Assembly: GCF_015624505.1 (NCBI RefSeq) | Contig: NZ_CP061379.1 | Coordinates: 5,580,001 to 5,644,000, forward strand | Direction: 5' to 3' | DNA length: 64,000 nucleotides | DNA from: Bradyrhizobium commune | GTDB lineage: Bacteria; Pseudomonadota; Alphaproteobacteria; Rhizobiales; Xanthobacteraceae | In this document: positions 1 through 64,000 of the stretch, piece after piece | How the letters are laid out: each line of letters begins with the position of its first letter | Numbering within the stretch: the first letter of the stretch is position 1 | The notes under the pieces: model-generated | Seen by the model: only the letters and a program-made list of their open reading frames with translations | Told to the model about the DNA's origin: nothing | Databases searched by the model: none | Made by a program: the position numbers and the translations under genes

Positions 1-709
1 CCATCTCGAAGGTCCAGGCGCTCTTCGGCTGCTGATAAAGCTGCCAATAGGCGTCCGCCACCGACGACGGCGGCATCAGGAGATCGGGATTGTCGAGCGC
101 CTCCTTGCCCCAGAGCTGCTCTCGGCGCTCCCGCACCCAGGCCGTATCGACCCCGGAGTCGATGATCAGATGGGCGACATGGATGTTCTTCGGCCCAAGC
201 TCGCGCGCCATCGCCTGCGCCACCGCACGCAGGCCGAACTTGGCGCTGGCAAACGCCGCGAAGCCGCTGCCGCCACGCAGGGATGCGGTCGCACCGGTGA
301 AGAAGATCTTGCCGCCACCGCGCGGCAGCATCAGCCGCGCCGCTTCACGGCCCGCAAGGAAGCCGGAATAGCAGGCCATCTCCCAAACCTTGCGAAACAC
401 GCGCTCGGTGGTGTCGAGGATCGGGAAGTTGACGTTGGCGCCGACGTTGAAGATGCAGACTTCAAGCGGCGCATGCTTGTCGGCGTCGTTGAGGAAGGCG
501 ATGACCTCTTCCTCCTTGCGCGCATCGAGCGAGCGGGCATGGATCTCGCCGCCGGCCGCCTCGATATCCTTCACCAGCGGCGCCAGCTTCTCGCCGTTGC
601 GGCGGCCGGCGAAGATCGAAAATCCCTCGGCGGCGAATTTCTTCGCAATCTCGGAGCCGATGAAATCGCCGGCTCCGATCACAGCCGCTGTCGCGTTTCG
701 CCTGGGCAA
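1..709 (-). CDS. SDR-like protein lacking the catalytic Tyr (SDR_c10 type), 3' end outside window
   Basis: The translation shows a Rossmann fold beginning AVIGAGDFIG, close to but not matching the classical TGxxxGxG dinucleotide motif. The active-site region reads FAAFASAK, so the catalytic Tyr of YxxxK is Phe while Lys is kept. This combination describes the classical-SDR subgroup 10, so an ordinary alcohol/ketone reductase role is doubtful. The start is a TTG at 709 placed after a strong GGAGGAGG ribosome site; no ATG is better placed. The C-terminus runs off the left edge. The fold is secure but the substrate is unknown. Confidence 0.85.
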   Translation of the reverse strand, partial: MPRRNATAAVIGAGDFIGSEIAKKFAAEGFSIFAGRRNGEKLAPLVKDIEAAGGEIHARSLDARKEEEVIAFLNDADKHAPLEVCIFNVGANVNFPILDTTERVFRKVWEMACYSGFLAGREAARLMLPRGGGKIFFTGATASLRGGSGFAAFASAKFGLRAVAQAMARELGPKNIHVAHLIIDSGVDTAWVRERREQLWGKEALDNPDLLMPPSSVADAYWQLYQQPKSAWTFEM

Positions 710-786
710 GATCGCCTCCTCCGGTTGAAGATGTGATTGAGCCGGAGGCTATAGTTCCGGAATAGAACGGTCAAATCCCCGCGAAT

Positions 787-2406
787 TCAGTGGCCCCGCG
801 GCGGCGCGCCGAGATTGATCGGGCGCAGCACCGCGGCAGTCGGAATCATCAGCACGGCGATGATTGCAAGCGTCCAGAACACGTCGATATAGGCCAGGAA
901 GTCGACCTGCTGCTGCAAGGTTTGGCCGACCCAGGCCACCGCCTGCGCGGCCGCATCGCTCGCGTTCGAGCCTTGCGCCTGGAAAAAGCGCGTCATTGTA
1001 TCGATGGTCTGCTGGTAGCCGAGATCGGACGGCGCGGCGTGCTCGATCAGGCGGCTCTGGTGGAATTGCTGGCGCTGAGCCAGGACCGTCTGCGCCAGCG
1101 CCACGCCCATGGAGCCGCCGATGTTGCGGGCGACGTTGATCAGCGCCGAGGCCTGGTTGGTCTTGTCGGGCGGAATACCGTCATAGGACGCGGTCGTCAC
1201 CGGCAAGAACAGGAACGGAAGACCGATCGCCAGGAAGATGCGCGACAGCGCCGCATAGCCGTAGCTGATGTCGCCGGTCAATCCCGTCAGATGCCACATC
1301 GAGAACGCCACGACAGTGGCGCCGAACATGATGAGATATTTCGGCTGCACCGTACCGACGAGGCGGCCCACGACCGGCATCAGCACCAGCGTCGCGACGC
1401 CGCCCGGCGACAATGCGAGGCCGGCGAGCAGCGCCGTATAGTTCAGCTCGGTCTGGAGCAATTGCGGCAGAAGCTGCGTGGTCGAGATCAGCACCGCGCC
1501 GGTACCGAGCATGACCAGGAAGCAGGCGGCGAACTGGCGGCGGCCGAGCAGCCGGAGATCGATGATGGGCTCTTCGCGCGTCAGCTCCCACGGGATCAGC
1601 GCGAGCAATGATGCGGCAGAAAGCACCGCGAAGGTCACGATCAGGTTCGAACCGAACCAGTCGTTGCGCTGGCCTTCGTCGAGCACGTATTCGAGCGAGC
1701 CGAGCCCGATCGCGACCAGTGCGAAACCGACATAGTCGACACGCAGGCCCTTGCTCAGCAGCGCCGCCCTCTCCTCCTCCGCCCCCGACGGCTCCTTGAC
1801 CAGCGTGCCGACCAGGACCAATGACAGGAGTCCCATCGGCACGTTGATCAGGAACACCCAGTGCCACGAATAGGTATCGGTGATCCAGCCTCCCAGCGTC
1901 GGACCGATCACGGGCGCGACCACGACAGCCACGCCGTAGATCGCAAAAGCCTGGCCGCGCTTATGCGGCGGAAAGGAATCCGCCAGGATCGCCTGCTCGC
2001 TGGTCGCCATGCCGCCGCCACCAAGGCCTTGCAGAATGCGGAACAGCACCAGCGACTGCAAATTCCAGGCAAAGCCGCACAGCAGCGACGCCACGGTGAA
2101 GGTCGCCACGCACATCATGTAGAAACGTTTGCGTCCGATCACCGTCGAGAGCCAGCCCGAGATCGACAGCACGATGGCATTGGCGACGAGATAGCTGGTA
2201 ATGACGTAGGTGCTCTCGTCGATGCCGACCGCGAGCCCGCCGGCGATGTGGCGCAGCGCGACGTTGGCGATGGTGGTGTCAAGCACCTCCATGAAGGTCG
2301 CGATCGAGACCACGAAGGCAATGAGGTAAGGATTGTGTCCGCCGGCCGCCGAACGCTCCGGCGACCAGCCTCCGGCCGACGCGCCACCCTGCGCGACGTC
2401 CGTCAT
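787..2406 (-). CDS. emrB: DHA2-family (EmrB/QacA) 14-TM drug efflux MFS transporter
   Basis: This 539-residue polytopic inner-membrane protein has the DHA2 layout of about 14 hydrophobic segments. Motif A-like GRKRFYM follows TM2, and the motif C region reads GPTLGGWITD around residues 168-177. DHA2 transporters use the proton gradient to export hydrophobic compounds. Its start overlaps the stop of the upstream membrane-fusion gene by four bases (ATGA), which indicates translational coupling. Together they would form an EmrAB-type pump joined to an outer-membrane channel encoded elsewhere. The substrate cannot be read from sequence. Confidence 0.93.
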   Translation of the reverse strand: MTDVAQGGASAGGWSPERSAAGGHNPYLIAFVVSIATFMEVLDTTIANVALRHIAGGLAVGIDESTYVITSYLVANAIVLSISGWLSTVIGRKRFYMMCVATFTVASLLCGFAWNLQSLVLFRILQGLGGGGMATSEQAILADSFPPHKRGQAFAIYGVAVVVAPVIGPTLGGWITDTYSWHWVFLINVPMGLLSLVLVGTLVKEPSGAEEERAALLSKGLRVDYVGFALVAIGLGSLEYVLDEGQRNDWFGSNLIVTFAVLSAASLLALIPWELTREEPIIDLRLLGRRQFAACFLVMLGTGAVLISTTQLLPQLLQTELNYTALLAGLALSPGGVATLVLMPVVGRLVGTVQPKYLIMFGATVVAFSMWHLTGLTGDISYGYAALSRIFLAIGLPFLFLPVTTASYDGIPPDKTNQASALINVARNIGGSMGVALAQTVLAQRQQFHQSRLIEHAAPSDLGYQQTIDTMTRFFQAQGSNASDAAAQAVAWVGQTLQQQVDFLAYIDVFWTLAIIAVLMIPTAAVLRPINLGAPPRGH

Positions 2407-3551
2407 CGCACCCTGGTCCAGGGCACGACCGACATGCCGGGACCGATCGGCAGATCGGCCGGCCAGTTGTCGACCACGATCTTCACCGGCACGCGCTGCA
2501 CCACCTTGACGTAATTGCCCGTGGCATTCTCTGCCGGCAGCAGGCTAAAGGCGGTGCCGGAGCCCGGCTGCACGGAATCGACATGGCCGGTCAGCTTGCG
2601 GCCCGGATAGGCATCGATGCGGATCTCGACCGGTTGACCCGGCCGCATATCGCTGAGCTGCGTTTCCTTGTAGTTGGCGACGATCCAGACGTCGTCGGGC
2701 ACGAACATCATCAGACTCTGCCCGGCCGTCACAAAGGTGCCCTTGGAACCGCTCAGCTTGACGACGCGGCCCGATTGCGCGGCAACAACACTGGTGTACT
2801 GCAAGTTCAGCTTCGCCTGGTCGAGCTGCGCTTGCGACTGCTCAACCTGCGCCCTCGCACCTTCGAGCTGCGCTTGCAACGTCTTGATACCGACCTGCGC
2901 GGCCCTCACCGCAGTCTTGGCGCGCTCGGTATTGGCCTGCTGCGCCTGAAGATCGGAGCGGGTCTGCTGCTGGCGCTGCACGGTGCCGGCGCCCTTCTCG
3001 ACCAGATCTTCCGCGCGATTGAACTCTTCCTGCGAGAATTGAAGCTGAGCTTGCGCCTGTTCGAGCTGCGCCTGGGCCTGCTTGATCTGCTCCTGCTGGG
3101 AATCGATCTGCGCCTCGATATTGGCGATATTGGCCTTGGAGACCTCGACCTGCGCCGCGGCCTGATCGACGGCGATGCGATAGTCGCGCTCGTCGATCCT
3201 GGCGAGGAGATCGCCGGCGTTGACATGCTGGTTGTCCGTGACCGGAATGTCGGTGACGTAGCCGCCGACTTTCGAGGCCACCGAAAAGCTGCGCGCCGCC
3301 ACAAAGGCGTCGTCGGTGGATTCGTAGTGACGCATCTCGAGCCAGTAGAGCAGACCCCCGACCAGCGCGGCGATCAGCACGATCGCACCCACGGTCGCAA
3401 GCAGCCAATGCTCGCGAAACCGCTCGCGCAGCGACGGCTTGTCCGGCCGCCCCTTGGCGTCATGCGTCCGATCAGGAGACGTCCCTGGAGCGTCCTTCGC
3501 CCTTTGCGGCTGCTCCGCGGACGGCTCGCGCTTCCGGATTTGAGCATCCAC
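2403..3551 (-). CDS. emrA: HlyD/EmrA-family membrane fusion protein
   Basis: The protein has a cytoplasmic N-terminus rich in charged residues, one TM helix (around LLATVGAIVLIAALVGGLL), a biotinyl-lipoyl-like half, a long Gln/Ala-rich coiled-coil hairpin, and a second lipoyl/beta-barrel half ending in PWTRVR. This is the EmrA architecture and it bridges EmrB to an outer-membrane channel. I chose the GTG at 3551 because GAGAGG lies eight bases upstream; an upstream TTG at 3590 is possible and would add 13 residues. It is the first gene of the emrAB pair. No regulator is adjacent. Confidence 0.9.
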   Translation of the reverse strand: MDAQIRKREPSAEQPQRAKDAPGTSPDRTHDAKGRPDKPSLRERFREHWLLATVGAIVLIAALVGGLLYWLEMRHYESTDDAFVAARSFSVASKVGGYVTDIPVTDNQHVNAGDLLARIDERDYRIAVDQAAAQVEVSKANIANIEAQIDSQQEQIKQAQAQLEQAQAQLQFSQEEFNRAEDLVEKGAGTVQRQQQTRSDLQAQQANTERAKTAVRAAQVGIKTLQAQLEGARAQVEQSQAQLDQAKLNLQYTSVVAAQSGRVVKLSGSKGTFVTAGQSLMMFVPDDVWIVANYKETQLSDMRPGQPVEIRIDAYPGRKLTGHVDSVQPGSGTAFSLLPAENATGNYVKVVQRVPVKIVVDNWPADLPIGPGMSVVPWTRVR

Positions 3552-3784
3552 GGTGCACACCTCTCTGGGGATTGGGCCGGCAGCACGCAACTTGAGCCGA
3601 ACGTCGGTGACGCAGGCGTAACCTGCAGCACCAAGGCATCGTTCCGGACTTCGGGAGCACCGCTGCTATTCGGGAACGCGCGGCTCAAGAAAAGAAGCGC
3701 GGCGCTGTACGTACCGCGCTCGTCGGGTCGCTGCCGGCCAGCGCGTTTTCGTCATTTGCCCCTTTTCAAGGTTGCGTGAAGCTC

Positions 3785-4159
3785 CTACGCGAAGGGAACG
3801 CCGTAATAGGCGTTGATACCGCGTACGGCCGCGTCGTCACCCCAATTCCACTCGCTCTGCTCGCCATATTTCGGCGCGCTTTGCAGCTCCCTGGCGGTGA
3901 TTCCTGTGACATAGCCACCGAGTTCGGTGTCGTATTTCAGCGACTGCCAGGGCAACGGATAGTGGTCGTTGCCGACGCCCAGAAATCCGCCGAAGCCGAG
4001 CACGGCGTAGGACACCTTGCCGCTGACCTTGTCGATCATCACGCGTTCGATCGAGCCGATCCTGTTGCGATCGGCGCCATAGACCGACGTTCCCTCGACC
4101 TTGTCGCTGCCGATCAGCCGGCCCATCTCGTTTCGGTCAAGCTCGCCTTGATTCATCAT
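3785..4159 (-). CDS. PRC-barrel domain protein
   Basis: This 124-residue protein has a PRC-barrel core: GRLIGSDKVEGTSVY, then GSIERVMIDK, then VSYAVLGFGGFLGVG, and a conserved YPLPWQSL segment. PRC-barrels occur in RimM and in photosynthetic reaction-centre H subunits; stand-alone forms like this are common in rhizobia and their role is not established. The start at 4159 is the first of two consecutive ATGs and follows GGAGAG. It is monocistronic, about 80 bases from the next minus-strand gene. Confidence 0.88.
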   Translation of the reverse strand: MMNQGELDRNEMGRLIGSDKVEGTSVYGADRNRIGSIERVMIDKVSGKVSYAVLGFGGFLGVGNDHYPLPWQSLKYDTELGGYVTGITARELQSAPKYGEQSEWNWGDDAAVRGINAYYGVPFA

Positions 4160-4238
4160 CTCTGCTCTCCACTCAGCCGATGCGTGGACCAACCGGGCCC
4201 GGAAATGATCGTTCCAAAGCGCGCTCCGGAGCGCCGCG

Positions 4239-4436
4239 CTAATGCGCCGCGCGCGACGACTCCTGTGGCATCAGGAATTCATACATTTCGGCGGCAGCCT
4301 GCAACTGCTCGATCCGCGCAGCGACGGACTCGCGCCGATGATCGTCCGGCAGGCTCGCAAGCTCATGCTCGAGGCGCAGCCTCTGCGCATCGAGACGTTG
4401 CTCGAAAGTGTGGGGTTCAGACCGTCTTCGCATCAT
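4239..4436 (-). CDS. Small charged helical protein, unknown function
   Basis: This 65-residue product starts MMRRRSEPHTFEQRL and is strongly amphipathic and helical, with heptad-like Leu/Ala spacing through residues 15-55. No domain is recognised. Its 5' end overlaps the 3' end of the next upstream small gene by 20 bases, so the two are probably co-transcribed. It looks like the small conserved proteins common in Bradyrhizobium, but I cannot assign a role. Confidence 0.65.
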   Translation of the reverse strand: MMRRRSEPHTFEQRLDAQRLRLEHELASLPDDHRRESVAARIEQLQAAAEMYEFLMPQESSRAAH

Positions 4437-4575
4437 CTGTCCTCGGGGGTTGCAGCCCCGGGCTGTTGGCCCAGCGCTCGATTTGATCGATCACCTTCTG
4501 GTGGCTCGGGCGCACCGGCTTGGGCGCCTCGGGCTCATCGGAAAGCTTGCGGGGCAACCTGACCTTGTCCGTCAT
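4417..4575 (-). CDS. Small hypothetical protein (52 aa)
   Basis: The product begins MTDKVRLPRKLSDEPEAPKPVRPSHQ with the ATG at 4575 following GGAGATGG. It is short, Pro-rich and charged, probably with one central helix (QKVIDQIERWANS). The open frame extends upstream to 4719, but that part crosses an AT-rich promoter-like region and has no good ribosome site. It overlaps the following small gene by 20 bases, which suggests a two-gene operon. Function is unknown. Confidence 0.6.
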   Translation of the reverse strand: MTDKVRLPRKLSDEPEAPKPVRPSHQKVIDQIERWANSPGLQPPRTDDAKTV

Positions 4576-4774
4576 GACCCATCTCCCTTTCCAACAAGAT
4601 GCCTCCCTTTCCAATAAAATGCGCCACTCCAGGAATGGTTCAAGAAAATAACTTATTGATTTTACTTTACTTTTTTGATCACTTGGAGTTTTTGCCGACT
4701 CTTGTGGAACTCGCGCCAAATTCGGTCGTTGAGCAAACTACTCAAATTACTCAATTTGATTTGTGTGATCGACC

Positions 4775-5023
4775 ATGAATGATCTTCGCGCCGAGCGCCT
4801 TCAGGTCATGCTCTCGCCAGAAGAGCTGGCCGCCGTTGACGATTTCCGGTTCAAGCATCGCATGCCGACGCGCGCCGCAGCGGTGCGCGAACTCCTCAAG
4901 TTCGGGCTCGCGGCGGCGGATGTTGATGCAGCCGCCGGCGTGAAGTCGAGCAGCTTCGGCGTGTTCGGCCGCGGACCTGAGGGGCACACGCAAGGTGACC
5001 CCGAAGGCGGCAACGAAAACTGA
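4775..5023 (+). CDS. Small ribbon-helix-helix-like protein
   Basis: Residues 5-47 read ERLQVMLSPEELAAVDDFRF followed by a helix ending in AVRELLKFGLA. This is the beta strand plus two helices of a ribbon-helix-helix DNA-binding fold, as in CopG/Arc or antitoxin regulators. The 35-residue tail is low-complexity Gly/Ser/Asp. It is divergent from the 4239-4575 pair across an AT-rich 200-base gap, so it could autoregulate from there. No toxin gene is adjacent, so a solitary regulator is more likely than an antitoxin. Confidence 0.75.
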   Translation: MNDLRAERLQVMLSPEELAAVDDFRFKHRMPTRAAAVRELLKFGLAAADVDAAAGVKSSSFGVFGRGPEGHTQGDPEGGNEN

Positions 5024-5102
5024 TTCAAACCCGCTGATTCAAACCCGCTTGGGCTCACAGCAAAACGACCCCGGCACAGTGGGGTGCCAGGGCCGTCCTT
5101 GG

Positions 5103-5147
5103 AGATTGCTTCCGGAGCACCGGGGGCATGACAGCCGGAAGCAATCT
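5103..5147. repeat. 13-bp perfect inverted repeat, possible bidirectional terminator
   Basis: AGATTGCTTCCGG at 5103-5115 is perfectly complementary to CCGGAAGCAATCT at 5135-5147 with a 19-base loop. It lies between convergent genes (plus gene ending 5023, minus gene ending 5200). No T-tract follows on either side, so it could equally be a dispersed palindrome or an RNA-stabilising hairpin. Confidence 0.6.
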
Positions 5148-5199
5148 GTCGACTCGTCGCGCGGGGATTCGTTCCTCGCGGGACATGTTCCCTGCTGCG

Positions 5200-5331
5200 C
5201 TAGCTATGTGCCGCGTGTACGGCCACTGATGCATTTTCCAGATGCACCTGCCGGACCGTCGTCACCGTCGCGAACGCGACTGAAACGCCAAAAGCGAGAA
5301 TGAGCGAGAGAAGTGCCAGACGTGGAGCCAT
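5200..5331 (-). CDS. Small single-TM or secreted protein (43 aa)
   Basis: The ATG at 5331 sits directly after a very strong AGGAGG site. The product opens MAPRLALLSLILAFGVSVAFA, a hydrophobic N-terminal helix that could be a signal peptide or membrane anchor, followed by a short polar tail ending in His-Ala-Ala-His-Ser. The longer open frame to 5460 lacks this ribosome site. Function is unknown. Confidence 0.65.
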   Translation of the reverse strand: MAPRLALLSLILAFGVSVAFATVTTVRQVHLENASVAVHAAHS

Positions 5332-5452
5332 CGCAGAACCTCCTTCTGGATTCATGAAATCAACGCGATCGACTATTCCTGGATCATTGCTGATTGGCGC
5401 CGCCCATTCCGTGAGCAGCCTCACACGCCGACTTAATGACAACGAAAAGCAG

Positions 5453-5647
5453 CTACGCACCCTCCTTTTGGCGGATGCGGGTCGTCACGGGCGGGACCTC
5501 GCCGTCAAGCCAGTCCTGCTCCTTGGCCAAGGCCGTCCAGGCATCCGCCATGCGCGAATAGCGATTATAGGCGGGCCGCCCTTCCGCACGCTCGGCCAGC
5601 TGGAGGCAGTTGTCGGCGTTATCCCTGAAGATGTCAGACTGTTTCAT
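5453..5647 (-). CDS. Small helical protein, unknown function (64 aa)
   Basis: From the ATG at 5647 the product reads MKQSDIFRDNADNCLQLAER and continues as a probable helical hairpin with conserved-looking Trp residues (AWTALAKEQDWLDGE). The pattern of a helix with Ala-Trp-Leu near the C-terminus is seen again in the protein at 13713-13934, so both may belong to one broad rhizobial small-protein group. The ribosome site is weak. No function is known to me. Confidence 0.7.
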   Translation of the reverse strand: MKQSDIFRDNADNCLQLAERAEGRPAYNRYSRMADAWTALAKEQDWLDGEVPPVTTRIRQKEGA

Positions 5648-5912
5648 GGTTAAGACGTGGGCACGGAACCCCCGTCCCGCAACCGCCCTTACCGGATCGT
5701 AACCCTGGCGGAAACTCCTCCGCCGATTGAAAGATTCCCGGAAACGACATGGAACCAATCGTTCCCCGCGCCGTTGGTTTGGCCGGGCTGAGCAAAGCAG
5801 GTTCCATTTTCACGCGCCGCAACCTTGGCGCTTGATTTGCGATTCAGCTGACGGTCTAGTTTGGTCAATGCGTCTCGCTGAGGATTCGGCGAGGCACCTG
5901 CGGGGGAATCAT

Positions 5913-8900
5913 ATGAGCGACCTCGATCCCGGAACTGCGTCGCGCTCCGGTCGTCGCGTCCCAAAGCCCAAAATCAACGGTACGTCAGAGCCGGACTCCC
6001 GGCAGGAATTGCTGCTCGCGCTGCAAGCCATGCGCAGCGGCGATTTCTCCGTTCGGATGAGCGGAGATTATCTCGGCATCGACGGCAAGATCGCCGACAC
6101 CTTTAACGAGATCATCGCGGCCAACCAGCGCATGGCGCAGCAGCTCGAGCTGGTCGGCCAGGTGGTCGGACGCGAAGGCAAGACCCGCCAGCGCGTCAAA
6201 TTCGGTCTCGCCTCGGGCTCCTGGGCCGACATGGAAGGCTCGGTCAACACGCTGATCGACGATCTGCTGTGGCCGACCCGCGAGGTGACGCGCGCGGTCG
6301 CGGCCGTGGCGCAAGGCGACTTGCTGCAAACCGTCAAGCTCGACGTCGACGGCCGCCCGCTGCGCGGTGAATTTTTGCAGTCGGCCAACATCGTCAACAC
6401 CATGATCAAGCAGCTCGGCGTGTTCACCTCCGAGGTGACGCGCGTCGCGCGCGAGGTCGGCACCGAAGGCAAGCTCGGCGGCCAGGCTCAGGTGCCGGAA
6501 GTGACCGGCGTCTGGAAGGATCTGACCGAGAGCGTCAACTCGATGGCGAACAACCTGACCAACCAGGTTCGCAACATCGCCGAGGTGACGATCGCGGTCG
6601 CCAACGGCGACCTCTCGAAGAAGATCACCGTCGACGTCCGCGGCGAAATCCTCCAGCTCAAGGAAGCCATCAACACGATGGTGGACCAGCTGCGCTCCTT
6701 CGCCTCGGAAGTGACACGCGTGGCGCGCGAGGTCGGCACCGACGGCAAGCTCGGCGGCCAGGCCATCGTGCCCGGCGTCGCCGGCACCTGGAAGGACCTG
6801 ACCGACTCCGTCAACGCGATGTGCGGCAACCTCACCGCCCAGGTTCGCAACATCGCCAACGTCACCACAGCCGTTGCGCGCGGCGACCTGTCGCGCAAGA
6901 TCACCGTGGACGTGCGCGGCGAAATCCTGGAGCTCAAGGACACCATCAACACGATGGTGGACCAGCTCAACTCCTTCGCCTCCGAGGTGACGCGCGTGGC
7001 GCGCGAGGTCGGCACCGAAGGCAAGCTCGGCGGCCAGGCCCAGGTGCCGGGCGTCGCCGGCACCTGGAAGGATCTCACCGACAACGTCAACTTCATGGCG
7101 TCGAACCTGACCGCGCAGGTCCGCAACATCGCCGACGTTGCGACCGCGATCGCCGGCGGCGACCTCTCGAAGAAGATCACGGTGAACGTCTCGGGCGAGA
7201 TCCTTCAGCTGAAGGAAACGCTCAACACCATGGTGGACCAGCTCAACGCCTTCGCCGGCGAAGTGACCCGCGTCGCCCGCGAGGTCGGCACCGAGGGACG
7301 GTTGGGTGGCCAGGCCAACGTGCTCGGCGTCGCCGGCACCTGGAAGGACCTGACCGAGAGCGTCAACTCCATGGCGTCGAACCTGACCGCACAGGTTCGC
7401 AACATCGCCGAGGTGACGACGGCGGTCGCCGGCGGCGACCTCTCGAAGAAGATCACCGTGGACGTGCGCGGCGAAATCCTGGAGCTCAAGGACACCATCA
7501 ACACCATGGTGGACCAGCTCAACGCCTTCGCCGGCGAAGTCACGCGCGTGGCGCGCGAGGTCGGCACCGAAGGCAAGCTGGGCGGTCAGGCCGTGGTGCG
7601 CGGCGTCGGCGGCACCTGGAAGGATTTGACGGACTCCGTGAACTCGATGGCCTCGAACCTCACCGGTCAGGTCCGCAACATCGCCGAAGTCGCGACCGCG
7701 GTCGCCAAGGGCGATTTGTCGAAGAAGATCACCGTGAACGTGTCGGGCGAGATCCTTCAGCTGAAGGAGACGCTCAACACCATGGTCGACCAGCTCAATG
7801 CGTTCGCCGGCGAAGTGACGCGCGTCGCCCGCGAGGTCGGCACCGACGGCAAGCTCGGCGGCCAGGCCGACGTGCCCGGCGTCGCCGGCACCTGGAAGGA
7901 TTTGACGGACTCCGTGAACTCGATGGCGGGCAACCTCACCGCCCAGGTCCGCAACATCGCGGAAGTCGCAACGGCGATCGCGGGCGGTGACCTGTCGCGC
8001 AAGATCACGGTGGACGTCCGCGGCGAAATCCTTCAGCTGAAGGACACGCTCAACACGATGGTCGACCAGCTCAACCGCTTCGCGGGCGAGGTGACGCGCG
8101 TGGCACGCGAGGTCGGCACCGAAGGCCGTCTCGGCGGCCAGGCCAACGTGCCCGGCGTCGCCGGCACCTGGAAGGATTTGACGGACTCCGTCAATTCGAT
8201 GGCGGGCAACCTCACCGCCCAGGTCCGCAACATCGCCGAAGTCACCACCGCCGTGGCACGCGGCGACTTGTCCCGCAAGATCACCGTGGACGTGAAGGGC
8301 GAAATCCTCGAGCTGAAGAACACCATCAACACCATGGTGGACCAGCTCAACGCGTTCGCCGGCGAAGTCACGCGCGTCGCGCGCGAAGTCGGCACCGAAG
8401 GCAAGCTCGGCGGCCAGGCCGAGGTGCAAGGCGTCGCCGGCACCTGGAAGGATCTCACCGACAACGTCAATTTCATGGCCTCGAACCTGACGGCCCAGGT
8501 CCGCAACATCGCCGAGGTCGCGACCGCGATCGCCGGCGGCGACCTCTCGAAGAAGATCACGGTGGACGTGCGCGGCGAGATCCTTCTGTTGAAGGACACG
8601 CTCAACACCATGGTCGAGCAGCTCCGCTCCTTCGCCGCCGAAGTCACGCGCGTGGCGCGCGAGGTCGGCACCGAGGGCCGGCTCGGCGGCCAGGCCGTCG
8701 TGCCCGGCGTCGGCGGCACCTGGAAGGACCTCACCGACAACGTCAACCTCTTGGCCGCGAACCTCACCACGCAGGTCCGCAACATCGCCGAGGTGACCAC
8801 GGCGGTGGCGCGCGGCGACCTGTCCCGCAAGATCACCGTGGACGTGAAGGGCGAAATCCTCGAGCTGAAAAACACCATCAACACCATGGTGGACCAGCTC

Positions 8901-11900
8901 AACGCCTTCGCCGGCGAGGTCACGCGCGTGGCGCGCGAGGTCGGCACCGAAGGCGAGCTCGGCGGCCAGGCCCAGGTGCCTGGCGTGGCCGGCACCTGGA
9001 AGGATCTCACCGACACCGTCAACTTCATGGCGGCGAACCTGACCGAGCAGGTCCGCGGCATCGTCAAGGTGGTGACCGCGGTCGCGAACGGCGACCTCAA
9101 GCAGAACCTCACCGTGAAGTCGAAGGGCGAGGTCGCCGCGCTTGCCGACACCATCAACAACATGACCGAGACGCTCGCGACCTTCGCCGATCAGGTGTCG
9201 TCGGTGGCGCGCGAGGTCGGCGTCGAAGGCCGATTGGGCGGTCAGGCCGACGTGCCCGGCGCGGCCGGCACCTGGAAGGACCTCACCGGCAACGTCAACT
9301 TGCTCGCGGCCAACCTCACCTCGCAGGTGCGCGCGATCGCGGAAGTTGCGACCGCCGTGACCAAGGGCGACCTCACCCCGTCGATCCAGGTCGATGCCCG
9401 CGGCGAGCTCGCCGAACTCAAAGACAACATCAACACGATGATCACGAATCTCCGTCTGACGACGGACGTGAACACCGAGCAGGACTGGCTGAAGACCAAC
9501 CTCGCAAAGTTCACCAACATGCTTCAGGGCCAGCGCGACCTCGCCACCGTTGGCCGGCTGCTGCTGACCGAGCTGTCGCCGCTGGTGAACGCGCATACCG
9601 GCGTGATCTACCAGGTCGAGAGCGAGGACAATCCGCAGCTGCTGCTGCTCGCATCCTATGCCGGCGACGGTGTTTATCCCTACCAGCGCGTGCTGCAATT
9701 CGGCGAGGGGCTGGTCGGCCAGTGCGCGCTCGACAGGCGGCCGCGCGTGGTCGCCGAGATTCCGTCCGACGTGGTGCCGATCAACTCGGCGCTGATCCGC
9801 GTCGCGCCGAAGAACCTCGTGGTGCTGCCGGTGCTGTTCGAGGGCCAGGTCAAGGCGGTGATCGAGCTTGCTTCGCTTGCCTCGTTCACGACCTCGCAGA
9901 TGACATTTTTGGAGCAGCTCACCGATTCCATCGGCATCGTGCTCAACTCGATCGAGGCGACGATGCAGACCGAAGGCCTGCTCAAGCAGTCGCAGCAGCT
10001 CGCCGGTGAGCTCCAGACCCAGCAACGCGAATTGCAGCAGACCAACGACCAGCTCGAGCAGAAGGCGCAGCAGCTCGCAGAACGCAACGTCGAGGTCGAG
10101 CGCAAGAACCAGGAGATCGAGCAGGCCCGCCGCGCGCTGGAGGAAAAGGCCACCGAGCTGGCGCTGACCTCGAAATACAAGTCCGAATTCCTCGCCAATA
10201 TGAGTCACGAGCTGCGCACGCCGCTGAACTCGATCCTGATCCTCGGCCAGCAGCTCACCGACAACCCGGACGGCAACCTCTCGGCCAAGCAGGTCGAATT
10301 CGCCCGCACCATCCACGGCGCCGGCACCGACCTGTTGAACCTCATCAGCGACATTCTCGATCTCTCCAAGATCGAGTCCGGCACGGTGACGGTCGACGCC
10401 GAGGAAATCCTCACCGCCAATTTGCTCGAGACCGTCGGACGGCCGTTCCGGCACGAGGCGGAGAACCGCAATCTCTCCTTCAAGATCGACGTCGATCCGA
10501 ACCTCGCACGCAGCATCGTCACCGACTCCAAGCGCCTCCAGCAGGTCCTGAAGAACCTGCTCTCCAACGCCTTCAAGTTCACCGGCGAAGGCGAAGTGCG
10601 GCTGAAGGTGGCCGGCGCGCTCGGCGGCTGGGGCACCGATCACCCGGTGCTGAACTCCGCGCCTGTCGTGATTGCGTTCGAGGTGTCCGATACCGGCATC
10701 GGCATTCCGCTGGAGAAGCAGAAGCTGATCTTCGAGGCATTCCAGCAAGCGGATGCCGGCACCAGCCGCAAATATGGCGGCACCGGCCTCGGCCTTGCGA
10801 TCAGCCGCGAGCTCGCGAGCCTGCTCGGCGGCGAGATCCATCTGCGCAGCGCGCCCGGCAAGGGCTCGACCTTCACGCTCTATCTGCCGCTGAAATATTC
10901 CGGCCCGACGCTGGCGCCGCGCGCTAACCCAGCACCGCAGCAATACAACCAGCCTCCGGCGCTTCAGCCGGCGACTACGGCCCCCGACCGTGCCATCGAG
11001 CAATTGCCCGACGACCGGCTCAACCTCGAGCCCGGCGACAGCATCCTGCTGATCGTCGAGGACGATCCGCATTATGCGCGCGTGCTGGTCGATCTCGCCC
11101 GCGACAAGGGTTTCAAGGTCCTGGTCGCCGCGCGCGGCGCGGAAGCGCTCGAGCTTGCCAAGCAGTATCAGCCGCGCGCGGTGTCGCTCGACGTGTTCCT
11201 GCCGGACATGCTCGGCTGGACCGTACTGAGCCAGCTCAAGCACAATCCGCTGACGCGTCACATCCCCGTGCAGATCATCACGCTCGACGAGGACCGCCAG
11301 CATGCGCTGGCGCGCGGCGCCTTCTCCTTCGTCAACAAGCCGACCACGACGGAAGGCGTCGCCGCCGCGCTGACGCAGATCAAGGAATATGCGCGGCCGC
11401 GGCGCAAGCGCCTCCTGATCGTCGAGGACAACGAAGCCGAACAGCTCTCGATCCGGGAGCTGCTGCATCACGACGACATCGAGATCGTGACGACTGACAC
11501 CGGCGCCGGTGCCCTCTCGACCTTGCGCGAGGCACCCTGCGATTGCGTGGTGCTCGACCTGCGGCTGCCCGACATGAGCGGCTTCGAGGTGCTCGATCAG
11601 ATTCGCCACGACGAAGCGCTGTCGAACATTCCCGTGGTGGTGTTCACGGGCCGCGAGCTGTCGGCCGAGGAGGATGCGGAACTCCACACCATGGCACGCA
11701 GCATCGTGGTCAAGGGCGTGGAGTCGCCGGAGCGCCTGCTCGACGAGACCGCGTTGTTCCTGCACCGCGTGATCACGGAACTGCCGGTCGAGAAGCAGCG
11801 CATGCTGGAGAAGCTGAACAGTTCCGACGAGGACCTGATCGGCAAGACCGCCCTGCTCGTCGACGACGATGCCCGCAACATCTTCGCGCTGTCGAGCGTG

Positions 11901-12209
11901 CTGGAACGGCGCGGCATGAGAGTGCTGACGGCGACCACCGGCCGCGAGGCGGTGACGCTGGTCGAATCCAACCCGGAAATCGCCATCGTGCTGATGGACA
12001 TCATGATGCCGCAGATGGATGGGTATCAGACCATCGGCGTGATCCGGGAGAACCCGGCCTTTTTGCGCCTGCCGATCATCGCGCTGACCGCGAAGGCGAT
12101 GAAGGGCGACCGCGAGAAATGCCTAGAGGCAGGCGCGTCCGACTATCTCGCAAAGCCCGTCAACACCGACCAATTGCTGCTTGCAATCCGCATGTGGCTG
12201 CATCGCTGA
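5913..12209 (+). CDS. Giant cytosolic poly-HAMP hybrid histidine kinase (HAMP array-GAF-HisKA-HATPase-3x REC)
   Basis: From the ATG at 5913 (after GGGGGAATC) the product has 2098 residues and no membrane segment. Order: divergent HAMP-like region (1-173), eleven tandem 92-residue HAMP units (174-1185), GAF (about 1200-1340), coiled coil, HisKA with phospho-acceptor His1432 in [13 protein letters not shown], HATPase with the N box and DTGIGIP and [10 protein letters not shown] glycine boxes, then three receiver domains with phospho-Asp at about 1760, 1882 and 2029. REC2 ends in VVKG rather than the usual KP. The architecture recalls fungal group III (Nik1/Os-1) osmosensing kinases, where HAMP and HAMP-like modules alternate. 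A REC-PAS-HWE kinase starts 13 bases after its stop. The input signal is unknown. Confidence 0.93.
6432..9467 (+). repeat. Eleven tandem 276-bp units encoding 92-residue HAMP modules
   Basis: Unit starts fall exactly every 276 bases (6432, 6708, 6984 and so on to 9192), each opening with [10 protein letters not shown] or a variant and containing GTWKDLT, QVRNIA, GDLS and NTMVDQL. Units 1-10 are very similar; unit 11 ([14 protein letters not shown]) and the second half of unit 10 are diverged. Units alternate between TTAVA/TIN and ATAIA/TLN types, with a phase slip between units 5 and 6. Long near-identical stretches make this a candidate for copy-number change by recombination. Confidence 0.95.
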
Positions 12210-12222
12210 GTGGGATCCACGA

Positions 12223-13716
12223 ATGGACCATGAAAAGGTCAACATTCTCCTCGTCGACGACCAGCCCGCCAAGCTGCTCGCTTATGAGGTGATCCTGAAG
12301 GAACTCGGCGAGAACCTCGTGATCGCCTCGTCCGGCCGCGAGGCGCTGGAGGTGCTGCTCAAGACCGAGATCGCAGTGATCCTGGTCGACGTTTGCATGC
12401 CCGAGCTCGACGGCTTCGAGCTCGCGGCGATGATCCGGGAGCATCCGCGCTTCCAGAAGACCGCGATGATCTTCATCTCGGCCATCCAGGTCTCCGACAT
12501 CGACCGATTGCGCGGCTACGAGATGGGCGCGGTCGACTACGTGCCGGTGCCGGTGGTACCGGAGGTGCTGCGCGCCAAGATCAAGGTATTCGCGGAACTC
12601 TACCGCAAGACCCGCGAGCTCGAGCGGCTGAACCAGGAGCTCGAGGACCGCGTCCGCGCGCGGACGGCGGAACTGGAGAACTCCACCTCGAAGTTGCGCG
12701 AGAGCGAGCAACGCCGCAGCATGGCTATCGCCGCCGGCAAGATGGGATCCTGGGACTGGGACTGGATCAACGGCGACTGGATGTGGGACGAAGGCCAGTA
12801 CCGTATTTTTGGCGTGACGCCGGAGACCTTCAGCGTCGGCTCCGCAAACATCCAGGCGCTGCTGCACCCTGACGATGTCGATCAGTTCCGACAGGCCATC
12901 GCCGCATTCAACACCGGCGCGCGTGCCTATGAGGGGGAATTCCGCGTCAGCCGGCCCGATGGCGAGGTGCGCTGGTGCGTCGGCACGGCCGCGGCAACGG
13001 TGGACGAGAGCGGGCGTGTGGTACGCGTCAGCGGCGTGACCGTGGACATCACAGAGCGCAAGCGCGCCGAGGAGCGGCAGAACCTCCTGGCGCGTGAAGT
13101 CGATCATCGCGCCAAGAATGCGCTCGCCCTGGCGCAGTCGATCGTGCGCCTCACCCGCGCCGACGAGGTCAAGGCCTATGTCAACGCGGTCGAGGGGCGC
13201 ATCAATGCGCTGGCGCGCGTGCACACCATCCTGTCGCTGTCGAGCTGGCAGGGCGCCGAGCTCTCCAGGCTGATCGAGGAGGAGCTTGCGCCCTATTCGC
13301 TCGGCGGTCAGATCAAGCTCGCGGGTCCCGAGGTGCAACTGCTGCCGGCGACCGCGCAGACGCTGGCGCTGGCGCTGCACGAGCTCTTCACCAACTCGGC
13401 CAAGTATGGCGCGCTCTCGACACGATCGGGACGGCTCACGATCGGCTGGCAGGCCGAGAACGACCTTCTGACGCTGACATGGGAGGAATCCGGCGGTCCG
13501 CTCGTCAGGACGCCGAAATCGCGCGGCTTCGGCACGCGAAGCCTGCTGGCGAGCGTCGAATCCCAGCTCGGCGGACAGGCGCAGTTCGATTGGCGTGCCG
13601 AAGGCCTGTTGTGCCGCCTCGAGGTGCCGTTGACGCGCAAGAGCGCGGCCACGTCGGCAGCGCAGGACAAGTTCGACGCCGGCGCCCCGCCTGAGCTCCA
13701 GCGCGCGTCGGGTTAA
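12223..13716 (+). CDS. REC-PAS-HWE family histidine kinase
   Basis: The product from the ATG at 12223 has 497 residues: an N-terminal receiver domain (Asp56 in ILVDVCMPELDG), a coiled coil, a PAS domain (about 170-290, closing ITERKRAEE), and an HWE-type kinase core with His295 in EVDHRAKNALALAQS, an N box in LHELFTNSAKYG and the WEESGG signature. The conserved Lys of the receiver is replaced (YVPVPVVPE). It starts 13 bases after the poly-HAMP kinase stop, so the two very likely form one operon and phosphorelay. No DNA-binding output partner is adjacent. Confidence 0.92.
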   Translation: MDHEKVNILLVDDQPAKLLAYEVILKELGENLVIASSGREALEVLLKTEIAVILVDVCMPELDGFELAAMIREHPRFQKTAMIFISAIQVSDIDRLRGYEMGAVDYVPVPVVPEVLRAKIKVFAELYRKTRELERLNQELEDRVRARTAELENSTSKLRESEQRRSMAIAAGKMGSWDWDWINGDWMWDEGQYRIFGVTPETFSVGSANIQALLHPDDVDQFRQAIAAFNTGARAYEGEFRVSRPDGEVRWCVGTAAATVDESGRVVRVSGVTVDITERKRAEERQNLLAREVDHRAKNALALAQSIVRLTRADEVKAYVNAVEGRINALARVHTILSLSSWQGAELSRLIEEELAPYSLGGQIKLAGPEVQLLPATAQTLALALHELFTNSAKYGALSTRSGRLTIGWQAENDLLTLTWEESGGPLVRTPKSRGFGTRSLLASVESQLGGQAQFDWRAEGLLCRLEVPLTRKSAATSAAQDKFDAGAPPELQRASG

Positions 13717-13934
13717 CGCGACGCGGCTACTTTTAGTCGGTGCGTCGGTCGAGGTTCGTCAGCGACGCGACCTTCGAGCCACGCTTCCGTTCGTGCGAGA
13801 TCGCGCAGCGCGGTGGCGTAACGGCGGGCCGCGCTACGCTCCGCGCCGCGCGGCAGCTTGCGGGCCTTGCGCAGCATGTCGGCCGCTGCATTGCGATAGG
13901 CCAGCGAGCGATAGAGAAAGACAACCTTGCCCAT
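13713..13934 (-). CDS. Small helical protein, unknown function
   Basis: From the ATG at 13934 the 73-residue product starts MGKVVFLYRSLAYRNAAADM and is a basic helical protein with AWLEGRV near the C-terminus. Longer starts at 13964 and 14036 are possible; I prefer 13934 because GGGAA lies at a fitting distance. Its stop overlaps the stop of the HWE kinase by four bases (convergent). It resembles the protein at 5453-5647 in size and in the Ala-Trp-Leu ending. Function is unknown. Confidence 0.65.
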   Translation of the reverse strand: MGKVVFLYRSLAYRNAAADMLRKARKLPRGAERSAARRYATALRDLARTEAWLEGRVADEPRPTHRLKVAASR

Positions 13935-14075
13935 ATCGAATGTTCCCGTGTTGTTGGTGTTCATCCTCGCAAGATCCGCATGAACCTCGAATGAAGCCCA
14001 CCGTGACAAATCGTTCATAGCGGATGGAACCTGCAATCACCGGCCGCGTTTCATGCAACATCGAGGGGCGGTTCC

Positions 14076-14345
14076 ATGCGTGCGAGAAAGTCGCCAAAAA
14101 AATCTCCAAGCCTGATCTCTTCCGCCGGCCTCATCAGGCTAATGACGCAGGCAATGATGGGCGCAGCGCTTGGTCTTGCCTTCACGCTCACGCTCATTCT
14201 GGCCAATCCTGCGATCGCGGAATTGGTGAACCATGGCGAAAGCGGGGCGGTCTTCGTCTTTGTGGTCTCGCTGGTGACGACATTTGCGATCGGTGCAGCG
14301 CTTACGGGCGTTGTGTTCATCCTCAACGAGGACAAGGAATCTTGA
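14076..14345 (+). CDS. Small two-TM membrane protein
   Basis: This 89-residue protein has a basic N-terminus (MRARKSPKKSPS) and two hydrophobic helices (about 24-47 and 57-83) joined by a short polar turn. It ends in a charged tail. The start is preceded by GAGGGGCGG. No family is recognised; the N-terminal positive charge predicts N-in/C-in topology at the inner membrane. Confidence 0.72.
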   Translation: MRARKSPKKSPSLISSAGLIRLMTQAMMGAALGLAFTLTLILANPAIAELVNHGESGAVFVFVVSLVTTFAIGAALTGVVFILNEDKES

Positions 14346-14440
14346 AGCCCGCGTGATGTACATGCGGCGCTTTGTTCGGAACTCCCGCGGCCAACGGCGG
14401 TTGGCTGCCTGCGTCAATTCAACTCAGGGAGTTCCCACGC

Positions 14441-14683
14441 ATGAAGACGACCAAGCTCGCTCTCGCCGTGATGCTAGCAACCAGCCTCACAGCCGCGCCG
14501 TTTGCCGCGCAGGCCAAATCGCACAAGGCGAAGCACGACTCCTCGACCTCGTCTTCGCAGACGACGGGCGCCAACACCAAGTCCAAGGGCAGCGATGCCT
14601 CGGGCCAGGGTGGTTCTGGCCCCGGCTCCGATCAGGGCGGCACCATGTCGAACAACAAGGGCGCCACGAGCAACACCAAGTAG
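14441..14683 (+). CDS. Small secreted Ser/Gly/Lys-rich protein
   Basis: The 80-residue product has a clear Sec signal peptide, MKTTKLALAVMLATSLTAAP, with likely cleavage after AQA. The mature part is low-complexity and hydrophilic (Ser, Thr, Gly, Lys), and is probably disordered in the periplasm. AGGGAG precedes the ATG. A strong intrinsic terminator follows 20 bases after the stop, so this is the last gene of its transcript. Function is unknown. Confidence 0.75.
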   Translation: MKTTKLALAVMLATSLTAAPFAAQAKSHKAKHDSSTSSSQTTGANTKSKGSDASGQGGSGPGSDQGGTMSNNKGATSNTK

Positions 14684-14700
14684 GCTCGCTGCAGTTCCCG

Positions 14701-14730
14701 AAGGGCCCCGCGACCGGCGGGGCCTTTTGC
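14701..14730 (+). terminator. Rho-independent terminator
   Basis: GGCCCCGC (14704-14711) pairs with GCGGGGCC (14717-14724) over a five-base loop and is followed by TTTT. It lies just downstream of the small secreted protein gene. Confidence 0.85.
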
Positions 14731-14742
14731 ATTGCTGCGCGG

Positions 14743-14943
14743 TCAAGGCCACATGGTCGGCGCGCGGGTCAGGGCCTCCCGGCCGGCCCGCTTCAGATCG
14801 TCGACCGAGCAGCGCCCCGTTCGTGCCGCTTCGCGCAGTTTCTCGGCAACACGCTCGCGCGTCGTCACCTCCGACCAGGGAATGCCGGCACAGACTTCAT
14901 CAAGCACCGCCCGCAGCAGGGCAGTCATTTCGGCATCCGGCAT
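14743..14943 (-). CDS. Small hypothetical protein (66 aa)
   Basis: The product begins MPDAEMTALLRAVLDEVCAG and is helical, with a conserved-looking RERVAEKLREAARTG core. GGAG lies eight bases before the ATG at 14943. It ends close to the terminator of the converging gene. I recognise it only as a type of small rhizobial protein with no assigned role. Confidence 0.68.
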   Translation of the reverse strand: MPDAEMTALLRAVLDEVCAGIPWSEVTTRERVAEKLREAARTGRCSVDDLKRAGREALTRAPTMWP

Positions 14944-15003
14944 TCACGAGCTCCGGCATGTCGCGTTGTGCGACCGCTTTAGCTGCGTCGGATGTCAGTG
15001 ATG

Positions 15004-15189
15004 TTAAGGCTTGCTGCCTGCGGAATTCGTCTTCACGAGATGGTCGAGCTGCGCCCGCTTGCGCGCGATCAGGAGCTGGGCCGCAGCGTCGTCGAGGCCC
15101 GCTCGCTGCAATTGGCGGATCGCGGAGCCAAGCTCGAGGAGCTCGGCGCGCAGTTTCAGGATCCGGTAGCTGTCCGGGTCGTCCTCCAC
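15004..15189 (-). CDS. Small helical protein (61 aa), GTG start
   Basis: The GTG at 15189 follows TTTGGAGG at a standard distance. The product, MEDDPDSYRILKLRAELLEL and onward, is an amphipathic helical hairpin rich in Leu, Arg and Ala. It forms a minus-strand group with 14743-14943 and 15240-15515. No domain is recognised. Confidence 0.65.
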   Translation of the reverse strand: MEDDPDSYRILKLRAELLELGSAIRQLQRAGLDDAAAQLLIARKRAQLDHLVKTNSAGSKP

Positions 15190-15239
15190 CGCGCGCCTCC
15201 AAACCTCTCAGCGGAGCAAAACTCCCAAGGGAGGATGTC

Positions 15240-15515
15240 TCAGCGGCGCACCGCCAGGCGTGCCGGCCTGCTCTCGCTCTTCAGCGGACGCAGACGAACC
15301 CGGTCGCGGACATCCGGCAGCACGTCGCCACCGCCGGCCGCCTTCCACTCGCCAATCAGCAGGTTGATTTTCCGGCGCAGATCGATCTGCGCCAGGGCCT
15401 TTTCGGTGCAGTCGCGGTCGCGATTGACGAGGTCGCGCACAGCTGCCTCGATGGAGGCCATCTCCAGCCTCAAGGCACTGACTTTACGTCGGATTTCATT
15501 AATTCTGTTGTCCAT
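15240..15515 (-). CDS. Small coiled-coil protein (91 aa)
   Basis: The product starts MDNRINEIRRKVSALRLEMA and continues as a long heptad-rich helix to about residue 60, then a basic Arg-rich tail. It is divergent from the DUF3072-like gene at 15577 across a 61-base AT-rich gap that probably holds both promoters. Function is unknown. Confidence 0.68.
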   Translation of the reverse strand: MDNRINEIRRKVSALRLEMASIEAAVRDLVNRDRDCTEKALAQIDLRRKINLLIGEWKAAGGGDVLPDVRDRVRLRPLKSESRPARLAVRR

Positions 15516-15576
15516 GGCTTGTTAGAACAAAATAAGAACATATAGTCAAGTCACGATTCCAGGATGGAGAGCGGAC

Positions 15577-15771
15577 ATGCAGGTTCAGGGTAAATACGAC
15601 GCCAAGGTTTTCCTGATGGAGCAGATGACCCGTGCGCAGGGGTTGAAGCTGAAACGGCTGAGCGAGGAGGCTTACCAGCCCGCGCAGTACGATCGGGATC
15701 TATCCTTCACTGAAGCGGCGCACCGCATCCAGGTGCTCGAGGCGGAGATTGAGCTGGCGAATTCGTTCTGA
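15577..15771 (+). CDS. DUF3072-like small protein
   Basis: The 64-residue product contains MTRAQGLKLKRLSEEAYQP and a C-terminal helix starting FTEAAHRIQVLEAEIE. The pattern of MTxxQ, LxxLxEEA, then SxxEAxxRIxxL resembles DUF3072, a small bihelical domain with a SAP-like look. GGAG is found upstream of the ATG. Its role is unknown, and the family call is by eye. Confidence 0.68.
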   Translation: MQVQGKYDAKVFLMEQMTRAQGLKLKRLSEEAYQPAQYDRDLSFTEAAHRIQVLEAEIELANSF

Positions 15772-15841
15772 GCGCGTGCCGCGCAATCAGGAACGTTGCC
15801 TGCGTCATCCGGTTCTCTCCCCGGGCCAAGGGAGAGAGTTG

Positions 15842-16099
15842 ATGGCACGCAAGGCAACGAAGCGCCGCTATTCGTCTAGCGCCGGCGACGATGTCGCGCG
15901 CGAGATGCGGCGCTACAAGAAGGGTACGGCGAAAAGCGGCCCCGGCGGCCGTGGCGGACGCGTGAAAAGCCGCAAGCAGGCGATCGCGATCGGCCTGTCA
16001 GAGGCACGCAAGAAGGGCAAGAAGGTCCCGGCGTCGAAACGGACGACGGCCAAGAAGTCTGCCAAGAAGAGGTCGGCGCGCAAATCCGCCAAGCGGTGA
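15842..16099 (+). CDS. Highly basic histone-like small protein (DUF6496 type)
   Basis: The 85-residue protein is over a quarter Lys plus Arg. It has a globular middle (EMRRYKKGTAKSGPGGRGG, then KSRKQAIAIGLSEARKKGKK) followed by an AAKKSAKKR-like tail. KQAIAIGLSEARK is the signature of the DUF6496 group found in rhizobia, and the tail resembles histone H1. Nucleic-acid binding is likely from charge alone. GGGAGAGAG precedes the ATG. Confidence 0.8.
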   Translation: MARKATKRRYSSSAGDDVAREMRRYKKGTAKSGPGGRGGRVKSRKQAIAIGLSEARKKGKKVPASKRTTAKKSAKKRSARKSAKR

Positions 16100-16111
16100 C
16101 ATTGGCCGGCG

Positions 16112-16474
16112 TCAGATCATGCTGCCCGGCATGAAGCAGCGGATCGAAATGCCAAACGCAGTCTTGACCGGCCAGACCATGGTGCGGCCGGCACGGTTCG
16201 GCTCAGTGATGACGGCATCATCGGGGACTTCGACCCACTGGCCATCGAGCCGCACCCGGTAATGCCCTTTGAACGATTCCCAATCGGGATCGGCCACAGC
16301 CACGCCATCCGCATCCGAGCAGCACGGACCGAGATGACTGCGCAGGCTGTCGAACCAGGGCTTCAGCGGCGAGTCGGCGTAGCGGCCGTCATCGCGCCCC
16401 AAGGCGCTTCCGGTCGACAGAACGAACGGCGCCACGAGCAGCGCGCACCTCAGCGAGAGCTTCAATCGATCCAT
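16112..16474 (-). CDS. Secreted hypothetical protein (120 aa)
   Basis: An N-terminal signal peptide (MDRLKLSLRCALLVAPFVLS) is followed by a mature domain with DSLRSHLGPCCSDADG, VRLDGQWVEVPDDAV and a C-terminal cysteine. This type is common in Bradyrhizobium and uncharacterised. I chose the ATG at 16474; a TTG at 16489 would add five residues. It converges on the basic protein gene ending at 16099. Confidence 0.75.
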   Translation of the reverse strand: MDRLKLSLRCALLVAPFVLSTGSALGRDDGRYADSPLKPWFDSLRSHLGPCCSDADGVAVADPDWESFKGHYRVRLDGQWVEVPDDAVITEPNRAGRTMVWPVKTAFGISIRCFMPGSMI

Positions 16475-16696
16475 GTCGGCACCGATCAATGCGAACCACC
16501 GGCCGGTTCCACAAGGCGGCCGGACGTCCGAAGTTCCACTCGGCGATTCACCTTGGCGTCTTCATTGCCGCCAAAGCGCAATACGCTACTCCTGAGTCTG
16601 GCCAGCGAACGCGGCTTTTTCGGACGAACCCGTCATCATTGCTGCCGTTAACGCGAATGTTATCGCCAGCCTGTGGGTATCTCGCAGGTGAGAACG

Positions 16697-16724
16697 AAAA
16701 AGGCGGCCCGCAGGCCGCCTTTTG
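16697..16724 (-). terminator. Rho-independent terminator downstream of degP-like gene
   Basis: GGCGGCC (16702-16708) and GGCCGCC (16713-16719) form a hairpin with a CGCA loop, flanked by an A-tract on the left and T-tract on the right. Read on the minus strand it is followed by five T residues, fitting termination of the protease gene that ends at 16748; it may work both ways. Confidence 0.85.
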
Positions 16725-16747
16725 GATTTGCGTCGACCAGTTCGGGC

Positions 16748-18280
16748 TTAGGCCAGCGGCACCGCGACGAACCGGGTCGCCTCGGCGCTCTTCACCTGCA
16801 ACAACACGCTGTTCTTGCCGGACGATTTGGCCTGTGCGAGCTCAGAGCGGACGTCGCCGACATTGGCGACCGGCTTGCCGCCGACATTGAGGATGACGTC
16901 GCCGGTCTGGATGCCGCGCTGCGCGGCTGGTCCCTGCGGATCGACCTCGGTGACCACGACGCCCTTCTGGCCTGCGCCCTGGACGTCGCCGGCCGGCGCC
17001 AGGCTGAGGCCAAGGCGCGGCGTGCCCGGCTGCACCTTGCCGTCGTCGGACTTGCCGTTTCCTTGTGCCTGCCGCTCGTTCGGCAGCTCACCCAGCGCCA
17101 AGGTCACCGTCTTGCTCTCGCCCTTGTGGAAGACGTCGAGCTTCACCGACGTGCCCGGGGCCAGAGTCGCGATGGTGCGGGCGAGGTCGCGGGAGTCCTT
17201 CACCGCGTTGCCGTTGACGGCGGTGATGACGTCACCCGCCTCGATGCCGGCCTTGGCCGCCGGGCTATCCGCTTGCGGATTGTCGACGATCGCACCACGC
17301 GCCTCTTTCAGGCCGAGGCTGTCGGCGATGTCAGCCGTCACCGGCTGCACCTGCACGCCCAGCCAGCCGCGCGTCACTGCGCCCTTGTCCTTCAGCTGCG
17401 CGACCACGAGCTTCGCGGTCGTGGACGGAATGTCGAAGCCGATGCCGACCGAGCCGCCCGAGGGCGAGAAGATCGCGGTGTTCACACCGATCACATTGCC
17501 GTTCATGTCGAAGGCCGGACCGCCGGAATTACCCTTGTTGATGGGAGCATCGATCTGGATGAAGTCGTCATAGGGCCCGTTGCCGATGTCGCGGCCGCTG
17601 GCCGAGACGATGCCCGCGGTCACGGTGCCGCCGAGGCCGAAGGGATTGCCGACCGCGACCACCCAGTCGCCGATGCGCGGCTTTTGCTCGGAGAATTTCA
17701 CGAACGGGAAGTTCGCCTTGCCCTCGACCTTGATCAGCGCGAGATCCGTCTTGGGATCGGTGCCGACCACCTTCGCGGTGTAGATCGTGCCATCATCCGT
17801 CGTCACCTGCACCGACTGGGCGTGATCGACGACGTGGTTGTTGGTCACGGCATAGCCATCAGCCGAGATGAAGAAGCCGGAGCCCTCGCCCGTGATCACC
17901 TGGTGACGCTGACGCGGCATGCCGTTCATCCCGCCCGGGAACTGCCGCGAGAACTGGTCGAACGGCGAATCCTCGTCGGAATCCATCCGGTTCTGTTGCA
18001 GCATCGCGCTCTTGTCGTTGTCCTGGTCGATCTTCACCCGCACCGAGATGACGGCGGGTTTGACCTTGGCAACGAGATCGCCGAAGCCCGGCGGCGTCGC
18101 AGCGGTCTCCGCGGCCTGCGCGGGCGAAATCAGGGAGGTCACGCCGAACGGCACGGACGCGGGCGAGCTGGCCAGCACGGCCACGCCAAGCGCGGCCACG
18201 GTGCCGAGCAACGCGAGCCGGCGCGGCTTCAGGATCTTGCGGGACGTGGTGGTGTTGTCGGAATTGACGCGGTCGTTCAT
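16748..18280 (-). CDS. degP: Do/HtrA-family periplasmic serine protease with two PDZ domains
   Basis: The 510-residue product has a signal-anchor (RRLALLGTVAALGVAVLAS), then a trypsin-like domain with the full catalytic triad: His149 in TNNHVVDH, Asp179 in DPKTDLALI, Ser252 in KGNSGGPA. Two PDZ domains follow at about 290-385 and 405-510. This is the DegP/DegQ architecture for periplasmic quality control. I chose the ATG at 18280; an upstream GTG or ATG would extend it by up to 19 residues of non-signal-like sequence. A terminator follows the gene. Confidence 0.95.
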   Translation of the reverse strand: MNDRVNSDNTTTSRKILKPRRLALLGTVAALGVAVLASSPASVPFGVTSLISPAQAAETAATPPGFGDLVAKVKPAVISVRVKIDQDNDKSAMLQQNRMDSDEDSPFDQFSRQFPGGMNGMPRQRHQVITGEGSGFFISADGYAVTNNHVVDHAQSVQVTTDDGTIYTAKVVGTDPKTDLALIKVEGKANFPFVKFSEQKPRIGDWVVAVGNPFGLGGTVTAGIVSASGRDIGNGPYDDFIQIDAPINKGNSGGPAFDMNGNVIGVNTAIFSPSGGSVGIGFDIPSTTAKLVVAQLKDKGAVTRGWLGVQVQPVTADIADSLGLKEARGAIVDNPQADSPAAKAGIEAGDVITAVNGNAVKDSRDLARTIATLAPGTSVKLDVFHKGESKTVTLALGELPNERQAQGNGKSDDGKVQPGTPRLGLSLAPAGDVQGAGQKGVVVTEVDPQGPAAQRGIQTGDVILNVGGKPVANVGDVRSELAQAKSSGKNSVLLQVKSAEATRFVAVPLA

Positions 18281-18433
18281 GTCGGAATGTCCATGTTGGT
18301 GAAGGTGTCGCCTTGCACGCAACATGGACGCTCGCACCTTACGGTGTCCCGTCCACGCGATTAATTCTTGGCAAAGGTGCTGCGGCCGGCGGCCGCAGCG
18401 AGAAGTGTTGAAAGGAATGGCGAATAGAGCGCC

Positions 18434-18646
18434 TTAAGCCGCGGCGGGGGTCTCCCATGCCGCGGCTGCGAGAGCGTCCTCTTCGCGTTGCGCATTGCAC
18501 GCGTCGAAATGCGCCTTTAGCGCGATCTCGGCGAGATGTTCGAAATGCTCGGCCTGACCAAGGAGCTGCCAGTTCTGGAGCGGCCGATAGGCCGCCTGCT
18601 GACGGCAGAGGGACGCCAGTGCACGGTAGCGACGTACGTTCTCCAT
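18434..18646 (-). CDS. Small helical protein with ENVRRYRxxASLxRQ motif
   Basis: The ATG at 18646 follows a very strong GGGAGGG. The 70-residue product begins MENVRRYRALASLCRQQAAY and continues with RPLQNWQLLGQAEHFEHLAE. It is a clear paralogue of the product at 30916-31125, which shares ENVRRYR, IASLYRQ, AAFRP and a Trp-x-Leu-Leu-x-Gln-Ala segment. It is probably a three-helix protein. Function is unknown. Confidence 0.8.
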   Translation of the reverse strand: MENVRRYRALASLCRQQAAYRPLQNWQLLGQAEHFEHLAEIALKAHFDACNAQREEDALAAAAWETPAAA

Positions 18647-18831
18647 GAGACCCTCCCTCGCATTCATTCGGCTTATTATCCTGATTTGCGTCAGGCCGAT
18701 GGCGATTGTGCAAAACATTTGCTGCGCTCACGGCGCGCCTGATCGCAGTTAACTTTTGAGAAACACGTGCGCCGACTTTAGTTCCTATCGCGCCGACTTG
18801 CACGCGGAACTCAGCTTGATGGGGCGCAGGC

Positions 18832-20688
18832 CTAGGCTGAGAGGCGCCGCTCGACCGCGACACCGATCAGATCGAGATACCGCTCGATCAAATCGGGACG
18901 TCCCACGAGATAGCCCTGCACCTCCTCGCAGGCCTCGCGCTCCAGGAAGGCGCGCTGCGCTTCCGTCTCCACGCCTTCGGCGAGTACCGGGATGTTGAGC
19001 GCATGCGCCAGACTGAGGACCGCGCGGACGATCTCGGCCGATTGCGGCGTCGCCTCGAGGTTGGCGATGAAGCTGCGGTCGATCTTGATCTTGTCGAACG
19101 GGAACGACTGGAGATAGGACAGCGAAGAGTACCCGGTGCCGAAATCGTCCATCGCGATACGAATGCCGAGCGCTTTCAGCCGCCGCAGCAAGTTCAGCGC
19201 GCGGGTGAAATCGCCGATCAGCACACCTTCGGTGATCTCGACCTCGAGCCGGGTCGGCGCGAGCCCCGTCTCCAGCAGGATCTGGTGGATGGAGCGTTCG
19301 AGGTCGCCCGCCTGGAACTGGACCGGCGAGAGATTGACTGCGACCTGCAACGGCCGTGGCCAGGACGCCGCCTCGCGGCAGGCCTCGCGCAGGACCCATT
19401 CGCCGATCTGGATGATCAGCCCGTTCTCCTCGGCGAGCGGAATGAACTGGTCGGGCTGCACGAAGCCGCGTGTCGGGTGGTTCCAGCGCAGCAACGCCTC
19501 GAAGCCGATGACCTCGCCATCCATCCTCGCCTGTGGCTGGAAGTAGACAACAAGCTGGTTCTGCTCGAGCGCCTGCCGCAGATCGTGCTGCAACAACCTG
19601 CGGTCGCGCAACTCCTGATCCATCTCGGTTTCAAAGAAGCGGACCCTGCCCCTGCCCTCGCGCTTGGCGCGATAGAGCGCGGAATCGGCGTTCGCGAGCA
19701 GCGTCGCCGCGTCCACGCCGTCATCGGGGTAGACGGCAATGCCGGCGCTCAGGCCGACATGCGAGAGATAGTCGTCGACCTCGAGCTCGTTGCCGATCGC
19801 CTCGACCAGGCGTTCCGCGAGCGCCAGAACCTCTTCGCGGTAGACGTCATCGGGCATCAGGATCATGAACTCGTCGCCGCCGATGCGGGCGACGAAGGCG
19901 CCGTCGGCTTCCGCTGCGATACGATCTGCCGCCGCCCGCATCAGCATGTCGCCGACGGGATGGCCGAAGACGTCGTTGACCTCCTTGAAGCGATCGAGAT
20001 CGAGGCTGATCACAGCAAAGCTGGTCGAGGCCTCCTGCGCCCGCTCCAGCCGTTCGCCCAGCGCCACGTTGAAGGCACTGCGGTTCGGCAGATCGGTCAG
20101 GACGTCATGATGGGCAAGATGACTGATCCGCTCCTGGGTCGTCACGCGCTCGGTGACGTCCTCGATCACGCCGACCAGATATTGCGGCTCGCCGGCACTG
20201 TCGGTAATCAGCATCTTGCGCGAATTGATGACGCGGTCGTGCCCCTTGACGCCCACTTCGAGCAAATGATCCTCGAGGAACATCGGCATGCCGCTGTCGA
20301 CGACCCTGCGGTCCTGCTCACTGACCACGCGGGCGACGTCCGCCGGAAAGATCTCCTCCGGCGTCTTGCCCAGCATCTGCTCGCGCGGCAGGCCATAATA
20401 GTCCTCGCCGGCACGGTTGAGCAGAATGTAGCGGGAATCCTTCGCGCATTTCGCGAATACGGCGATCGGGATGTTCTCGACGATGGTATCGAGGAACTCA
20501 CGCGTCCGTAGCAGGTCCTGCTCGACCTCATCATGCGTCTGCGCGCGCGCATCGGCCGACCGTTGACGGTCGCGGTCGTTGGCCTCGTAAGCCGCGCTGA
20601 CGAGTTCGCCGAGCTTGACGATATCGACCTGGCCGTTGGCGTCGGTGGCGCAGCGAAGCTGCTCGGCGAGCAGGCGATGCATGGTCAT
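18832..20688 (-). CDS. PAS-GGDEF-EAL cyclic-di-GMP protein
   Basis: The 618-residue soluble protein has a helical N-terminus, a PAS sensor (about 62-182), a GGDEF domain with intact GGDEF at 270-274, and an EAL domain with intact EAL in GFEALLRW and DDFGTGYSS downstream. Both diguanylate cyclase and phosphodiesterase motifs are complete, and no RxxD inhibitory site precedes GGDEF. It could make or break c-di-GMP depending on the PAS signal. I chose the ATG at 20688, after GGGGCGG. It is the next gene downstream of the cbb operon but is separated by 260 bases. Confidence 0.93.
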   Translation of the reverse strand: MTMHRLLAEQLRCATDANGQVDIVKLGELVSAAYEANDRDRQRSADARAQTHDEVEQDLLRTREFLDTIVENIPIAVFAKCAKDSRYILLNRAGEDYYGLPREQMLGKTPEEIFPADVARVVSEQDRRVVDSGMPMFLEDHLLEVGVKGHDRVINSRKMLITDSAGEPQYLVGVIEDVTERVTTQERISHLAHHDVLTDLPNRSAFNVALGERLERAQEASTSFAVISLDLDRFKEVNDVFGHPVGDMLMRAAADRIAAEADGAFVARIGGDEFMILMPDDVYREEVLALAERLVEAIGNELEVDDYLSHVGLSAGIAVYPDDGVDAATLLANADSALYRAKREGRGRVRFFETEMDQELRDRRLLQHDLRQALEQNQLVVYFQPQARMDGEVIGFEALLRWNHPTRGFVQPDQFIPLAEENGLIIQIGEWVLREACREAASWPRPLQVAVNLSPVQFQAGDLERSIHQILLETGLAPTRLEVEITEGVLIGDFTRALNLLRRLKALGIRIAMDDFGTGYSSLSYLQSFPFDKIKIDRSFIANLEATPQSAEIVRAVLSLAHALNIPVLAEGVETEAQRAFLEREACEEVQGYLVGRPDLIERYLDLIGVAVERRLSA

Positions 20689-20952
20689 GCCACCGCCCCG
20701 CACCGCGTGCAGGCCTCATGCCTGCCGAAAGATTCGATCCGCATCCCCGCGCTCTCTCGCGTTCCTAAACCGCAGATTGAAACGCTTAGCATTGCCCGGG
20801 CGTTAATCGCACTTTCGTCTCAGCGACGTTGGTTACCCCGGCATGAAGGGGGAAACCGCTTTGCGTGGAATCTTCCGTAGAACCCCGGATAAAAGTGGTG
20901 CACCTTGGGACAACAACCTCCAGTGCGCTTTGGAGCGCGACCCATCCGTAGT

Positions 20953-21687
20953 CTACCGGATGCGCGCAGTCTCGCCGGCACGCAGCAGCTGCGCGGAATT
21001 ATCCTGCATCTTCGGAACTCGGCCAGCTTCGGCGGCGATGCGAATGGCCGCGATGTTGGCGGCATAGTCGGCGCTGCTGCCGCGGAACACGGCGGAACCC
21101 GCCACGAGCGTATCCGCCCCCGCGGCGGCAACGGCGGCGGCATTGTCGCGCGTGATGCCGCCATCGACCTCGAGCCGGATCGGCCGCTCGCCAATCATGC
21201 TCCGAATGCGCCCGATCTTCTCGATCTGGGATTCGAGAAAAGACTGGCCGCCGAAGCCCGGATTGACCGTCATCACCAGCACGAGATCGATGCGATCGAG
21301 CACATATTCGATGGCGCTCTCGGGCGTGGCCGGGCACAGGCTAACGCCGGCCTTCCTGCCGAGCGTGCGAATCGCCTGAAGCGAGCGGTCGAGATGCGGG
21401 CCTGCTTCCGCATGGACGGTGATGACGTCGGCGCCTGCCTTTGCGAACGCCTCGAGATAGGAATCGGTCGGGGCGATCATCAGATGCACGTCAAAGATCT
21501 TCGACGTCACAGGTCGGATCGCCTTGATGACGTCGGCGCCAAAACTGATGTTCGGGACAAAATGGCCATCCATGACGTCGCAATGAATCCAGTCGGCGCC
21601 GGCCGCGTCGATCGCCCCGACCTGCTCGCCAAGGCGCGCGAAATCCGCCGCCAGGATCGAGGGCGCAATGAGTATCTCTCTGGTCAT
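20953..21687 (-). CDS. rpe: Ribulose-phosphate 3-epimerase (last gene of cbb operon)
   Basis: The 244-residue TIM barrel has the family signatures [41 protein letters not shown] and EVDGGI. It interconverts ribulose-5-P and xylulose-5-P and feeds RuBP regeneration. Its ATG overlaps the cbbX stop (ATGA), which shows translational coupling, and it is the last gene of the operon; cbbE is an alternative name. The C-terminus extends about 15 residues past the usual end. Confidence 0.95.
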
Positions 21688-22616
21688 GGCTTGGCACTCC
21701 GCGCATCGGCCCCGCCGCTGAAGACGCGGCTCGCCAGCACGTCGGCCGGGTCGATGGTTTCGAGATCCGCAACATCGAGCATCCGGTCGAGATCGGACAT
21801 CAGGCGATCGGCCTGCCGCAGGCGGATGCGATCGACGGCGTTGCGGATCGAGCGGGCGTTGGAGAAGAACGGCTGGGTCCGTCGCAGCGCGATGTATTTT
21901 TCGAACGCCTCGCGCGCCGCGGCCGAGAAGCGGTAACCGCGCTCCCTGAGCATCAGCTCGGCGATGACCAGCAGCTCGGCCTCGGCATAATCCGGAAATT
22001 CGATGTGATGGGCGATGCGCGAGCGGAAGCCGGGATTGGAGGCGAAGAAGCTCGTCATGCGCTCGCCATAGCCGGCGAGGATCACAACGAGGTCCTCGCG
22101 CTGGTTCTCCATCACCTGAAGCAGGATCTCGATCGCCTCCTGGCCGTAGTCGCGCTCGTTGTCGGGCCGATGCAAATAATAAGCCTCGTCGATGAAGAGC
22201 ACGCCGCCCATCGCCTTCTTCAATATCTCTTTGGTCTTCGGTGCGGTGTGACCGATATATTGCCCGACCAGATCGTCGCGCGTGACCGAGATCACCTGCC
22301 CACGCCGCACGAAGCCGAGACCGTGCAGGATTTTTGCCATGCGCAGCGCCACCGTGGTCTTGCCGGTGCCGGGATTGCCGGTGAACGACATGTGCAGCGT
22401 CGGCAGAGCAGACGCCAATCCCGCGCGCTGCCGGATACGCTCGATCAGCAGCAGCGACGCGATCTGGCGCACACGGCTTTTGACTGGCCGCAGCCCGATC
22501 AGCTCCTGCTCGAGCTGTTGCAGCGTATCGGTGATCCCGGCGATTTCAGCCTCCTTGCGGAGATCGAAATGGGTCTCGTTGGGCTCAGTGGTCGTTGCGT
22601 GGGGAACGTCGAGCAT
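21684..22616 (-). CDS. cbbX: CbbX, AAA+ red-type RuBisCO activase
   Basis: The 310-residue AAA+ ATPase has Walker [10 protein letters not shown], Walker [11 protein letters not shown] and the arginine-containing C-terminal lid. CbbX remodels RuBisCO of red type that is blocked by sugar phosphates, by pulling on the CbbL C-terminal tail. The start at 22616 follows GAGGTG. It sits directly downstream of cbbS, 99 bases away, and overlaps rpe by four bases, the usual order in Bradyrhizobium-like organisms. Confidence 0.95.
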
Positions 22617-22715
22617 CGGCACCTCGAAGAAAAGAGCTTCGCCGCGGGGGGAAGCGGCGAAGCAGTGGTCCGCCAAGGATACGGAGCAGGGAGCGCTCCG
22701 CGCGGAGCAGAATGG

Positions 22716-23123
22716 TTATTGAGTGACGTGCGCGACCGGCTTTCGCACGGTGGTGTAGCGGATCACGCGGCCGCCCACCTCCTGCCGCACCAGCTCGAAC
22801 TCGGCCTCCTGCGGCGGGCGGTTGACGAGGAACGAGATCCGCACTGATTCCCAGCCATGGCTTGAGTCAAATCCGCTGATGCGGATGTAGCTGTTACCAT
22901 AGACCCGGCGGCACTCCGCGAGCTCCATCATCACACCGGCGGCGTCCTGGAGATCGAACATCGGCAGCCCCCACATCTCCCAATAGGTGCTGCGGGGATG
23001 CGGATCGTCGGTAAACTCGATGTTCACCGCCCAGCCTTTGACAAGGCAGTATTGCACCTGCTTAGTGATCTGGTCGTCGGTCAGATCCGGCAGGAACGAG
23101 AAGCAGCCCTGGGTGAGTTTCAT
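22716..23123 (-). CDS. cbbS: RuBisCO small subunit, red type
   Basis: The 135-residue protein begins MKLTQGCFSFLPDLTDDQI and contains YWEMWGLPMFD and the C-terminal extension (GFDSSHGWESVRISF and on to VTQ) typical of form IC small subunits, which form the extra beta-hairpin in the central pore. It starts 12 bases after cbbL, so both subunits are translated from one message. Confidence 0.96.
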   Translation of the reverse strand: MKLTQGCFSFLPDLTDDQITKQVQYCLVKGWAVNIEFTDDPHPRSTYWEMWGLPMFDLQDAAGVMMELAECRRVYGNSYIRISGFDSSHGWESVRISFLVNRPPQEAEFELVRQEVGGRVIRYTTVRKPVAHVTQ

Positions 23124-23134
23124 CTTGCGTCTCC

Positions 23135-25712
<2,578 letters not shown>

Positions 25713-25726
25713 GAAGAGTCCTCCTG

Positions 25727-27748
25727 TTATTGCTTGCGAGCTCGGGCGATCGCCCGGCGGGCGGCTTCGGCGACGCTTTGCGGCGTGATGCCGAATTCGC
25801 GGTAGAGCACGGGCGCCGGTGCCGAGGCGCCGAAGCCGCGCATGCCAACGAATTCGCCATCGGCTCCGATCCAGCGATGCCAATCGCCAACGATGGCCGC
25901 TTCGACGCCGACGCGCGGCGCGGTACCGAGCACGCAGGCGCGGTAATCCTCCGGCTGCTCCTCGAACAACGCGAAGCAGGGTGCGGAGACGACGGCCGCG
26001 CGGACGTGTTCGGTCGCAAGCAGGCGCGCAGCCTCCAGCGCGATCGAGACTTCCGAGCCGGTCGCCATCAGCGTCACGTCGCGACCACCTTCCGGCGAGA
26101 CGACGAGATAGGCGCCCCGCGCGACGCGGTTTCGGCCCCGCGCATCGCTGCGGAAGGTCGGCAAGGCCTGGCGCGACAGGCACAGCACGGACGGGCGATC
26201 TTCCGCCTCAAATGCGCAGTCCCAGGCTTCCAGCGTCTCCACGGCATCCGCCGGGCGGAACACGAGCAGATTGGGAATGACGCGCAACGCGGCGAGATGC
26301 TCGACCGGCTGATGCGTCGGGCCGTCCTCACCGAGCCCGATGGAGTCGTGAGTCATCACGTGAATGACCCGCAGCCGCATCAAGGACGCAAGGCGGATCG
26401 CCGGCCGGCTGTAATCGGAGAAGGCGAGGAACGTGCCGCCATAGGGAATGAAGCCACCATGCAGCGCGAGGCCGTTCATCGCCGCAGCCATGCCGTGCTC
26501 GCGGATGCCATAGTGGATGTAGTCGCCGGCGAACGCGTCGCGCTTGACCGGAGTTTGCGCCTTGGCGTGCGTCAGGTTCGAATGCGTCAGATCCGCAGAG
26601 CCGCCGACGAGTCCGGGGATCGTGCCGGCAATGCCGTCGAGCACCTGTTGCGAGGCCTGCCGCGTCGCAAGCTTCGGACGCTCGGTGGCAAAGCGCTCGC
26701 GCAATTTCGACGCGGCCAGTACATAGGCCTCCGGCAGCGCGACCGCCTTGCCCTCGACGAACAGATCGCGCTGCCCCGGCGTCGCGTCTTCGTAGCGATC
26801 GAGCCAGGCAAGACGATCGACCTGCCCGCGCTGCCCGATCATCCGCCACGTCTTCATGATCGTGACAGGCACCACGAAGGGCTGATAATCCCAACCAAGG
26901 GCCCGTCGCGCTGCCGCGGTCTGCTCGGTGCCGAGCGGCGCACCATGCGCCTTCTCGGTGCCCTGCCGGTCCGGCGCGCCGTAGCCGATGATGGTGCGGC
27001 ATGCGATCAGCGACGGCTTTGCGCTCCCACGCTCCTCGGCAATCGCCTGCGCGACGGCTTCGGGATCATGCCCGTCGACACGACGTACCGACCAGCCGGA
27101 TGCGGCGAAGCGTGCGAGCTGGTCATCCGATGTCGCAAGCGAGGTCGGCCCGTCGATGGAGATACCGTTGTCGTCAAACAGCACGATCAGACGACCGAGC
27201 CCGAGATGGCCGGCGAGCGAGATCGCCTCCTGGCTGATGCCCTCCATCAGACAGCCGTCACCGGCGATGACATAGGTGAAGTGATCGACGAGCCCATCGC
27301 CATGCCGCGCATTGGCCATGCGCTCGGCCAGCGCCATGCCGACGGCGGTCGCGATCCCCTGCCCCAACGGGCCTGTCGTGGTCTCGACGCCAGGCGTATG
27401 GCCGTGTTCCGGATGACCCGGCGTCTTGGAGCCCCATTGCCGGAACGCCTTGATGTCGTCGAGGCTGACATCGCCGCCGGTCAGATGCAGCAGCGCATAG
27501 AGCAGCATCGAGCCGTGGCCCGCCGAGAGCACGAAGCGATCGCGATCCGGCCAATTCGGGTGCGCGGAGTCGAACTTCAGGAAGCGCGAGAACAGCACGG
27601 TCGCGACGTCGGCCATGCCCATGGGCAGGCCGGGATGACCGGACTGCGAGATCTCGATGGCATCGACCGCGAGGAAGCGGACGGCATTGGCGAGATCGCT
27701 ATGCGCGACGGCGTAGAGGTCTGCTTCGGCGTGGACGGAGATATTCAT
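25727..27748 (-). CDS. cbbT: Transketolase of the Calvin cycle
   Basis: The 673-residue ThDP enzyme has [13 protein letters not shown], the ThDP motif [13 protein letters not shown], and the [13 protein letters not shown] segment of transketolases, with a complete C-terminal domain. It transfers two-carbon units in RuBP regeneration. It is third in the operon, 16 bases after cbbP. Length is normal. Confidence 0.96.
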
Positions 27749-27764
27749 CGGATACTCTCCTTGT

Positions 27765-28640
27765 TCACTTCGAGCTGCGCTTGCGCTCGATCAGCTGCAT
27801 GATCAGAGGCGTCAGGATCAGCTGCATCGCGAGATCAAGCTTCGCGCCCGGACACACGATCGAATTCGCGCGCGACATCCAGCTCTGCGGCAGCATCGAG
27901 AGCAGATACGGGAAGTCGATGCCGCGCGGATTCTTGAAGCGGATCACGACCATCGATTCGTCCGGCGTCGGGATCCAGCGCGCGATGAACGGATTCGACG
28001 TGTCCACCGTCGGAACGCGCTGGAAGTTGATGTCGGTCTCGGTGAATTGCGGGCAGATGTAGTGGATGTAGTCCGGCATCCGCCGCAGGATCGTGTCGGT
28101 AACCGCCTCGGTCGAGTAACCACGCGCACTGCGGTCGCGGTGCAGCTTTTGGATCCATTCGAGATTGATGACGGGCACGACGCCGATCTTGAGATCGGCG
28201 TAGCGCGCGACATTGACCTTTTCGGTGACCACGGCGCCGTGCAGACCTTCGTAGAACAGCAGGTCCGAATTTTCGGGCAGTCGCTCCCATTCGGTGAAGA
28301 TTCCGGGCGCTACGCCATGCAGCGCGGATTCCTCGGCGTCATGAACGTAGTGCCGCGTCACGGCGGTGCCGGTCTCGCCATAGTCGCGGAAGGCACGCTC
28401 CAGCTCCTCGAACAGATTGGTCTCGGGGCTGAAATGACTGAAATGCTTGTTGCCGCGCTCGGCCTCCCTGGCCATCTGCGTGCGCATCTCGGCACGGTCG
28501 TAGCGATGGAACGCATCGCCCTCGATGTAGACGGCGTTGACCTTCTCGCGGAAGAATATCTGCTCAAACGTCCTCTTGACCGAGGTGGTGCCGGCGCCGG
28601 ACGAGCCGGTGATCGAGATGATCGGGTGCTTGCGGGACAT
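27765..28640 (-). CDS. cbbP: Phosphoribulokinase, class I (proteobacterial)
   Basis: The 291-residue kinase begins [20 protein letters not shown] with an intact P-loop and contains [10 protein letters not shown] and LLFYEGLHG. It converts ribulose-5-P plus ATP to RuBP, the RuBisCO substrate. The ATG at 28640 follows GAGAGGAGG. It lies 13 bases downstream of cbbF. Confidence 0.97.
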
Positions 28641-28653
28641 GAGCGACCTCCTC

Positions 28654-29691
28654 TCACAGCCGGAAGAAGCCGCGCCGCGCGAACAGCGGCGCGGAGACGC
28701 TCGCGACCAGCAGCGGATCACAGTGCAATTCCGCGACGCGCCGCACCTCGTTGCTCGATCCCATAATCAGCGGCACGCGCTGATGCAGGCTTTGCGCTGC
28801 GAGGTCGAGGATGCGTTCGCGCCCGGTCGAGGCGGAGCCGCCGGCCTGCTCGATGATCATCGCCATCGGGTGCGCCTCATAGGTGAGACGCAGGCGGCCG
28901 TCGCCATAGCCGGGCCGCGCGTCGGAGGGATAGAGGAACACGCCGCCGCGGGTGAGAATGCGATAGGCCTCCGCGACCAGCGAGCCGATCCAGCGCATGT
29001 TGAAATTGTGGTTCGCGGGCCCTTCGACACCGGCGAGGCATTCGTCGACGAAGGCGCGCACCGGCGGGTCCCAGTGCCGACGGTTGGACGCGTTGATTGC
29101 GAACTCTTCGCAGGCCTCTGATATTTGCACGCCGCTGCGCGCGAGGCGGAAGCAGCGGGCCTTGCGATCGAGCGTGAAGATGTCGACACCGTCGCCGAGG
29201 GTCAGCACCAGCGAGGTCTGCGGGCCGTAGGTGACGAAGCCCGCCGCGAGCTGCGCCGAGCCGCGTTGGTGGAAGGCGAGCGCGAGATCGTCCGGCGCCG
29301 GCAGGATCGAGAAGATCGTGCCGACGGTCATGTTGATATCGATGTTGGAGGAGCCGTCGAGCGGATCGATCGCGACGCAGATCTTGGCTTCGCGATCGCC
29401 GGTCTGCGGCTCGCGCATCTCCTCCGACGCCAGCGCCGCGATCGGTAGCTTGCTGAGGCAGCGGCGCAGGATCGCGTCCGCCTGCACGTCGAGATCGCGC
29501 TGCACGTCGCCGTCGCTGTTGCGGCCCGTCGTCAGGCCCGAGGCGTCCGCCAGTTCTCCCGTGCCGGTGAGGTCGGCAATCTCGATTGCCGCCGCCGCGA
29601 TGGCGTCGACTGCGGCAGCCACGGCCAACGCGTGCGGCGCCGTCTCGGAATACCGTTGAAGGTGGTCGTCCAGCCTGAGTTGCCCGGTCAT
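28654..29691 (-). CDS. cbbF: Fructose-1,6-bisphosphatase, first gene of cbb operon
   Basis: The 345-residue class I FBPase/SBPase has the metal and substrate motifs [12 protein letters not shown] and [19 protein letters not shown]. In proteobacteria this enzyme also acts on sedoheptulose-1,7-bisphosphate. I chose the ATG at 29691 ([11 protein letters not shown]); an ATG at 29724 would add 11 residues and has a GGGGGA only four bases upstream. It leads the operon and is divergent from cbbR. Confidence 0.94.
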
Positions 29692-29769
29692 CTGCGTCCA
29701 TCCCCTTGCTGGCGCCGCATCCATTTTCCCCCGGCGGAGGCAGGTGCGGTCGGTCCCAGCACGATGAGA

Positions 29770-29808
29770 TTGACAGGGCCGGCTTAATAAGGAAAATTTC
29801 TATTCATA
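29770..29808. promoter_or_regulatory. Candidate CbbR operator and cbbR promoter
   Basis: The cbbF-cbbR gap is GC-rich except for an AT island at 29784-29808. It holds an interrupted dyad, AATA at 29786-29789 and TATT at 29801-29804 with 11 bases between, the shape expected for a LysR-type site. TTGACA at 29770-29775 fits a -35 box for cbbR, but the -10 at 17-base spacing is poor. The assignment rests on position and symmetry. Confidence 0.5.
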
Positions 29809-30843
29809 ATGAGCGTCAAAGAATTTTCTTATAATGGCTCCGGCCACGCGGCGACCCAGCTCCGGCATCTCACGATCCGACAGCTCCGCTCGCTCGCGGC
29901 GCTCTCGGCCAAGGGCAGCGTCACCGCGGCCTCGACCCAGCTTGGGCTGACGCAACCGGCCGTGACGCAGCAGCTGCGGCAGCTTCAAGACCTCGCCGGC
30001 CTGCCGCTGGTGCAGCGGACCGGCGATGGCATGCTGTTGACGGAGGCTGGCCGAGAGGTGCTGGCGCTCGCCGAGCGCGTCGAGGCCGCCATCACGGACT
30101 GCCAGGGCGCGCTTGATCTGCTCGCGGGCAGGACCGGCGGCACGGTGCATCTCGGCGCGGTCTCGACGGCAAAGTATTTCGTGCCGCGCGCGATCGCGGC
30201 GTTCTCGAAGCGACATCCGAAGATCGAGATCAAGCTCAGCATCGGCAATCGTGAGGAGATCCGCGAGGCCATGCATGGCTACGATCTCGATTGCGCCGTG
30301 ATGGGTCGGCCGCCGGCCGACGTCAGCGTCGATGTCCGTCAGCTCGGGCGTAATCCGCACGTCATCATCGCGCGCAAGGGGCACTGGCTGGAGAAGGATT
30401 CCGGGTTGAGCCTGACCGATCTCGTCCACGAGACCTTCCTCACCCGCGAGCCGGGCTCTGGCACGCGGACGCTGATGGAGGGCATGTTCCAGAAGTCGGA
30501 TCTCGAGCCGATCATCGGCATGGAGATGAGCAGCAACGAGACCATCAAGCAGGCGGTGATCGCGGGCCTCGGCATTGCCTTCATCTCGGCGCACACGGTC
30601 GCGCATGAGCTCGCCGAAGGCCGCCTCGTCGTGCTCGACGTCGCCGGCCTGCCGATCGTCCGGCAATGGTATGTGATCCGCCGCAGCGACAAGGTGCTGC
30701 TGCCGCCGGCGCAGGCGATGTTCGATTTCCTGGGCTCGGAGGGCGCGAACTATCTGCCCGACGTGCCCGAGTTCGGCGCGCGATCGTCCGCGGCGGTCAG
30801 CTCATCAGCTTCATCGCGACCGTCGCCGCCAGAACGAGAATGA
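29809..30843 (+). CDS. cbbR: LysR-family regulator of the cbb operon
   Basis: The 344-residue protein has an N-terminal winged HTH (about 19-78: LRSLAALSAKGSVTAAS, then LGLTQPAVTQQLRQL) and a periplasmic-binding-like effector domain to about 315. The divergent position next to cbbF and overall similarity mark it as CbbR, which activates cbb genes in response to Calvin-cycle metabolites. The tail after residue 320 is low-complexity Ser/Pro and overlaps a small convergent gene by 47 bases. Confidence 0.94.
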   Translation: MSVKEFSYNGSGHAATQLRHLTIRQLRSLAALSAKGSVTAASTQLGLTQPAVTQQLRQLQDLAGLPLVQRTGDGMLLTEAGREVLALAERVEAAITDCQGALDLLAGRTGGTVHLGAVSTAKYFVPRAIAAFSKRHPKIEIKLSIGNREEIREAMHGYDLDCAVMGRPPADVSVDVRQLGRNPHVIIARKGHWLEKDSGLSLTDLVHETFLTREPGSGTRTLMEGMFQKSDLEPIIGMEMSSNETIKQAVIAGLGIAFISAHTVAHELAEGRLVVLDVAGLPIVRQWYVIRRSDKVLLPPAQAMFDFLGSEGANYLPDVPEFGARSSAAVSSSASSRPSPPERE

Positions 30844-30889
30844 TCTGAAGCAGGCGCTCTGTCGTGAAGATGCGGTTGAATGTCGTCAT
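30797..30889 (-). CDS. 30-residue single-TM peptide
   Basis: An ATG at 30889 preceded by GGGGGCGAG opens a 30-codon frame: MTTFNRIFTTERLLQIILVL followed by AATVAMKLMS. It is a short polar N-terminus followed by one hydrophobic helix, a typical form for small membrane proteins. It overlaps the end of cbbR convergently. Coding is supported by the ribosome site and clean hydrophobic pattern only. Confidence 0.5.
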   Translation of the reverse strand: MTTFNRIFTTERLLQIILVLAATVAMKLMS

Positions 30890-30915
30890 CGCTCGCCCCC
30901 GGCCATGGTTAACGA

Positions 30916-31125
30916 TCAGGCAGCGAGCGGGGCGGCGTAATCCGGCCGCGTCGCGAAATAGGCTTCGAGCTCAGCCAGTGCGCGGGCTTCCCACTCGCTG
31001 GCCTGTTCCAGCAGCGACCAGCGCTGGCCCGGCCGAAACGCTGCGGTCTGGCGATAGAGCGATGCGATCCCGCGATAGCGGCGCACGTTTTCAAAGATGG
31101 CGTGACCATTCATTCGGCCGTTCAT
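30916..31125 (-). CDS. Small helical protein with ENVRRYRxxASLxRQ motif (paralogue)
   Basis: From the ATG at 31125 (after GTGGGAG) the 69-residue product contains FENVRRYRGIASLYRQ, AAFRPGQRW and a C-terminal ALAELEAYFATRP. It matches the 18434-18646 protein over the first half, so the two are paralogues about 12 kb apart. It is 26 bases upstream of the 30-residue peptide gene and could be co-transcribed with it. Function is unknown. Confidence 0.8.
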   Translation of the reverse strand: MNGRMNGHAIFENVRRYRGIASLYRQTAAFRPGQRWSLLEQASEWEARALAELEAYFATRPDYAAPLAA

Positions 31126-31251
31126 GTCGAAAACTCCCACGTCATTCCCGCGGAAGAAAATGCGGCCAAATCTTTTTTGAAAAGTTAGCGGCTTGGACCG
31201 AACGCGGCGATGGTTGCCGGACTGTTGCGGGAGGGCAACGCGCTCAGCCAT

Positions 31252-31680
31252 TTATTGCGGATTCGTTGCCGCGCTCTCGCCCGATCGCTTCAGCCCGCCG
31301 CGACTGATAATCGCCATGGTCTCGCGACAGAGGTCGGCGAGGCCGATCAGGAGCACGGCGAGCAGGAAGAACAGGTTGATGGAATCCGCGTACGCGCTGG
31401 TCAACGGGCTGAACTCGAAGAAGGGCGGCATGAATGCCCACCACACCAGCGGTATGACGAGCAGCACGGCGAAGACGGCCGCCGGCGCACCGGCAAGAAT
31501 GCCGACCACGAAGATGCTGGGCAGGAATGCCGCGAAATAGAGCTTTGCGCCGAGGGCGACGCACGCGCCTTGAACCACGGCTGACACCGCCACGATTGCA
31601 AAACCGAGCAGAAATGCCTGCCACGACCATGGCCGTACTCGCGGTACGCCGAACAGTTCCGGACGCCTCATTGGCCTCAT
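31252..31680 (-). CDS. DUF4118 (KdpD-like) four-TM membrane protein
   Basis: The 142-residue protein has four hydrophobic segments (about 22-45, 47-68, 70-90, 98-116) in the pattern of the DUF4118 domain, the sensor-membrane module of KdpD kinases, here without a kinase. The start at 31680 follows GAGGGAGG; a second ATG is nine bases later. Such stand-alone modules are common in Bradyrhizobium. Role is unknown. Confidence 0.8.
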   Translation of the reverse strand: MRPMRRPELFGVPRVRPWSWQAFLLGFAIVAVSAVVQGACVALGAKLYFAAFLPSIFVVGILAGAPAAVFAVLLVIPLVWWAFMPPFFEFSPLTSAYADSINLFFLLAVLLIGLADLCRETMAIISRGGLKRSGESAATNPQ

Positions 31681-31810
31681 TGGCCTCCCTCTGCCGCCCG
31701 TTAACCAGGCCCGATTGCGACCAAAGTACTACAGCCGCGCCGAAACCGCGAGGTGGAAATAGCCTTGGTTGGGGCTTGGTTAAGCCGCAGCGCACAATCA
31801 CGCCGCGCCG

Positions 31811-33004
31811 TCACTCGGTGGCGGCGTAGAGCAAGCCCGCGACGGGCAAGGCCAGGCCGATCGCGGCGGCGAGCGTCCAGCCGCCGATGGCGAACGCCCA
31901 GGCGCCGAGCGCGGAGCCGGCGGCGCCGGCCGCGAAGAACGTCGCCATGTAGAGGCCGTTGAGCCGGCTGCGATGCTCGTGCCCGAGCAGGAAGATGGCG
32001 CGGAAGCCGAGCACCACATTGCCCTGCGCACCGAGATCGATCGCAATCGCGGCGACGACCAGGCAGGCGAGGTTGAGCATCGATCCGGCCGCGCCGATAT
32101 AGCTCACGAGAAAGCCGAAGGCGGCAAGCAGCATCGCGACAAGGGTCGCGACACGGCTGTGGCCGCGGTCCGCGAGCCGTCCGGCGATCGGCGCCGAGAA
32201 CACGCCGGCGACGCCGGCGAGCGCGAACAGCGCGATGCCGCGCTGGGTGAAGCCGAATTCGCGCGCAAGCTGGAGCGGGGCGACCGTCCAGAACAGCGTG
32301 AAGGCACTGAACAGGCTCGCCTGGTAAAGCGCGCGGCGCCGCAACAGCGGCGTGGTCCGCACCAGATGCGGCATCGACATCAGCAGCGCGCCGTAATGCA
32401 TGCGCGCGACGGGATTGCGCTTCGGCAGCGTCAGCCAGAGCGCGGTTGCGAGCACGATCATCAGCGCGGCGGAGGCGAAGAACACCGCGTGCCAGGACAG
32501 CGCCGCGGTGACGAAGCTCGACACCGGCCGCGCCATCATGATGCCGAGCATCAAGCCGGTCGAGACGTTGCCGACGACGCGGCCGCGAATGGCTTCCGGC
32601 GCGAGATGCGCCGCATAGGGGATGATGATCTGCACCGCGACCGAGCCGAGCCCGATGAACAGCGCGGCGATCAGGAACGGCAGCGCATGGGTCGACAACG
32701 CCGCCGCAAGCAGCGCCGCGGCGCCGAGCGTGATGACGGTGCAGATCAGCAGACGGTTCTCGACGAGATCGCCGAGCGGCACGATGAACAGCAGCCCCGT
32801 GCCGTAGCCGATCTGCGTCATGGTCACGATCAGCCCGCTGGCTGCATGCGAAAGACCGAGCGCGGCGCTGATCGGCGCGATCAGCGGCTGGGCATAATAG
32901 ATGTTGGCGGCGATCATGCCACAGGCCGCGGCCAGCACGAAGGTCAGTCGTTGCGACACCGCATCCTGCTCCGGCGCGGTCTCGATGGTGGCATTCATCG
33001 TCAT
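31811..33004 (-). CDS. MFS exporter under TetR control
   Basis: The 397-residue protein has 12 hydrophobic segments and the motif A-like segment GDLVENRLLI after TM2. Overall similarity is to MFS drug or metabolite exporters of the YnfM/NepI style. It lies 67 bases downstream of a TetR gene in the same direction, and the gap holds an operator-like 16-mer matching one upstream of the TetR gene. The substrate is unknown. Confidence 0.9.
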   Translation of the reverse strand: MTMNATIETAPEQDAVSQRLTFVLAAACGMIAANIYYAQPLIAPISAALGLSHAASGLIVTMTQIGYGTGLLFIVPLGDLVENRLLICTVITLGAAALLAAALSTHALPFLIAALFIGLGSVAVQIIIPYAAHLAPEAIRGRVVGNVSTGLMLGIMMARPVSSFVTAALSWHAVFFASAALMIVLATALWLTLPKRNPVARMHYGALLMSMPHLVRTTPLLRRRALYQASLFSAFTLFWTVAPLQLAREFGFTQRGIALFALAGVAGVFSAPIAGRLADRGHSRVATLVAMLLAAFGFLVSYIGAAGSMLNLACLVVAAIAIDLGAQGNVVLGFRAIFLLGHEHRSRLNGLYMATFFAAGAAGSALGAWAFAIGGWTLAAAIGLALPVAGLLYAATE

Positions 33005-33040
33005 TCCAAACTCTCCGACACTTCAAAGTTTCCGCATATA

Positions 33041-33056
33041 GGAAACGGTCATTTCC
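33041..33056. promoter_or_regulatory. TetR operator candidate, MFS promoter
   Basis: The 16-mer GGAAACGGTCATTTCC is an imperfect palindrome located 37 bases before the MFS start. It matches the site at 33705-33720 (read in reverse, GGAAACGATCATTCCC) at 14 of 16 positions. Confidence 0.75.
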
Positions 33057-33071
33057 TAATTTGACAAATGT

Positions 33072-33692
33072 TCAGGCGAGCAGTTTCATTGCGACCTCGA
33101 CCAGGCGCTGGCCGTCGAGCGGCAGGCGCGCCTTGCCGACGACGCGCAGGCCCTGCGTCATGCAGATCATCAGCCGCGCAGTGTCGTCGACCTCGACATG
33201 CTCCGGAATCGAGCCGTCGGCCTGTCCCTCGCGAATGAGGCCGGCGATGAAATTTTCGTTGGTCTTGAGCTGCGCGGTCACGCGCGCGCGAATCACCGGA
33301 TCGACCGCCGACAGCTCGACCGCGCTGCCGACCACGATGCAGCCGCGGCGCCCCTCGCTGCCCTGGGAGTGCTCGACATAGGACAGCAGCACGTTGCGCA
33401 GCTTTTCGCGGCCATTCGCACCCCGCGCCGCCGCACCGCGGGTTTGCCCCCCGCGCACCGAAGCGTAACGCTCGAAGGCGGCGACGAATACGGCGTGCTT
33501 GTCGCGAAACGCCTTGTAGACGCTGCCGGTGGCAAGCCGCATCGCAGCGGTGAGGTCTCCGATCGAGGTGGCATGATAACCGCGCTCGCAAAACACCCGC
33601 ACCGCCCCGTCCAGGGCGGTGTCCATGTCAAACTCCCGGGGACGGCCGGGCGGATGGGGAGCGGGCTCGGATTGGCGGACGGCTTTTTGCAT
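33072..33692 (-). CDS. TetR-family repressor of adjacent MFS gene
   Basis: The 206-residue protein has an N-terminal HTH (about 22-68: FDMDTALDGAVRVFCERGYH followed by ATSIGDLTAAMRLATGSVYKAF) and a TetR_C-like ligand domain with CIVVGSAVELS and a C-terminal dimer helix. Both its own promoter and that of the downstream MFS gene carry the same palindrome, so it is likely autoregulated and de-repressed by a transported compound. The start (ATG 33692) has a weak ribosome site. Confidence 0.92.
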   Translation of the reverse strand: MQKAVRQSEPAPHPPGRPREFDMDTALDGAVRVFCERGYHATSIGDLTAAMRLATGSVYKAFRDKHAVFVAAFERYASVRGGQTRGAAARGANGREKLRNVLLSYVEHSQGSEGRRGCIVVGSAVELSAVDPVIRARVTAQLKTNENFIAGLIREGQADGSIPEHVEVDDTARLMICMTQGLRVVGKARLPLDGQRLVEVAMKLLA

Positions 33693-33704
33693 TGCGGCAT
33701 AATA

Positions 33705-33720
33705 GGGAATGATCGTTTCC
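33705..33720. promoter_or_regulatory. TetR operator candidate, autoregulatory
   Basis: GGGAATGATCGTTTCC lies 12 bases upstream of the TetR start and is the reverse of the 33041-33056 site with two differences. Position over its own promoter fits autorepression. Confidence 0.75.
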
Positions 33721-33794
33721 GAATAAAGACACGTGGTTGTGATTGGGCTGTCATTGCGCGGGTGACGGTGATGGAGGGGCGCGCCGCCTCCACA

Positions 33795-33875
33795 TCGTCG
33801 TTGCGAGCGCAGCGAAGCAATCCAAACTGCCGCCGCGGAAAGACTCCGGATTGCTTCGCTGCGCTCGCAACGACG
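33795..33875. repeat. Palindromic intergenic repeat, 28-bp perfect arms
   Basis: The arm at 33795-33822 (CGTCGTTGCGAGCGCAGCGA and on to AATCC) is perfectly complementary to 33848-33875, with a 25-base loop. The arm sequence is of a type I recall as highly repeated in Bradyrhizobium genomes. It is non-coding on both strands. Confidence 0.85.
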
Positions 33876-33995
33876 GAGCATGAGGCAACAGCATCACTCA
33901 TCCAGCTAGCACCTTGAATCGCAGACGCAGTTTCTCGTTCTCGCGGCGCAATTCGCCCGAGCTTTGCTTGGTCGCTCCACCCCCTATCCAAGAGG

Positions 33996-34110
33996 GCGCA
34001 GGGAAGGCCGGGTGCTGACCTCGCACCCGCGGTCTGCTGCGCGAAAAGGTAGCGCAAAAAGACCGCACAGCAGCATACAGGTGGTGCCAATCACTCGGCC
34101 TTCCCTGCGC
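33996..34110. other. Multi-hairpin structured element, possible RNA or mobile repeat
   Basis: GCGCAGGGAAGGCCG (33996-34010) is perfectly complementary to 34096-34110 and closes a 115-base domain. Inside it are a hairpin GGGTGC/GCACCC (34010-34028) and a longer one in which GCGGTCT (34029-34035) pairs with AGACCGC (34060-34066) and TGCGC (34038-34042) pairs with GCGCA (34052-34056). The junction-like layout suggests a folded RNA or a DNA element end. There is no convincing reading frame. Confidence 0.55.
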
Positions 34111-34623
34111 GATGGTCGGACGGCTTATGCCGTGCTCTCCCGGGAGCCGAACTTTCCTTCTGGCCTCCCTCACCCCGCGAATTGACGATGCCGTCTGCCC
34201 GGTTGGGCTCGCGCACATCTCCGCGAAAGGCTTGACCGTAGCAACGACGGCCAGGACCACACGGTTTTGCCGTACGCACGGCCCGCCGTTTTCGCCGCAG
34301 TTTTCCCGGCCCTGTCGACGGAGCCGGAAACTTACAGGCGAGACGAGCCTTGCAGCGCCGTTCGTCCGCACGCGGTTTCGGGCTCACAGGGACTACCCGC
34401 CCTGCCCGCACCTCTCGCACCCGACGCTGCCCGCGTCCACCGCAAGCCCGGCTCGCAATCAAGACGACACGAGATCGCCCCTCAAGGATGAGCCGGGATA
34501 CCGCGACACATACGCCAATTCCGAATTTCTGTAAAGTCGAATATTTTTATGCAGGCGGGTTGACAGGTTTTGCAGATGTTTTGCCCGTCGGGCAGCGTGA
34601 GACCCCGGATGGGACCCTGCGCT
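34111..34623. other. Gene-poor region continuing the structured repeat
   Basis: No convincing gene is seen here. It has open frames on both strands but with no ribosome sites and with unusual Arg/Pro/Ser-rich translations. Features include a CTCCCGGGAG palindrome near 34137. The right end, from about 34530, is AT-rich. The stretch, with 33885-34110, looks like one dispersed non-coding repeat, and some annotation pipelines would call hypothetical proteins in it. Confidence 0.45.
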
Positions 34624-34657
34624 CAACGTCGTCCCGGTGAAGGCCGGGACGACGTTG
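34624..34657. repeat. Short palindromic repeat (GTCGTCCCGG family)
   Basis: CAACGTCGTCCCGG (34624-34637) pairs perfectly with 34644-34657 over a six-base loop. The core GTCGTCCCGG matches the larger elements at 44090-44209 and 47727-47853. It lies just downstream of the carbamoylase gene and could also act as its terminator hairpin. Confidence 0.75.
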
Positions 34658-34684
34658 GAGAAATGGCGTCGCAAACCACCACGC

Positions 34685-35644
34685 TCACCCCTTCGGCCGC
34701 ACCGGGGATCCGTCCGCCATGGTGGCCACGCCCTTGCGCTCCACGATCATCCCGTAGGCTCGCGGCTGGCGGTGGATGTCGAAGTTGAAGGTGGTGCGCT
34801 TGTAGGAGTTGCAGAGATCGAGATCGCAGCGCGCCAGCGCCAGCTCGTCGCCCTTGGTCGTGCAACGCGCAATGATCTCGCCGGACGGCGCGACGATGCA
34901 GCTGCCGCCGATATGGTCGACGCCTTCCTCGATGCCGGCCTTGGCGACGCCGACCACGAAGGTGCCGTTCTGATAGGCGCCGGACTGCATCACCAGATGA
35001 TTGTGGAACAGCGAGAGGTCGTCATGCTCCGGCGCGGGCGGATTGTGCACCGGCGTGTTGTAGCCGATCATCACCATCTCGACGCCTTGCAAGCCCATCA
35101 CCCGGTAGGTCTCGCTCCAGCGGCGATCGTTGCAGATCGCCATGCCCATCACGCCGCCGAAGGCATCGACCACGCCAAAACCGGCGCCGGGCTCGAAATA
35201 GCGCTTTTCCAGATGCTGGAATTTGCGCCACGGCTCGTGCTCGGCGTGGCCGGGCAGATGGACCTTGCGGTATTTCGCGACGATCGCGCCGCTCTTGTCG
35301 ACCAGAATGGACGTATTGTGGCGGCGAGTGACCCCAGCCTCGACCGTCAGCTCGGCATAGCCGAGGTAGAAGCCGATGCCGAGCTGGCGCGCGAGATCGA
35401 ACAGCGCGCGCGTCTCCGGGCCCGGCATCTCACGCTCGAAGAACGCGTCGATCTCGGCCTGATCCTCAAAATGCCAGCGCGGAAAGAACGTGGTCAGCGC
35501 GAGCTCGGGATAGACGATGATGTCGCAGCCGTTCGCATGCGCCTGGCGCATCAATGCCATCAGCCGCGCTACGACCTCGGTCCTCGTCTCCGCTCTCGCG
35601 ATCGGGCCAAGCTGGCCGGCCGCGACATTCACAAATCTCGCCAC
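34685..35644 (-). CDS. N-carbamoyl-D-amino acid hydrolase (nitrilase superfamily)
   Basis: The 319-residue carbon-nitrogen hydrolase has the catalytic Glu in YPELALTTFFPRW, Lys in YRKVHLPG and Cys in AICNDRRWSE. The NDRRW context is that of D-carbamoylases, which release D-amino acids from N-carbamoyl derivatives in hydantoin or pyrimidine-like catabolism. The start is the GTG at 35644, after AAGGA; upstream frame lacks similarity. No hydantoinase is adjacent, although a dihydroorotase-like gene lies at 47894. Confidence 0.9.
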   Translation of the reverse strand: MARFVNVAAGQLGPIARAETRTEVVARLMALMRQAHANGCDIIVYPELALTTFFPRWHFEDQAEIDAFFEREMPGPETRALFDLARQLGIGFYLGYAELTVEAGVTRRHNTSILVDKSGAIVAKYRKVHLPGHAEHEPWRKFQHLEKRYFEPGAGFGVVDAFGGVMGMAICNDRRWSETYRVMGLQGVEMVMIGYNTPVHNPPAPEHDDLSLFHNHLVMQSGAYQNGTFVVGVAKAGIEEGVDHIGGSCIVAPSGEIIARCTTKGDELALARCDLDLCNSYKRTTFNFDIHRQPRAYGMIVERKGVATMADGSPVRPKG

Positions 35645-35843
35645 GCGTCTGTCCTTCGTCCTACGAATTGCGTCGAAGCCGAGCCTAGCGCGCCGCGCGC
35701 CGTACGCACAGCCTCGCTGCCCGGCACGATGCCCAACTGTGCGGCAGGTGAGCTTCCGCCAAGCGGAAAGTGCCGACGCCAAATTGTAATCTTGCGCGCC
35801 TACGCTCCCCCTCGAAGTCAATGCTTGATGCGGAGCAGACGAC

Positions 35844-36287
35844 ATGTCGAACCAGCTGGCTGTGGACGTCGAGGCGTTTTTCCAGACCTATTGCACAGCG
35901 TTCGAGGCGCTGGATACCGACGCCATCGCCGATTGCGTGGCGTATCCGAGCCACATCGTCTCGGACAGCGATGAAGTGACGTTGATCGCGATCGCGAACC
36001 GGCAGCAATGCCTGGCGACGATGAGCCGGGTCGTCGAGCTGCATCGCCAGCTCGGCGCGCCGTCGGGGCGCATCCACGATCTGTCGATCCTGGAATTGTC
36101 GCCACGGCTGGTGCAGGCCTCGCTGCGCATGGATGTGCGCGACCGCGCGTCGAACCCTCTCTATGATTTCCAGGCGACCTACAGTCTCGCAAAAATCGCC
36201 GGCGCCTGGCGCATCGTCGCGATCGCGCACAACCAGATCCCGCGGCTGTTGAGATGCATCGCGCAGCGTCAACCGAGCGCGGCGTAA
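35844..36287 (+). CDS. NTF2/SnoaL-like small protein
   Basis: The 147-residue protein has the shape of a cone-fold NTF2-like domain: N-terminal helix (VEAFFQTYCTAFEALDTDAI), central strands, and C-terminal YSLAKIAGAWRIVAIAH, the usual final strands of SnoaL or DUF4440-type proteins. Such proteins are enzymes or ligand-binding domains; no catalytic residues can be assigned. It is divergent from the carbamoylase gene across 199 bases. Confidence 0.78.
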   Translation: MSNQLAVDVEAFFQTYCTAFEALDTDAIADCVAYPSHIVSDSDEVTLIAIANRQQCLATMSRVVELHRQLGAPSGRIHDLSILELSPRLVQASLRMDVRDRASNPLYDFQATYSLAKIAGAWRIVAIAHNQIPRLLRCIAQRQPSAA

Positions 36288-36503
36288 TCGGGAACTTTCG
36301 TTGCCAAACTGCAACGGTTCCCCACCGTCTAATGCCGGACAAAAGAAACGCCCATTCCGGCCACGAACCCTGCTCACAACGCCGTGAGGATTGGAGCCGT
36401 TTCCGATCCGATCGCAATGGGGCTCTGGATTCTTGTTTTGACGCGTTTTCTTCACGCGAACCGGTTTCCACTTCGCTCGAAAACGCTCTGCAGGGGAATG
36501 ACG

Positions 36504-36728
36504 ATGCGTGCACAACGCGTTTGGAAAGTGAATGGGGCCGCCAGCATCGGGCAGCTTCAATCCAGATTGGACGAGCTGAACAAGCGTCTCAGCCAATTGG
36601 AAAGCCAGCATCCTGACAGCTGGAAAATCGAAGAGCTGAAAGCGAGCGCGCTCGGCCTCTCGCGGGAGATCGACGACATCCGCTGCGCCGAGGCGACGGC
36701 GGCTTTGAGCGAGCTGCTGCGGAAGTAG
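36504..36728 (+). CDS. Small coiled-coil protein (74 aa)
   Basis: From the ATG at 36504, after AGGGGA, the product contains IGQLQSRLDELNKRLSQLES and a second helix with ELKASALGLSREIDDIRC. It is a helical hairpin with heptads. An ATG two codons earlier is too close to the ribosome site. Function is unknown. Confidence 0.65.
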   Translation: MRAQRVWKVNGAASIGQLQSRLDELNKRLSQLESQHPDSWKIEELKASALGLSREIDDIRCAEATAALSELLRK

Positions 36729-36807
36729 ACAGGCCCAATGATTCGGCGGGCCGGCAAGGAACCAACGTCCACCGCCGCCATTTCCATGCTGAGCATGGAG
36801 AAGAATC

Positions 36808-36921
36808 ATGACCAGGCACCTGACGCGAGCCGATCTCGCGCGCGGCGTGGCCGGCGCAGTGTCCACGCTGGTCCTGTGCGCGACGGCGGCCTTCACCATC
36901 GCGCACCACTTCGCGCTGTGA
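36808..36921 (+). CDS. 37-residue single-TM peptide
   Basis: The ATG at 36808 follows GGAGAAG. The product is MTRHLTRADLARGVAGAVST followed by LVLCATAAFTIAHHFAL: a basic N-terminus and one C-terminal hydrophobic helix. Its stop is 10 bases before the next small gene, so they are likely one transcript. Function is unknown. Confidence 0.55.
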   Translation: MTRHLTRADLARGVAGAVSTLVLCATAAFTIAHHFAL

Positions 36922-36931
36922 GGATTTTCGC

Positions 36932-37258
36932 ATGATGTCCGACCCCGAGGAGTCGGTGCGGCTGCAAGGTTTTGGCGAGATGACGTTGCGCACGGCGATC
37001 GCGACGCTGATGGCGCTCGCGCCGCGCGAGCGAGCGGAGGCGGCGATTTTTCGCGTGCGCGATGGGGCGCGGATCGCACGACGCGAGATCGCCGATCTCG
37101 CATCGGATTGGGGCATGACGCCGATGGCCGAAGTCAGATCTCCAAGACTGGTCCCAGAGCAGCATTGGCAGGACATCGTTCGCGGCATGGTCCGCGAAGC
37201 ACCGCTGCCGTCGCTGGTGGTGGCGTTCTTGGTGGGCGTGCTGGTGGCGCGGCGGTAG
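36932..37258 (+). CDS. Small protein with C-terminal membrane anchor
   Basis: The 108-residue product has a helical soluble part (LRTAIATLMALAPRERAEAA) and a final hydrophobic stretch, PLPSLVVAFLVGVLVARR, that looks like a tail anchor. AGGA lies upstream. Together with the preceding 37-residue peptide it may form a two-gene membrane unit. No family recognised. Confidence 0.65.
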   Translation: MMSDPEESVRLQGFGEMTLRTAIATLMALAPRERAEAAIFRVRDGARIARREIADLASDWGMTPMAEVRSPRLVPEQHWQDIVRGMVREAPLPSLVVAFLVGVLVARR

Positions 37259-37346
37259 TCCCGGCCAGTCGCAAGCCCGGCGTGAGGTGCACGGTCATCG
37301 AAATCCCGGTAGCTTGCGCAACAGATTTGCGCGCGGGATATCTTTG

Positions 37347-37745
37347 ATGGCGAAGGCAGCGATTAGCGATCTTGAAGGTGGTGCAGACTTGTGCGCCTGG
37401 TTCGAGAGTGCCCCCTCATTCCATGATGCGACGTTGCGAGAGCTGGAGCTCCGCCAGGGCGCGCCAAGCTGCGTGGTCGTTCATGCCTTCCAGATGACGT
37501 CCGAAGTCGACGCACGCGGCTATTTCGTGCTGAAGAAGCACGTGGACGTCACGTTCACGATCTTCGAGTTGATCGAGGTCGAGCTGTCCGACTTCACGGA
37601 AGCCGGAATTATCTTCGCGCTCAGCATCGAGATTGATTCCGACGGCACGACGCTAAGCTTTGATTCCAGCTATGGCGTGCACGGCCGGATCAAGGCCAGG
37701 CGGGTCGTCGTCTCGTTCGAGCCGCACCCGACCGGTTCATCCTGA
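37347..37745 (+). CDS. Hypothetical protein, possibly Imm50-like
   Basis: The 132-residue product is mostly beta, with FESAPSFHDATLRELELR near the N-terminus. A phrase of the form SFHDA near an N-terminal strand is seen in immunity-protein 50 and related small domains, but no toxin is next to it. Composition is normal for the region. The assignment is tentative. Confidence 0.6.
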   Translation: MAKAAISDLEGGADLCAWFESAPSFHDATLRELELRQGAPSCVVVHAFQMTSEVDARGYFVLKKHVDVTFTIFELIEVELSDFTEAGIIFALSIEIDSDGTTLSFDSSYGVHGRIKARRVVVSFEPHPTGSS

Positions 37746-37891
37746 ACCCGGACAAGCCATGCCGCGCGCACAGCCCGCCCTGCCCGGCCAAATCGGCCGT
37801 GGACCCGATCCGAAAATCGTTGCAAAAAGGCGTCCCGAGGCCTTGGCGGCCGGTCCGCCAAGCCTCTGGAAAACGTCAACTTTTGAAATAA

Positions 37892-37968
37892 TGGTCGGAG
37901 TGGCAGGATTCGAACCTGCGACCCCTGCGTCCCGAACGCAGTGCTCTACCGGGCTGAGCCACACTCCG
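37892..37968 (-). tRNA. tRNA-Pro(CGG)
   Basis: The minus strand folds into a complete 77-base cloverleaf with acceptor CGGAGTG/CACTCCG, T-loop GGTTCGAATCC and an anticodon loop TTCGGGA, giving anticodon CGG. The CCA end is encoded. Confidence 0.95.
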
Positions 37969-38036
37969 ACAAGAGGCCGGCTTATAGCGTCGGGTGTGAC
38001 GCACCGCAAGCGGCCGAGCTGAGGAATTTTGTCCCT

Positions 38037-39026
38037 GTGAAAACGGGTCTTGAAACGCTGATTTTGCCGGCCGGCGCGGCCGGTGCCGAGGCTGCGGCCC
38101 GAACGCTGGCCGCGGGCGGGCTGGTCGCGTTTCCGACCGAGACGGTCTACGGGCTCGGCGCGGACGCGGCGAACGCGACCGCGATCGCCCATATCTACAG
38201 CGCCAAGGGCCGGCCGGCCTTCAATCCGCTGATCGCGCACGTCGCCGATCTTGCCGCCGCCGAGCGGATCGGCCGGTTCGATGCGCGCGCCAGAAAGCTG
38301 GCCGAGACATTCTGGCCGGGACCGCTGACGCTGGTGGTGCCGAAGACGGAGAACTGCCCGGTGGCGGATCTTGCGACCGCCGGCCTCGACACGGTCGCGA
38401 TCCGCATTCCCGACCACCCGGTCGCGCAGGCGATCCTGCGCGCCTTTGGCGGGGCCGTGGTGGCGCCGTCCGCCAATATCTCCGGGCATGTCTCGCCGAC
38501 GCTGGCGGCCCATGTCGAGAGCGACCTTGCCGGGCGGATCGACCTGATCGTTGATGGCGGGCCGGTCGAGGTCGGCGTGGAATCGACCATCGTCGGGTGT
38601 TTCGAGGCGCCGATGCTGCTGCGGCCCGGCGGGCTTTCGCGCGAACGGATCGAGGCCGTGCTCGGCGCAGCCCTGGCGCGGCCGCCGGTGGAGGCGGAGA
38701 GCGACGACAGCCAGCCGCTGGCGCCGGGCATGCTGGCGTCGCATTACGCGCCGCGCGCGACAGTGCGGCTCAACGCGCGCGATGTGGCGCCGGGCGAAGC
38801 GCTGCTGGCGTTCGGCCCTGCGCGCCTGCCCGGCCTTGACGCTGCGTCGACTGTCATGAATTTGTCGCCCACGGCTGATCTCGATGAAGCCGCGGCCAAT
38901 CTGTTCGGCTATCTTCGAGCGCTCGATGCGAAGGCCCCGCGGGCGATCGCCGTGATGGCGATCCCCGAAGAAGAACTCGGCGAAGCCATCAACGACCGGC
39001 TGCGCCGGGCTGCCGTGGCGCGGTAG
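38037..39026 (+). CDS. tsaC: L-threonylcarbamoyladenylate synthase (Sua5/TsaC)
   Basis: The 329-residue protein has a YrdC domain (about 15-205) with FPTETVYGLGADA, KGRPAFNPLI and SANISGHVSPT, and a C-terminal Sua5 domain containing LAPGMLASHYAPR. It makes threonylcarbamoyl-AMP for t6A tRNA modification. The start is the GTG at 38037; the spacing to GAGG is a little long. The long two-domain form is the Sua5 type. Confidence 0.93.
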   Translation: MKTGLETLILPAGAAGAEAAARTLAAGGLVAFPTETVYGLGADAANATAIAHIYSAKGRPAFNPLIAHVADLAAAERIGRFDARARKLAETFWPGPLTLVVPKTENCPVADLATAGLDTVAIRIPDHPVAQAILRAFGGAVVAPSANISGHVSPTLAAHVESDLAGRIDLIVDGGPVEVGVESTIVGCFEAPMLLRPGGLSRERIEAVLGAALARPPVEAESDDSQPLAPGMLASHYAPRATVRLNARDVAPGEALLAFGPARLPGLDAASTVMNLSPTADLDEAAANLFGYLRALDAKAPRAIAVMAIPEEELGEAINDRLRRAAVAR

Positions 39027-39074
39027 CGCATGATCCGGAAAAGTGCGCAGCGGTTTTCCGACGAGATCATGCGC
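39027..39074. repeat. ATGATCCGGAAAAGTG palindromic repeat, copy 1
   Basis: GCATGATC at the left and GATCATGC at the right bound a palindrome containing CCGGAAAAGTG and CGGTTTTCCGA. It is the same family as 40978-41026, in opposite orientation. It begins at the tsaC stop, in the gap before the FAD dehydrogenase gene. Confidence 0.85.
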
Positions 39075-39106
39075 AAGAGATAGGAAGCGGAACGAAAGAA
39101 GACGAG

Positions 39107-40534
39107 ATGAACATCAATCAATCCGCCACCCCTCCGCTTGCGCCCGAACTGATCGACCAATTCCGAAAGATCGTCGGCGACCGCCATGCGATCACGGATG
39201 TGGCCGACATCGAAGCTTACGTCACCGAGGAGCGCAATCTGTTTCACGGCCGCTCGGCCTTAGTGCTGCGCCCGGGCTCGACCGCGGAAGTCGCAGCGAT
39301 CTGCAAGCTCGCCTCCGCGCACAACATCGCGCTGGTGCCGCAGGGCGGCAACACCGGGCTCGTCGGCGGCCAGACCCCGCACAATGGCGAGGTGGTGGTG
39401 TCGCTGCGCCGGCTCGACAAGATCCGCGAGGTCGACACCGCCTCCAACACCATGACGGTCGAAGCCGGCGTGGTGCTGCAAATCGCGCAGCAGAAGGCGG
39501 CCGACGTCGACCGGCTGTTTCCGCTGTCGCTCGGCGCGGAAGGCAGCTGCACCATCGGCGGCAATCTCTCGACCAATGCCGGCGGCACCGCCGCGCTCGC
39601 CTATGGCGTCGCGCGCGAGATGGCGCTGGGGCTCGAGGTCGTCCTCGCCGACGGGCGCGTGCTCAATTTGCTGTCGAAGCTGAAGAAGGACAACACCGGC
39701 TACAATCTGCACAACCTCTTCATCGGCGCCGAAGGCACGCTCGGCATCATCACCGCGGCGACATTAAAACTGTTTCCGAAGCCGCGGGCGATCGAGACCG
39801 CCTATGTCGGTTTGAAGTCGCCGGCGGCGGCGCTGAAGCTCTTGACCATTGCGCAGAGCGAGGCCGCGAATGCGCTGACGAGCTTCGAGCTGCTCTCGGA
39901 GATGGCGGTCGATTTCTCGGTCCGCCACGGCATCGACGTGCGCGATCCACTCGCCGAAAAGCATCCCTGGTACGTGCTGATGGAATTGTCCTCTCCGAGC
40001 GACGACGCCCGCACGCCGCTGGAGACGATTCTTGCCTGCGCCATGGAGGAGGAGATCGTCGACGACGCCGTGATCGCGGCCAACCTCACCCAGCGCAACA
40101 ATTTCTGGAAGCTGCGCGAGGAGATGTCGGCGGCGCAGAAGCCGGAGGGCGGCTCGATCAAGCACGACATCTCCGTTCCCGTCGCCGCCGTGCCCGCCTT
40201 CATCGAGGAGGCGAACGCCGCCGTGGTGAAGCTGATCCCCGGCGCGCGGCCGGTGCCGTTCGGCCATCTCGGCGACGGCAATCTGCACTACAATGTCAGC
40301 CAGCCGATCGGCGCCAACACCGCGGATTATTTGGCGCGCTGGCACGAGATGAACGCTGTTGTGTTCGAGATCGTGCTGCGCATGGGCGGCTCGATCTCGG
40401 CCGAGCACGGCATCGGCGTGCTCAAGCGCGACGAGCTGCCCGAGGTGAAGGACAAGACCGCGATCGAGCTGATGCGCGCGATCAAGGCGATGCTCGATCC
40501 GCACGGCATCATGAATCCGGGGAAGGTGCTGTGA
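39107..40534 (+). CDS. FAD-binding D-2-hydroxyacid dehydrogenase (D2HGDH/GlcD family)
   Basis: The 475-residue protein has an FAD_binding_4 (PCMH) domain with VPQGGNTGLVGGQTP and GGNLSTNAGGTAALAYG, and a C-terminal FAD-oxidase domain with GHLGDGNLHYN and EHGIGVLKRDELP. This set fits the D-2-hydroxyglutarate dehydrogenase-like branch. The substrate may be D-2-hydroxyglutarate or D-lactate; serine biosynthesis is a source of the former. The downstream acetyltransferase gene overlaps its stop. Confidence 0.92.
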   Translation: MNINQSATPPLAPELIDQFRKIVGDRHAITDVADIEAYVTEERNLFHGRSALVLRPGSTAEVAAICKLASAHNIALVPQGGNTGLVGGQTPHNGEVVVSLRRLDKIREVDTASNTMTVEAGVVLQIAQQKAADVDRLFPLSLGAEGSCTIGGNLSTNAGGTAALAYGVAREMALGLEVVLADGRVLNLLSKLKKDNTGYNLHNLFIGAEGTLGIITAATLKLFPKPRAIETAYVGLKSPAAALKLLTIAQSEAANALTSFELLSEMAVDFSVRHGIDVRDPLAEKHPWYVLMELSSPSDDARTPLETILACAMEEEIVDDAVIAANLTQRNNFWKLREEMSAAQKPEGGSIKHDISVPVAAVPAFIEEANAAVVKLIPGARPVPFGHLGDGNLHYNVSQPIGANTADYLARWHEMNAVVFEIVLRMGGSISAEHGIGVLKRDELPEVKDKTAIELMRAIKAMLDPHGIMNPGKVL

Positions 40535-40971
40535 GCGTGTCTCTTACGATCGATGTGATTGCCGACGCCGATGTTGAGCCTCTCGTCGCGCTGTGGCAAC
40601 GCTGCGGCCTGACCCGGCCCTGGAACGATCCGCATGCCGATATCGCGCTGGCGCGGCGGCGCGACAACTCGACGGTGCTGGTCGGCCGCGATGGCGGCGC
40701 CGTCGTCGCGACCGTGATGGTCGGCCACGATGGCCATCGCGGCTGGGTCTATTACGTCGCGGTCGACCCCGACTGCCGGAAGCGCGGGTTTGGCCGCGTC
40801 ATCATGGCGGCGGCGGAAGACTGGCTGCGCACAGCCGGCATCGCCAAGCTCCAGCTCCTGGTCCGTCGCGAGAACGCGCAGGCCAGCGCGTTCTACGCCT
40901 CGCTCGGCTTCGAGGAATCCACCTCGGTGATGTTCCAGAAGTGGCTGGACGGCCGCGCTCCGACTTCTTAA
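40531..40971 (+). CDS. GNAT acetyltransferase, YpeA type
   Basis: The 146-residue GNAT protein has LWQRCGLTRPWNDPHADI near its N-terminus, GHDGHRGWVYYVAV, the acetyl-CoA loop RKRGFGRVIM and FYASLGFEE near the end. The LWxRCxLxRPWND phrase is that of the YpeA group. Start is GTG at 40531, overlapping the dehydrogenase stop by four bases. Its acceptor is not known. Confidence 0.88.
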   Translation: MSVSLTIDVIADADVEPLVALWQRCGLTRPWNDPHADIALARRRDNSTVLVGRDGGAVVATVMVGHDGHRGWVYYVAVDPDCRKRGFGRVIMAAAEDWLRTAGIAKLQLLVRRENAQASAFYASLGFEESTSVMFQKWLDGRAPTS

Positions 40972-40977
40972 AGTTTT

Positions 40978-41026
40978 GAGCATGATCTTTTCGGAAAACC
41001 GCTTCACACTTTTCCGGATCATGCTC
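40978..41026. repeat. ATGATCCGGAAAAGTG palindromic repeat, copy 2
   Basis: GAGCATGATC and GATCATGCTC bound a 49-base imperfect palindrome with TTTCGGAAAACCG and CACTTTTCCGG. In reverse orientation it reads like 39027-39074, so two copies flank the dehydrogenase-acetyltransferase pair. Confidence 0.88.
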
Positions 41027-41049
41027 TCGTTGTCACCCGGAAGACAGCA

Positions 41050-41631
41050 ATGACCATTTCCGACCGCGTCCGCATCAAGGACGTTCGCGTGCTCTCGAAC
41101 AATTGGACCATCCTGAAAAACACGACCCTCGAATACCGGCGCGCCAATGGCGAATGGCAGACGCAGAAGCGCGAAACCTATGAGCGCGACAACGCCGCCG
41201 CCGTGCTGCCTTACAATCTCGGCCGGCGCACCGTGATCCTGGTGCGTCAGTTCCGCCTGCCGGCGTTCATCCGCGGCTACGACGATCTCCTGATCGAGGC
41301 CGCCGCCGGCGTGCTCGACGACGCCACCCCCGAGGTGCGCATCCGCGCCGAGGCCGAGGAAGAGACCGGCTATCGCCTCCACGACGTCCACAAGGTGTTC
41401 GAGGCCTTCATGAGCCCGGGCGCCATCACCGAAAAGCTGCATTTCTTCGTCGCCGAGTACGAGCCGGAGATGCGGGTGAGCGAAGGCGGCGGCCTCGCGC
41501 ACGAGGGCGAGGACATCGAGGTGCTGGAGCTCTCCATCGACGAGGCCCTGGCGATGATCGCGGACGGCCGGATCATCGACGCCAAGGCGATCATGCTGCT
41601 GCAATACGCGGCGCTGCATATTTTCAGGTAG
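41050..41631 (+). CDS. nudK: GDP-mannose pyrophosphatase-like NUDIX hydrolase
   Basis: The 193-residue protein has the Nudix box (G-x5-E-x7-R-E-x2-EE-x-G pattern in AGVLDDATPEV followed by RAEAEEETGY) and the flanking signatures QKRETYERDNAAAVL, VRQFRLPAF and MSPGAITEKLHFF. It closely follows E. coli NudK in order and length. GDP-mannose or ADP-ribose are possible substrates. Confidence 0.93.
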   Translation: MTISDRVRIKDVRVLSNNWTILKNTTLEYRRANGEWQTQKRETYERDNAAAVLPYNLGRRTVILVRQFRLPAFIRGYDDLLIEAAAGVLDDATPEVRIRAEAEEETGYRLHDVHKVFEAFMSPGAITEKLHFFVAEYEPEMRVSEGGGLAHEGEDIEVLELSIDEALAMIADGRIIDAKAIMLLQYAALHIFR

Positions 41632-41640
41632 GGTTGTTTT

Positions 41641-41794
41641 CCTTCCCCCCTTGTGGGGGAAGGTGGCGCGAAGCGCCGGATGAGGGGTATGTTTCCACGA
41701 ATTCAGGTGAGAGTAGCCTCGCGGAGAGACACCCCTCACCCGTCTCGCCGCTATCGCGGCGAGCTTCCCTCTCCCACAAGGGGAGAGGGAAAGG
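41641..41794. repeat. Imperfect palindromic intergenic repeat
   Basis: CCTTCCCCCCTTGTGGGGGA at the left and a matching CTTCCCTCTCCCACAAGGGG segment at the right carry related short hairpins, with GGATGAGGGGT and ACCCCTCACCC as complementary inner parts. Between them are further small dyads (CGCCGCTATCGCGGCG). Non-coding. Confidence 0.7.
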
Positions 41795-41909
41795 AGCGCG
41801 ACTCGCTCTATCGGCACTGCAATTCTGGCCTGCACGGCCCCTGCCCCCCGTTGAGCAACTCCAAAACTATCTCTAGTCTGGGCTTAACCAAGAACCAGGA
41901 GACGCGCCC

Positions 41910-42839
41910 ATGTCCGCTCTGCGCGACGACGAATTCGGCTTTGCACCCGACTACGATGCTCCCGTCCCCTACATGCAGCGCACGCGGGACTATTACACCG
42001 CGATCGGCTACACCACGCCGTATCGCTGGGCGCACTACACCGAGGCGCCGTTCCAGCCGCTGAAGAAGCCGTTGTCGCAGTCTCGCGTGACGATCATCAC
42101 CACGGCTGCGCCATACGATCCGACCAAGGGCGATCAGGGTCCGGGCGCCGCGTATAATGGCGGCGCGAAGTTTTACCAGGTCTATGACGGCGACACGGCG
42201 CTGCCGCACGATTTGCGCATCTCGCATATCGGCTACGACCGCAAGCACACCACGGCCACCGACAACGGCACCTGGTTTCCACTGCCGCAGCTGTTGAAGG
42301 CCAAAGCCGCTGGCCGGATCGGCGACGTCGCGCCGCGCTTCTTCGGCGCGCCGACCAACCGCAGCCATCGCGTCACGCTCGACACCGACGCGCCGGAGAT
42401 TCTGGCGCGCTGTCTCGCCGACAAGGCCGACGTCGCCGTGCTGGTGCCGAACTGCCCGGTCTGCCACCAGACCACGGCGCTGGTGGCGCGGCATCTCGAG
42501 GCCAACGGCATTCCGAGCGTGATCATGGGCTGCGCCAAGGACATCATCGAGCACGCCGCGGTGCCGCGCTTTTTGTTCTCGGATTTCCCGCTCGGCAATT
42601 CGGCCGGCAAGCCACATGATTTGAGCTCGCAGGCGCAGACGCTGGAGCTGGCGCTCACGCTGCTGGAGAGCGCGAGCGGGCCGCAGACGACGATGCAATC
42701 GCCGCTGCGCTGGAGCGAGGACGCCTCCTGGAAGCTCGACTACAACAATGTCGCGCAGCTCTCGCCGGAGGAGCTGGCGCGGCGCCGCGCCGAATTCGAC
42801 AAGCAGAAGGAGATCGCGCGCGGCAACCGCGCCGCCTGA
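41910..42839 (+). CDS. Glycine/sarcosine/betaine reductase selenoprotein B-like protein without Sec
   Basis: The 309-residue protein shares with GrdB-type subunits the segments RISHIGYD, VLVPNCPVCHQTTALVARHL and FSDFPLGNSAGKP. In true GrdB a selenocysteine sits in the metal/thiol motif; here Cys-x-x-Cys (NCPVC) occupies it and no in-frame TGA is seen. Such Cys forms are found outside glycine-fermenting bacteria, where their role is unclear. A CaiB-type CoA-transferase gene follows 34 bases later, so they may share a pathway. Confidence 0.85.
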   Translation: MSALRDDEFGFAPDYDAPVPYMQRTRDYYTAIGYTTPYRWAHYTEAPFQPLKKPLSQSRVTIITTAAPYDPTKGDQGPGAAYNGGAKFYQVYDGDTALPHDLRISHIGYDRKHTTATDNGTWFPLPQLLKAKAAGRIGDVAPRFFGAPTNRSHRVTLDTDAPEILARCLADKADVAVLVPNCPVCHQTTALVARHLEANGIPSVIMGCAKDIIEHAAVPRFLFSDFPLGNSAGKPHDLSSQAQTLELALTLLESASGPQTTMQSPLRWSEDASWKLDYNNVAQLSPEELARRRAEFDKQKEIARGNRAA

Positions 42840-42873
42840 CGTCCTCCAATAACGATCATCGAGGGAGAGCGAC

Positions 42874-44067
42874 GTGACGCGACCGTTCGAGGGCGTGAAG
42901 ATCCTGGATTTCACGCAAGTGCTGGCCGGGCCCTATGCGAGCTACCAGCTCGCGCTGCTGGGCGCCGACGTCATCAAGGTCGAGCGGCGCGAGGGCGAGG
43001 ACATGCGCCGCACGCCGCTCAGCCGCGAATGGGCCGAGCGCGGGCTCGCGCCGGCGTTCCAGGCCATCAACGGCAACAAGCGCAGCCTGACGCTCGATCT
43101 GCAGAAGCCAGAGGCGATCGCGATCGTGAAGAAGCTGGCAGCAACGGTCGACGTCGTCATGGAAAACTTTCGCCCGGGCGTGATGGACAAGCTCGGCATC
43201 GGCTATGAGGCGCTCTCCGCGGTCAATCCGAAGCTGATCTATTGCGCGGTGTCGGGCTTCGGCCAGACCGGCCCGGACCGGCTGCGGCCCGGCTATGACG
43301 GCAAGATGCAGGCGCTGTCGGGCATCATGGCCATCACCGGCCATCCCGAGACCGGGCCGACGCGCGCAGGCTTTGCGGTGTGCGACGTGCTGTCGGGCGC
43401 GACCGCGGCCTTCGGCGTGTCGAGTGCGCTCTACCAGCGCGACCGCACCGGAAAGGGGCAATTCGTCGACGTCTCCATGCTGGAGGCGACGATGGCGTTC
43501 CTGTCGGGGCAGATCGCGGACTGGTCGGTCGCCGGTCATCGCCAGCAGCTTTCGGGCAACCAGGCCGTCAGCCGCAAGACCACCGCCAATCTGTTCAAGG
43601 CGGGTGACGGGTACATCCTGCTCGCCGTCAACAACGAGAAGCAGTACCGCGCACTGATGGCTGCGCTCGGCCGTGAAGACACGCTCGGTGATCCGCGCTT
43701 CGCCGACTGGTTTTCGCGCAACGAGAACGAGCCCGCGCTGCGCGCGATCATCGAAGAGGCGCTGGCGAAGCGGCCTGCGCGCGAATGGGAGACGATTTTG
43801 GAAGATGCCGGCGCGCCCTGCGCCAGCATCTGGAAGGTCGAGGAGGTCATCGACCATCCGCAGATCAGGGCGCGCGGCGCGATCCAGGAGCTCGACACGC
43901 CCTACGGCCACCTGCGCTTCGCCGGCAGCGGCTTCAAGCTCGCCCATGGCGGTGGCAGGCTGGATCGCATGGCGCCAGAGCTGGGCGCGGATACCGACGC
44001 GGTGCTGGGTGAGCTGGGATTTGATGCGGCGGCGATTGCGGGATTGAGGGCGAGGGAGATCGTGTGA
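42874..44067 (+). CDS. CaiB/BaiF family CoA-transferase
   Basis: The 397-residue class III CoA-transferase begins with GVKILDFTQVLAGPYAS and has LGADVIKVE, RSLTLDL, VVMENFRPGVMDKLGIGYE and SGFGQTGP, which hold the CoA-binding and catalytic Asp regions. Family members move CoA between acyl groups (carnitine, oxalate, succinyl donors). Substrate is unknown. It starts after GGGAG, 34 bases downstream of the GrdB-like gene. Confidence 0.93.
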   Translation: MTRPFEGVKILDFTQVLAGPYASYQLALLGADVIKVERREGEDMRRTPLSREWAERGLAPAFQAINGNKRSLTLDLQKPEAIAIVKKLAATVDVVMENFRPGVMDKLGIGYEALSAVNPKLIYCAVSGFGQTGPDRLRPGYDGKMQALSGIMAITGHPETGPTRAGFAVCDVLSGATAAFGVSSALYQRDRTGKGQFVDVSMLEATMAFLSGQIADWSVAGHRQQLSGNQAVSRKTTANLFKAGDGYILLAVNNEKQYRALMAALGREDTLGDPRFADWFSRNENEPALRAIIEEALAKRPAREWETILEDAGAPCASIWKVEEVIDHPQIRARGAIQELDTPYGHLRFAGSGFKLAHGGGRLDRMAPELGADTDAVLGELGFDAAAIAGLRAREIV

Positions 44068-44089
44068 GGGCAGGGCAACAAACTCAGCT

Positions 44090-44209
44090 GTCGTCCCGGC
44101 GAAGACCGGGACCCATAACCACGAGATTGAGTTTGGCAAAGATTGCCCACCACCATCTCGCGTCACACTGCTCTCTGGGGGTATGGGTCCCGGCCTTCGC
44201 CGGGACGAC
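44090..44209. repeat. GTCGTCCCGGCGAAG palindromic repeat, copy 1
   Basis: Left arm GTCGTCCCGGCGAAGACCGG then GACCCATAACCAC; right arm GTATGGGTCCCGG then CCTTCGCCGGGACGAC. The 120-base element can form nested hairpins (each arm alone folds) and lies between convergent genes. It is nearly the same as 47727-47853. Confidence 0.9.
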
Positions 44210-44229
44210 GGTGTGTCTTACGGCCGCAG

Positions 44230-44988
44230 CTAAAACAAAGACCCCTGCCCGTCATCGGCGGACGCGGCAGAGGCCTTCCGTGCCGCCTTCTTCGGCCTCG
44301 CGGCCTCCGCCTCCATCTCCTCCGCGCTGATCGGAAGCAGCAATTGCGCGTCGTCATTGGCGACGCGGTTGACGCGGGTCGAAACCGCGTGCCAGGCGAA
44401 GTCGCCGATGCGTGGCGCGGTCATCAGCGGCAGCACCGCGTCGACCTCGTCGCCACGACTATCGAGCCAGCGCTCGAAATCGCGCGGGCTGATGGTCACG
44501 GGCACGCGGTCATGCAGTTCGGCGAGATCCCCGCCTGCCGCCGCAGTGACGATCGCGACCGTGTCGAGCTCCTCGCCGTTCGGCCCGATCCAGGTCTCGA
44601 ACACTGCGGCAAACCCAAGAGGCTCACCATCGGCGCGACGGATGAAGAACGGCTGCTTGCGGCCGTCGATCGCCTTCCATTCGTAATAGCCATCGGCCGG
44701 GATCAGACCGCGCCGCCTCCGAATCGCGTTCTTGAAGGCGGGCTTCTCCAGCACCGTCTCCGAGCGGGCGTTGATCAGCAGCGTAAAGCCCTTGGGGTCC
44801 TTGACCCAGGTCGGCAACAGGCCCCAGCGCATCAGGCGGAAATGGCGGGCACCATTCTCGACCAGAACGACCGGGATCGGTTGCGTCGGGGCCACATTGT
44901 ACCGGGGCGGGAAGTTCGGCTGCTCGATATAGCCAAACAGTTGCCGCAAAGCCGCGGGGGCCGAAGTTATGACGAAGCGTCCACACAT
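44230..44988 (-). CDS. SRAP-domain protein (HMCES/YedK type)
   Basis: The 252-residue product begins MCGRF, so the catalytic Cys2 is exposed after Met removal, and contains RYNVAPTQP, MRWGLLPTW, NARSETV, DGYYEW and LHDRVPVTI. SRAP proteins crosslink to abasic sites in single-stranded DNA to protect forks. The C-terminal 30 residues are an added Lys/Ala-rich tail ending GQGSLF. All catalytic segments are in place. Confidence 0.95.
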   Translation of the reverse strand: MCGRFVITSAPAALRQLFGYIEQPNFPPRYNVAPTQPIPVVLVENGARHFRLMRWGLLPTWVKDPKGFTLLINARSETVLEKPAFKNAIRRRRGLIPADGYYEWKAIDGRKQPFFIRRADGEPLGFAAVFETWIGPNGEELDTVAIVTAAAGGDLAELHDRVPVTISPRDFERWLDSRGDEVDAVLPLMTAPRIGDFAWHAVSTRVNRVANDDAQLLLPISAEEMEAEAARPKKAARKASAASADDGQGSLF

Positions 44989-45051
44989 CCTAAGGCGTCC
45001 ATATAGTGTCCGTTCAGGTCCTTTTAACCCCGAACGTTAACACTGCGGCCA

Positions 45052-45549
45052 ATGAGCTCAACGGCCTCCCAACCCGCGACGCACGCACAGACGGGCCCCG
45101 AGGCCGCGGCCTGGGCCGAGCGGCTGCGCGTGGCCAACATCAACCCGCGGACCGGGCTTGCCACCGACTATCTCAACCATTTCAATGAAGCCGTGATGCT
45201 CCTGGAAATGGTCCCGGACATGCCGGAATGCGCCGAAGATTTTCTGACCTGGACGCCGTTGTCCTATGCCGAGCACTTCACCGCCTCGAACTTCAAGGCG
45301 CGCGATCTCGCCATCGAGGCCTATGAGAAAGCCGATCCCAATGTGCGCGCCCAGTTCGACCACATTACCGACACCATGACCTCGATTCTATCAGCGGTCG
45401 GTTCCGCCATGCGCGAGGTCGACAAGGACCAGACCCGCGTCCGGCTCGCCGAGCAGGCCTCCCTCTGGGTCAGGCCGCTGATCGCCACCTGCGGCGGCAT
45501 CATCAATGGCGGCGCTGAGGCCGACATCGACACCATCATGGCGAACTAG
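45052..45549 (+). CDS. Conserved alphaproteobacterial protein, unknown function
   Basis: The 165-residue protein is mostly helical with TGLATDYLNHFNEAVMLLEM, WTPLSYAEHF and a C-terminal GGIINGG. It is of a type I recall as conserved next to NUDIX genes in Rhizobiales. It is divergent from the SRAP gene and precedes the NUDIX gene by four bases. Role is unknown. Confidence 0.8.
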   Translation: MSSTASQPATHAQTGPEAAAWAERLRVANINPRTGLATDYLNHFNEAVMLLEMVPDMPECAEDFLTWTPLSYAEHFTASNFKARDLAIEAYEKADPNVRAQFDHITDTMTSILSAVGSAMREVDKDQTRVRLAEQASLWVRPLIATCGGIINGGAEADIDTIMAN

Positions 45550-45553
45550 CGAA

Positions 45554-45988
45554 GTGGCCGCGGTCGTCCAGCCCACCCATCCCCAGCTTGCGGTCTCGGC
45601 CGCGATTTTCCGCGACGGCAAGGTGCTGCTGGTCCGCCGTGCCCGCTCGCCGGCCAAGGGCTTCTATTCGCTGCCGGGCGGCCGGGTCGAGTTCGGCGAA
45701 TCGCTGCACCAGGCGCTCGAGCGCGAAGTCGACGAGGAGACCGGGCTCGAGATCGACATCATCGCCCTCGCCGGCTGGCGCGAGGTGCTGCCGGCCACCG
45801 CGGGCGCCGGCCACTATCTGATCATGTCCTTTGCCGCCCGCTGGACGGCCAAGGAGCCCGCTCTGAACGACGAGCTCGACGACTACCGCTGGATCGCCCC
45901 GGACGCGCTGGCGAGCCTCGGCGACCTCAAGCTGACCGGCGGGCTGGAGGAGGTCATCCAGTCGGCCGCACGGCTGATCGGCTCCTGA
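45554..45988 (+). CDS. NUDIX hydrolase (ADP-ribose pyrophosphatase-like)
   Basis: The 144-residue protein has the Nudix box GGRVEFGESLHQALEREVDE then ETGLEI and the flanking VSAAIFRDGKVLLVRRA. I chose the GTG at 45554, four bases after the previous stop; an ATG at 45506 would overlap the previous gene. The family hydrolyses nucleoside diphosphate derivatives; the substrate is not clear. Confidence 0.9.
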   Translation: MAAVVQPTHPQLAVSAAIFRDGKVLLVRRARSPAKGFYSLPGGRVEFGESLHQALEREVDEETGLEIDIIALAGWREVLPATAGAGHYLIMSFAARWTAKEPALNDELDDYRWIAPDALASLGDLKLTGGLEEVIQSAARLIGS

Positions 45989-46033
45989 CGGCCGCCTTGC
46001 GTCCACCGCCCTGAGGGGGCATACACCCCGCCG

Positions 46034-46411
46034 ATGTCGACGCGATTTCTGGCCATTTTTGCCCTGATTCTCGCCTGCGCCTGCGCGCCCGCCCGGGCCC
46101 AGGACGTGGCAGCGCCGTTTGACGGCGATTTGCAACGGCTGGCGGAGATTTTGGGCGGCCTGCACTATCTGCGCGGCATCTGCGGCGCCAACGAGGGCAA
46201 CAAATGGCGCAGCGAGATGCAGGCGCTGATCGATGCCGAAACCCCCTCCGGCGAGCGCCGCACCCGCATGATCGCCGGCTTCAACCGCGGCTATAACGGC
46301 TTTCAGCAGACCTACCGGAGCTGCACCCCGGCCGCGACGGTGGCGATCCGCCGCTATATCGAGGAAGGCTCGAAGATTTCGCGCGACCTCACGGCGCGCT
46401 ACGCAAATTGA
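46034..46411 (+). CDS. TIGR02301/DUF2385 secreted protein
   Basis: The 125-residue protein has a signal peptide ending near ARAQ, then LAEILGGLHYLRGICGANEG, MIAGFNRGYNGFQQTYRSC and a C-terminal helix. This pattern with conserved Cys pair matches TIGR02301, an alphaproteobacterial periplasmic family of unknown function. Confidence 0.88.
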   Translation: MSTRFLAIFALILACACAPARAQDVAAPFDGDLQRLAEILGGLHYLRGICGANEGNKWRSEMQALIDAETPSGERRTRMIAGFNRGYNGFQQTYRSCTPAATVAIRRYIEEGSKISRDLTARYAN

Positions 46412-46550
46412 GCTCTCGGGAACAACGACATCGTCTTTGTTCACAGCCGTTAACCGTTCTTAAAGATGTGGCCTAGCGGTCGTTAATGCGCGTGCTACAC
46501 CTCTCGTGCAGCGCATCGCCGTGGATCGCGCCCCAGCCCTGTCGAGTTTC

Positions 46551-46817
46551 ATGAGCCATCCTGTGTCCTACGCCCCCGCCCGCGCGCCGCTGCCCGATCA
46601 CGAGCAGAAACAGGCTGCGCTGAGCTATCTCAACGAGGCCTGGGCCGAGGCGCGCCATGATGGCGTCGATGGCGATTGCCTGGCGCAGGCGAGCCTGTTC
46701 GCGGCGCTGGCCGAGCTCGTCGGCACCTATGGCGAGGACGCGGTCGCGAAGTTCGTCGAGGGCTTTCCGGCGCGCATCCGCAACGGCGAATTCTCGGTCG
46801 GCGTCTCGCGGCAGTGA
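46551..46817 (+). CDS. Small hypothetical protein
   Basis: From the ATG at 46551 (MSHPVSYAPARAPLPDHEQK) the 88-residue product is helical with a C-terminal VGVSRQ. GTG starts at 46506 or 46521 are possible and would add up to 15 residues. It converges on the sulfurtransferase gene, 13 bases away. No domain recognised. Confidence 0.68.
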   Translation: MSHPVSYAPARAPLPDHEQKQAALSYLNEAWAEARHDGVDGDCLAQASLFAALAELVGTYGEDAVAKFVEGFPARIRNGEFSVGVSRQ

Positions 46818-46830
46818 GCGCTTCCGCGCC

Positions 46831-47700
46831 CTAATCGGTCTCGATCGGCAGCGCCTCGTCCCTTGCCCACTCGCCCATCGAGCCATCGTATAGCTTGAGC
46901 TTGTCGTAGCCGAGCTCTGTGAGCAGCAAGAGGTCGATCGTCGCCGAGATGCCGCCGCCGCAATAGCAGATCACGGTCTTGTCGCGCGTGATGCCCTGGG
47001 CGGCGAATTTCGCCTCGGCATCCGCAAGCGTCGTGACCGTCTTGTCGGCATTGGTGAGCGTTGCAGCCGGGACGTTGACACTGCCGGGGACGCGGCCGGG
47101 CCGGCCGTAGCGGCTCGGCTCGAGACCGCGATGAAACTGCGGCCCGAGCGCATTGACGATGACGGTCGAGGGATCGCCGATCCGCGCCGTGACAGTATTT
47201 TTGTCGACGAAGAACCCGGCGCGTGGGGCGGCCTTGAAGGTCGTCGCCGGATAACCCTTCGGCGCGCCGGTCTCGACCGGCCGCCCCTCGTCCTTCCATT
47301 TGTCGAAACCGCCGTCGAGCACGCGCGCCTCGACGCCGAGCGAGCGCAGCATCCACCAGAACCGCGTCGACCACATCATCGTGCCGATGCTGTAGAGCAC
47401 GATGGTCTTGCCGGCATCGAGCCCGTGGTGGCCGAAAGCGGCTGCGAGTTGAGCCACGTCAGGCATCATGAACAGCGGCCGCGCGGAAGTGTCGGAGAAC
47501 TCGCCTTGCAGGTCGAGAAAATCGGCGCCGGGGATGTGGCCGGCTGCGAACGTCTTGTCACCGGGCACCGCGCGATAAGGCACATCGCTGCCCGGCGGCA
47601 CCGGCTCGTTGTAGGTCGTGCAATCGTAGAGGCGAAGATTGGGATCGCCGAGGATGGCAGCGAGTTGCTCGGTGGTGATAAGGGATGCCGGTTGGGACAT
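46831..47700 (-). CDS. sseA: 3-mercaptopyruvate/thiosulfate sulfurtransferase
   Basis: The 289-residue protein has two rhodanese domains. The catalytic loop is in the second: Cys at about 247 in YCGGGISATID. The first contains AAGHIPGADFLDL. The loop differs from CGSGVTA of classical MST, so donor preference is open. The start at 47700 follows GGGAG; an ATG at 47715 is also possible. A palindromic repeat lies directly upstream. Confidence 0.9.
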   Translation of the reverse strand: MSQPASLITTEQLAAILGDPNLRLYDCTTYNEPVPPGSDVPYRAVPGDKTFAAGHIPGADFLDLQGEFSDTSARPLFMMPDVAQLAAAFGHHGLDAGKTIVLYSIGTMMWSTRFWWMLRSLGVEARVLDGGFDKWKDEGRPVETGAPKGYPATTFKAAPRAGFFVDKNTVTARIGDPSTVIVNALGPQFHRGLEPSRYGRPGRVPGSVNVPAATLTNADKTVTTLADAEAKFAAQGITRDKTVICYCGGGISATIDLLLLTELGYDKLKLYDGSMGEWARDEALPIETD

Positions 47701-47726
47701 TGATTGCACTCCCATCCCTCCTTGTG

Positions 47727-47853
47727 GTCGTCCCGGCGAAGGCCGGGACCCATAACCACAGGGAGACGTTTGGCGACGGCTCGTCGTTCGGTACTGCGAC
47801 GGCCTACAATCGAGAGATCACGCGGTATGGGTCCCGGCCTTCGCCGGGACGAC
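47727..47853. repeat. GTCGTCCCGGCGAAG palindromic repeat, copy 2
   Basis: Left arm GTCGTCCCGGCGAAGGCCGG then GACCCATAACCAC; right arm GTATGGGTCCCGGCCTTCGC then CGGGACGAC. It is nearly the same as 44090-44209 in arms, with a different middle. It lies between the sulfurtransferase start and the dihydroorotase-like stop. Confidence 0.9.
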
Positions 47854-47893
47854 ACTGAGTGTGTGGCGCGCTTTTGCCGTTCGGCCCGGCCCC

Positions 47894-49228
47894 CTACTGC
47901 TTCAGCGTCTCCAGAAACCGCACCGGCTCGCCCTGAGACGGCGTCACGAGCTCGCCCTGCCACATCACACGCCTGCCGCGCACAAAAGTGCCGACGGGCC
48001 AGCCCGTGACGCGCACGCCGTCATAGGGCGTCCAGCCGGCCTTGGAGGCCACCCATTTGTTGGTGACGGTTTCGCTGCGCTTCAAGTCCACGATCGTGAA
48101 GTCGGCGTCGTAGCCGGCGGCGATGCGGCCCTTGCAGGCCATGTTGTAGAGGCGCGCGGGGCCGGCGCTGGTGAGATCGACGAAGCGCGCAAGCGACAGC
48201 CGGCCCGCGTTGACGTGATCGAGCATGAGCGGCACCAGCGTCTGCACACCGGTCATGCCCGAGGGCGAGGCCGGATAGGTCTTCTGCTTCTCTTCCAGCG
48301 TATGCGGGGCGTGATCGGAGCCGAGCACGTCGATGATGCCCTGCTCGATGCCGCGCCAGATCCCGGCGCGGTGATCGGCGCCGCGCACCGGCGGGTTCAT
48401 CTGCGCCAACGTCCCGAGCCGCTCGTAGCATTCGGGCGCGACCAGCGTGAGATGATGCGGCGTCGCCTCGCAGGAGGCGACGTCCTTGTGGTCGCGCAGA
48501 AACTCGATCTCTTCCTTGGTCGAGATGTGCAGCACATGGATGCGCTTGCCGGTTTCATGCGCGAGCTTGACGAGGCGCTGCGTTGCCATCAGCGCCGCGG
48601 TCTCGTCGCGCCACACCGGATGCGAGCGTGGATCGCCCTCGATGCGGAGCGACTTGCGATCGTTGAGGCGATACTCGTCCTCGGCGTGGAAGGCGGCGCG
48701 GCGCCGGATCACCTGAAAAATGCGGCGCAGGCTTTCGTCGTCCTCCACCAAGAGCGCGCCGGTCGAAGAGCCGATGAACACTTTCACGCCCGCACAACCC
48801 GGCGCGCGTTCCAGCACCGGCAGGTCCTGCACGTTCTCGCGGGTGCCGCCGATGAAGAAGGCAAAATCGCAATGCATGCGGTGATGGGCACGCTTGATCT
48901 TGTCGGAGAAGGTGGCCTCCGTCACCGTGAGCGGCGACGTGTTCGGCATCTCGAACACCGCCGTGACGCCCCCCATTACGGCGCTGCGCGAACCGGTCTC
49001 GAGGTCTTCCTTCTGCTCCAGCCCGGGCTCGCGGAAATGCACCTGCGTGTCCATCACGCCGGGCAGGATGTGCAGGCCCTTGCAGTCGATCACCTCGGCA
49101 GCCGAGGCCTGCGACAGCGGGCCCAGCTCGGCGATGCGGCCGTTGGTGATGCCGATATCGCGAACACCCTCGCCGTCCTGGTTGACCACGATGCCGCCCT
49201 TGAGGATCACATCGAAACGCTGGGTCAT
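47894..49228 (-). CDS. Dihydroorotase-like amidohydrolase with altered HxH motif
   Basis: The 444-residue amidohydrolase has the fold and order of class I dihydroorotase: VKVFIG (carboxylysine), FHAEDE, VLHIST and DVLGSDHAPH. The first metal-binding motif reads MDTQVHFREPG, so Gln62 replaces the first His of HxH (His64 is kept). Many Rhizobiales copies share this reading to my memory. It could be a functional PyrC, a hydantoinase-like enzyme, or a non-catalytic homologue. Confidence 0.88.
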   Translation of the reverse strand: MTQRFDVILKGGIVVNQDGEGVRDIGITNGRIAELGPLSQASAAEVIDCKGLHILPGVMDTQVHFREPGLEQKEDLETGSRSAVMGGVTAVFEMPNTSPLTVTEATFSDKIKRAHHRMHCDFAFFIGGTRENVQDLPVLERAPGCAGVKVFIGSSTGALLVEDDESLRRIFQVIRRRAAFHAEDEYRLNDRKSLRIEGDPRSHPVWRDETAALMATQRLVKLAHETGKRIHVLHISTKEEIEFLRDHKDVASCEATPHHLTLVAPECYERLGTLAQMNPPVRGADHRAGIWRGIEQGIIDVLGSDHAPHTLEEKQKTYPASPSGMTGVQTLVPLMLDHVNAGRLSLARFVDLTSAGPARLYNMACKGRIAAGYDADFTIVDLKRSETVTNKWVASKAGWTPYDGVRVTGWPVGTFVRGRRVMWQGELVTPSQGEPVRFLETLKQ

Positions 49229-49329
49229 GGCTGGAGGCCTCTCTCATCCCCAAGCGCAGGGCTCAAGGTCTTGTCGTTTAATCCTTGCGGGCTTACGTTC
49301 CCGAGCAACATGTCGCAAGAGATTTTCGC

Positions 49330-50205
49330 ATGAAATCAGCGTTTCTTCCCGACCGGGGCGTGGTCAAGGTCGCGGGCGAGGATGCGCGCAACTTCCTCAA
49401 CGGCCTCATCACCACCGATGTCGACAGGCTCAAGCCGGGCCTGGGGCGATTCGGTGCGCTGCTGACGCCGCAGGGCAAGATCATCGTCGATTTCCTGATC
49501 ACCGAGGTGCCCGCCGGCCATGGCGGCGGGTTCCTGATCGACTGCCCGAAGGCACTGGCCGAGGGGCTCGCCACCAAGCTGAAATTCTACAAGTTGCGCG
49601 CCAAGGTCACGGTGGAAAACCTCGATCTCGGCGTGCTTGCGGTCTGGGACGGCCAGCTTGCGGCACAGCCGGATCTCTCCTTCGCCGATCCCCGCAATGA
49701 GGCGCTCGGCACTCGCATCCTGATCCCCGAGGATCTCAAGCAAAAACTATCCGATCTCATCGGCGCCGAGCTGGTCGATGCCGCCGAATACGAGGCTCAC
49801 CGCATCGCGCTCGGCGTGCCGCGCGGCGGGCTCGATTTCATGTACAGCGATGCGTTCCCGCACGAGACCAACATGGATCGCCTCGCCGGCGTCGATTTCG
49901 ACAAGGGCTGTTATGTCGGCCAGGAGGTCGTCTCGCGGATGCAGCATCGCGGCACTGCGCGCACCCGCAGCGTGAAGGTGCTGCTCGACGGGCCCTCGCC
50001 CGAGGCCGGCGCCACCATTCTCGCCGGCGACAAGCCGGTCGGCACCATCGGCTCCTCCGCCGACGGCAAAGGCATCGCGCTGGTGCGCATCGACCGCGTC
50101 GCCGATGCGCTCGACGCAAACCAGCCGCTCAGCGCCGGAGGCATCGCCTTGAAGCTCGCCGAGCCCGAGGTCGTCCGCATTCCAGTGAAGCAGCCCGTTG
50201 CATGA
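49330..50205 (+). CDS. ygfZ: YgfZ/IBA57-type folate-binding protein
   Basis: The 291-residue protein has the signature KGCYVGQEVVSRM and the GcvT-like fold with ARNFLNGLITTDVDRL and YSDAFPHETNMDRL. YgfZ supports Fe-S enzyme repair with folate. The ATG at 49330 is chosen; the Tag gene overlaps its stop by four bases. It is divergent from the dihydroorotase-like gene. Confidence 0.93.
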   Translation: MKSAFLPDRGVVKVAGEDARNFLNGLITTDVDRLKPGLGRFGALLTPQGKIIVDFLITEVPAGHGGGFLIDCPKALAEGLATKLKFYKLRAKVTVENLDLGVLAVWDGQLAAQPDLSFADPRNEALGTRILIPEDLKQKLSDLIGAELVDAAEYEAHRIALGVPRGGLDFMYSDAFPHETNMDRLAGVDFDKGCYVGQEVVSRMQHRGTARTRSVKVLLDGPSPEAGATILAGDKPVGTIGSSADGKGIALVRIDRVADALDANQPLSAGGIALKLAEPEVVRIPVKQPVA

Positions 50206-50828
50206 GCCGTGCTCCCCACCTGCATCCCGACGGAAAGACCCGCTGCCCCTGGCCGGGTGAAGATCCGCTCTACGTCGCCTATCACGACACCGAATGGGGC
50301 GTGCCTGAGTATGACGACCGCGCGCTCTACGAAAAGCTGATCCTCGACGGCTTTCAGGCCGGCCTGTCCTGGATCACGATCCTGCGCAAGCGCGACAATT
50401 TCCGCAAAGCCTTCGACGATTTCCAGCCGGAGAAGATCGCGCGCTACACCGACAAGAAGGTGCACGCGTTGATGAACGATGCCGGCATCGTGCGTAACCG
50501 CGCCAAGATCGACGGCACGATTTTGAGCGCAAAATCCTATCTCGACATCATGGAGAAGGGGCCCGGTTTCTCGAAGCTGTTGTGGGACTTCATGGACGGA
50601 AGGCCCAAGGTCAACAATTTCAAGACCACCGCGAGCGTACCGGCCTCGACGCCGCTGTCGGTGCAGATATCGAAGGAGCTGTCCTCGCGCGGCTTCAAGT
50701 TCGTCGGCCCGACCATCGTCTATGCCTTCATGCAGGCGACCGGCATGGTCAATGACCATCTGGTCGACTGCCATTGCCACGCGAGCTGCGGCAAGACGCA
50801 GCGCAAGCCGCGTCTCAAGGTCAAATGA
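50202..50828 (+). CDS. tag: DNA-3-methyladenine glycosylase I
   Basis: The 208-residue protein has RCPWPGEDPLYVAYHDTEWG, DGFQAGLSWITILRKR and the C-terminal Zn motif HCHASC, all typical of Tag. It excises 3-methyladenine from alkylated DNA. It overlaps ygfZ and the HD gene by ATGA, so the three genes are one operon. Confidence 0.95.
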   Translation: MSRAPHLHPDGKTRCPWPGEDPLYVAYHDTEWGVPEYDDRALYEKLILDGFQAGLSWITILRKRDNFRKAFDDFQPEKIARYTDKKVHALMNDAGIVRNRAKIDGTILSAKSYLDIMEKGPGFSKLLWDFMDGRPKVNNFKTTASVPASTPLSVQISKELSSRGFKFVGPTIVYAFMQATGMVNDHLVDCHCHASCGKTQRKPRLKVK

Positions 50829-51439
50829 CGGCCAACAAGACTCCGCGCGGCCTGGAATCCCGCGCCTGGCAGCGCATGCTGTCGGGGCGGCGGCTCGATT
50901 TGCTCGATCCCTCTCCGCTCGACGTGGAAATCGCCGACATCGCCCATGGGCTCGCGCGCGTCGCGCGCTGGAATGGCCAGACCATTGGCACGCACATCTT
51001 CTCGGTAGCGCAGCACACGCTGCTGGTGGAAACCGTGTTGCGGCACGAGACACCGCGCGTCGATCAGCGCGCGCGCCTCGCGGCGCTGCTGCATGACGCG
51101 CCCGAATACGTGATCGGCGACATGATCTCGCCCTTCAAGGCCGTGCTCGACGGCCATTACAAGGCCGTGGAGAAGCGCCTGCTCGGCGCCATTCATATCC
51201 GCTTCGGCCTGCCGCCGGTGCTGCCCGAGGAGATCACGCAAGCCATCAAGGCCGCCGATCGCGGCGCGGCCTATCTCGAAGCGACCGAGCTCGCCGGCTT
51301 CAGCGAAAGCGAGGCCAGGCGCCTGTTCGGCAAGGACCCGGGCCTGTCTGACAGCGTCCGGCGCGACTACCTCACGCCCTGGACCGCGGCGCGGGCCGAG
51401 AAACAGTTTCTGGAGCGGTTTGGCGCGGTGTTTGCGTAA
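50825..51439 (+). CDS. HD-domain hydrolase (YfbR-like)
   Basis: The 204-residue protein has HTLLVETVL, LLHDAPEYVIGDMISPFK (HD motif) and a C-terminal helical part. The order follows 5'-deoxynucleotidase YfbR and related HD phosphohydrolases, which act on deoxynucleoside monophosphates. It is the last gene of the ygfZ-tag operon. Substrate not proven by sequence. Confidence 0.88.
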   Translation: MTANKTPRGLESRAWQRMLSGRRLDLLDPSPLDVEIADIAHGLARVARWNGQTIGTHIFSVAQHTLLVETVLRHETPRVDQRARLAALLHDAPEYVIGDMISPFKAVLDGHYKAVEKRLLGAIHIRFGLPPVLPEEITQAIKAADRGAAYLEATELAGFSESEARRLFGKDPGLSDSVRRDYLTPWTAARAEKQFLERFGAVFA

Positions 51440-51443
51440 GTCT

Positions 51444-51536
51444 CGTAGGGTGGGCAAAGGCGCGTTTGGGCCGTGCCCACCATCCTCAGCGTTTGCGGCA
51501 AAAAGGGTGGGCACGCTTTGCTTTGCCCACCCTACG
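51444..51536. repeat. CGTAGGGTGGGCAAAG palindromic repeat
   Basis: Perfect 16-bp arms CGTAGGGTGGGCAAAG (51444-51459) and CTTTGCCCACCCTACG (51521-51536) bound a 93-base element with inner arms GTGCCCACC and GGTGGGCAC. It is non-coding and of a type I recall as repeated in Bradyrhizobium. Confidence 0.88.
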
Positions 51537-51571
51537 GCCGCTCGCTATAATCGCCGCCAAAAAGGTCCGCC

Positions 51572-52078
51572 ATGATCCACGTCTGTTCGCTTGCCGCCCT
51601 TCCCGAAACCGTCCGCCGCACCGGGGCCAGCCATGTGCTGACCGTGATGGCCAATGTCGAGCAGGTGGCACGGCCGGTGTCGGTGCTGCCGGCCAATCAT
51701 CTGAAGGTGTCGATGGACGACATCACCGAGGAGATGGACGGTTTTGTCGCGCCCTCGGAAGCGCATATCGACCAGGTGCTGAACTTCGTGCGCGGCTGGG
51801 ACCGCAACGCGCCGTTGGTGGTGCATTGCTATGCCGGCATCAGCCGCTCGACCGCGAGCGCGTTCGCGGCCGTCTGCGCGCTCAATCCCGATCGCGACGA
51901 GATCGAGATCGCGAAGAAGATCCGCGCCGCCTCCCCGGTCGCCTCGCCGAACCGGCGCATCGTCGGCCTCGCCGATCGCGCACTCGGGCGCAATGGCCGC
52001 ATGCTGCAGGCGCTCGACGAGATGGGCCCGGGCGCAATGATGGTCGAGGGCCGCCCCTTCGTGATCGAGCTCGAATGA
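51572..52078 (+). CDS. Protein tyrosine phosphatase-like
   Basis: The 168-residue protein has the Cys-x5-Arg loop VVHCYAGISRSTASAF with Cys and Arg both present, placing it with dual-specificity-like tyrosine phosphatases. It is 16 bases upstream of the NadQ-type gene, so they may share a transcript. No substrate is known. Confidence 0.88.
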   Translation: MIHVCSLAALPETVRRTGASHVLTVMANVEQVARPVSVLPANHLKVSMDDITEEMDGFVAPSEAHIDQVLNFVRGWDRNAPLVVHCYAGISRSTASAFAAVCALNPDRDEIEIAKKIRAASPVASPNRRIVGLADRALGRNGRMLQALDEMGPGAMMVEGRPFVIELE

Positions 52079-52094
52079 CATCAGCGATCTTGGG

Positions 52095-53063
52095 ATGAGC
52101 GACAAGCTGCTGACGCCGATCGAGATCGGCCTGACTGCCGCGATCGTCGCGATCGAGGAGCATGAGCCGCTGGTGCTGACCGCGCGCGGCAGCGACGGGC
52201 TTGCCGGCCTGCCCTTCGGTCCGTTCGACGCGCCGAGCCATCGTACCTTCGAGATCGGCCTGCGTGCCTGGGTCGAGGAACAGGCGGGCTTGCGGCTCGG
52301 CTATGTCGAGCAGCTCTACACTTTTGGCGATCGCGGCCGTCATGCGGAGGCCGGCGACACCGGCGCGCACATGGTGTCGATCGGCTATCTCGCGCTGACG
52401 CGCACCGTTGACGGCGCGGCGTCCTCCAATACGGCGAGCTTCGAGCCCTGGTATCGCTACTTCCCCTGGGAGGACTGGCGCGAGGAACCGCCCGCGATCA
52501 TCGCGCGCGACATCATCCCCGCGCTGACCAAATGGGCCGAGGAGGAAACACCCGAGACCACGCGCGCGTTGCCGCGCCGGGATCGTGTGCGGTTCTATTT
52601 CGGCCTCGAGGGTGATGCGTGGGACGAGGAGCGCGTGCTCGACCGTTACGAGCTCCTGTACGAGGCCGGCCTCGTCGAGGAAGCCCGGCGCGACGGCCGC
52701 CCTGCGGCGTTGTCGCGCAAGGCACTGCCTGCGCTCGGCACCTCGATGCGGTTCGACCACCGCCGGATCCTTGCCACGGCAATCGCGCGGCTGCGCGCAA
52801 AGCTGAAGTATCGCCCTGTGGTGTTTGAACTTTTGCCGGCCGAGTTCACACTTACGGAATTGCAGTATACGGTGGAGGCGATCTCGGGCCGGCACCTGCA
52901 CAAGCAGAACTTCCGTCGCCTGGTCGAGATGGAGGCCCTGGTCGAACCGACCGGAGTGATGTCGACACAGACGGGTGGACGGCCGGCGGCGCTCTATCGC
53001 TTCCGCCGCGACGTGCTCCAGGAGCGGCCGGCCCCCGGCTTGCGCATGCGCTCCCGGCGCTAG
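52095..53063 (+). CDS. nadQ: NadQ-type NAD-biosynthesis repressor (NUDIX-like + wHTH)
   Basis: The 322-residue protein has a degenerate NUDIX-like N-terminal part and a C-terminal winged helix containing FDHRRILATAIARLRAKLKY, PAEFTLTELQYTVEAISGR and GRPAALYRF, the DNA-binding pattern shared with NrtR. In alphaproteobacteria this family is known as NadQ and controls NAD synthesis genes. The nadA gene with two strong palindromes upstream lies at 63453. No Nudix box is intact, so sensing rather than hydrolysis is expected. Confidence 0.85.
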   Translation: MSDKLLTPIEIGLTAAIVAIEEHEPLVLTARGSDGLAGLPFGPFDAPSHRTFEIGLRAWVEEQAGLRLGYVEQLYTFGDRGRHAEAGDTGAHMVSIGYLALTRTVDGAASSNTASFEPWYRYFPWEDWREEPPAIIARDIIPALTKWAEEETPETTRALPRRDRVRFYFGLEGDAWDEERVLDRYELLYEAGLVEEARRDGRPAALSRKALPALGTSMRFDHRRILATAIARLRAKLKYRPVVFELLPAEFTLTELQYTVEAISGRHLHKQNFRRLVEMEALVEPTGVMSTQTGGRPAALYRFRRDVLQERPAPGLRMRSRR

Positions 53064-53109
53064 ATCAAGATCGCGATCGGCCCCTGCACGCCGGTCGCCA
53101 GGAGGCCCC

Positions 53110-55800
53110 ATGTTCGACGCCCCGTTTGACGTCTTTGCGGTGATGTTTGCGATCGCTGCGTTTTTGATTGCGCTGAAGGCGTCGAACCAGGCGACTGAGT
53201 TGCGCCGAAGGCTGGGCTCGCTGGAGGCCGCGCTGCAAGCGCCGCGACCGATCCAGCCGCCGCCGTTGCTGCCCGAGCAGGAGCAGGCAGCTGCGCCCGC
53301 AGCGAGCGCGGCAGAGCCGCCGCCGCTTGCGCCCGAAACCGAGCAGGCGCCGTCGCTGGTCACAGCCGACGTGACACCGCCGCCGATCGAGCCCAGTTCC
53401 GATGCGCCGCCTCCGCGGCCCGCGCCGGCGCCCGGCTTCGAGGAGCGGCTCGGCACGCGCTGGGTGGTGTGGATCGGCGGCCTTGCGCTCGCGCTCGGCG
53501 GCTTCTTCATGGTGCGCTATTCGATCGAGGCCGGCCTTATCGGCCCTGGCGTCCGCGTGTTCCTCGGCGGCGTATTCGCGCTCGCGCTGCTAGGTGCCGG
53601 CGAATGGACGCGGCGCAAGGAAACCATCTCCAACATCCAGGCGCTGCCGATCGCCAACATCCCCGCAATCCTGACTGCGGCGGGCACCGCCGTGGCGTTC
53701 GCGACGGTCTATGCGGCCTACGCGCTCTACGGCTTCCTCGTGCCCGCGACCGCATTCGTGCTGCTGGGCCTCGTCGCGCTTGGCACGCTGGCTGCGGCCC
53801 TTCTCCATGGCCCTGCGCTTGCAGGTCTCGGCGTCGTCGGCGCCTTCATCACGCCTGCTCTCGTCTCCAGCGCAAAGCCGGACTATTGGGCGCTCTACGT
53901 CTTTCTCGCCATCGTCACCGCTGCGAGTTTCGGCCTCGCCCGCATCCGGCTGTGGCGCTGGCTCGCGGTGACCACCATCGTCTTCGCCGTGCTCTGGATC
54001 TTCCCCGGGCTCGACACCAACGAATTGCAGGTCGCGCCGCACGCTTTCCATGCCATTGCAGGATTCGTGCTCGCCGCACTGCTCGTCGTCTGCGGCTTCA
54101 TGTTCGGCCCGACCATCGAGGACGGCCAGATCGAACCGGTCTCGTCGAGCGCGCTCGGCGCCTATCTGTTCGGCGCGATGCTGATCGTGCTGTCGAGCGC
54201 ACATGCCGATCTGTCCCTGATCGCGTTCACTCTTCTTGTCGCCGCGACGCTGTACGTCGCCTGGCGCGCCGAGGCTGCGACCGGCGCGCTGGGCGCGGCG
54301 GCCGCGGTCGTCTTCATCGTGTTCGCCGAATGGGCGGTGCGCGCCAATCCCGACATGCTGGTGCTACCCGGCGGCCCGCTGCCCGGCATCGGGCCGACCG
54401 CAACCGATAGCTCCGTGACGCTGCATCTGATGATGGCCGCGATCTTCGCCGCCGGCTTCGGCATCGCCGGGTTTCTCGCGCAGGGCCGCTCGAACTCGGC
54501 GATCATTCCCGTGGTTTGGGCGGCGGCCGCAGTCGCCACGCCCATTGCCGTTCTCGTTGCGCTCTATGCGCGCATCGCCCATCTCGACCGCTCGATTCCG
54601 TTCGCGATCCTCGCGGTGCTGCTCGCCGGCGCATTCGGCCTTGCGACCGAAACGCTCAGCCGCCGCGAAACCCGGCCAGGTCTTGCGATCTCGATCGCGC
54701 TGTTCGCCACCGGCACGCTCGGCGCGCTGGCGCTGGCGCTGACCTTCGCTCTGGAGAAGGGCTGGCTCACCATTGCGCTCGCGCTGATGTCGCTCGGCAC
54801 AGCCTGGATCTCGATGCGGCGACCGATCCCGTTCTTGCGCTGGCTCGCCGCCATCTTCGCCGGCATCGTCACCGCGCGCGTCGCCTATGACCCGCGCATC
54901 GTCGGCGACGCCGTCGGCACCACGCCGATCTTCAACTGGCTGTTGTGGGGCTATGGCCTGCCGGCGGCGGCGTTCTGGGCAGCGAGCCATTTCCTGCACC
55001 GCCGCGGCGACGACGCGCCGCTGCGCATGGTGGAGGCGGCTGCGATCCTGTTCACGGCGCTGCTCGCCTTCATGGAGATCCGCCATCTCGCGACCTCAGG
55101 CGACATGACGTCGTCGCCGTCCCTGCTCGAAGCCGGTTTGCAGGTCTGCGTGGCGCTGGCGATGGCGATCGGGCTCGAGCGGTTGCGGCTGCGCAGCCGC
55201 AGCATCGTCCACAATGTCGGCGCCGTCATTCTGACTGCGATCGCCGGGTTCATCAGCGTGTTCGGCCTCCTGTTCCTGGAGAACCCGATGATCTGGCGCA
55301 TCGACGTCGGCGGCGCGGTGTTCAACCTGCTGCTGCTCGGCTACGCGCTGCCGGCGGTGCTGATGCTGCTGCTCGCCTATGCGGTGGTCGGCGCGCGCGG
55401 CAAGGTCTACGCCAACATCCTGGCGGGCGCAGCACTGCTGTTCGCGCTGGTTTACCTGACGCTGGAGATCCGCCGCTTCTATCACGGCCCGATCCTCTCA
55501 AGCGGCGGGACCACGGGCGCCGAACAATACACCTATTCGATCGGCTGGCTCGCCTTCGGCGTGGTGCTGCTCGGTATCGGTGTCCTCGTCAACTCCGAGC
55601 GGGCGCGGCTGGCGTCCGCCGCCGTGATCGGGCTGACGATCCTGAAGGCCTTCGTGATCGACATGTCGACGCTGACCGGCGTCTACCGCGCACTGTCGTT
55701 CATGTGCCTCGGCATCGTGCTGGTCGCGATCGGCTGGCTCTACCAGCGCATCCTGTTCCGGCGGCAGCTGCCGCCGCCGGCGCCGCAGACCAGCAGTTAA
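53110..55800 (+). CDS. DUF2339 multi-TM membrane protein
   Basis: The 896-residue protein starts after AGGAGG with a TM helix, a Pro/Ala-rich linker (about 40-110) and then some two dozen hydrophobic segments. WVVWIGGLALALGGFFMVRY opens the DUF2339 domain. The family is a large, uncharacterised inner-membrane group. The end converges with the chemoreceptor gene two bases later. Confidence 0.9.
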   Translation: MFDAPFDVFAVMFAIAAFLIALKASNQATELRRRLGSLEAALQAPRPIQPPPLLPEQEQAAAPAASAAEPPPLAPETEQAPSLVTADVTPPPIEPSSDAPPPRPAPAPGFEERLGTRWVVWIGGLALALGGFFMVRYSIEAGLIGPGVRVFLGGVFALALLGAGEWTRRKETISNIQALPIANIPAILTAAGTAVAFATVYAAYALYGFLVPATAFVLLGLVALGTLAAALLHGPALAGLGVVGAFITPALVSSAKPDYWALYVFLAIVTAASFGLARIRLWRWLAVTTIVFAVLWIFPGLDTNELQVAPHAFHAIAGFVLAALLVVCGFMFGPTIEDGQIEPVSSSALGAYLFGAMLIVLSSAHADLSLIAFTLLVAATLYVAWRAEAATGALGAAAAVVFIVFAEWAVRANPDMLVLPGGPLPGIGPTATDSSVTLHLMMAAIFAAGFGIAGFLAQGRSNSAIIPVVWAAAAVATPIAVLVALYARIAHLDRSIPFAILAVLLAGAFGLATETLSRRETRPGLAISIALFATGTLGALALALTFALEKGWLTIALALMSLGTAWISMRRPIPFLRWLAAIFAGIVTARVAYDPRIVGDAVGTTPIFNWLLWGYGLPAAAFWAASHFLHRRGDDAPLRMVEAAAILFTALLAFMEIRHLATSGDMTSSPSLLEAGLQVCVALAMAIGLERLRLRSRSIVHNVGAVILTAIAGFISVFGLLFLENPMIWRIDVGGAVFNLLLLGYALPAVLMLLLAYAVVGARGKVYANILAGAALLFALVYLTLEIRRFYHGPILSSGGTTGAEQYTYSIGWLAFGVVLLGIGVLVNSERARLASAAVIGLTILKAFVIDMSTLTGVYRALSFMCLGIVLVAIGWLYQRILFRRQLPPPAPQTSS

Positions 55801-55802
55801 GG

Positions 55803-57491
55803 TCAGGCCGCGCGGACCGATTCCAGGAACTGCGCAACCTCGACCTTGAGGCGTGTGCTGTCGGTCGCCAGCAATTTCGCCGCCGACAACACCTCGCTGG
55901 AGGCCTCGCCGGTCTCGATCGCGCCGCGCTGCACGTCGGTGATGTTCGACGAGACCTCCTGCGTGCCGACCGAAGCCTGCTGCACGTTGCGCGAGATCTC
56001 CTGCGTCGCCGCGCCCTGCTGCTCGACGGCGGCGGCGATGGCCGAGGACACCTCGGACAGCCGCTCGATGGTGCCGCCGATCTCCTGGATCGCGCTGACC
56101 GATTCCTGCGTCGCGGCCTGGATCCCTGCGACCTGCGCCCCGATCTCGCCGGTCGCCTTCGCGGTCTGCTCGGCCAGCGCCTTGACCTCGGAGGCAACGA
56201 CCGCGAAGCCGCGGCCGGCTTCGCCCGCGCGCGCCGCCTCGATGGTCGCGTTCAACGCCAGCAGATTGGTCTGGCCGGCAATCGTGTTGATGAGCTCGAC
56301 GACGTCGCCGATGCGCGAGGCGGCCTGCGACAGTGCGTTGACGCGCTCGTTGGTGCGCGCCGCCTGCTCGACGGCTTCGGCGGCCATCCGCGCCGAATCC
56401 TGCATCCGGCGGCTGATCTCGGTGATAGAGGACGACAGCTCTTCCGAAGCCGATGCCACGGCCTGGACGTTGGTGGAGGCTTCCTCGGACGCAGCCGCGA
56501 CGACGGTCGCGAGCTCCTTCCCGCGCTGCGCGGTGCCGGTCAGCGTCGAGGCAGACGCCTCGAGCTCGGTCGAGGCCGAGGAGACGGTGCCGACGACTTC
56601 GCCGATCATGGCTTCGAACTTGCGGGTGATGGCATCAACGCGGCGGCCGCGTTCGATCTTGGCTTCGGCATCGGCCGCGGCAGCCTGATCAGCAGCCTTC
56701 TTGGCAATCAGCGCTTCCTTGAAAATCTGCAGCGCATCCGCCATCGAGCCGATCTCGGTCTTCTCGCCGCGATGCTGCACCTCGGCCGAGAGGTCGCCCT
56801 CGCCGAGGGACTGCATCGGCTTGATGATGGATGCAATGCCGCGCGAAACATCGCGCACGAGATAGTAGGCCGCGCCGATCGCGATCGCGACCGAGGCTAT
56901 GATGATGCCGACCAGCACGCGGAAGATCATGGCGTAGCTGTCCGCCGCCTGCTTCGTCTCCGATTCGACGCCGCGATTGTTGAGGTCGATGTTCCTGGTC
57001 AGCAGCGGATCGGCCGCCTGGGCCATCTTCGCCACCCTGGTCTGCAACAGCTCGTTGGCTTCAGACGGGAAGCGGCCGACGCTCTTGCGCGACAGCGCCA
57101 TCACCTCCTGCACGCCGTTCAGGTACTCGCCCCACGCATTGGTCCATTGCCCGTAGATGGAGCGTTCTTCGGACGAAGTGATCAGCGGCTCGTAGGTCTT
57201 GCGAGTCTGCTCGATGCGTTCGCGCAGCGAGGCGAGGCGCTTCTCGGCGGCCTCCTTGCCTTCGGCGGTGTCCTGCATCAAATGCAGGCGGAGCGCGACC
57301 CGCAGCTCGTTGACATCGGCGCGGATCGAGCCCAGCGCACGCACGCTCGGCAGCCAGCCCTGCGCGATCTCGACGGTGTGCGAGTTGATGTTCTGCATGG
57401 TGCCGATCGCCACCACGCCAACGCCGGCGAGCGAGAGCACGAGGACCGACAACACGGTCAGAAGCTTGAAGACGATCGACAACTTCGACAT
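55803..57491 (-). CDS. Methyl-accepting chemotaxis protein
   Basis: The 562-residue receptor has an N-terminal TM (LLTVLSVLVLSLAGVGVVAI), a four-helix-bundle ligand domain (about 35-180), a second TM, a HAMP domain, and a signalling domain with [20 protein letters not shown] at the tip. The ATG at 57491 follows a GGGA. Its signalling domain is close to that of the next gene. No che genes are adjacent. Confidence 0.95.
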   Translation of the reverse strand: MSKLSIVFKLLTVLSVLVLSLAGVGVVAIGTMQNINSHTVEIAQGWLPSVRALGSIRADVNELRVALRLHLMQDTAEGKEAAEKRLASLRERIEQTRKTYEPLITSSEERSIYGQWTNAWGEYLNGVQEVMALSRKSVGRFPSEANELLQTRVAKMAQAADPLLTRNIDLNNRGVESETKQAADSYAMIFRVLVGIIIASVAIAIGAAYYLVRDVSRGIASIIKPMQSLGEGDLSAEVQHRGEKTEIGSMADALQIFKEALIAKKAADQAAAADAEAKIERGRRVDAITRKFEAMIGEVVGTVSSASTELEASASTLTGTAQRGKELATVVAAASEEASTNVQAVASASEELSSSITEISRRMQDSARMAAEAVEQAARTNERVNALSQAASRIGDVVELINTIAGQTNLLALNATIEAARAGEAGRGFAVVASEVKALAEQTAKATGEIGAQVAGIQAATQESVSAIQEIGGTIERLSEVSSAIAAAVEQQGAATQEISRNVQQASVGTQEVSSNITDVQRGAIETGEASSEVLSAAKLLATDSTRLKVEVAQFLESVRAA

Positions 57492-57778
57492 CACGACAAA
57501 TCCCGATGATACCTGGCAACACACGACTTGCCTGCGCCGCAATCGTCACGACGGACGACAGGGCAGGCGTCATTCCAACAATGCTGGCTGATTCTTATCC
57601 CGTAAGATTGCGCACATAGTTGCAAACAGGCGTTAACAGGAACCTACGTGAAACTACGGGGAATGACCCAACCGGCGCTATTTTCGCTGTATTGCGGCGC
57701 CGCAACACGAACGGAAACGACCGCCACGCCTTCGGGCGCAGCGGTCGCGGGATCGGGTTGAAACTTCGTGCGGTCGCG

Positions 57779-59521
57779 TCAGGCCGCCCGGACCGTCTCC
57801 AGGAATTTGCCGACCTCGAGTTTTAGACGATCGCTGTCGGTGGACAGCATCTGCGCGGCGGACAGGACCTGCGAGGACGCCGAGCCGGTCTCGCTCGCGC
57901 CGCGCTGTACGTCGACGATGTTTGAGGAGACCTCGTGCGTGCCGTGCGCGGCCTGCTGTACGTTGCGGGAGATTTCCTGCGTCGCCGCGCCCTGCTCTTC
58001 CACGGCCGCCGCGATCGTCGAGGAGATCTCCGACAGTTTCTCGATGGTGTCGCTGATGTCCTTGATGGCGCCGACCGATTGTTGCGTCGCCGCCTGGATG
58101 CCGGAAATCTGCTGGCCGATCTCGCCGGTCGCCTTCGCGGTCTGCTCGGCCAGGGCCTTGACCTCGGAGGCGACGACCGCAAAACCCTTGCCGGCCTCGC
58201 CGGCCCGCGCCGCCTCGATCGTGGCGTTGAGCGCCAGCAAATTGGTCTGGCCGGCGATGGTGTTGATCAGCTCGACCACGTCGCCGATCCGCGTCGCGGC
58301 CTTCGACAATTCACTGACGCGCTCGGTGGTGTTGCGGGCCTGGCCGACGGCCTCGCTCGCCACGCGCGCGGACTCCTGCACCTGGCGGCTGATCTCGGTG
58401 ATCGAGGAGGACAATTCCTCCGTCGCCGACGCGACCGACTGCACGTTGGTGGAGGCTTCCTCGGAGGCCGCCGCAACCACGGTGGTGAGCTTCTGCGTGC
58501 GCTCCGCGGTCGAAGTCAGCGTCGTGGCGGAGGCTTCGAGCTCGGTCGAGGCCGACGACACCGTGCCGACGATCTCGCCGACGGCGCCTTCGAAACTGTC
58601 GGCGAGCTTGCGCATTTCCACCTTGCGCTGCTCGGCCGCGATCTGATCCTGTCGCATCTTGGCGTCCGCTTCCGCGCGCGCTTTCTGCTCGGACACGATC
58701 TTGAATTTCTCGACCGCGCCGGCGACCTCGCCGACCTCGTCCTTGCGGCCGAGGCCCGGCAGCACCACCGAGAAGTCGCCGCCGGCGAGCTTTTCCATCG
58801 CGACCGTGAGCGCGCGCATGGGACGCGCGATGCTGAAGACGGAGAAGATGCAGGCGCCGATCAGGATCAGCGCGACCAGCGCGCCGGCGACGAGCGACGT
58901 CCGCGCCACCGCCGCGGCTTCCGTCTCCGCCGCCGCCCGCGCCTCGGCGCTCCCCTGCTTGGCGAATTCGGTGATCTGGTTGGTCAGCTCAGATATCTCT
59001 TCGTTGATTGGCGCCAATGTCTCCTTGCGAAGGCGGTCGACGTCAGAGACAAGCTTTGCAAGCTGCGCGGCCGCTTCGCTGTCCTTCTTTGCTTCGAGCC
59101 CGAGCTCCTGCTTGCGAACGGCTTCGATCTGCAGCTCACCCTTGACGAAATTGCCGACAAGCAAGGTGAGGCGCTCGATCCGCTTGCTGTTTTCGGGCGA
59201 GCGCGAGAGCTTCGCCATCTCTACCGCGAACTTCAAAGCCGACGTCTGGCGGTCGTTGAAATAGCTGACGGCCTTCTGCATCTCGGCTGGCGAGGACGAC
59301 GTCAGAATGTCGCGAATGCCGATCTGCATCCCGCGTACCGAGGCCTTCGCTTCAGCGGCGTTCTGCGCGATCGCCTGCTGCCCCGATGCGCCATTGCTGA
59401 GTCTCTGGACCTCGGCGTCACCGGTCATCTGGAGGAAGATCATCAGGGCGACGAGCCCGATGGTCAGCGCTGAGGTGATGGCGAGCTTGGTGCCAATTCG
59501 CAGGTTCTGAATGAACATCAT
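57779..59521 (-). CDS. Methyl-accepting chemotaxis protein (paralogue)
   Basis: The 580-residue receptor has the same two-TM order as 55803-57491: TM1, an alpha-helical sensor domain, TM2 ([20 protein letters not shown]), HAMP, and a signalling domain with [20 protein letters not shown]. The sensor part differs strongly, so each probably senses a different signal. The pair arose by duplication of the signalling half. Start is the first of two ATGs. Confidence 0.95.
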
Positions 59522-59742
59522 CGAAGCATTCCCAGGATATGCGTGGCCGCGACGAAGCGCGTAAACAGCACGGGAAGGCTAAACCGGCAGGTTCCTCATT
59601 AACGTTAAGTAGAGGCGGTCGGGACTTGGGTAGAACTACGGGAAACGCTGCTCAACCTGCCGGACTTGCACAGCTTTCACGTGCAGAGAAAAGGCGCCTC
59701 TCGGATTTGCATATGTCGCCGTCGTTAACGCCTGAGGCCGCG

Positions 59743-59976
59743 TCAGCGCACGGTCTCGCCAAGGAGGCTGATGCGAAACACCGGCTGCTTGTTCTCGTCG
59801 AGCAGCTCCATGCACCACTTGGCGTTCGGCTTGAGATTGCGCGAGATGCTGCCGAGCAGGTTGGCGCACACTTCTGTCATCTCCTTCCAGGCGGCGTCGT
59901 GATCCCGGAACTCGTAGGGATGATCGGCGGCGCCGGAATAGCGGCCGGTGCTGATGCGGAAGAAATACAGCGACAT
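59743..59976 (-). CDS. DUF6894-type small protein
   Basis: The 77-residue product begins MSLYFFRISTGRYSGAADHP and contains DAAWKEMTEVCANLLGSIS and WCMELLDENKQPVFRISL. This short layout, with a YFF start and a WxMEL(x)DE late strand, is the DUF6894 group common in Bradyrhizobium. Function is unknown. Confidence 0.8.
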   Translation of the reverse strand: MSLYFFRISTGRYSGAADHPYEFRDHDAAWKEMTEVCANLLGSISRNLKPNAKWCMELLDENKQPVFRISLLGETVR

Positions 59977-60143
59977 CGTTGAACCCTTGCGTACGGCCGC
60001 ACCCCTCGGCCGTTACACAAGCTGGGGCGCCAGTCGCTACCAAGGCATGAAAGCCGCAGACCGTATGACTACGGCGTGACGGCTTGATCGCCGATGGATT
60101 CGTCAATTTGTGTGCAGCTGGTCCCTACACGAAGAGGCCGAGA

Positions 60144-60728
60144 TCACTCGGTCGAGCGGCGCAGCTCCAGCGCACCTTCGTTCTTCGGCTCGGACCTCAC
60201 CGGTTCGATCCGGCTGCTCTCGACACGCGGCGTCTCGACGCGCGCGGCGACCTCGGTGCTCGATGTGTTGACCGAACCGGTCTGCTCGGGTGCGCGCAGC
60301 GAGCGCGGACGCGCGACGGCGCGCGCCATCAGCATCTGGTTGCCGCCCTGATGGTGGAAGTCGCAATAGGCGAAGCCCATGCCCGACACCGAGCCGCGGA
60401 AGCTGCGCTCGTCGGTCTTTTCAAGGTTGAAACAGGGTTCGAACGGAATGCCCTTGATCGAGGCGCAGACGTTCTGGCCGCGGATCTGGAGCGTGTTGCC
60501 GGGAAGGCGGAGATGTTTGACCGGGCCTGAGCCCGAGAACTGCACCGCGCCGGCGGCGCCGAGGTCGTCCAGGATTCGGCCTGCGCCGCGGGTACCGTCG
60601 AAACAGGTGAAAGCGAAGACCTTGCCGGCGACGAAGCGGCGCGCCTCGTCGGCGTTCATGCTGCCAGCAATGGCCGGCGCAAACGTCGCGACAGCGGTGA
60701 CAGCCCCCAACACAATACGCGCAAGCAT
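60144..60728 (-). CDS. Secreted hypothetical protein (194 aa)
   Basis: After a signal peptide (MLARIVLGAVTAVATFAPAI, ending near AGS) the mature protein has ADEARRFVAGKVFAFTCFDG and paired Cys residues (CASIKGIPFEPC), then a low-complexity C-terminal tail. It resembles a family of rhizobial periplasmic proteins without assigned role. GGAG precedes the ATG at 60728. Confidence 0.82.
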   Translation of the reverse strand: MLARIVLGAVTAVATFAPAIAGSMNADEARRFVAGKVFAFTCFDGTRGAGRILDDLGAAGAVQFSGSGPVKHLRLPGNTLQIRGQNVCASIKGIPFEPCFNLEKTDERSFRGSVSGMGFAYCDFHHQGGNQMLMARAVARPRSLRAPEQTGSVNTSSTEVAARVETPRVESSRIEPVRSEPKNEGALELRRSTE

Positions 60729-60841
60729 GCTCAACTCCGAACCAACCCCCGCAGCGGGCGATGCCTTATCTCTTTACCCGCTGCTTACCATACTAACCAT
60801 GGCGACATTGAAGCAGCTTCGTTGGTAAAGTCTGAACGCCG

Positions 60842-61828
60842 TTAGACAATTTTTACCACGATCCGGCCGCGGACCTGGCCCGCGAGGATCTTTGCACCCC
60901 ATGCGGGCACTTCGTCGAGCGGAATTTCATGAGTGATTTCAGATAGTTTTGTCCGATCCAGATCGGAGGCCAAGCGTTGCCAGGCGGCTTTTCGCGGTTC
61001 GATCGGGCACATCACGGAATCGATGCCGAGAAGGCACACCCCGCGCAAAATGAATGGCGCGACCGAGGACGGCAGATCCATGCCGGCCGCCAAACCACAG
61101 GCCGCGATCGCGCCGCCATATTTCGTCATCGACAGCAGATTCGCGAGCGTGGTCGAGCCGACGCTGTCGACGCCACCCGCCCAGCGTTCCTTTGCGAGCG
61201 GCTTGCCCGGCGCCGACAATTCATTGCGGTCGATGACCTCTGCGGCACCGAGGCTCTTCAGATAATCGGCTTCCGACGCGCGGCCGGTGGAAGCGATGAC
61301 GTGATAGCCGAGCCAGGACAGCACCGCGGTGGCGACCGAGCCGACGCCGCCCGCCGCGCCCGTCACCACCACCGGACCGCTCTTCGGCGAGATGCCCTGC
61401 TTCTCCAGCGCCAGCACCGACAGCATCGCGGTGAAGCCGGCGGTGCCGATCGCCATGGCGTCGCGCACCGACAGGCCCTGCGGCAGAGCGACCAGCCAGT
61501 CGCCCTTCACGCGCGCCTTTTCGGCATAGGCGCCGAGATGGGTCTCGCCCATGCCCCAGCCGGTGCAGACGACCTTGTCGCCCGCCTTCCACGCCGGATG
61601 CGAGGACAGCTCGACGGTGCCTGCGAAATCGATGCCGGCGATCATGGGAAAGCGGCGCACCACCGGCGCCTTGCCGGTGAGCGCGAGGCCGTCTTTGTAG
61701 TTCAGCGTCGACCATTCGACGCGGACGGTGACGTCGCCTTCCATCAGCTCGGCTTCGTCGTACTGTGTGAGCGCGGCGGTGGTGCCCTTGTCGGCCTTGT
61801 CGATCCGGATCGCCTTGAATGTGGCCAC
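60842..61828 (-). CDS. acuI: MDR acrylyl-CoA reductase-like oxidoreductase (AcuI/YhdH)
   Basis: The 328-residue medium-chain reductase has [36 protein letters not shown] and [13 protein letters not shown] as its NADPH-binding site. It is in the YhdH/AcuI branch, which reduces acrylyl-CoA to propionyl-CoA. No zinc-binding Cys set is present, as normal for this group. The gene is monocistronic here. Confidence 0.93.
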
Positions 61829-61870
61829 GGCAAAACTCCCTGAGACTTGTTTCAGGCGATGTTTAGCCGA

Positions 61871-63124
61871 TCAGGCAGGCTGCGCAACCGCCCGCTGGAC
61901 GGGTTTCTCCACGATCGGAAGATTGATCAGCGCCGAGAGCACGCCGAACAGGACCGAGAGCCACCAGATCGGCGTGTAGGAACCGTACTTCTCGAACACG
62001 ATGCCGCCGAGCCAGACGCCGAGGAAGCCGCCGACCTGATGGCTGACGAAGGCGAAGCCATAGAGCGTCGCCAGCCAGCGCGTGCCGAACATTAGCGCCA
62101 CCAGCGCGGATGTCGGCGGCACCGTCGACAGCCAGGTCAGACCAGAGACGGCGCCGAACGCGATCGCCGAGAACGGCGTGATCGGGAACGAGATGAAGGC
62201 GAGCGTTGCGAGCGCGCGGGTGAAATAGATCACCGACAGGATGTAGCGCTTCGGCAGCGAGTTCTGGAGATAGCCGACACTGAGCGATCCGATCATGTTG
62301 AAAAGCCCGATCGCCGCGATCACCCAGCCGCCGACCTGCGTGGAAATGCCGCGATCGACCAGGAAAGCCGGCAGATGCACGGTGATGAAGGCGAGCTGAA
62401 AGCCGCAGGTGAAGAAGCCGAGCACCAGGAGCACGTAGGAGCGATGTCCGAAGGCTTCGCTCAGCGCCTTCGTGAAGGTCTGCTCATCCGCAGGCGCAGC
62501 GTTTGCGGCACTTGCCACCGGCGGCGTCGAGAGCGCCAACGACAGCGGGATGATCAGGAGCATCAGGAAGCCGAACACGGTGAGCGCCTGCTGCCAGCCA
62601 AAATTGTCGATCAGCGCGACGCCGATCGGCGCGAACAGGAACTGGCCGAACGAGCCCGCTGCGGTGCCGGCGCCAAGCGCAAGGCCGCGCTTCTCGGCCG
62701 GCAACAGCTTGCTGAACGCCGACAGCACCAGATTAAACGAGCAGCCGGCAAGGCCGAAGCCCACCATCACGCCCGCGCCGACGTTCAGCGACAACGGCGT
62801 CGACGAATAGCGCATCAACAACAGGCCGCCGGCATAGAGCAGCGCGCCAACGCACATCACCCGGAACAAGCCGAAGCGATCGGCGACCGCGCCGGCAATC
62901 GGCTGGCCCAAGCCCCACAACAGATTCTGAAAGGCAATCGCGAGCCCGAACACGTCGCGGCCCCAGGCGAATTCATGGCTCATCGGCTGCACGAAGAAGC
63001 CGAGCGCCGAGCGCGGACCGAAACCGAGCATGCCGATCGCGCAGCCGCAGAGAATGATGACGGCCGGCGTGCGCCAGTTGGAGGAACGTGAGACCGGACC
63101 GAGCTCGCCCACTTGCGTCGACAT
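61871..63124 (-). CDS. MFS transporter (OFA/MCT-like)
   Basis: The 417-residue protein has 12 hydrophobic segments, starting with PAVIILCGCAIGMLGFGPRS, and GAVADRFGLFRVM at the first cytoplasmic loop. Layout is that of monocarboxylate or oxalate/formate antiporter-like carriers. The start at 63124 follows GAGGAAC; an ATG four codons earlier is possible. It is divergent from nadA. Confidence 0.9.
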   Translation of the reverse strand: MSTQVGELGPVSRSSNWRTPAVIILCGCAIGMLGFGPRSALGFFVQPMSHEFAWGRDVFGLAIAFQNLLWGLGQPIAGAVADRFGLFRVMCVGALLYAGGLLLMRYSSTPLSLNVGAGVMVGFGLAGCSFNLVLSAFSKLLPAEKRGLALGAGTAAGSFGQFLFAPIGVALIDNFGWQQALTVFGFLMLLIIPLSLALSTPPVASAANAAPADEQTFTKALSEAFGHRSYVLLVLGFFTCGFQLAFITVHLPAFLVDRGISTQVGGWVIAAIGLFNMIGSLSVGYLQNSLPKRYILSVIYFTRALATLAFISFPITPFSAIAFGAVSGLTWLSTVPPTSALVALMFGTRWLATLYGFAFVSHQVGGFLGVWLGGIVFEKYGSYTPIWWLSVLFGVLSALINLPIVEKPVQRAVAQPA

Positions 63125-63337
63125 GGTGTTCCTCATCTGTCGTTGGCGGGTCCGGAATAGGCAGCCGCGAGTCAGGCGTTTAATGCAAATGCATGAAAGT
63201 CCCAAGACCAAAATGGCTGCGCCCTGGGAAGGGCTGGGCCGGGAGCATTGCGTTTCATCGCGGCGTTGCCGGGGCGGGACTTGACGAGAATGTGTGCGGC
63301 AGGACCTAGCGGGATGCCGAACGCGGTGCTATCTTTG

Positions 63338-63358
63338 ATATACTCATATTGAGCATAT
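63338..63358. promoter_or_regulatory. NadQ operator candidate 1 (upstream of nadA)
   Basis: ATATACTCA-TAT-TGAGCATAT is a 21-bp palindrome with one mismatch. It shares the core ACTCA-TAT-TGAG with the site at 63407-63433. The upstream position, about 95 bases before nadA, fits a second operator or an upstream helper. Confidence 0.75.
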
Positions 63359-63406
63359 GTGAGCTCGCGAAACCCGCCGGCCCTCTCGGCCGGATTTCTC
63401 AGGCTC

Positions 63407-63433
63407 TATATATACTCATATTGAGTATATATA
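63407..63433. promoter_or_regulatory. NadQ operator candidate 2 (upstream of nadA)
   Basis: TATATATACTCA-TAT-TGAGTATATATA is a perfect 27-bp palindrome ending 19 bases before the nadA ATG, where it would cover the promoter or transcript start. The centre-to-centre distance to the upstream site is 72 bases, close to seven helical turns. Confidence 0.8.
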
Positions 63434-63452
63434 ATTCTCACGGGAGGCTTCA

Positions 63453-64000
63453 ATGCCGATCACTGGAATCTACGGCCCCGACGACCTTGCCAGCTCGCCA
63501 CAGGGCCAAACCATCTCCGCCCGCACGCCGGCGCACAGAGGACCAGCGCTGCCGATGCCCTCGCTGGAATGGACGGCGGAGGTCGAGCGGGCCACCGCGC
63601 CGATCTACGAGCGCGTCAAGCACGTGATCCCGCCAATCGAGTGGCCGCTGATGGCGCCGACGATTCACGCGATCAACGCGCTGAAGCGCGAACGCAACGC
63701 GGTGATCCTCGCCCACAACTATCAGGCGCCGGAGATCTTCCACGGCGTCGCCGATATCGGCGGCGATTCGCTCCAGCTCGCGGTCGAGGCGACCAAGGTG
63801 AAGGCCGATGTCATCGTGCAATGCGGCGTGCACTTCATGGCGGAGACGTCAAAGCTGCTCAACCCTGACAAGACGGTGCTGATTCCGGACTCCCGCGCCG
63901 GCTGCTCGCTGGCGGCCAGCATCACGGGCGCGGATGTGCGGCTGCTCCGTGACAAATTTCCCGGCGTGCCCGTGGTCGCCTATGTCAACACGTCGGCGGA
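63453..64000 (+). CDS. nadA: Quinolinate synthase A, 3' end outside window
   Basis: The first 182 codons, from an ATG after GGGAGG, give [12 protein letters not shown] and a region with [34 protein letters not shown] and [11 protein letters not shown], all typical of NadA. The enzyme makes quinolinate from iminoaspartate and DHAP with a [4Fe-4S] cluster. The conserved Cys in GCSLA is present; later cluster ligands lie beyond the window. Two palindromes upstream indicate tight repression by NAD status. Confidence 0.93.

Follow-up and report, generated by a model that had tools for sequence, protein, structure and literature searches.

A poly-HAMP hybrid kinase of Bradyrhizobium commune with eleven 92-residue units, an adjacent receiver kinase and an EcfG-type promoter: a possible two-tier input to the general stress response

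The window, a stretch of 64,000 nucleotides from Bradyrhizobium commune, holds a gene for a soluble hybrid histidine kinase, a second kinase gene close behind it and an EcfG-type promoter motif ahead of it (Table 1). The mechanical open reading frame opens at a TTG at 5727; the coding sequence was taken to start at the ATG at 5913, and among the matches listed many relatives of the kinase have 2,095 to 2,100 residues. Pfam gives the domain order as HAMP array, GAF, HisKA, HATPase and three receivers (three Response_reg stretches), in each of which an Asp presumably accepts the phosphoryl group. Several HAMP modules stand head to tail, the mark of a poly-HAMP kinase: the protein yields 11 HAMP and 12 HAMP_2 stretches, and those 12 are every HAMP_2 match in the whole genome. 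No transmembrane segment was found in the hybrid kinase, whose largest 19-residue hydropathy mean is 1.6. Two AlphaFold predictions are of low confidence (mean pLDDT 43 and 46), the second showing two helices of about 30 residues in each 92 residues. Pfam matches to SpoIIID, HTH and DUF1759 were rejected, none having a stretch that passes alone. A 1,926-residue antisense reading frame was likewise set aside as a gene: an open run of at least that length arises in 26% of 200 synonymous resamplings, and its length, ranging from 385 to 2,119 across 49 genus loci, is not conserved. The sequence-only reading had overlooked the ATG start and the stretch of degenerate HAMP modules before unit 1, including unit 0, and contained neither the downstream receiver gene nor the promoter.

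Table 1. Features of the kinase locus, in window coordinates
Feature	Position	Strand	Basis or remark
EcfG-type motif GGAAC-N16-CGTT, 137 bases before start codon	5751..5775	+	exact match
Hybrid histidine kinase CDS, soluble poly-HAMP, 2,098 aa	5913..12209	+	ATG start read from sequence
Degenerate HAMP modules of the N-terminal region; unit 0 spans 6156-6431	5913..6431	+	HAMP_2 match 6213-6407; aligns with 9trk_A
Unit 1, N-cap, position-specific	6432..6707	+	single clade across orders in 11-unit type, 100/100
Units 2-9, interior, subtypes T A T A A T A T	6708..8915	+	interior sequence exchange in some lineages
Units 10 and 11, C-caps adjoining GAF	8916..9467	+	in nearly all arrays read
GAF domain	9534..9944	+	PF13185, E 5e-16
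HisKA, SHELRTPL motif (S codon 10203)	10179..10382	+	PF00512
HATPase_c	10524..10895	+	PF02518
Receiver domain 1, likely phospho-accepting Asp codon (DVFLPD)	11190..11192	+	Response_reg stretch
Receiver domain 2, likely phospho-accepting Asp codon (DLRLPD)	11556..11558	+	Response_reg stretch
Receiver domain 3, likely Asp codon 11997-11999 (DIMMPQ)	11853..12188	+	PF00072 best stretch, ORF residues 2043-2154
REC-PAS-HWE histidine kinase, 497 aa, 13 bases after kinase stop codon	12223..13716	+	PF00072, PF08447, PF07536
REC of downstream kinase	12244-12582	+	Pfam
PAS of downstream kinase	12778-13038	+	Pfam
HWE of downstream kinase	13096-13332	+	Pfam

The motif ahead of the gene is that described for Rhizobium etli EcfG1 (PMC3892343), and it is conserved, as in an EcfG regulon promoter. 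In a promoter slot chosen after the strict-motif scan, the -35 GGAAC is present in 55/55 genus loci with a spacer that is not conserved, the -10 TT in 52 of the 53 with 16-base spacing, and the full CGTT box in only 19/55. The strict motif occurs in 30 of 83 upstream regions (17/51 genus, 13/32 non-genus), where shuffling gives 0.26 on average and 2 at most; it is absent upstream in 34/51 genus and 19/32 non-genus regions. Four PhyR_sigma2 matches are present in the genome.

In the window, a receiver-bearing kinase gene is adjacent to the hybrid kinase gene, the arrangement of a two-tier pair. Of 100 genomes offering 450 bp or more of flank, 99 carry a receiver-domain gene no further than 400 bp downstream, and the gap is 5 to 144 bp among the rows listed for these genomes. 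This is a raw count; receiver domains are common, a point that weighs against the partner-kinase reading. Within a named set (the best 80 of 585 loci, several of them metagenome bins whose labels may be wrong), 77 loci have the same minimum of flank; such a gene is found in 67 of them and was not detected in the other ten (L263, L272, L293, L294, L297, L298, L304, L306, L308 and L311). Genome G860 has none despite a flank of 3.5 kb. The full domain content of the downstream protein was read by Pfam in the window, and other genomes were scored for the receiver gene. Read by eye, the downstream protein of other lineages ends in a different kinase core and a second receiver instead of HWE, so it may be only some members of the family that lead to the stress response.

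The array itself is regular far beyond chance. As the sequence-only reading had described, it consists of eleven 276-base HAMP units at 6432-9467: start-to-start spacing is always exactly 276, or 92 residues in frame, and TRF reports period 276, 10.5 copies, 81% matches and 0% indels. Two HAMP modules make up every unit, the arrangement known from fungal Nik1. An earlier comparison with the alternating HAMP and HAMP-like modules of Nik1 holds for the 92-residue pair logic, the roughly doubled length and the cytosolic setting; that alternation lies inside each unit, however, and not between two units. A second pattern runs between units, in that the small residue features named earlier are present and split the canonical-HAMP halves into subtype T (units 1, 2, 4, 7, 9) and subtype A (3, 5, 6, 8), the alternation breaking between units 5 and 6 where a phase slip had been proposed. 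Taken over units 2-9 alone the alternation is weak (8/70 arrangements at least as alternating, p 0.11, with types chosen after inspection); arrays from Acidobacteriota, and those of 14 units from Ramlibacter, show a similar subtype alternation. Unit 10 was not recognised in arrays L085/L090, L092, L208 and L304.

In 99.8% of protein comparisons between species, a unit finds its best partner in the unit of the same position, and the units are orthologous by position. Their divergence predates the genus, and also the order unless whole genes were transferred. Such transfer is possible given the patchiness of the gene outside the genus: matches at the cut-offs used occur in 41/119 family-draw, 16/199 order, 12/240 class and 24/398 phylum genomes, where every draw includes the window's own genome, some include other genus members, and some family-draw matches are partial or kinase-only.

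Several known systems share parts of this design. Fungal group III kinases (CaNik1, Bos1, TcsC) are described as soluble, with N-terminal HAMP pairs followed by HisKA-HATPase and a receiver, CaNik1 having 92 aa per HAMP pair (PMC3848655); the present kinase likewise combines 92-residue HAMP pairs, the absence of a transmembrane segment and HisKA-HATPase-REC. It differs in having eleven pairs and unit 0 where the fungal proteins have four pairs and one HAMP, and in its GAF domain, three receivers, bacterial host and neighbouring partner kinase. Group III members are fungal proteins feeding the HOG pathway and have been termed fungal-specific (PMC11253588); with a bacterial host, this kinase can be said to work like group III but is not classed there. 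Closer in host are the myxobacterial AskA, AskB and Amb07, likened here by description as bacterial poly-HAMP hybrid kinases with arrays longer than that of NIK1; the passages describing them mention no receiver-kinase partner or EcfG promoter, both of which the present kinase has (PMC7643160). The tract length of AskB (MXAN_6735) differs between two myxobacterial genomes (PMC4603909). Concatenated HAMPs alternating between two conformer types are described for Pseudomonas aeruginosa Aer2 (PMC3570549), and 3vol_A gives a weak sequence match (E 0.0004); Aer2 has three and two HAMPs and is a chemoreceptor, not a kinase. A relative with a solved structure, PDB 9trk/9trj ("histidine kinase, Gcn4p"), is a fragment fused to Gcn4; it aligns with residues 17-306 of a 541-aa query starting at ATG 5913 (E 4e-113), an alignment covering the N-terminal region, unit 1 and half of unit 2.

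We favor, at a probability of roughly 0.55, a two-tier relay in which the poly-HAMP rod kinase and the downstream HWE kinase feed the general stress response under their own EcfG-type promoter. The kinase would be a cytosolic, probably dimeric, rod-shaped sensor, its eleven HAMP pairs and degenerate N-terminal modules forming a long parallel coiled-coil rod. The rod would hold the GAF-HisKA kinase in one signaling state and relay a change of packing to it; in CaNik1, deletion of all HAMPs is reported to switch the pathway on (PMC3848655). Through its three receiver domains the hybrid kinase could then phosphorylate the receiver of the kinase encoded downstream, and transfer from a kinase to a receiver kinase has a precedent in the two-tier KipF-PakF pathway, part of the general stress response in Sphingomonas (PMC5863495). 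The HWE-family kinase may in turn act on PhyR-EcfG; PhyR is reported to be activated in Sphingomonas melonis by kinases from the HWE/HisKA_2 family (PMC5898713). Co-transcription of the gene pair from the EcfG-type promoter would close a positive loop. What the rod senses might, by analogy with Nik1, be osmotic or envelope stress, which is our guess. An extension of this scheme, which we advance tentatively and would not bet on, is a counted rod: specialized caps (1; 10 and 11) stay fixed, the recombining interior offers longer or shorter rods, and selection purges these so that eleven persist. Rod length or helical phase, not the number of ligands, would be what is selected, in a stress kinase that activates its own promoter through an adjacent second kinase.

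What the array does could also be read in other ways. If the HAMP pairs bound a small molecule in the cytosol, a long array would multiply the sites, and many inter-helix residues are indeed invariant across units; the kinase moreover shares its class of architecture with Amb07, AskA and AskB, which are tied to the ambruticin response and for which such binding has been considered, although the paper describing them notes that no binding to NIK1 had been demonstrated (PMC7643160). A pure multiplier needs neither position-specific end units nor a near-fixed number, and we consider such a ligand sensor unlikely. A slimmer chance still attaches to a nucleoid or scaffold tether, in which the rod clusters signaling proteins or binds DNA and HAMP pairs set the oligomer state. 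The di-HAMP of the soluble receptor FrzCD controls DNA binding and clustering (PMC12077210), and weak HTH and SpoIIID matches emerge when Pfam sums over the array, as has likewise been noted for the Ask proteins (PMC7643160); without a single passing stretch, these look like an artefact of the repeat.

The number eleven raises a separate set of alternatives, of which the plainest, that it has no function, is quite possible even if we lean the other way. Arrays inherited by descent and horizontal transfer would rarely change, and their apparent constancy would reflect the youth of the genus. Eleven units were counted in 49/49 genus arrays; leaving out the window's own genome, 55/56 genomes of the genus have this number, with 4-11 elsewhere in the phylum; 9 or 11 are the commonest counts (96/104 genomes), and outside the genus 9 is as usual as 11 (21 arrays against 19). 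The named set, biased to arrays as long as the query, says little on how common 11 is. Arrays of 4 to 14 units occur with the kinase part retained, though short ones in drafts may be assembly collapses, and in L286 the gene is on a plasmid. The units show little homogenization inside the genus: sequences from different positions agree at 84.6% within versus 84.1% between species for the first half and at 81.3% versus 80.6% for the second (13/49 loci). Against a functionless count, gains and losses do take place (9, 10, 12 and 14 units in 7/114 complete proteins), copy-number differences being what the sequence-only reading had predicted between strains, and other lineages show exchange among their interior units, yet the genus holds to eleven almost throughout. 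Across the genus the units share 96.2-99.9% protein identity versus 88.7-92.0% at the DNA level, although what this shows is selection on sequence and not on number.

How the array grew is a related matter, for the T/A alternation, recurring in Acidobacteriota and Ramlibacter, had suggested enlargement by 552-base, two-unit duplication, with units 2 and 4, 3 and 5, 6 and 8, and 7 and 9 as best matches. The two alternating subtypes with their slip bear out part of this super-repeat; best matching is not confirmed for all four pairs. By DNA identity the units of the window that resemble each other most are 3-8 (90.2%), 7-9 (88.4%), 2-7 (87.3%) and 3-5 (87.0%), whereas in 2-4 (84.8%) and 6-8 (84.1%) every member has a better DNA match elsewhere. 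Units 2-9 share on average 87.7% of their DNA sequence when five positions apart (lag 5, 3 pairs) versus 85.0% at lag 2 (6 pairs). A unit tree recovers none of the four predicted clades. In AU tests on it, 2-4 (p 0.005) and an exclusive 7-9 (p 0.024) are rejected while 3-5 (p 0.13) and 6-8 (p 0.21) survive, and a protein tree places unit 3 with unit 5 (SH-aLRT 93). The same unit tree sets units 1, 10 and 11 apart as position-specific (100% bootstrap) and indicates interior exchange among 2/7/9, among units 3-6 in L199, between 7/9 in L160 and between 2/7 in L105. Exchange also breaks old pairs, so the rejection of 2-4 argues against a pair visible today and bears less on one of great age. Arrays have lost one, two, three or seven units, some of these cases being in drafts. 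A strict odd-number quantum of two units was rejected, arrays of 10, 12, 14 and 6 units being known (the 10-unit array on a 7,995,639-bp contig, P0064/P0066; the 6-unit one in G860, an assembly in 3 contigs). Recent growth of this kind is contradicted by units that diverged before the genus, and we regard two-unit duplication in general as quite improbable. A number fixed across distant relatives without sign of exchange had been named as the outcome that would count against it; the number is near-fixed, within the genus only, and exchange is seen.

Natural length variants, end caps, a neighboring partner kinase and an EcfG-type promoter come together here in genetically tractable rhizobia, and the dependence of output on the number of HAMP pairs becomes testable. 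The same system would make testable whether a Nik1-like rod feeds PhyR-EcfG in bacteria. The answers would bear on why soluble kinases, fungal and bacterial, have long HAMP chains, and on what such kinases sense.

A direct-repeat search (all start-to-start spacings among 11 copies equal to 276), TRF (a single array, period 276, 81% matches, no indels) and translation agree on eleven 92-residue units of 276 bases each, as the sequence-only reading had proposed. The mechanical ORF begins at a TTG, while the downstream ATG gives a 2,098-aa product; many listed relatives are similar (2,095 to 2,100 aa). Pfam stretches in the kinase comprise 11 HAMP, 12 HAMP_2, GAF, HisKA, HATPase_c and three receiver matches, the twelfth HAMP_2 match being the degenerate unit 0, and the protein checked has no transmembrane segment. 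For the window's own protein (P0001), the Pfam listing also names SpoIIID, HTH and RHH families over residues 223-800, with 0 single stretches passing; summed weak repeat matches can mimic DNA-binding domains, and a similar effect is reported for Ask kinases (PMC7643160). A 1,926-aa antisense frame was rejected as a gene: it is open because GC3 is 90%, with 26% of 200 synonymous resamplings yielding a frame equally long or longer, and across 49 genus loci its length ranges between 385 and 2,119.

Features of the kinase locus, in window coordinates
Feature	Position	Basis or remark
Exact EcfG-type motif	4706-4730	ahead of 82-aa ORF at 4775-5023
Mechanical ORF start, TTG	5727	
EcfG-type motif GGAAC-N16-CGTT	5751-5775	exact match
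ATG start	5913	
Antisense frame	5985-11765	minus strand; rejected
Unit 0	6213-6407	12th HAMP_2 match; ahead of array
TRF array	6431-9332	
11 units of 92 residues	6432-9467	in-register translation; all within one CDS
Exact EcfG-type motif	14026-14050	just before short ORF near 14078 (read by eye)

Each unit reads as a HAMP pair, with a divergent module (..GKLGGQA..GTWKDL..) and a canonical module (..AVARGDL..GEILELK..). A matching arrangement is described for CaNik1, which has four 92-aa pairs and a single further HAMP (PMC3848655). A low-confidence AlphaFold model (pLDDT 46) places two helices of roughly 30 residues in each unit, which is compatible with two HAMPs but no proof of them. The solved relative 9trk_A aligns to residues 17-306 of a 541-aa query taken from the ATG (E 4e-113), and family membership would make the array a rod.

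The 552-bp, two-unit super-repeat, with pairs 2-4, 3-5, 6-8 and 7-9, was only partly borne out, and recent growth of this array by such duplications was rejected. The two unit subtypes, T and A, still alternate in the most frequent patterns (39, 14 and 3 arrays), and arrays from Ramlibacter and from Acidobacteriota (A T A T A A T A T in the latter) do so in a similar way; in other lineages nearly all units are T, and alternation alone is statistically weak (p 0.11 and 0.07). The closest DNA pairs in the window are 3-8 (90.2%), 7-9 (88.4%), 2-7 (87.3%) and 3-5 (87.0%), with 2-4 at 84.8% and 6-8 at 84.1%; by protein, the closest are 4-7 and 7-9, both at 92.4%, and 3-5 at 90.2%. Trees built from 176 units of 16 eleven-unit arrays and, for AU tests, from 66 units of 6 arrays recover units 1, 10 and 11 each as a clean clade and group 2, 7 and 9, a group that can be enforced without making the tree worse (p 0.54). 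None of the four predicted pairs forms a clade in either set, although the protein tree joins 3 with 5 (SH-aLRT 93). AU tests reject 2-4 (p 0.005) and 7-9 (0.024), along with 2-7 (0.024), and leave 3-5 (0.13) and 6-8 (0.21) standing, like 3-8 (0.12) and 3+5+6+8 (0.20). Since the test demands all six copies of both positions jointly, exchange between units also weighs against a pair; local homogenisation occurs in units 3-6 of locus L199, 7 and 9 of L160, and 2 and 7 of L105.

A genus search found the gene at E below 1e-200 in 58 of 60 genomes. G033 is a 1,000-contig draft with gene fragments; in G026, listed as 100% complete, only other kinases (33-45% identity) were found, reflecting either natural loss or an assembly gap. 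Eleven units were counted in 49 of 50 genus loci read, L038 being set aside for its Ns; L035 and L047 have one altered motif, with spacing that still gives 11. Across species, a unit's best partner sits at its own array position in 25,818 of 25,872 comparisons of protein and in 25,187 of 25,872 comparisons of DNA (per-position identity 96.2-99.9% and 88.7-92.0%). Different positions are barely more alike within than between species (84.6 vs 84.1%, 81.3 vs 80.6%; 13 of 49 loci), so exchange is slow inside the genus.

Complete arrays were counted in 104 genomes, the window's own (11 units) included. In the genus, the copy-number differences expected between sister strains amount in these genomes to one with 10 units against 55 with 11. 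Family genomes have 11 (12 genomes), 9 (4), 8 (1), 6 (1) or 4 (2), those of the order 11 (4), 9 (8) or 8 (1), the class 11 (3), 9 (7) or 7 (1), and the phylum 9 (2) or 6 (1). Among 21 non-genus eleven-unit arrays, the same position is the best match for 203 of 231 units, with G124 the outlier (4 of 11). Among 120 close relatives listed at the protein level, 114 have complete sequences; 11 units are present in 107, 10 in four (two apparently one gene with two starts), and 9, 12 and 14 in one each. Short arrays of the window type have lost interior units and mostly retain 1, 10 and 11 (unit 10 is not recognised in L085 and L090). A second type, mostly of 9 units, retains 10 and 11 behind an interior-like first unit (for example L109-L111, L114, L164, L165, L201, L202, L204, L205, L207). 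Named loci, the best 80 of 585 and biased to query-length arrays, include 11 units in Acidobacteriota, Myxococcota, Planctomycetota, Gemmatimonadota and Verrucomicrobiota; several interiors among the 37 mapped depart from the window's unit positions. In Rhizobium leguminosarum (L286), plasmid pRLN1 carries an eleven-unit gene together with its receiver neighbour, which may offer a route for transfer.

A 497-aa REC-PAS-HWE kinase gene starts 13 bases past the stop codon. Where the flank is 450 bp or longer, 99 of 100 genomes have a receiver-domain gene within 400 bp; 67 of 77 named loci (among the best 80 of 585) also have one beside the kinase. Read by eye, L105 and L106 have an HWE-like kinase part downstream; L224-L230 and L232-L238 retain the receiver with a different kinase core and a second receiver, and L231 has no receiver in that position. 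On this reading, the kinase output of the downstream gene differs between lineages.

The promoter motif is exactly that reported for Rhizobium etli EcfG1 (PMC3892343). Its strict form occurs in 30 of 83 upstream regions (genus 17/51, outside 13/32; shuffled control for all 83, mean 0.26, largest 2). Of 57 genus loci given, 2 were skipped; in the 55 scored the slot always holds GGAAC, as against 8.5% of random slots. The spacing is 16 bases in 53, and 52 of those 53 have the -10 TT. No spacer position exceeds 0.7 bits. All four bases of the -10 CGTT are kept at 19 loci, three at 21 and two at 15, so in that set the -35 is universal and the -10 varies apart from its fixed TT. Many of L031-L059 deviate from CGTT, keeping TT and GGAAC, perhaps reflecting another EcfG paralogue. 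The three exact motifs fall within 9.4 kb (0.8 expected in the whole window; three reached in 6 of 100 shuffles).

Bacterial poly-HAMP kinases (PMC7643160) and a tract-length difference in one (PMC4603909) are already published; in the literature consulted, with subscription papers mostly outside reach, no account came to notice of this protein, of a constant HAMP-pair number or of a receiver-kinase partner for such a kinase. Given the EcfG-type promoter and the adjoining partner kinase, the pair is most simply explained as two tiers of kinases within the general stress response. In Sphingomonas melonis, HWE/HisKA_2 kinases feed PhyR (PMC5898713) and KipF phosphorylates the receiver kinase PakF (PMC5863495). 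Four PhyR_sigma2 matches occur in the genome, two of them neighbouring near 6.98 Mb. In such a pair the HAMP rod would supply internal input to the upper kinase, which would pass the signal to its receiver-bearing partner; in B. diazoefficiens this response is reported to protect against osmotic stress (PMC8092242). CaNik1 stripped of all HAMPs activates its pathway (PMC3848655), an analogy suggesting that the rod restrains the kinase. In the 14-unit P0002, from a Bradyrhizobium yuanmingense record, the additional interior copies resemble units 4 and 6, and this natural expansion could be used for testing unit number.
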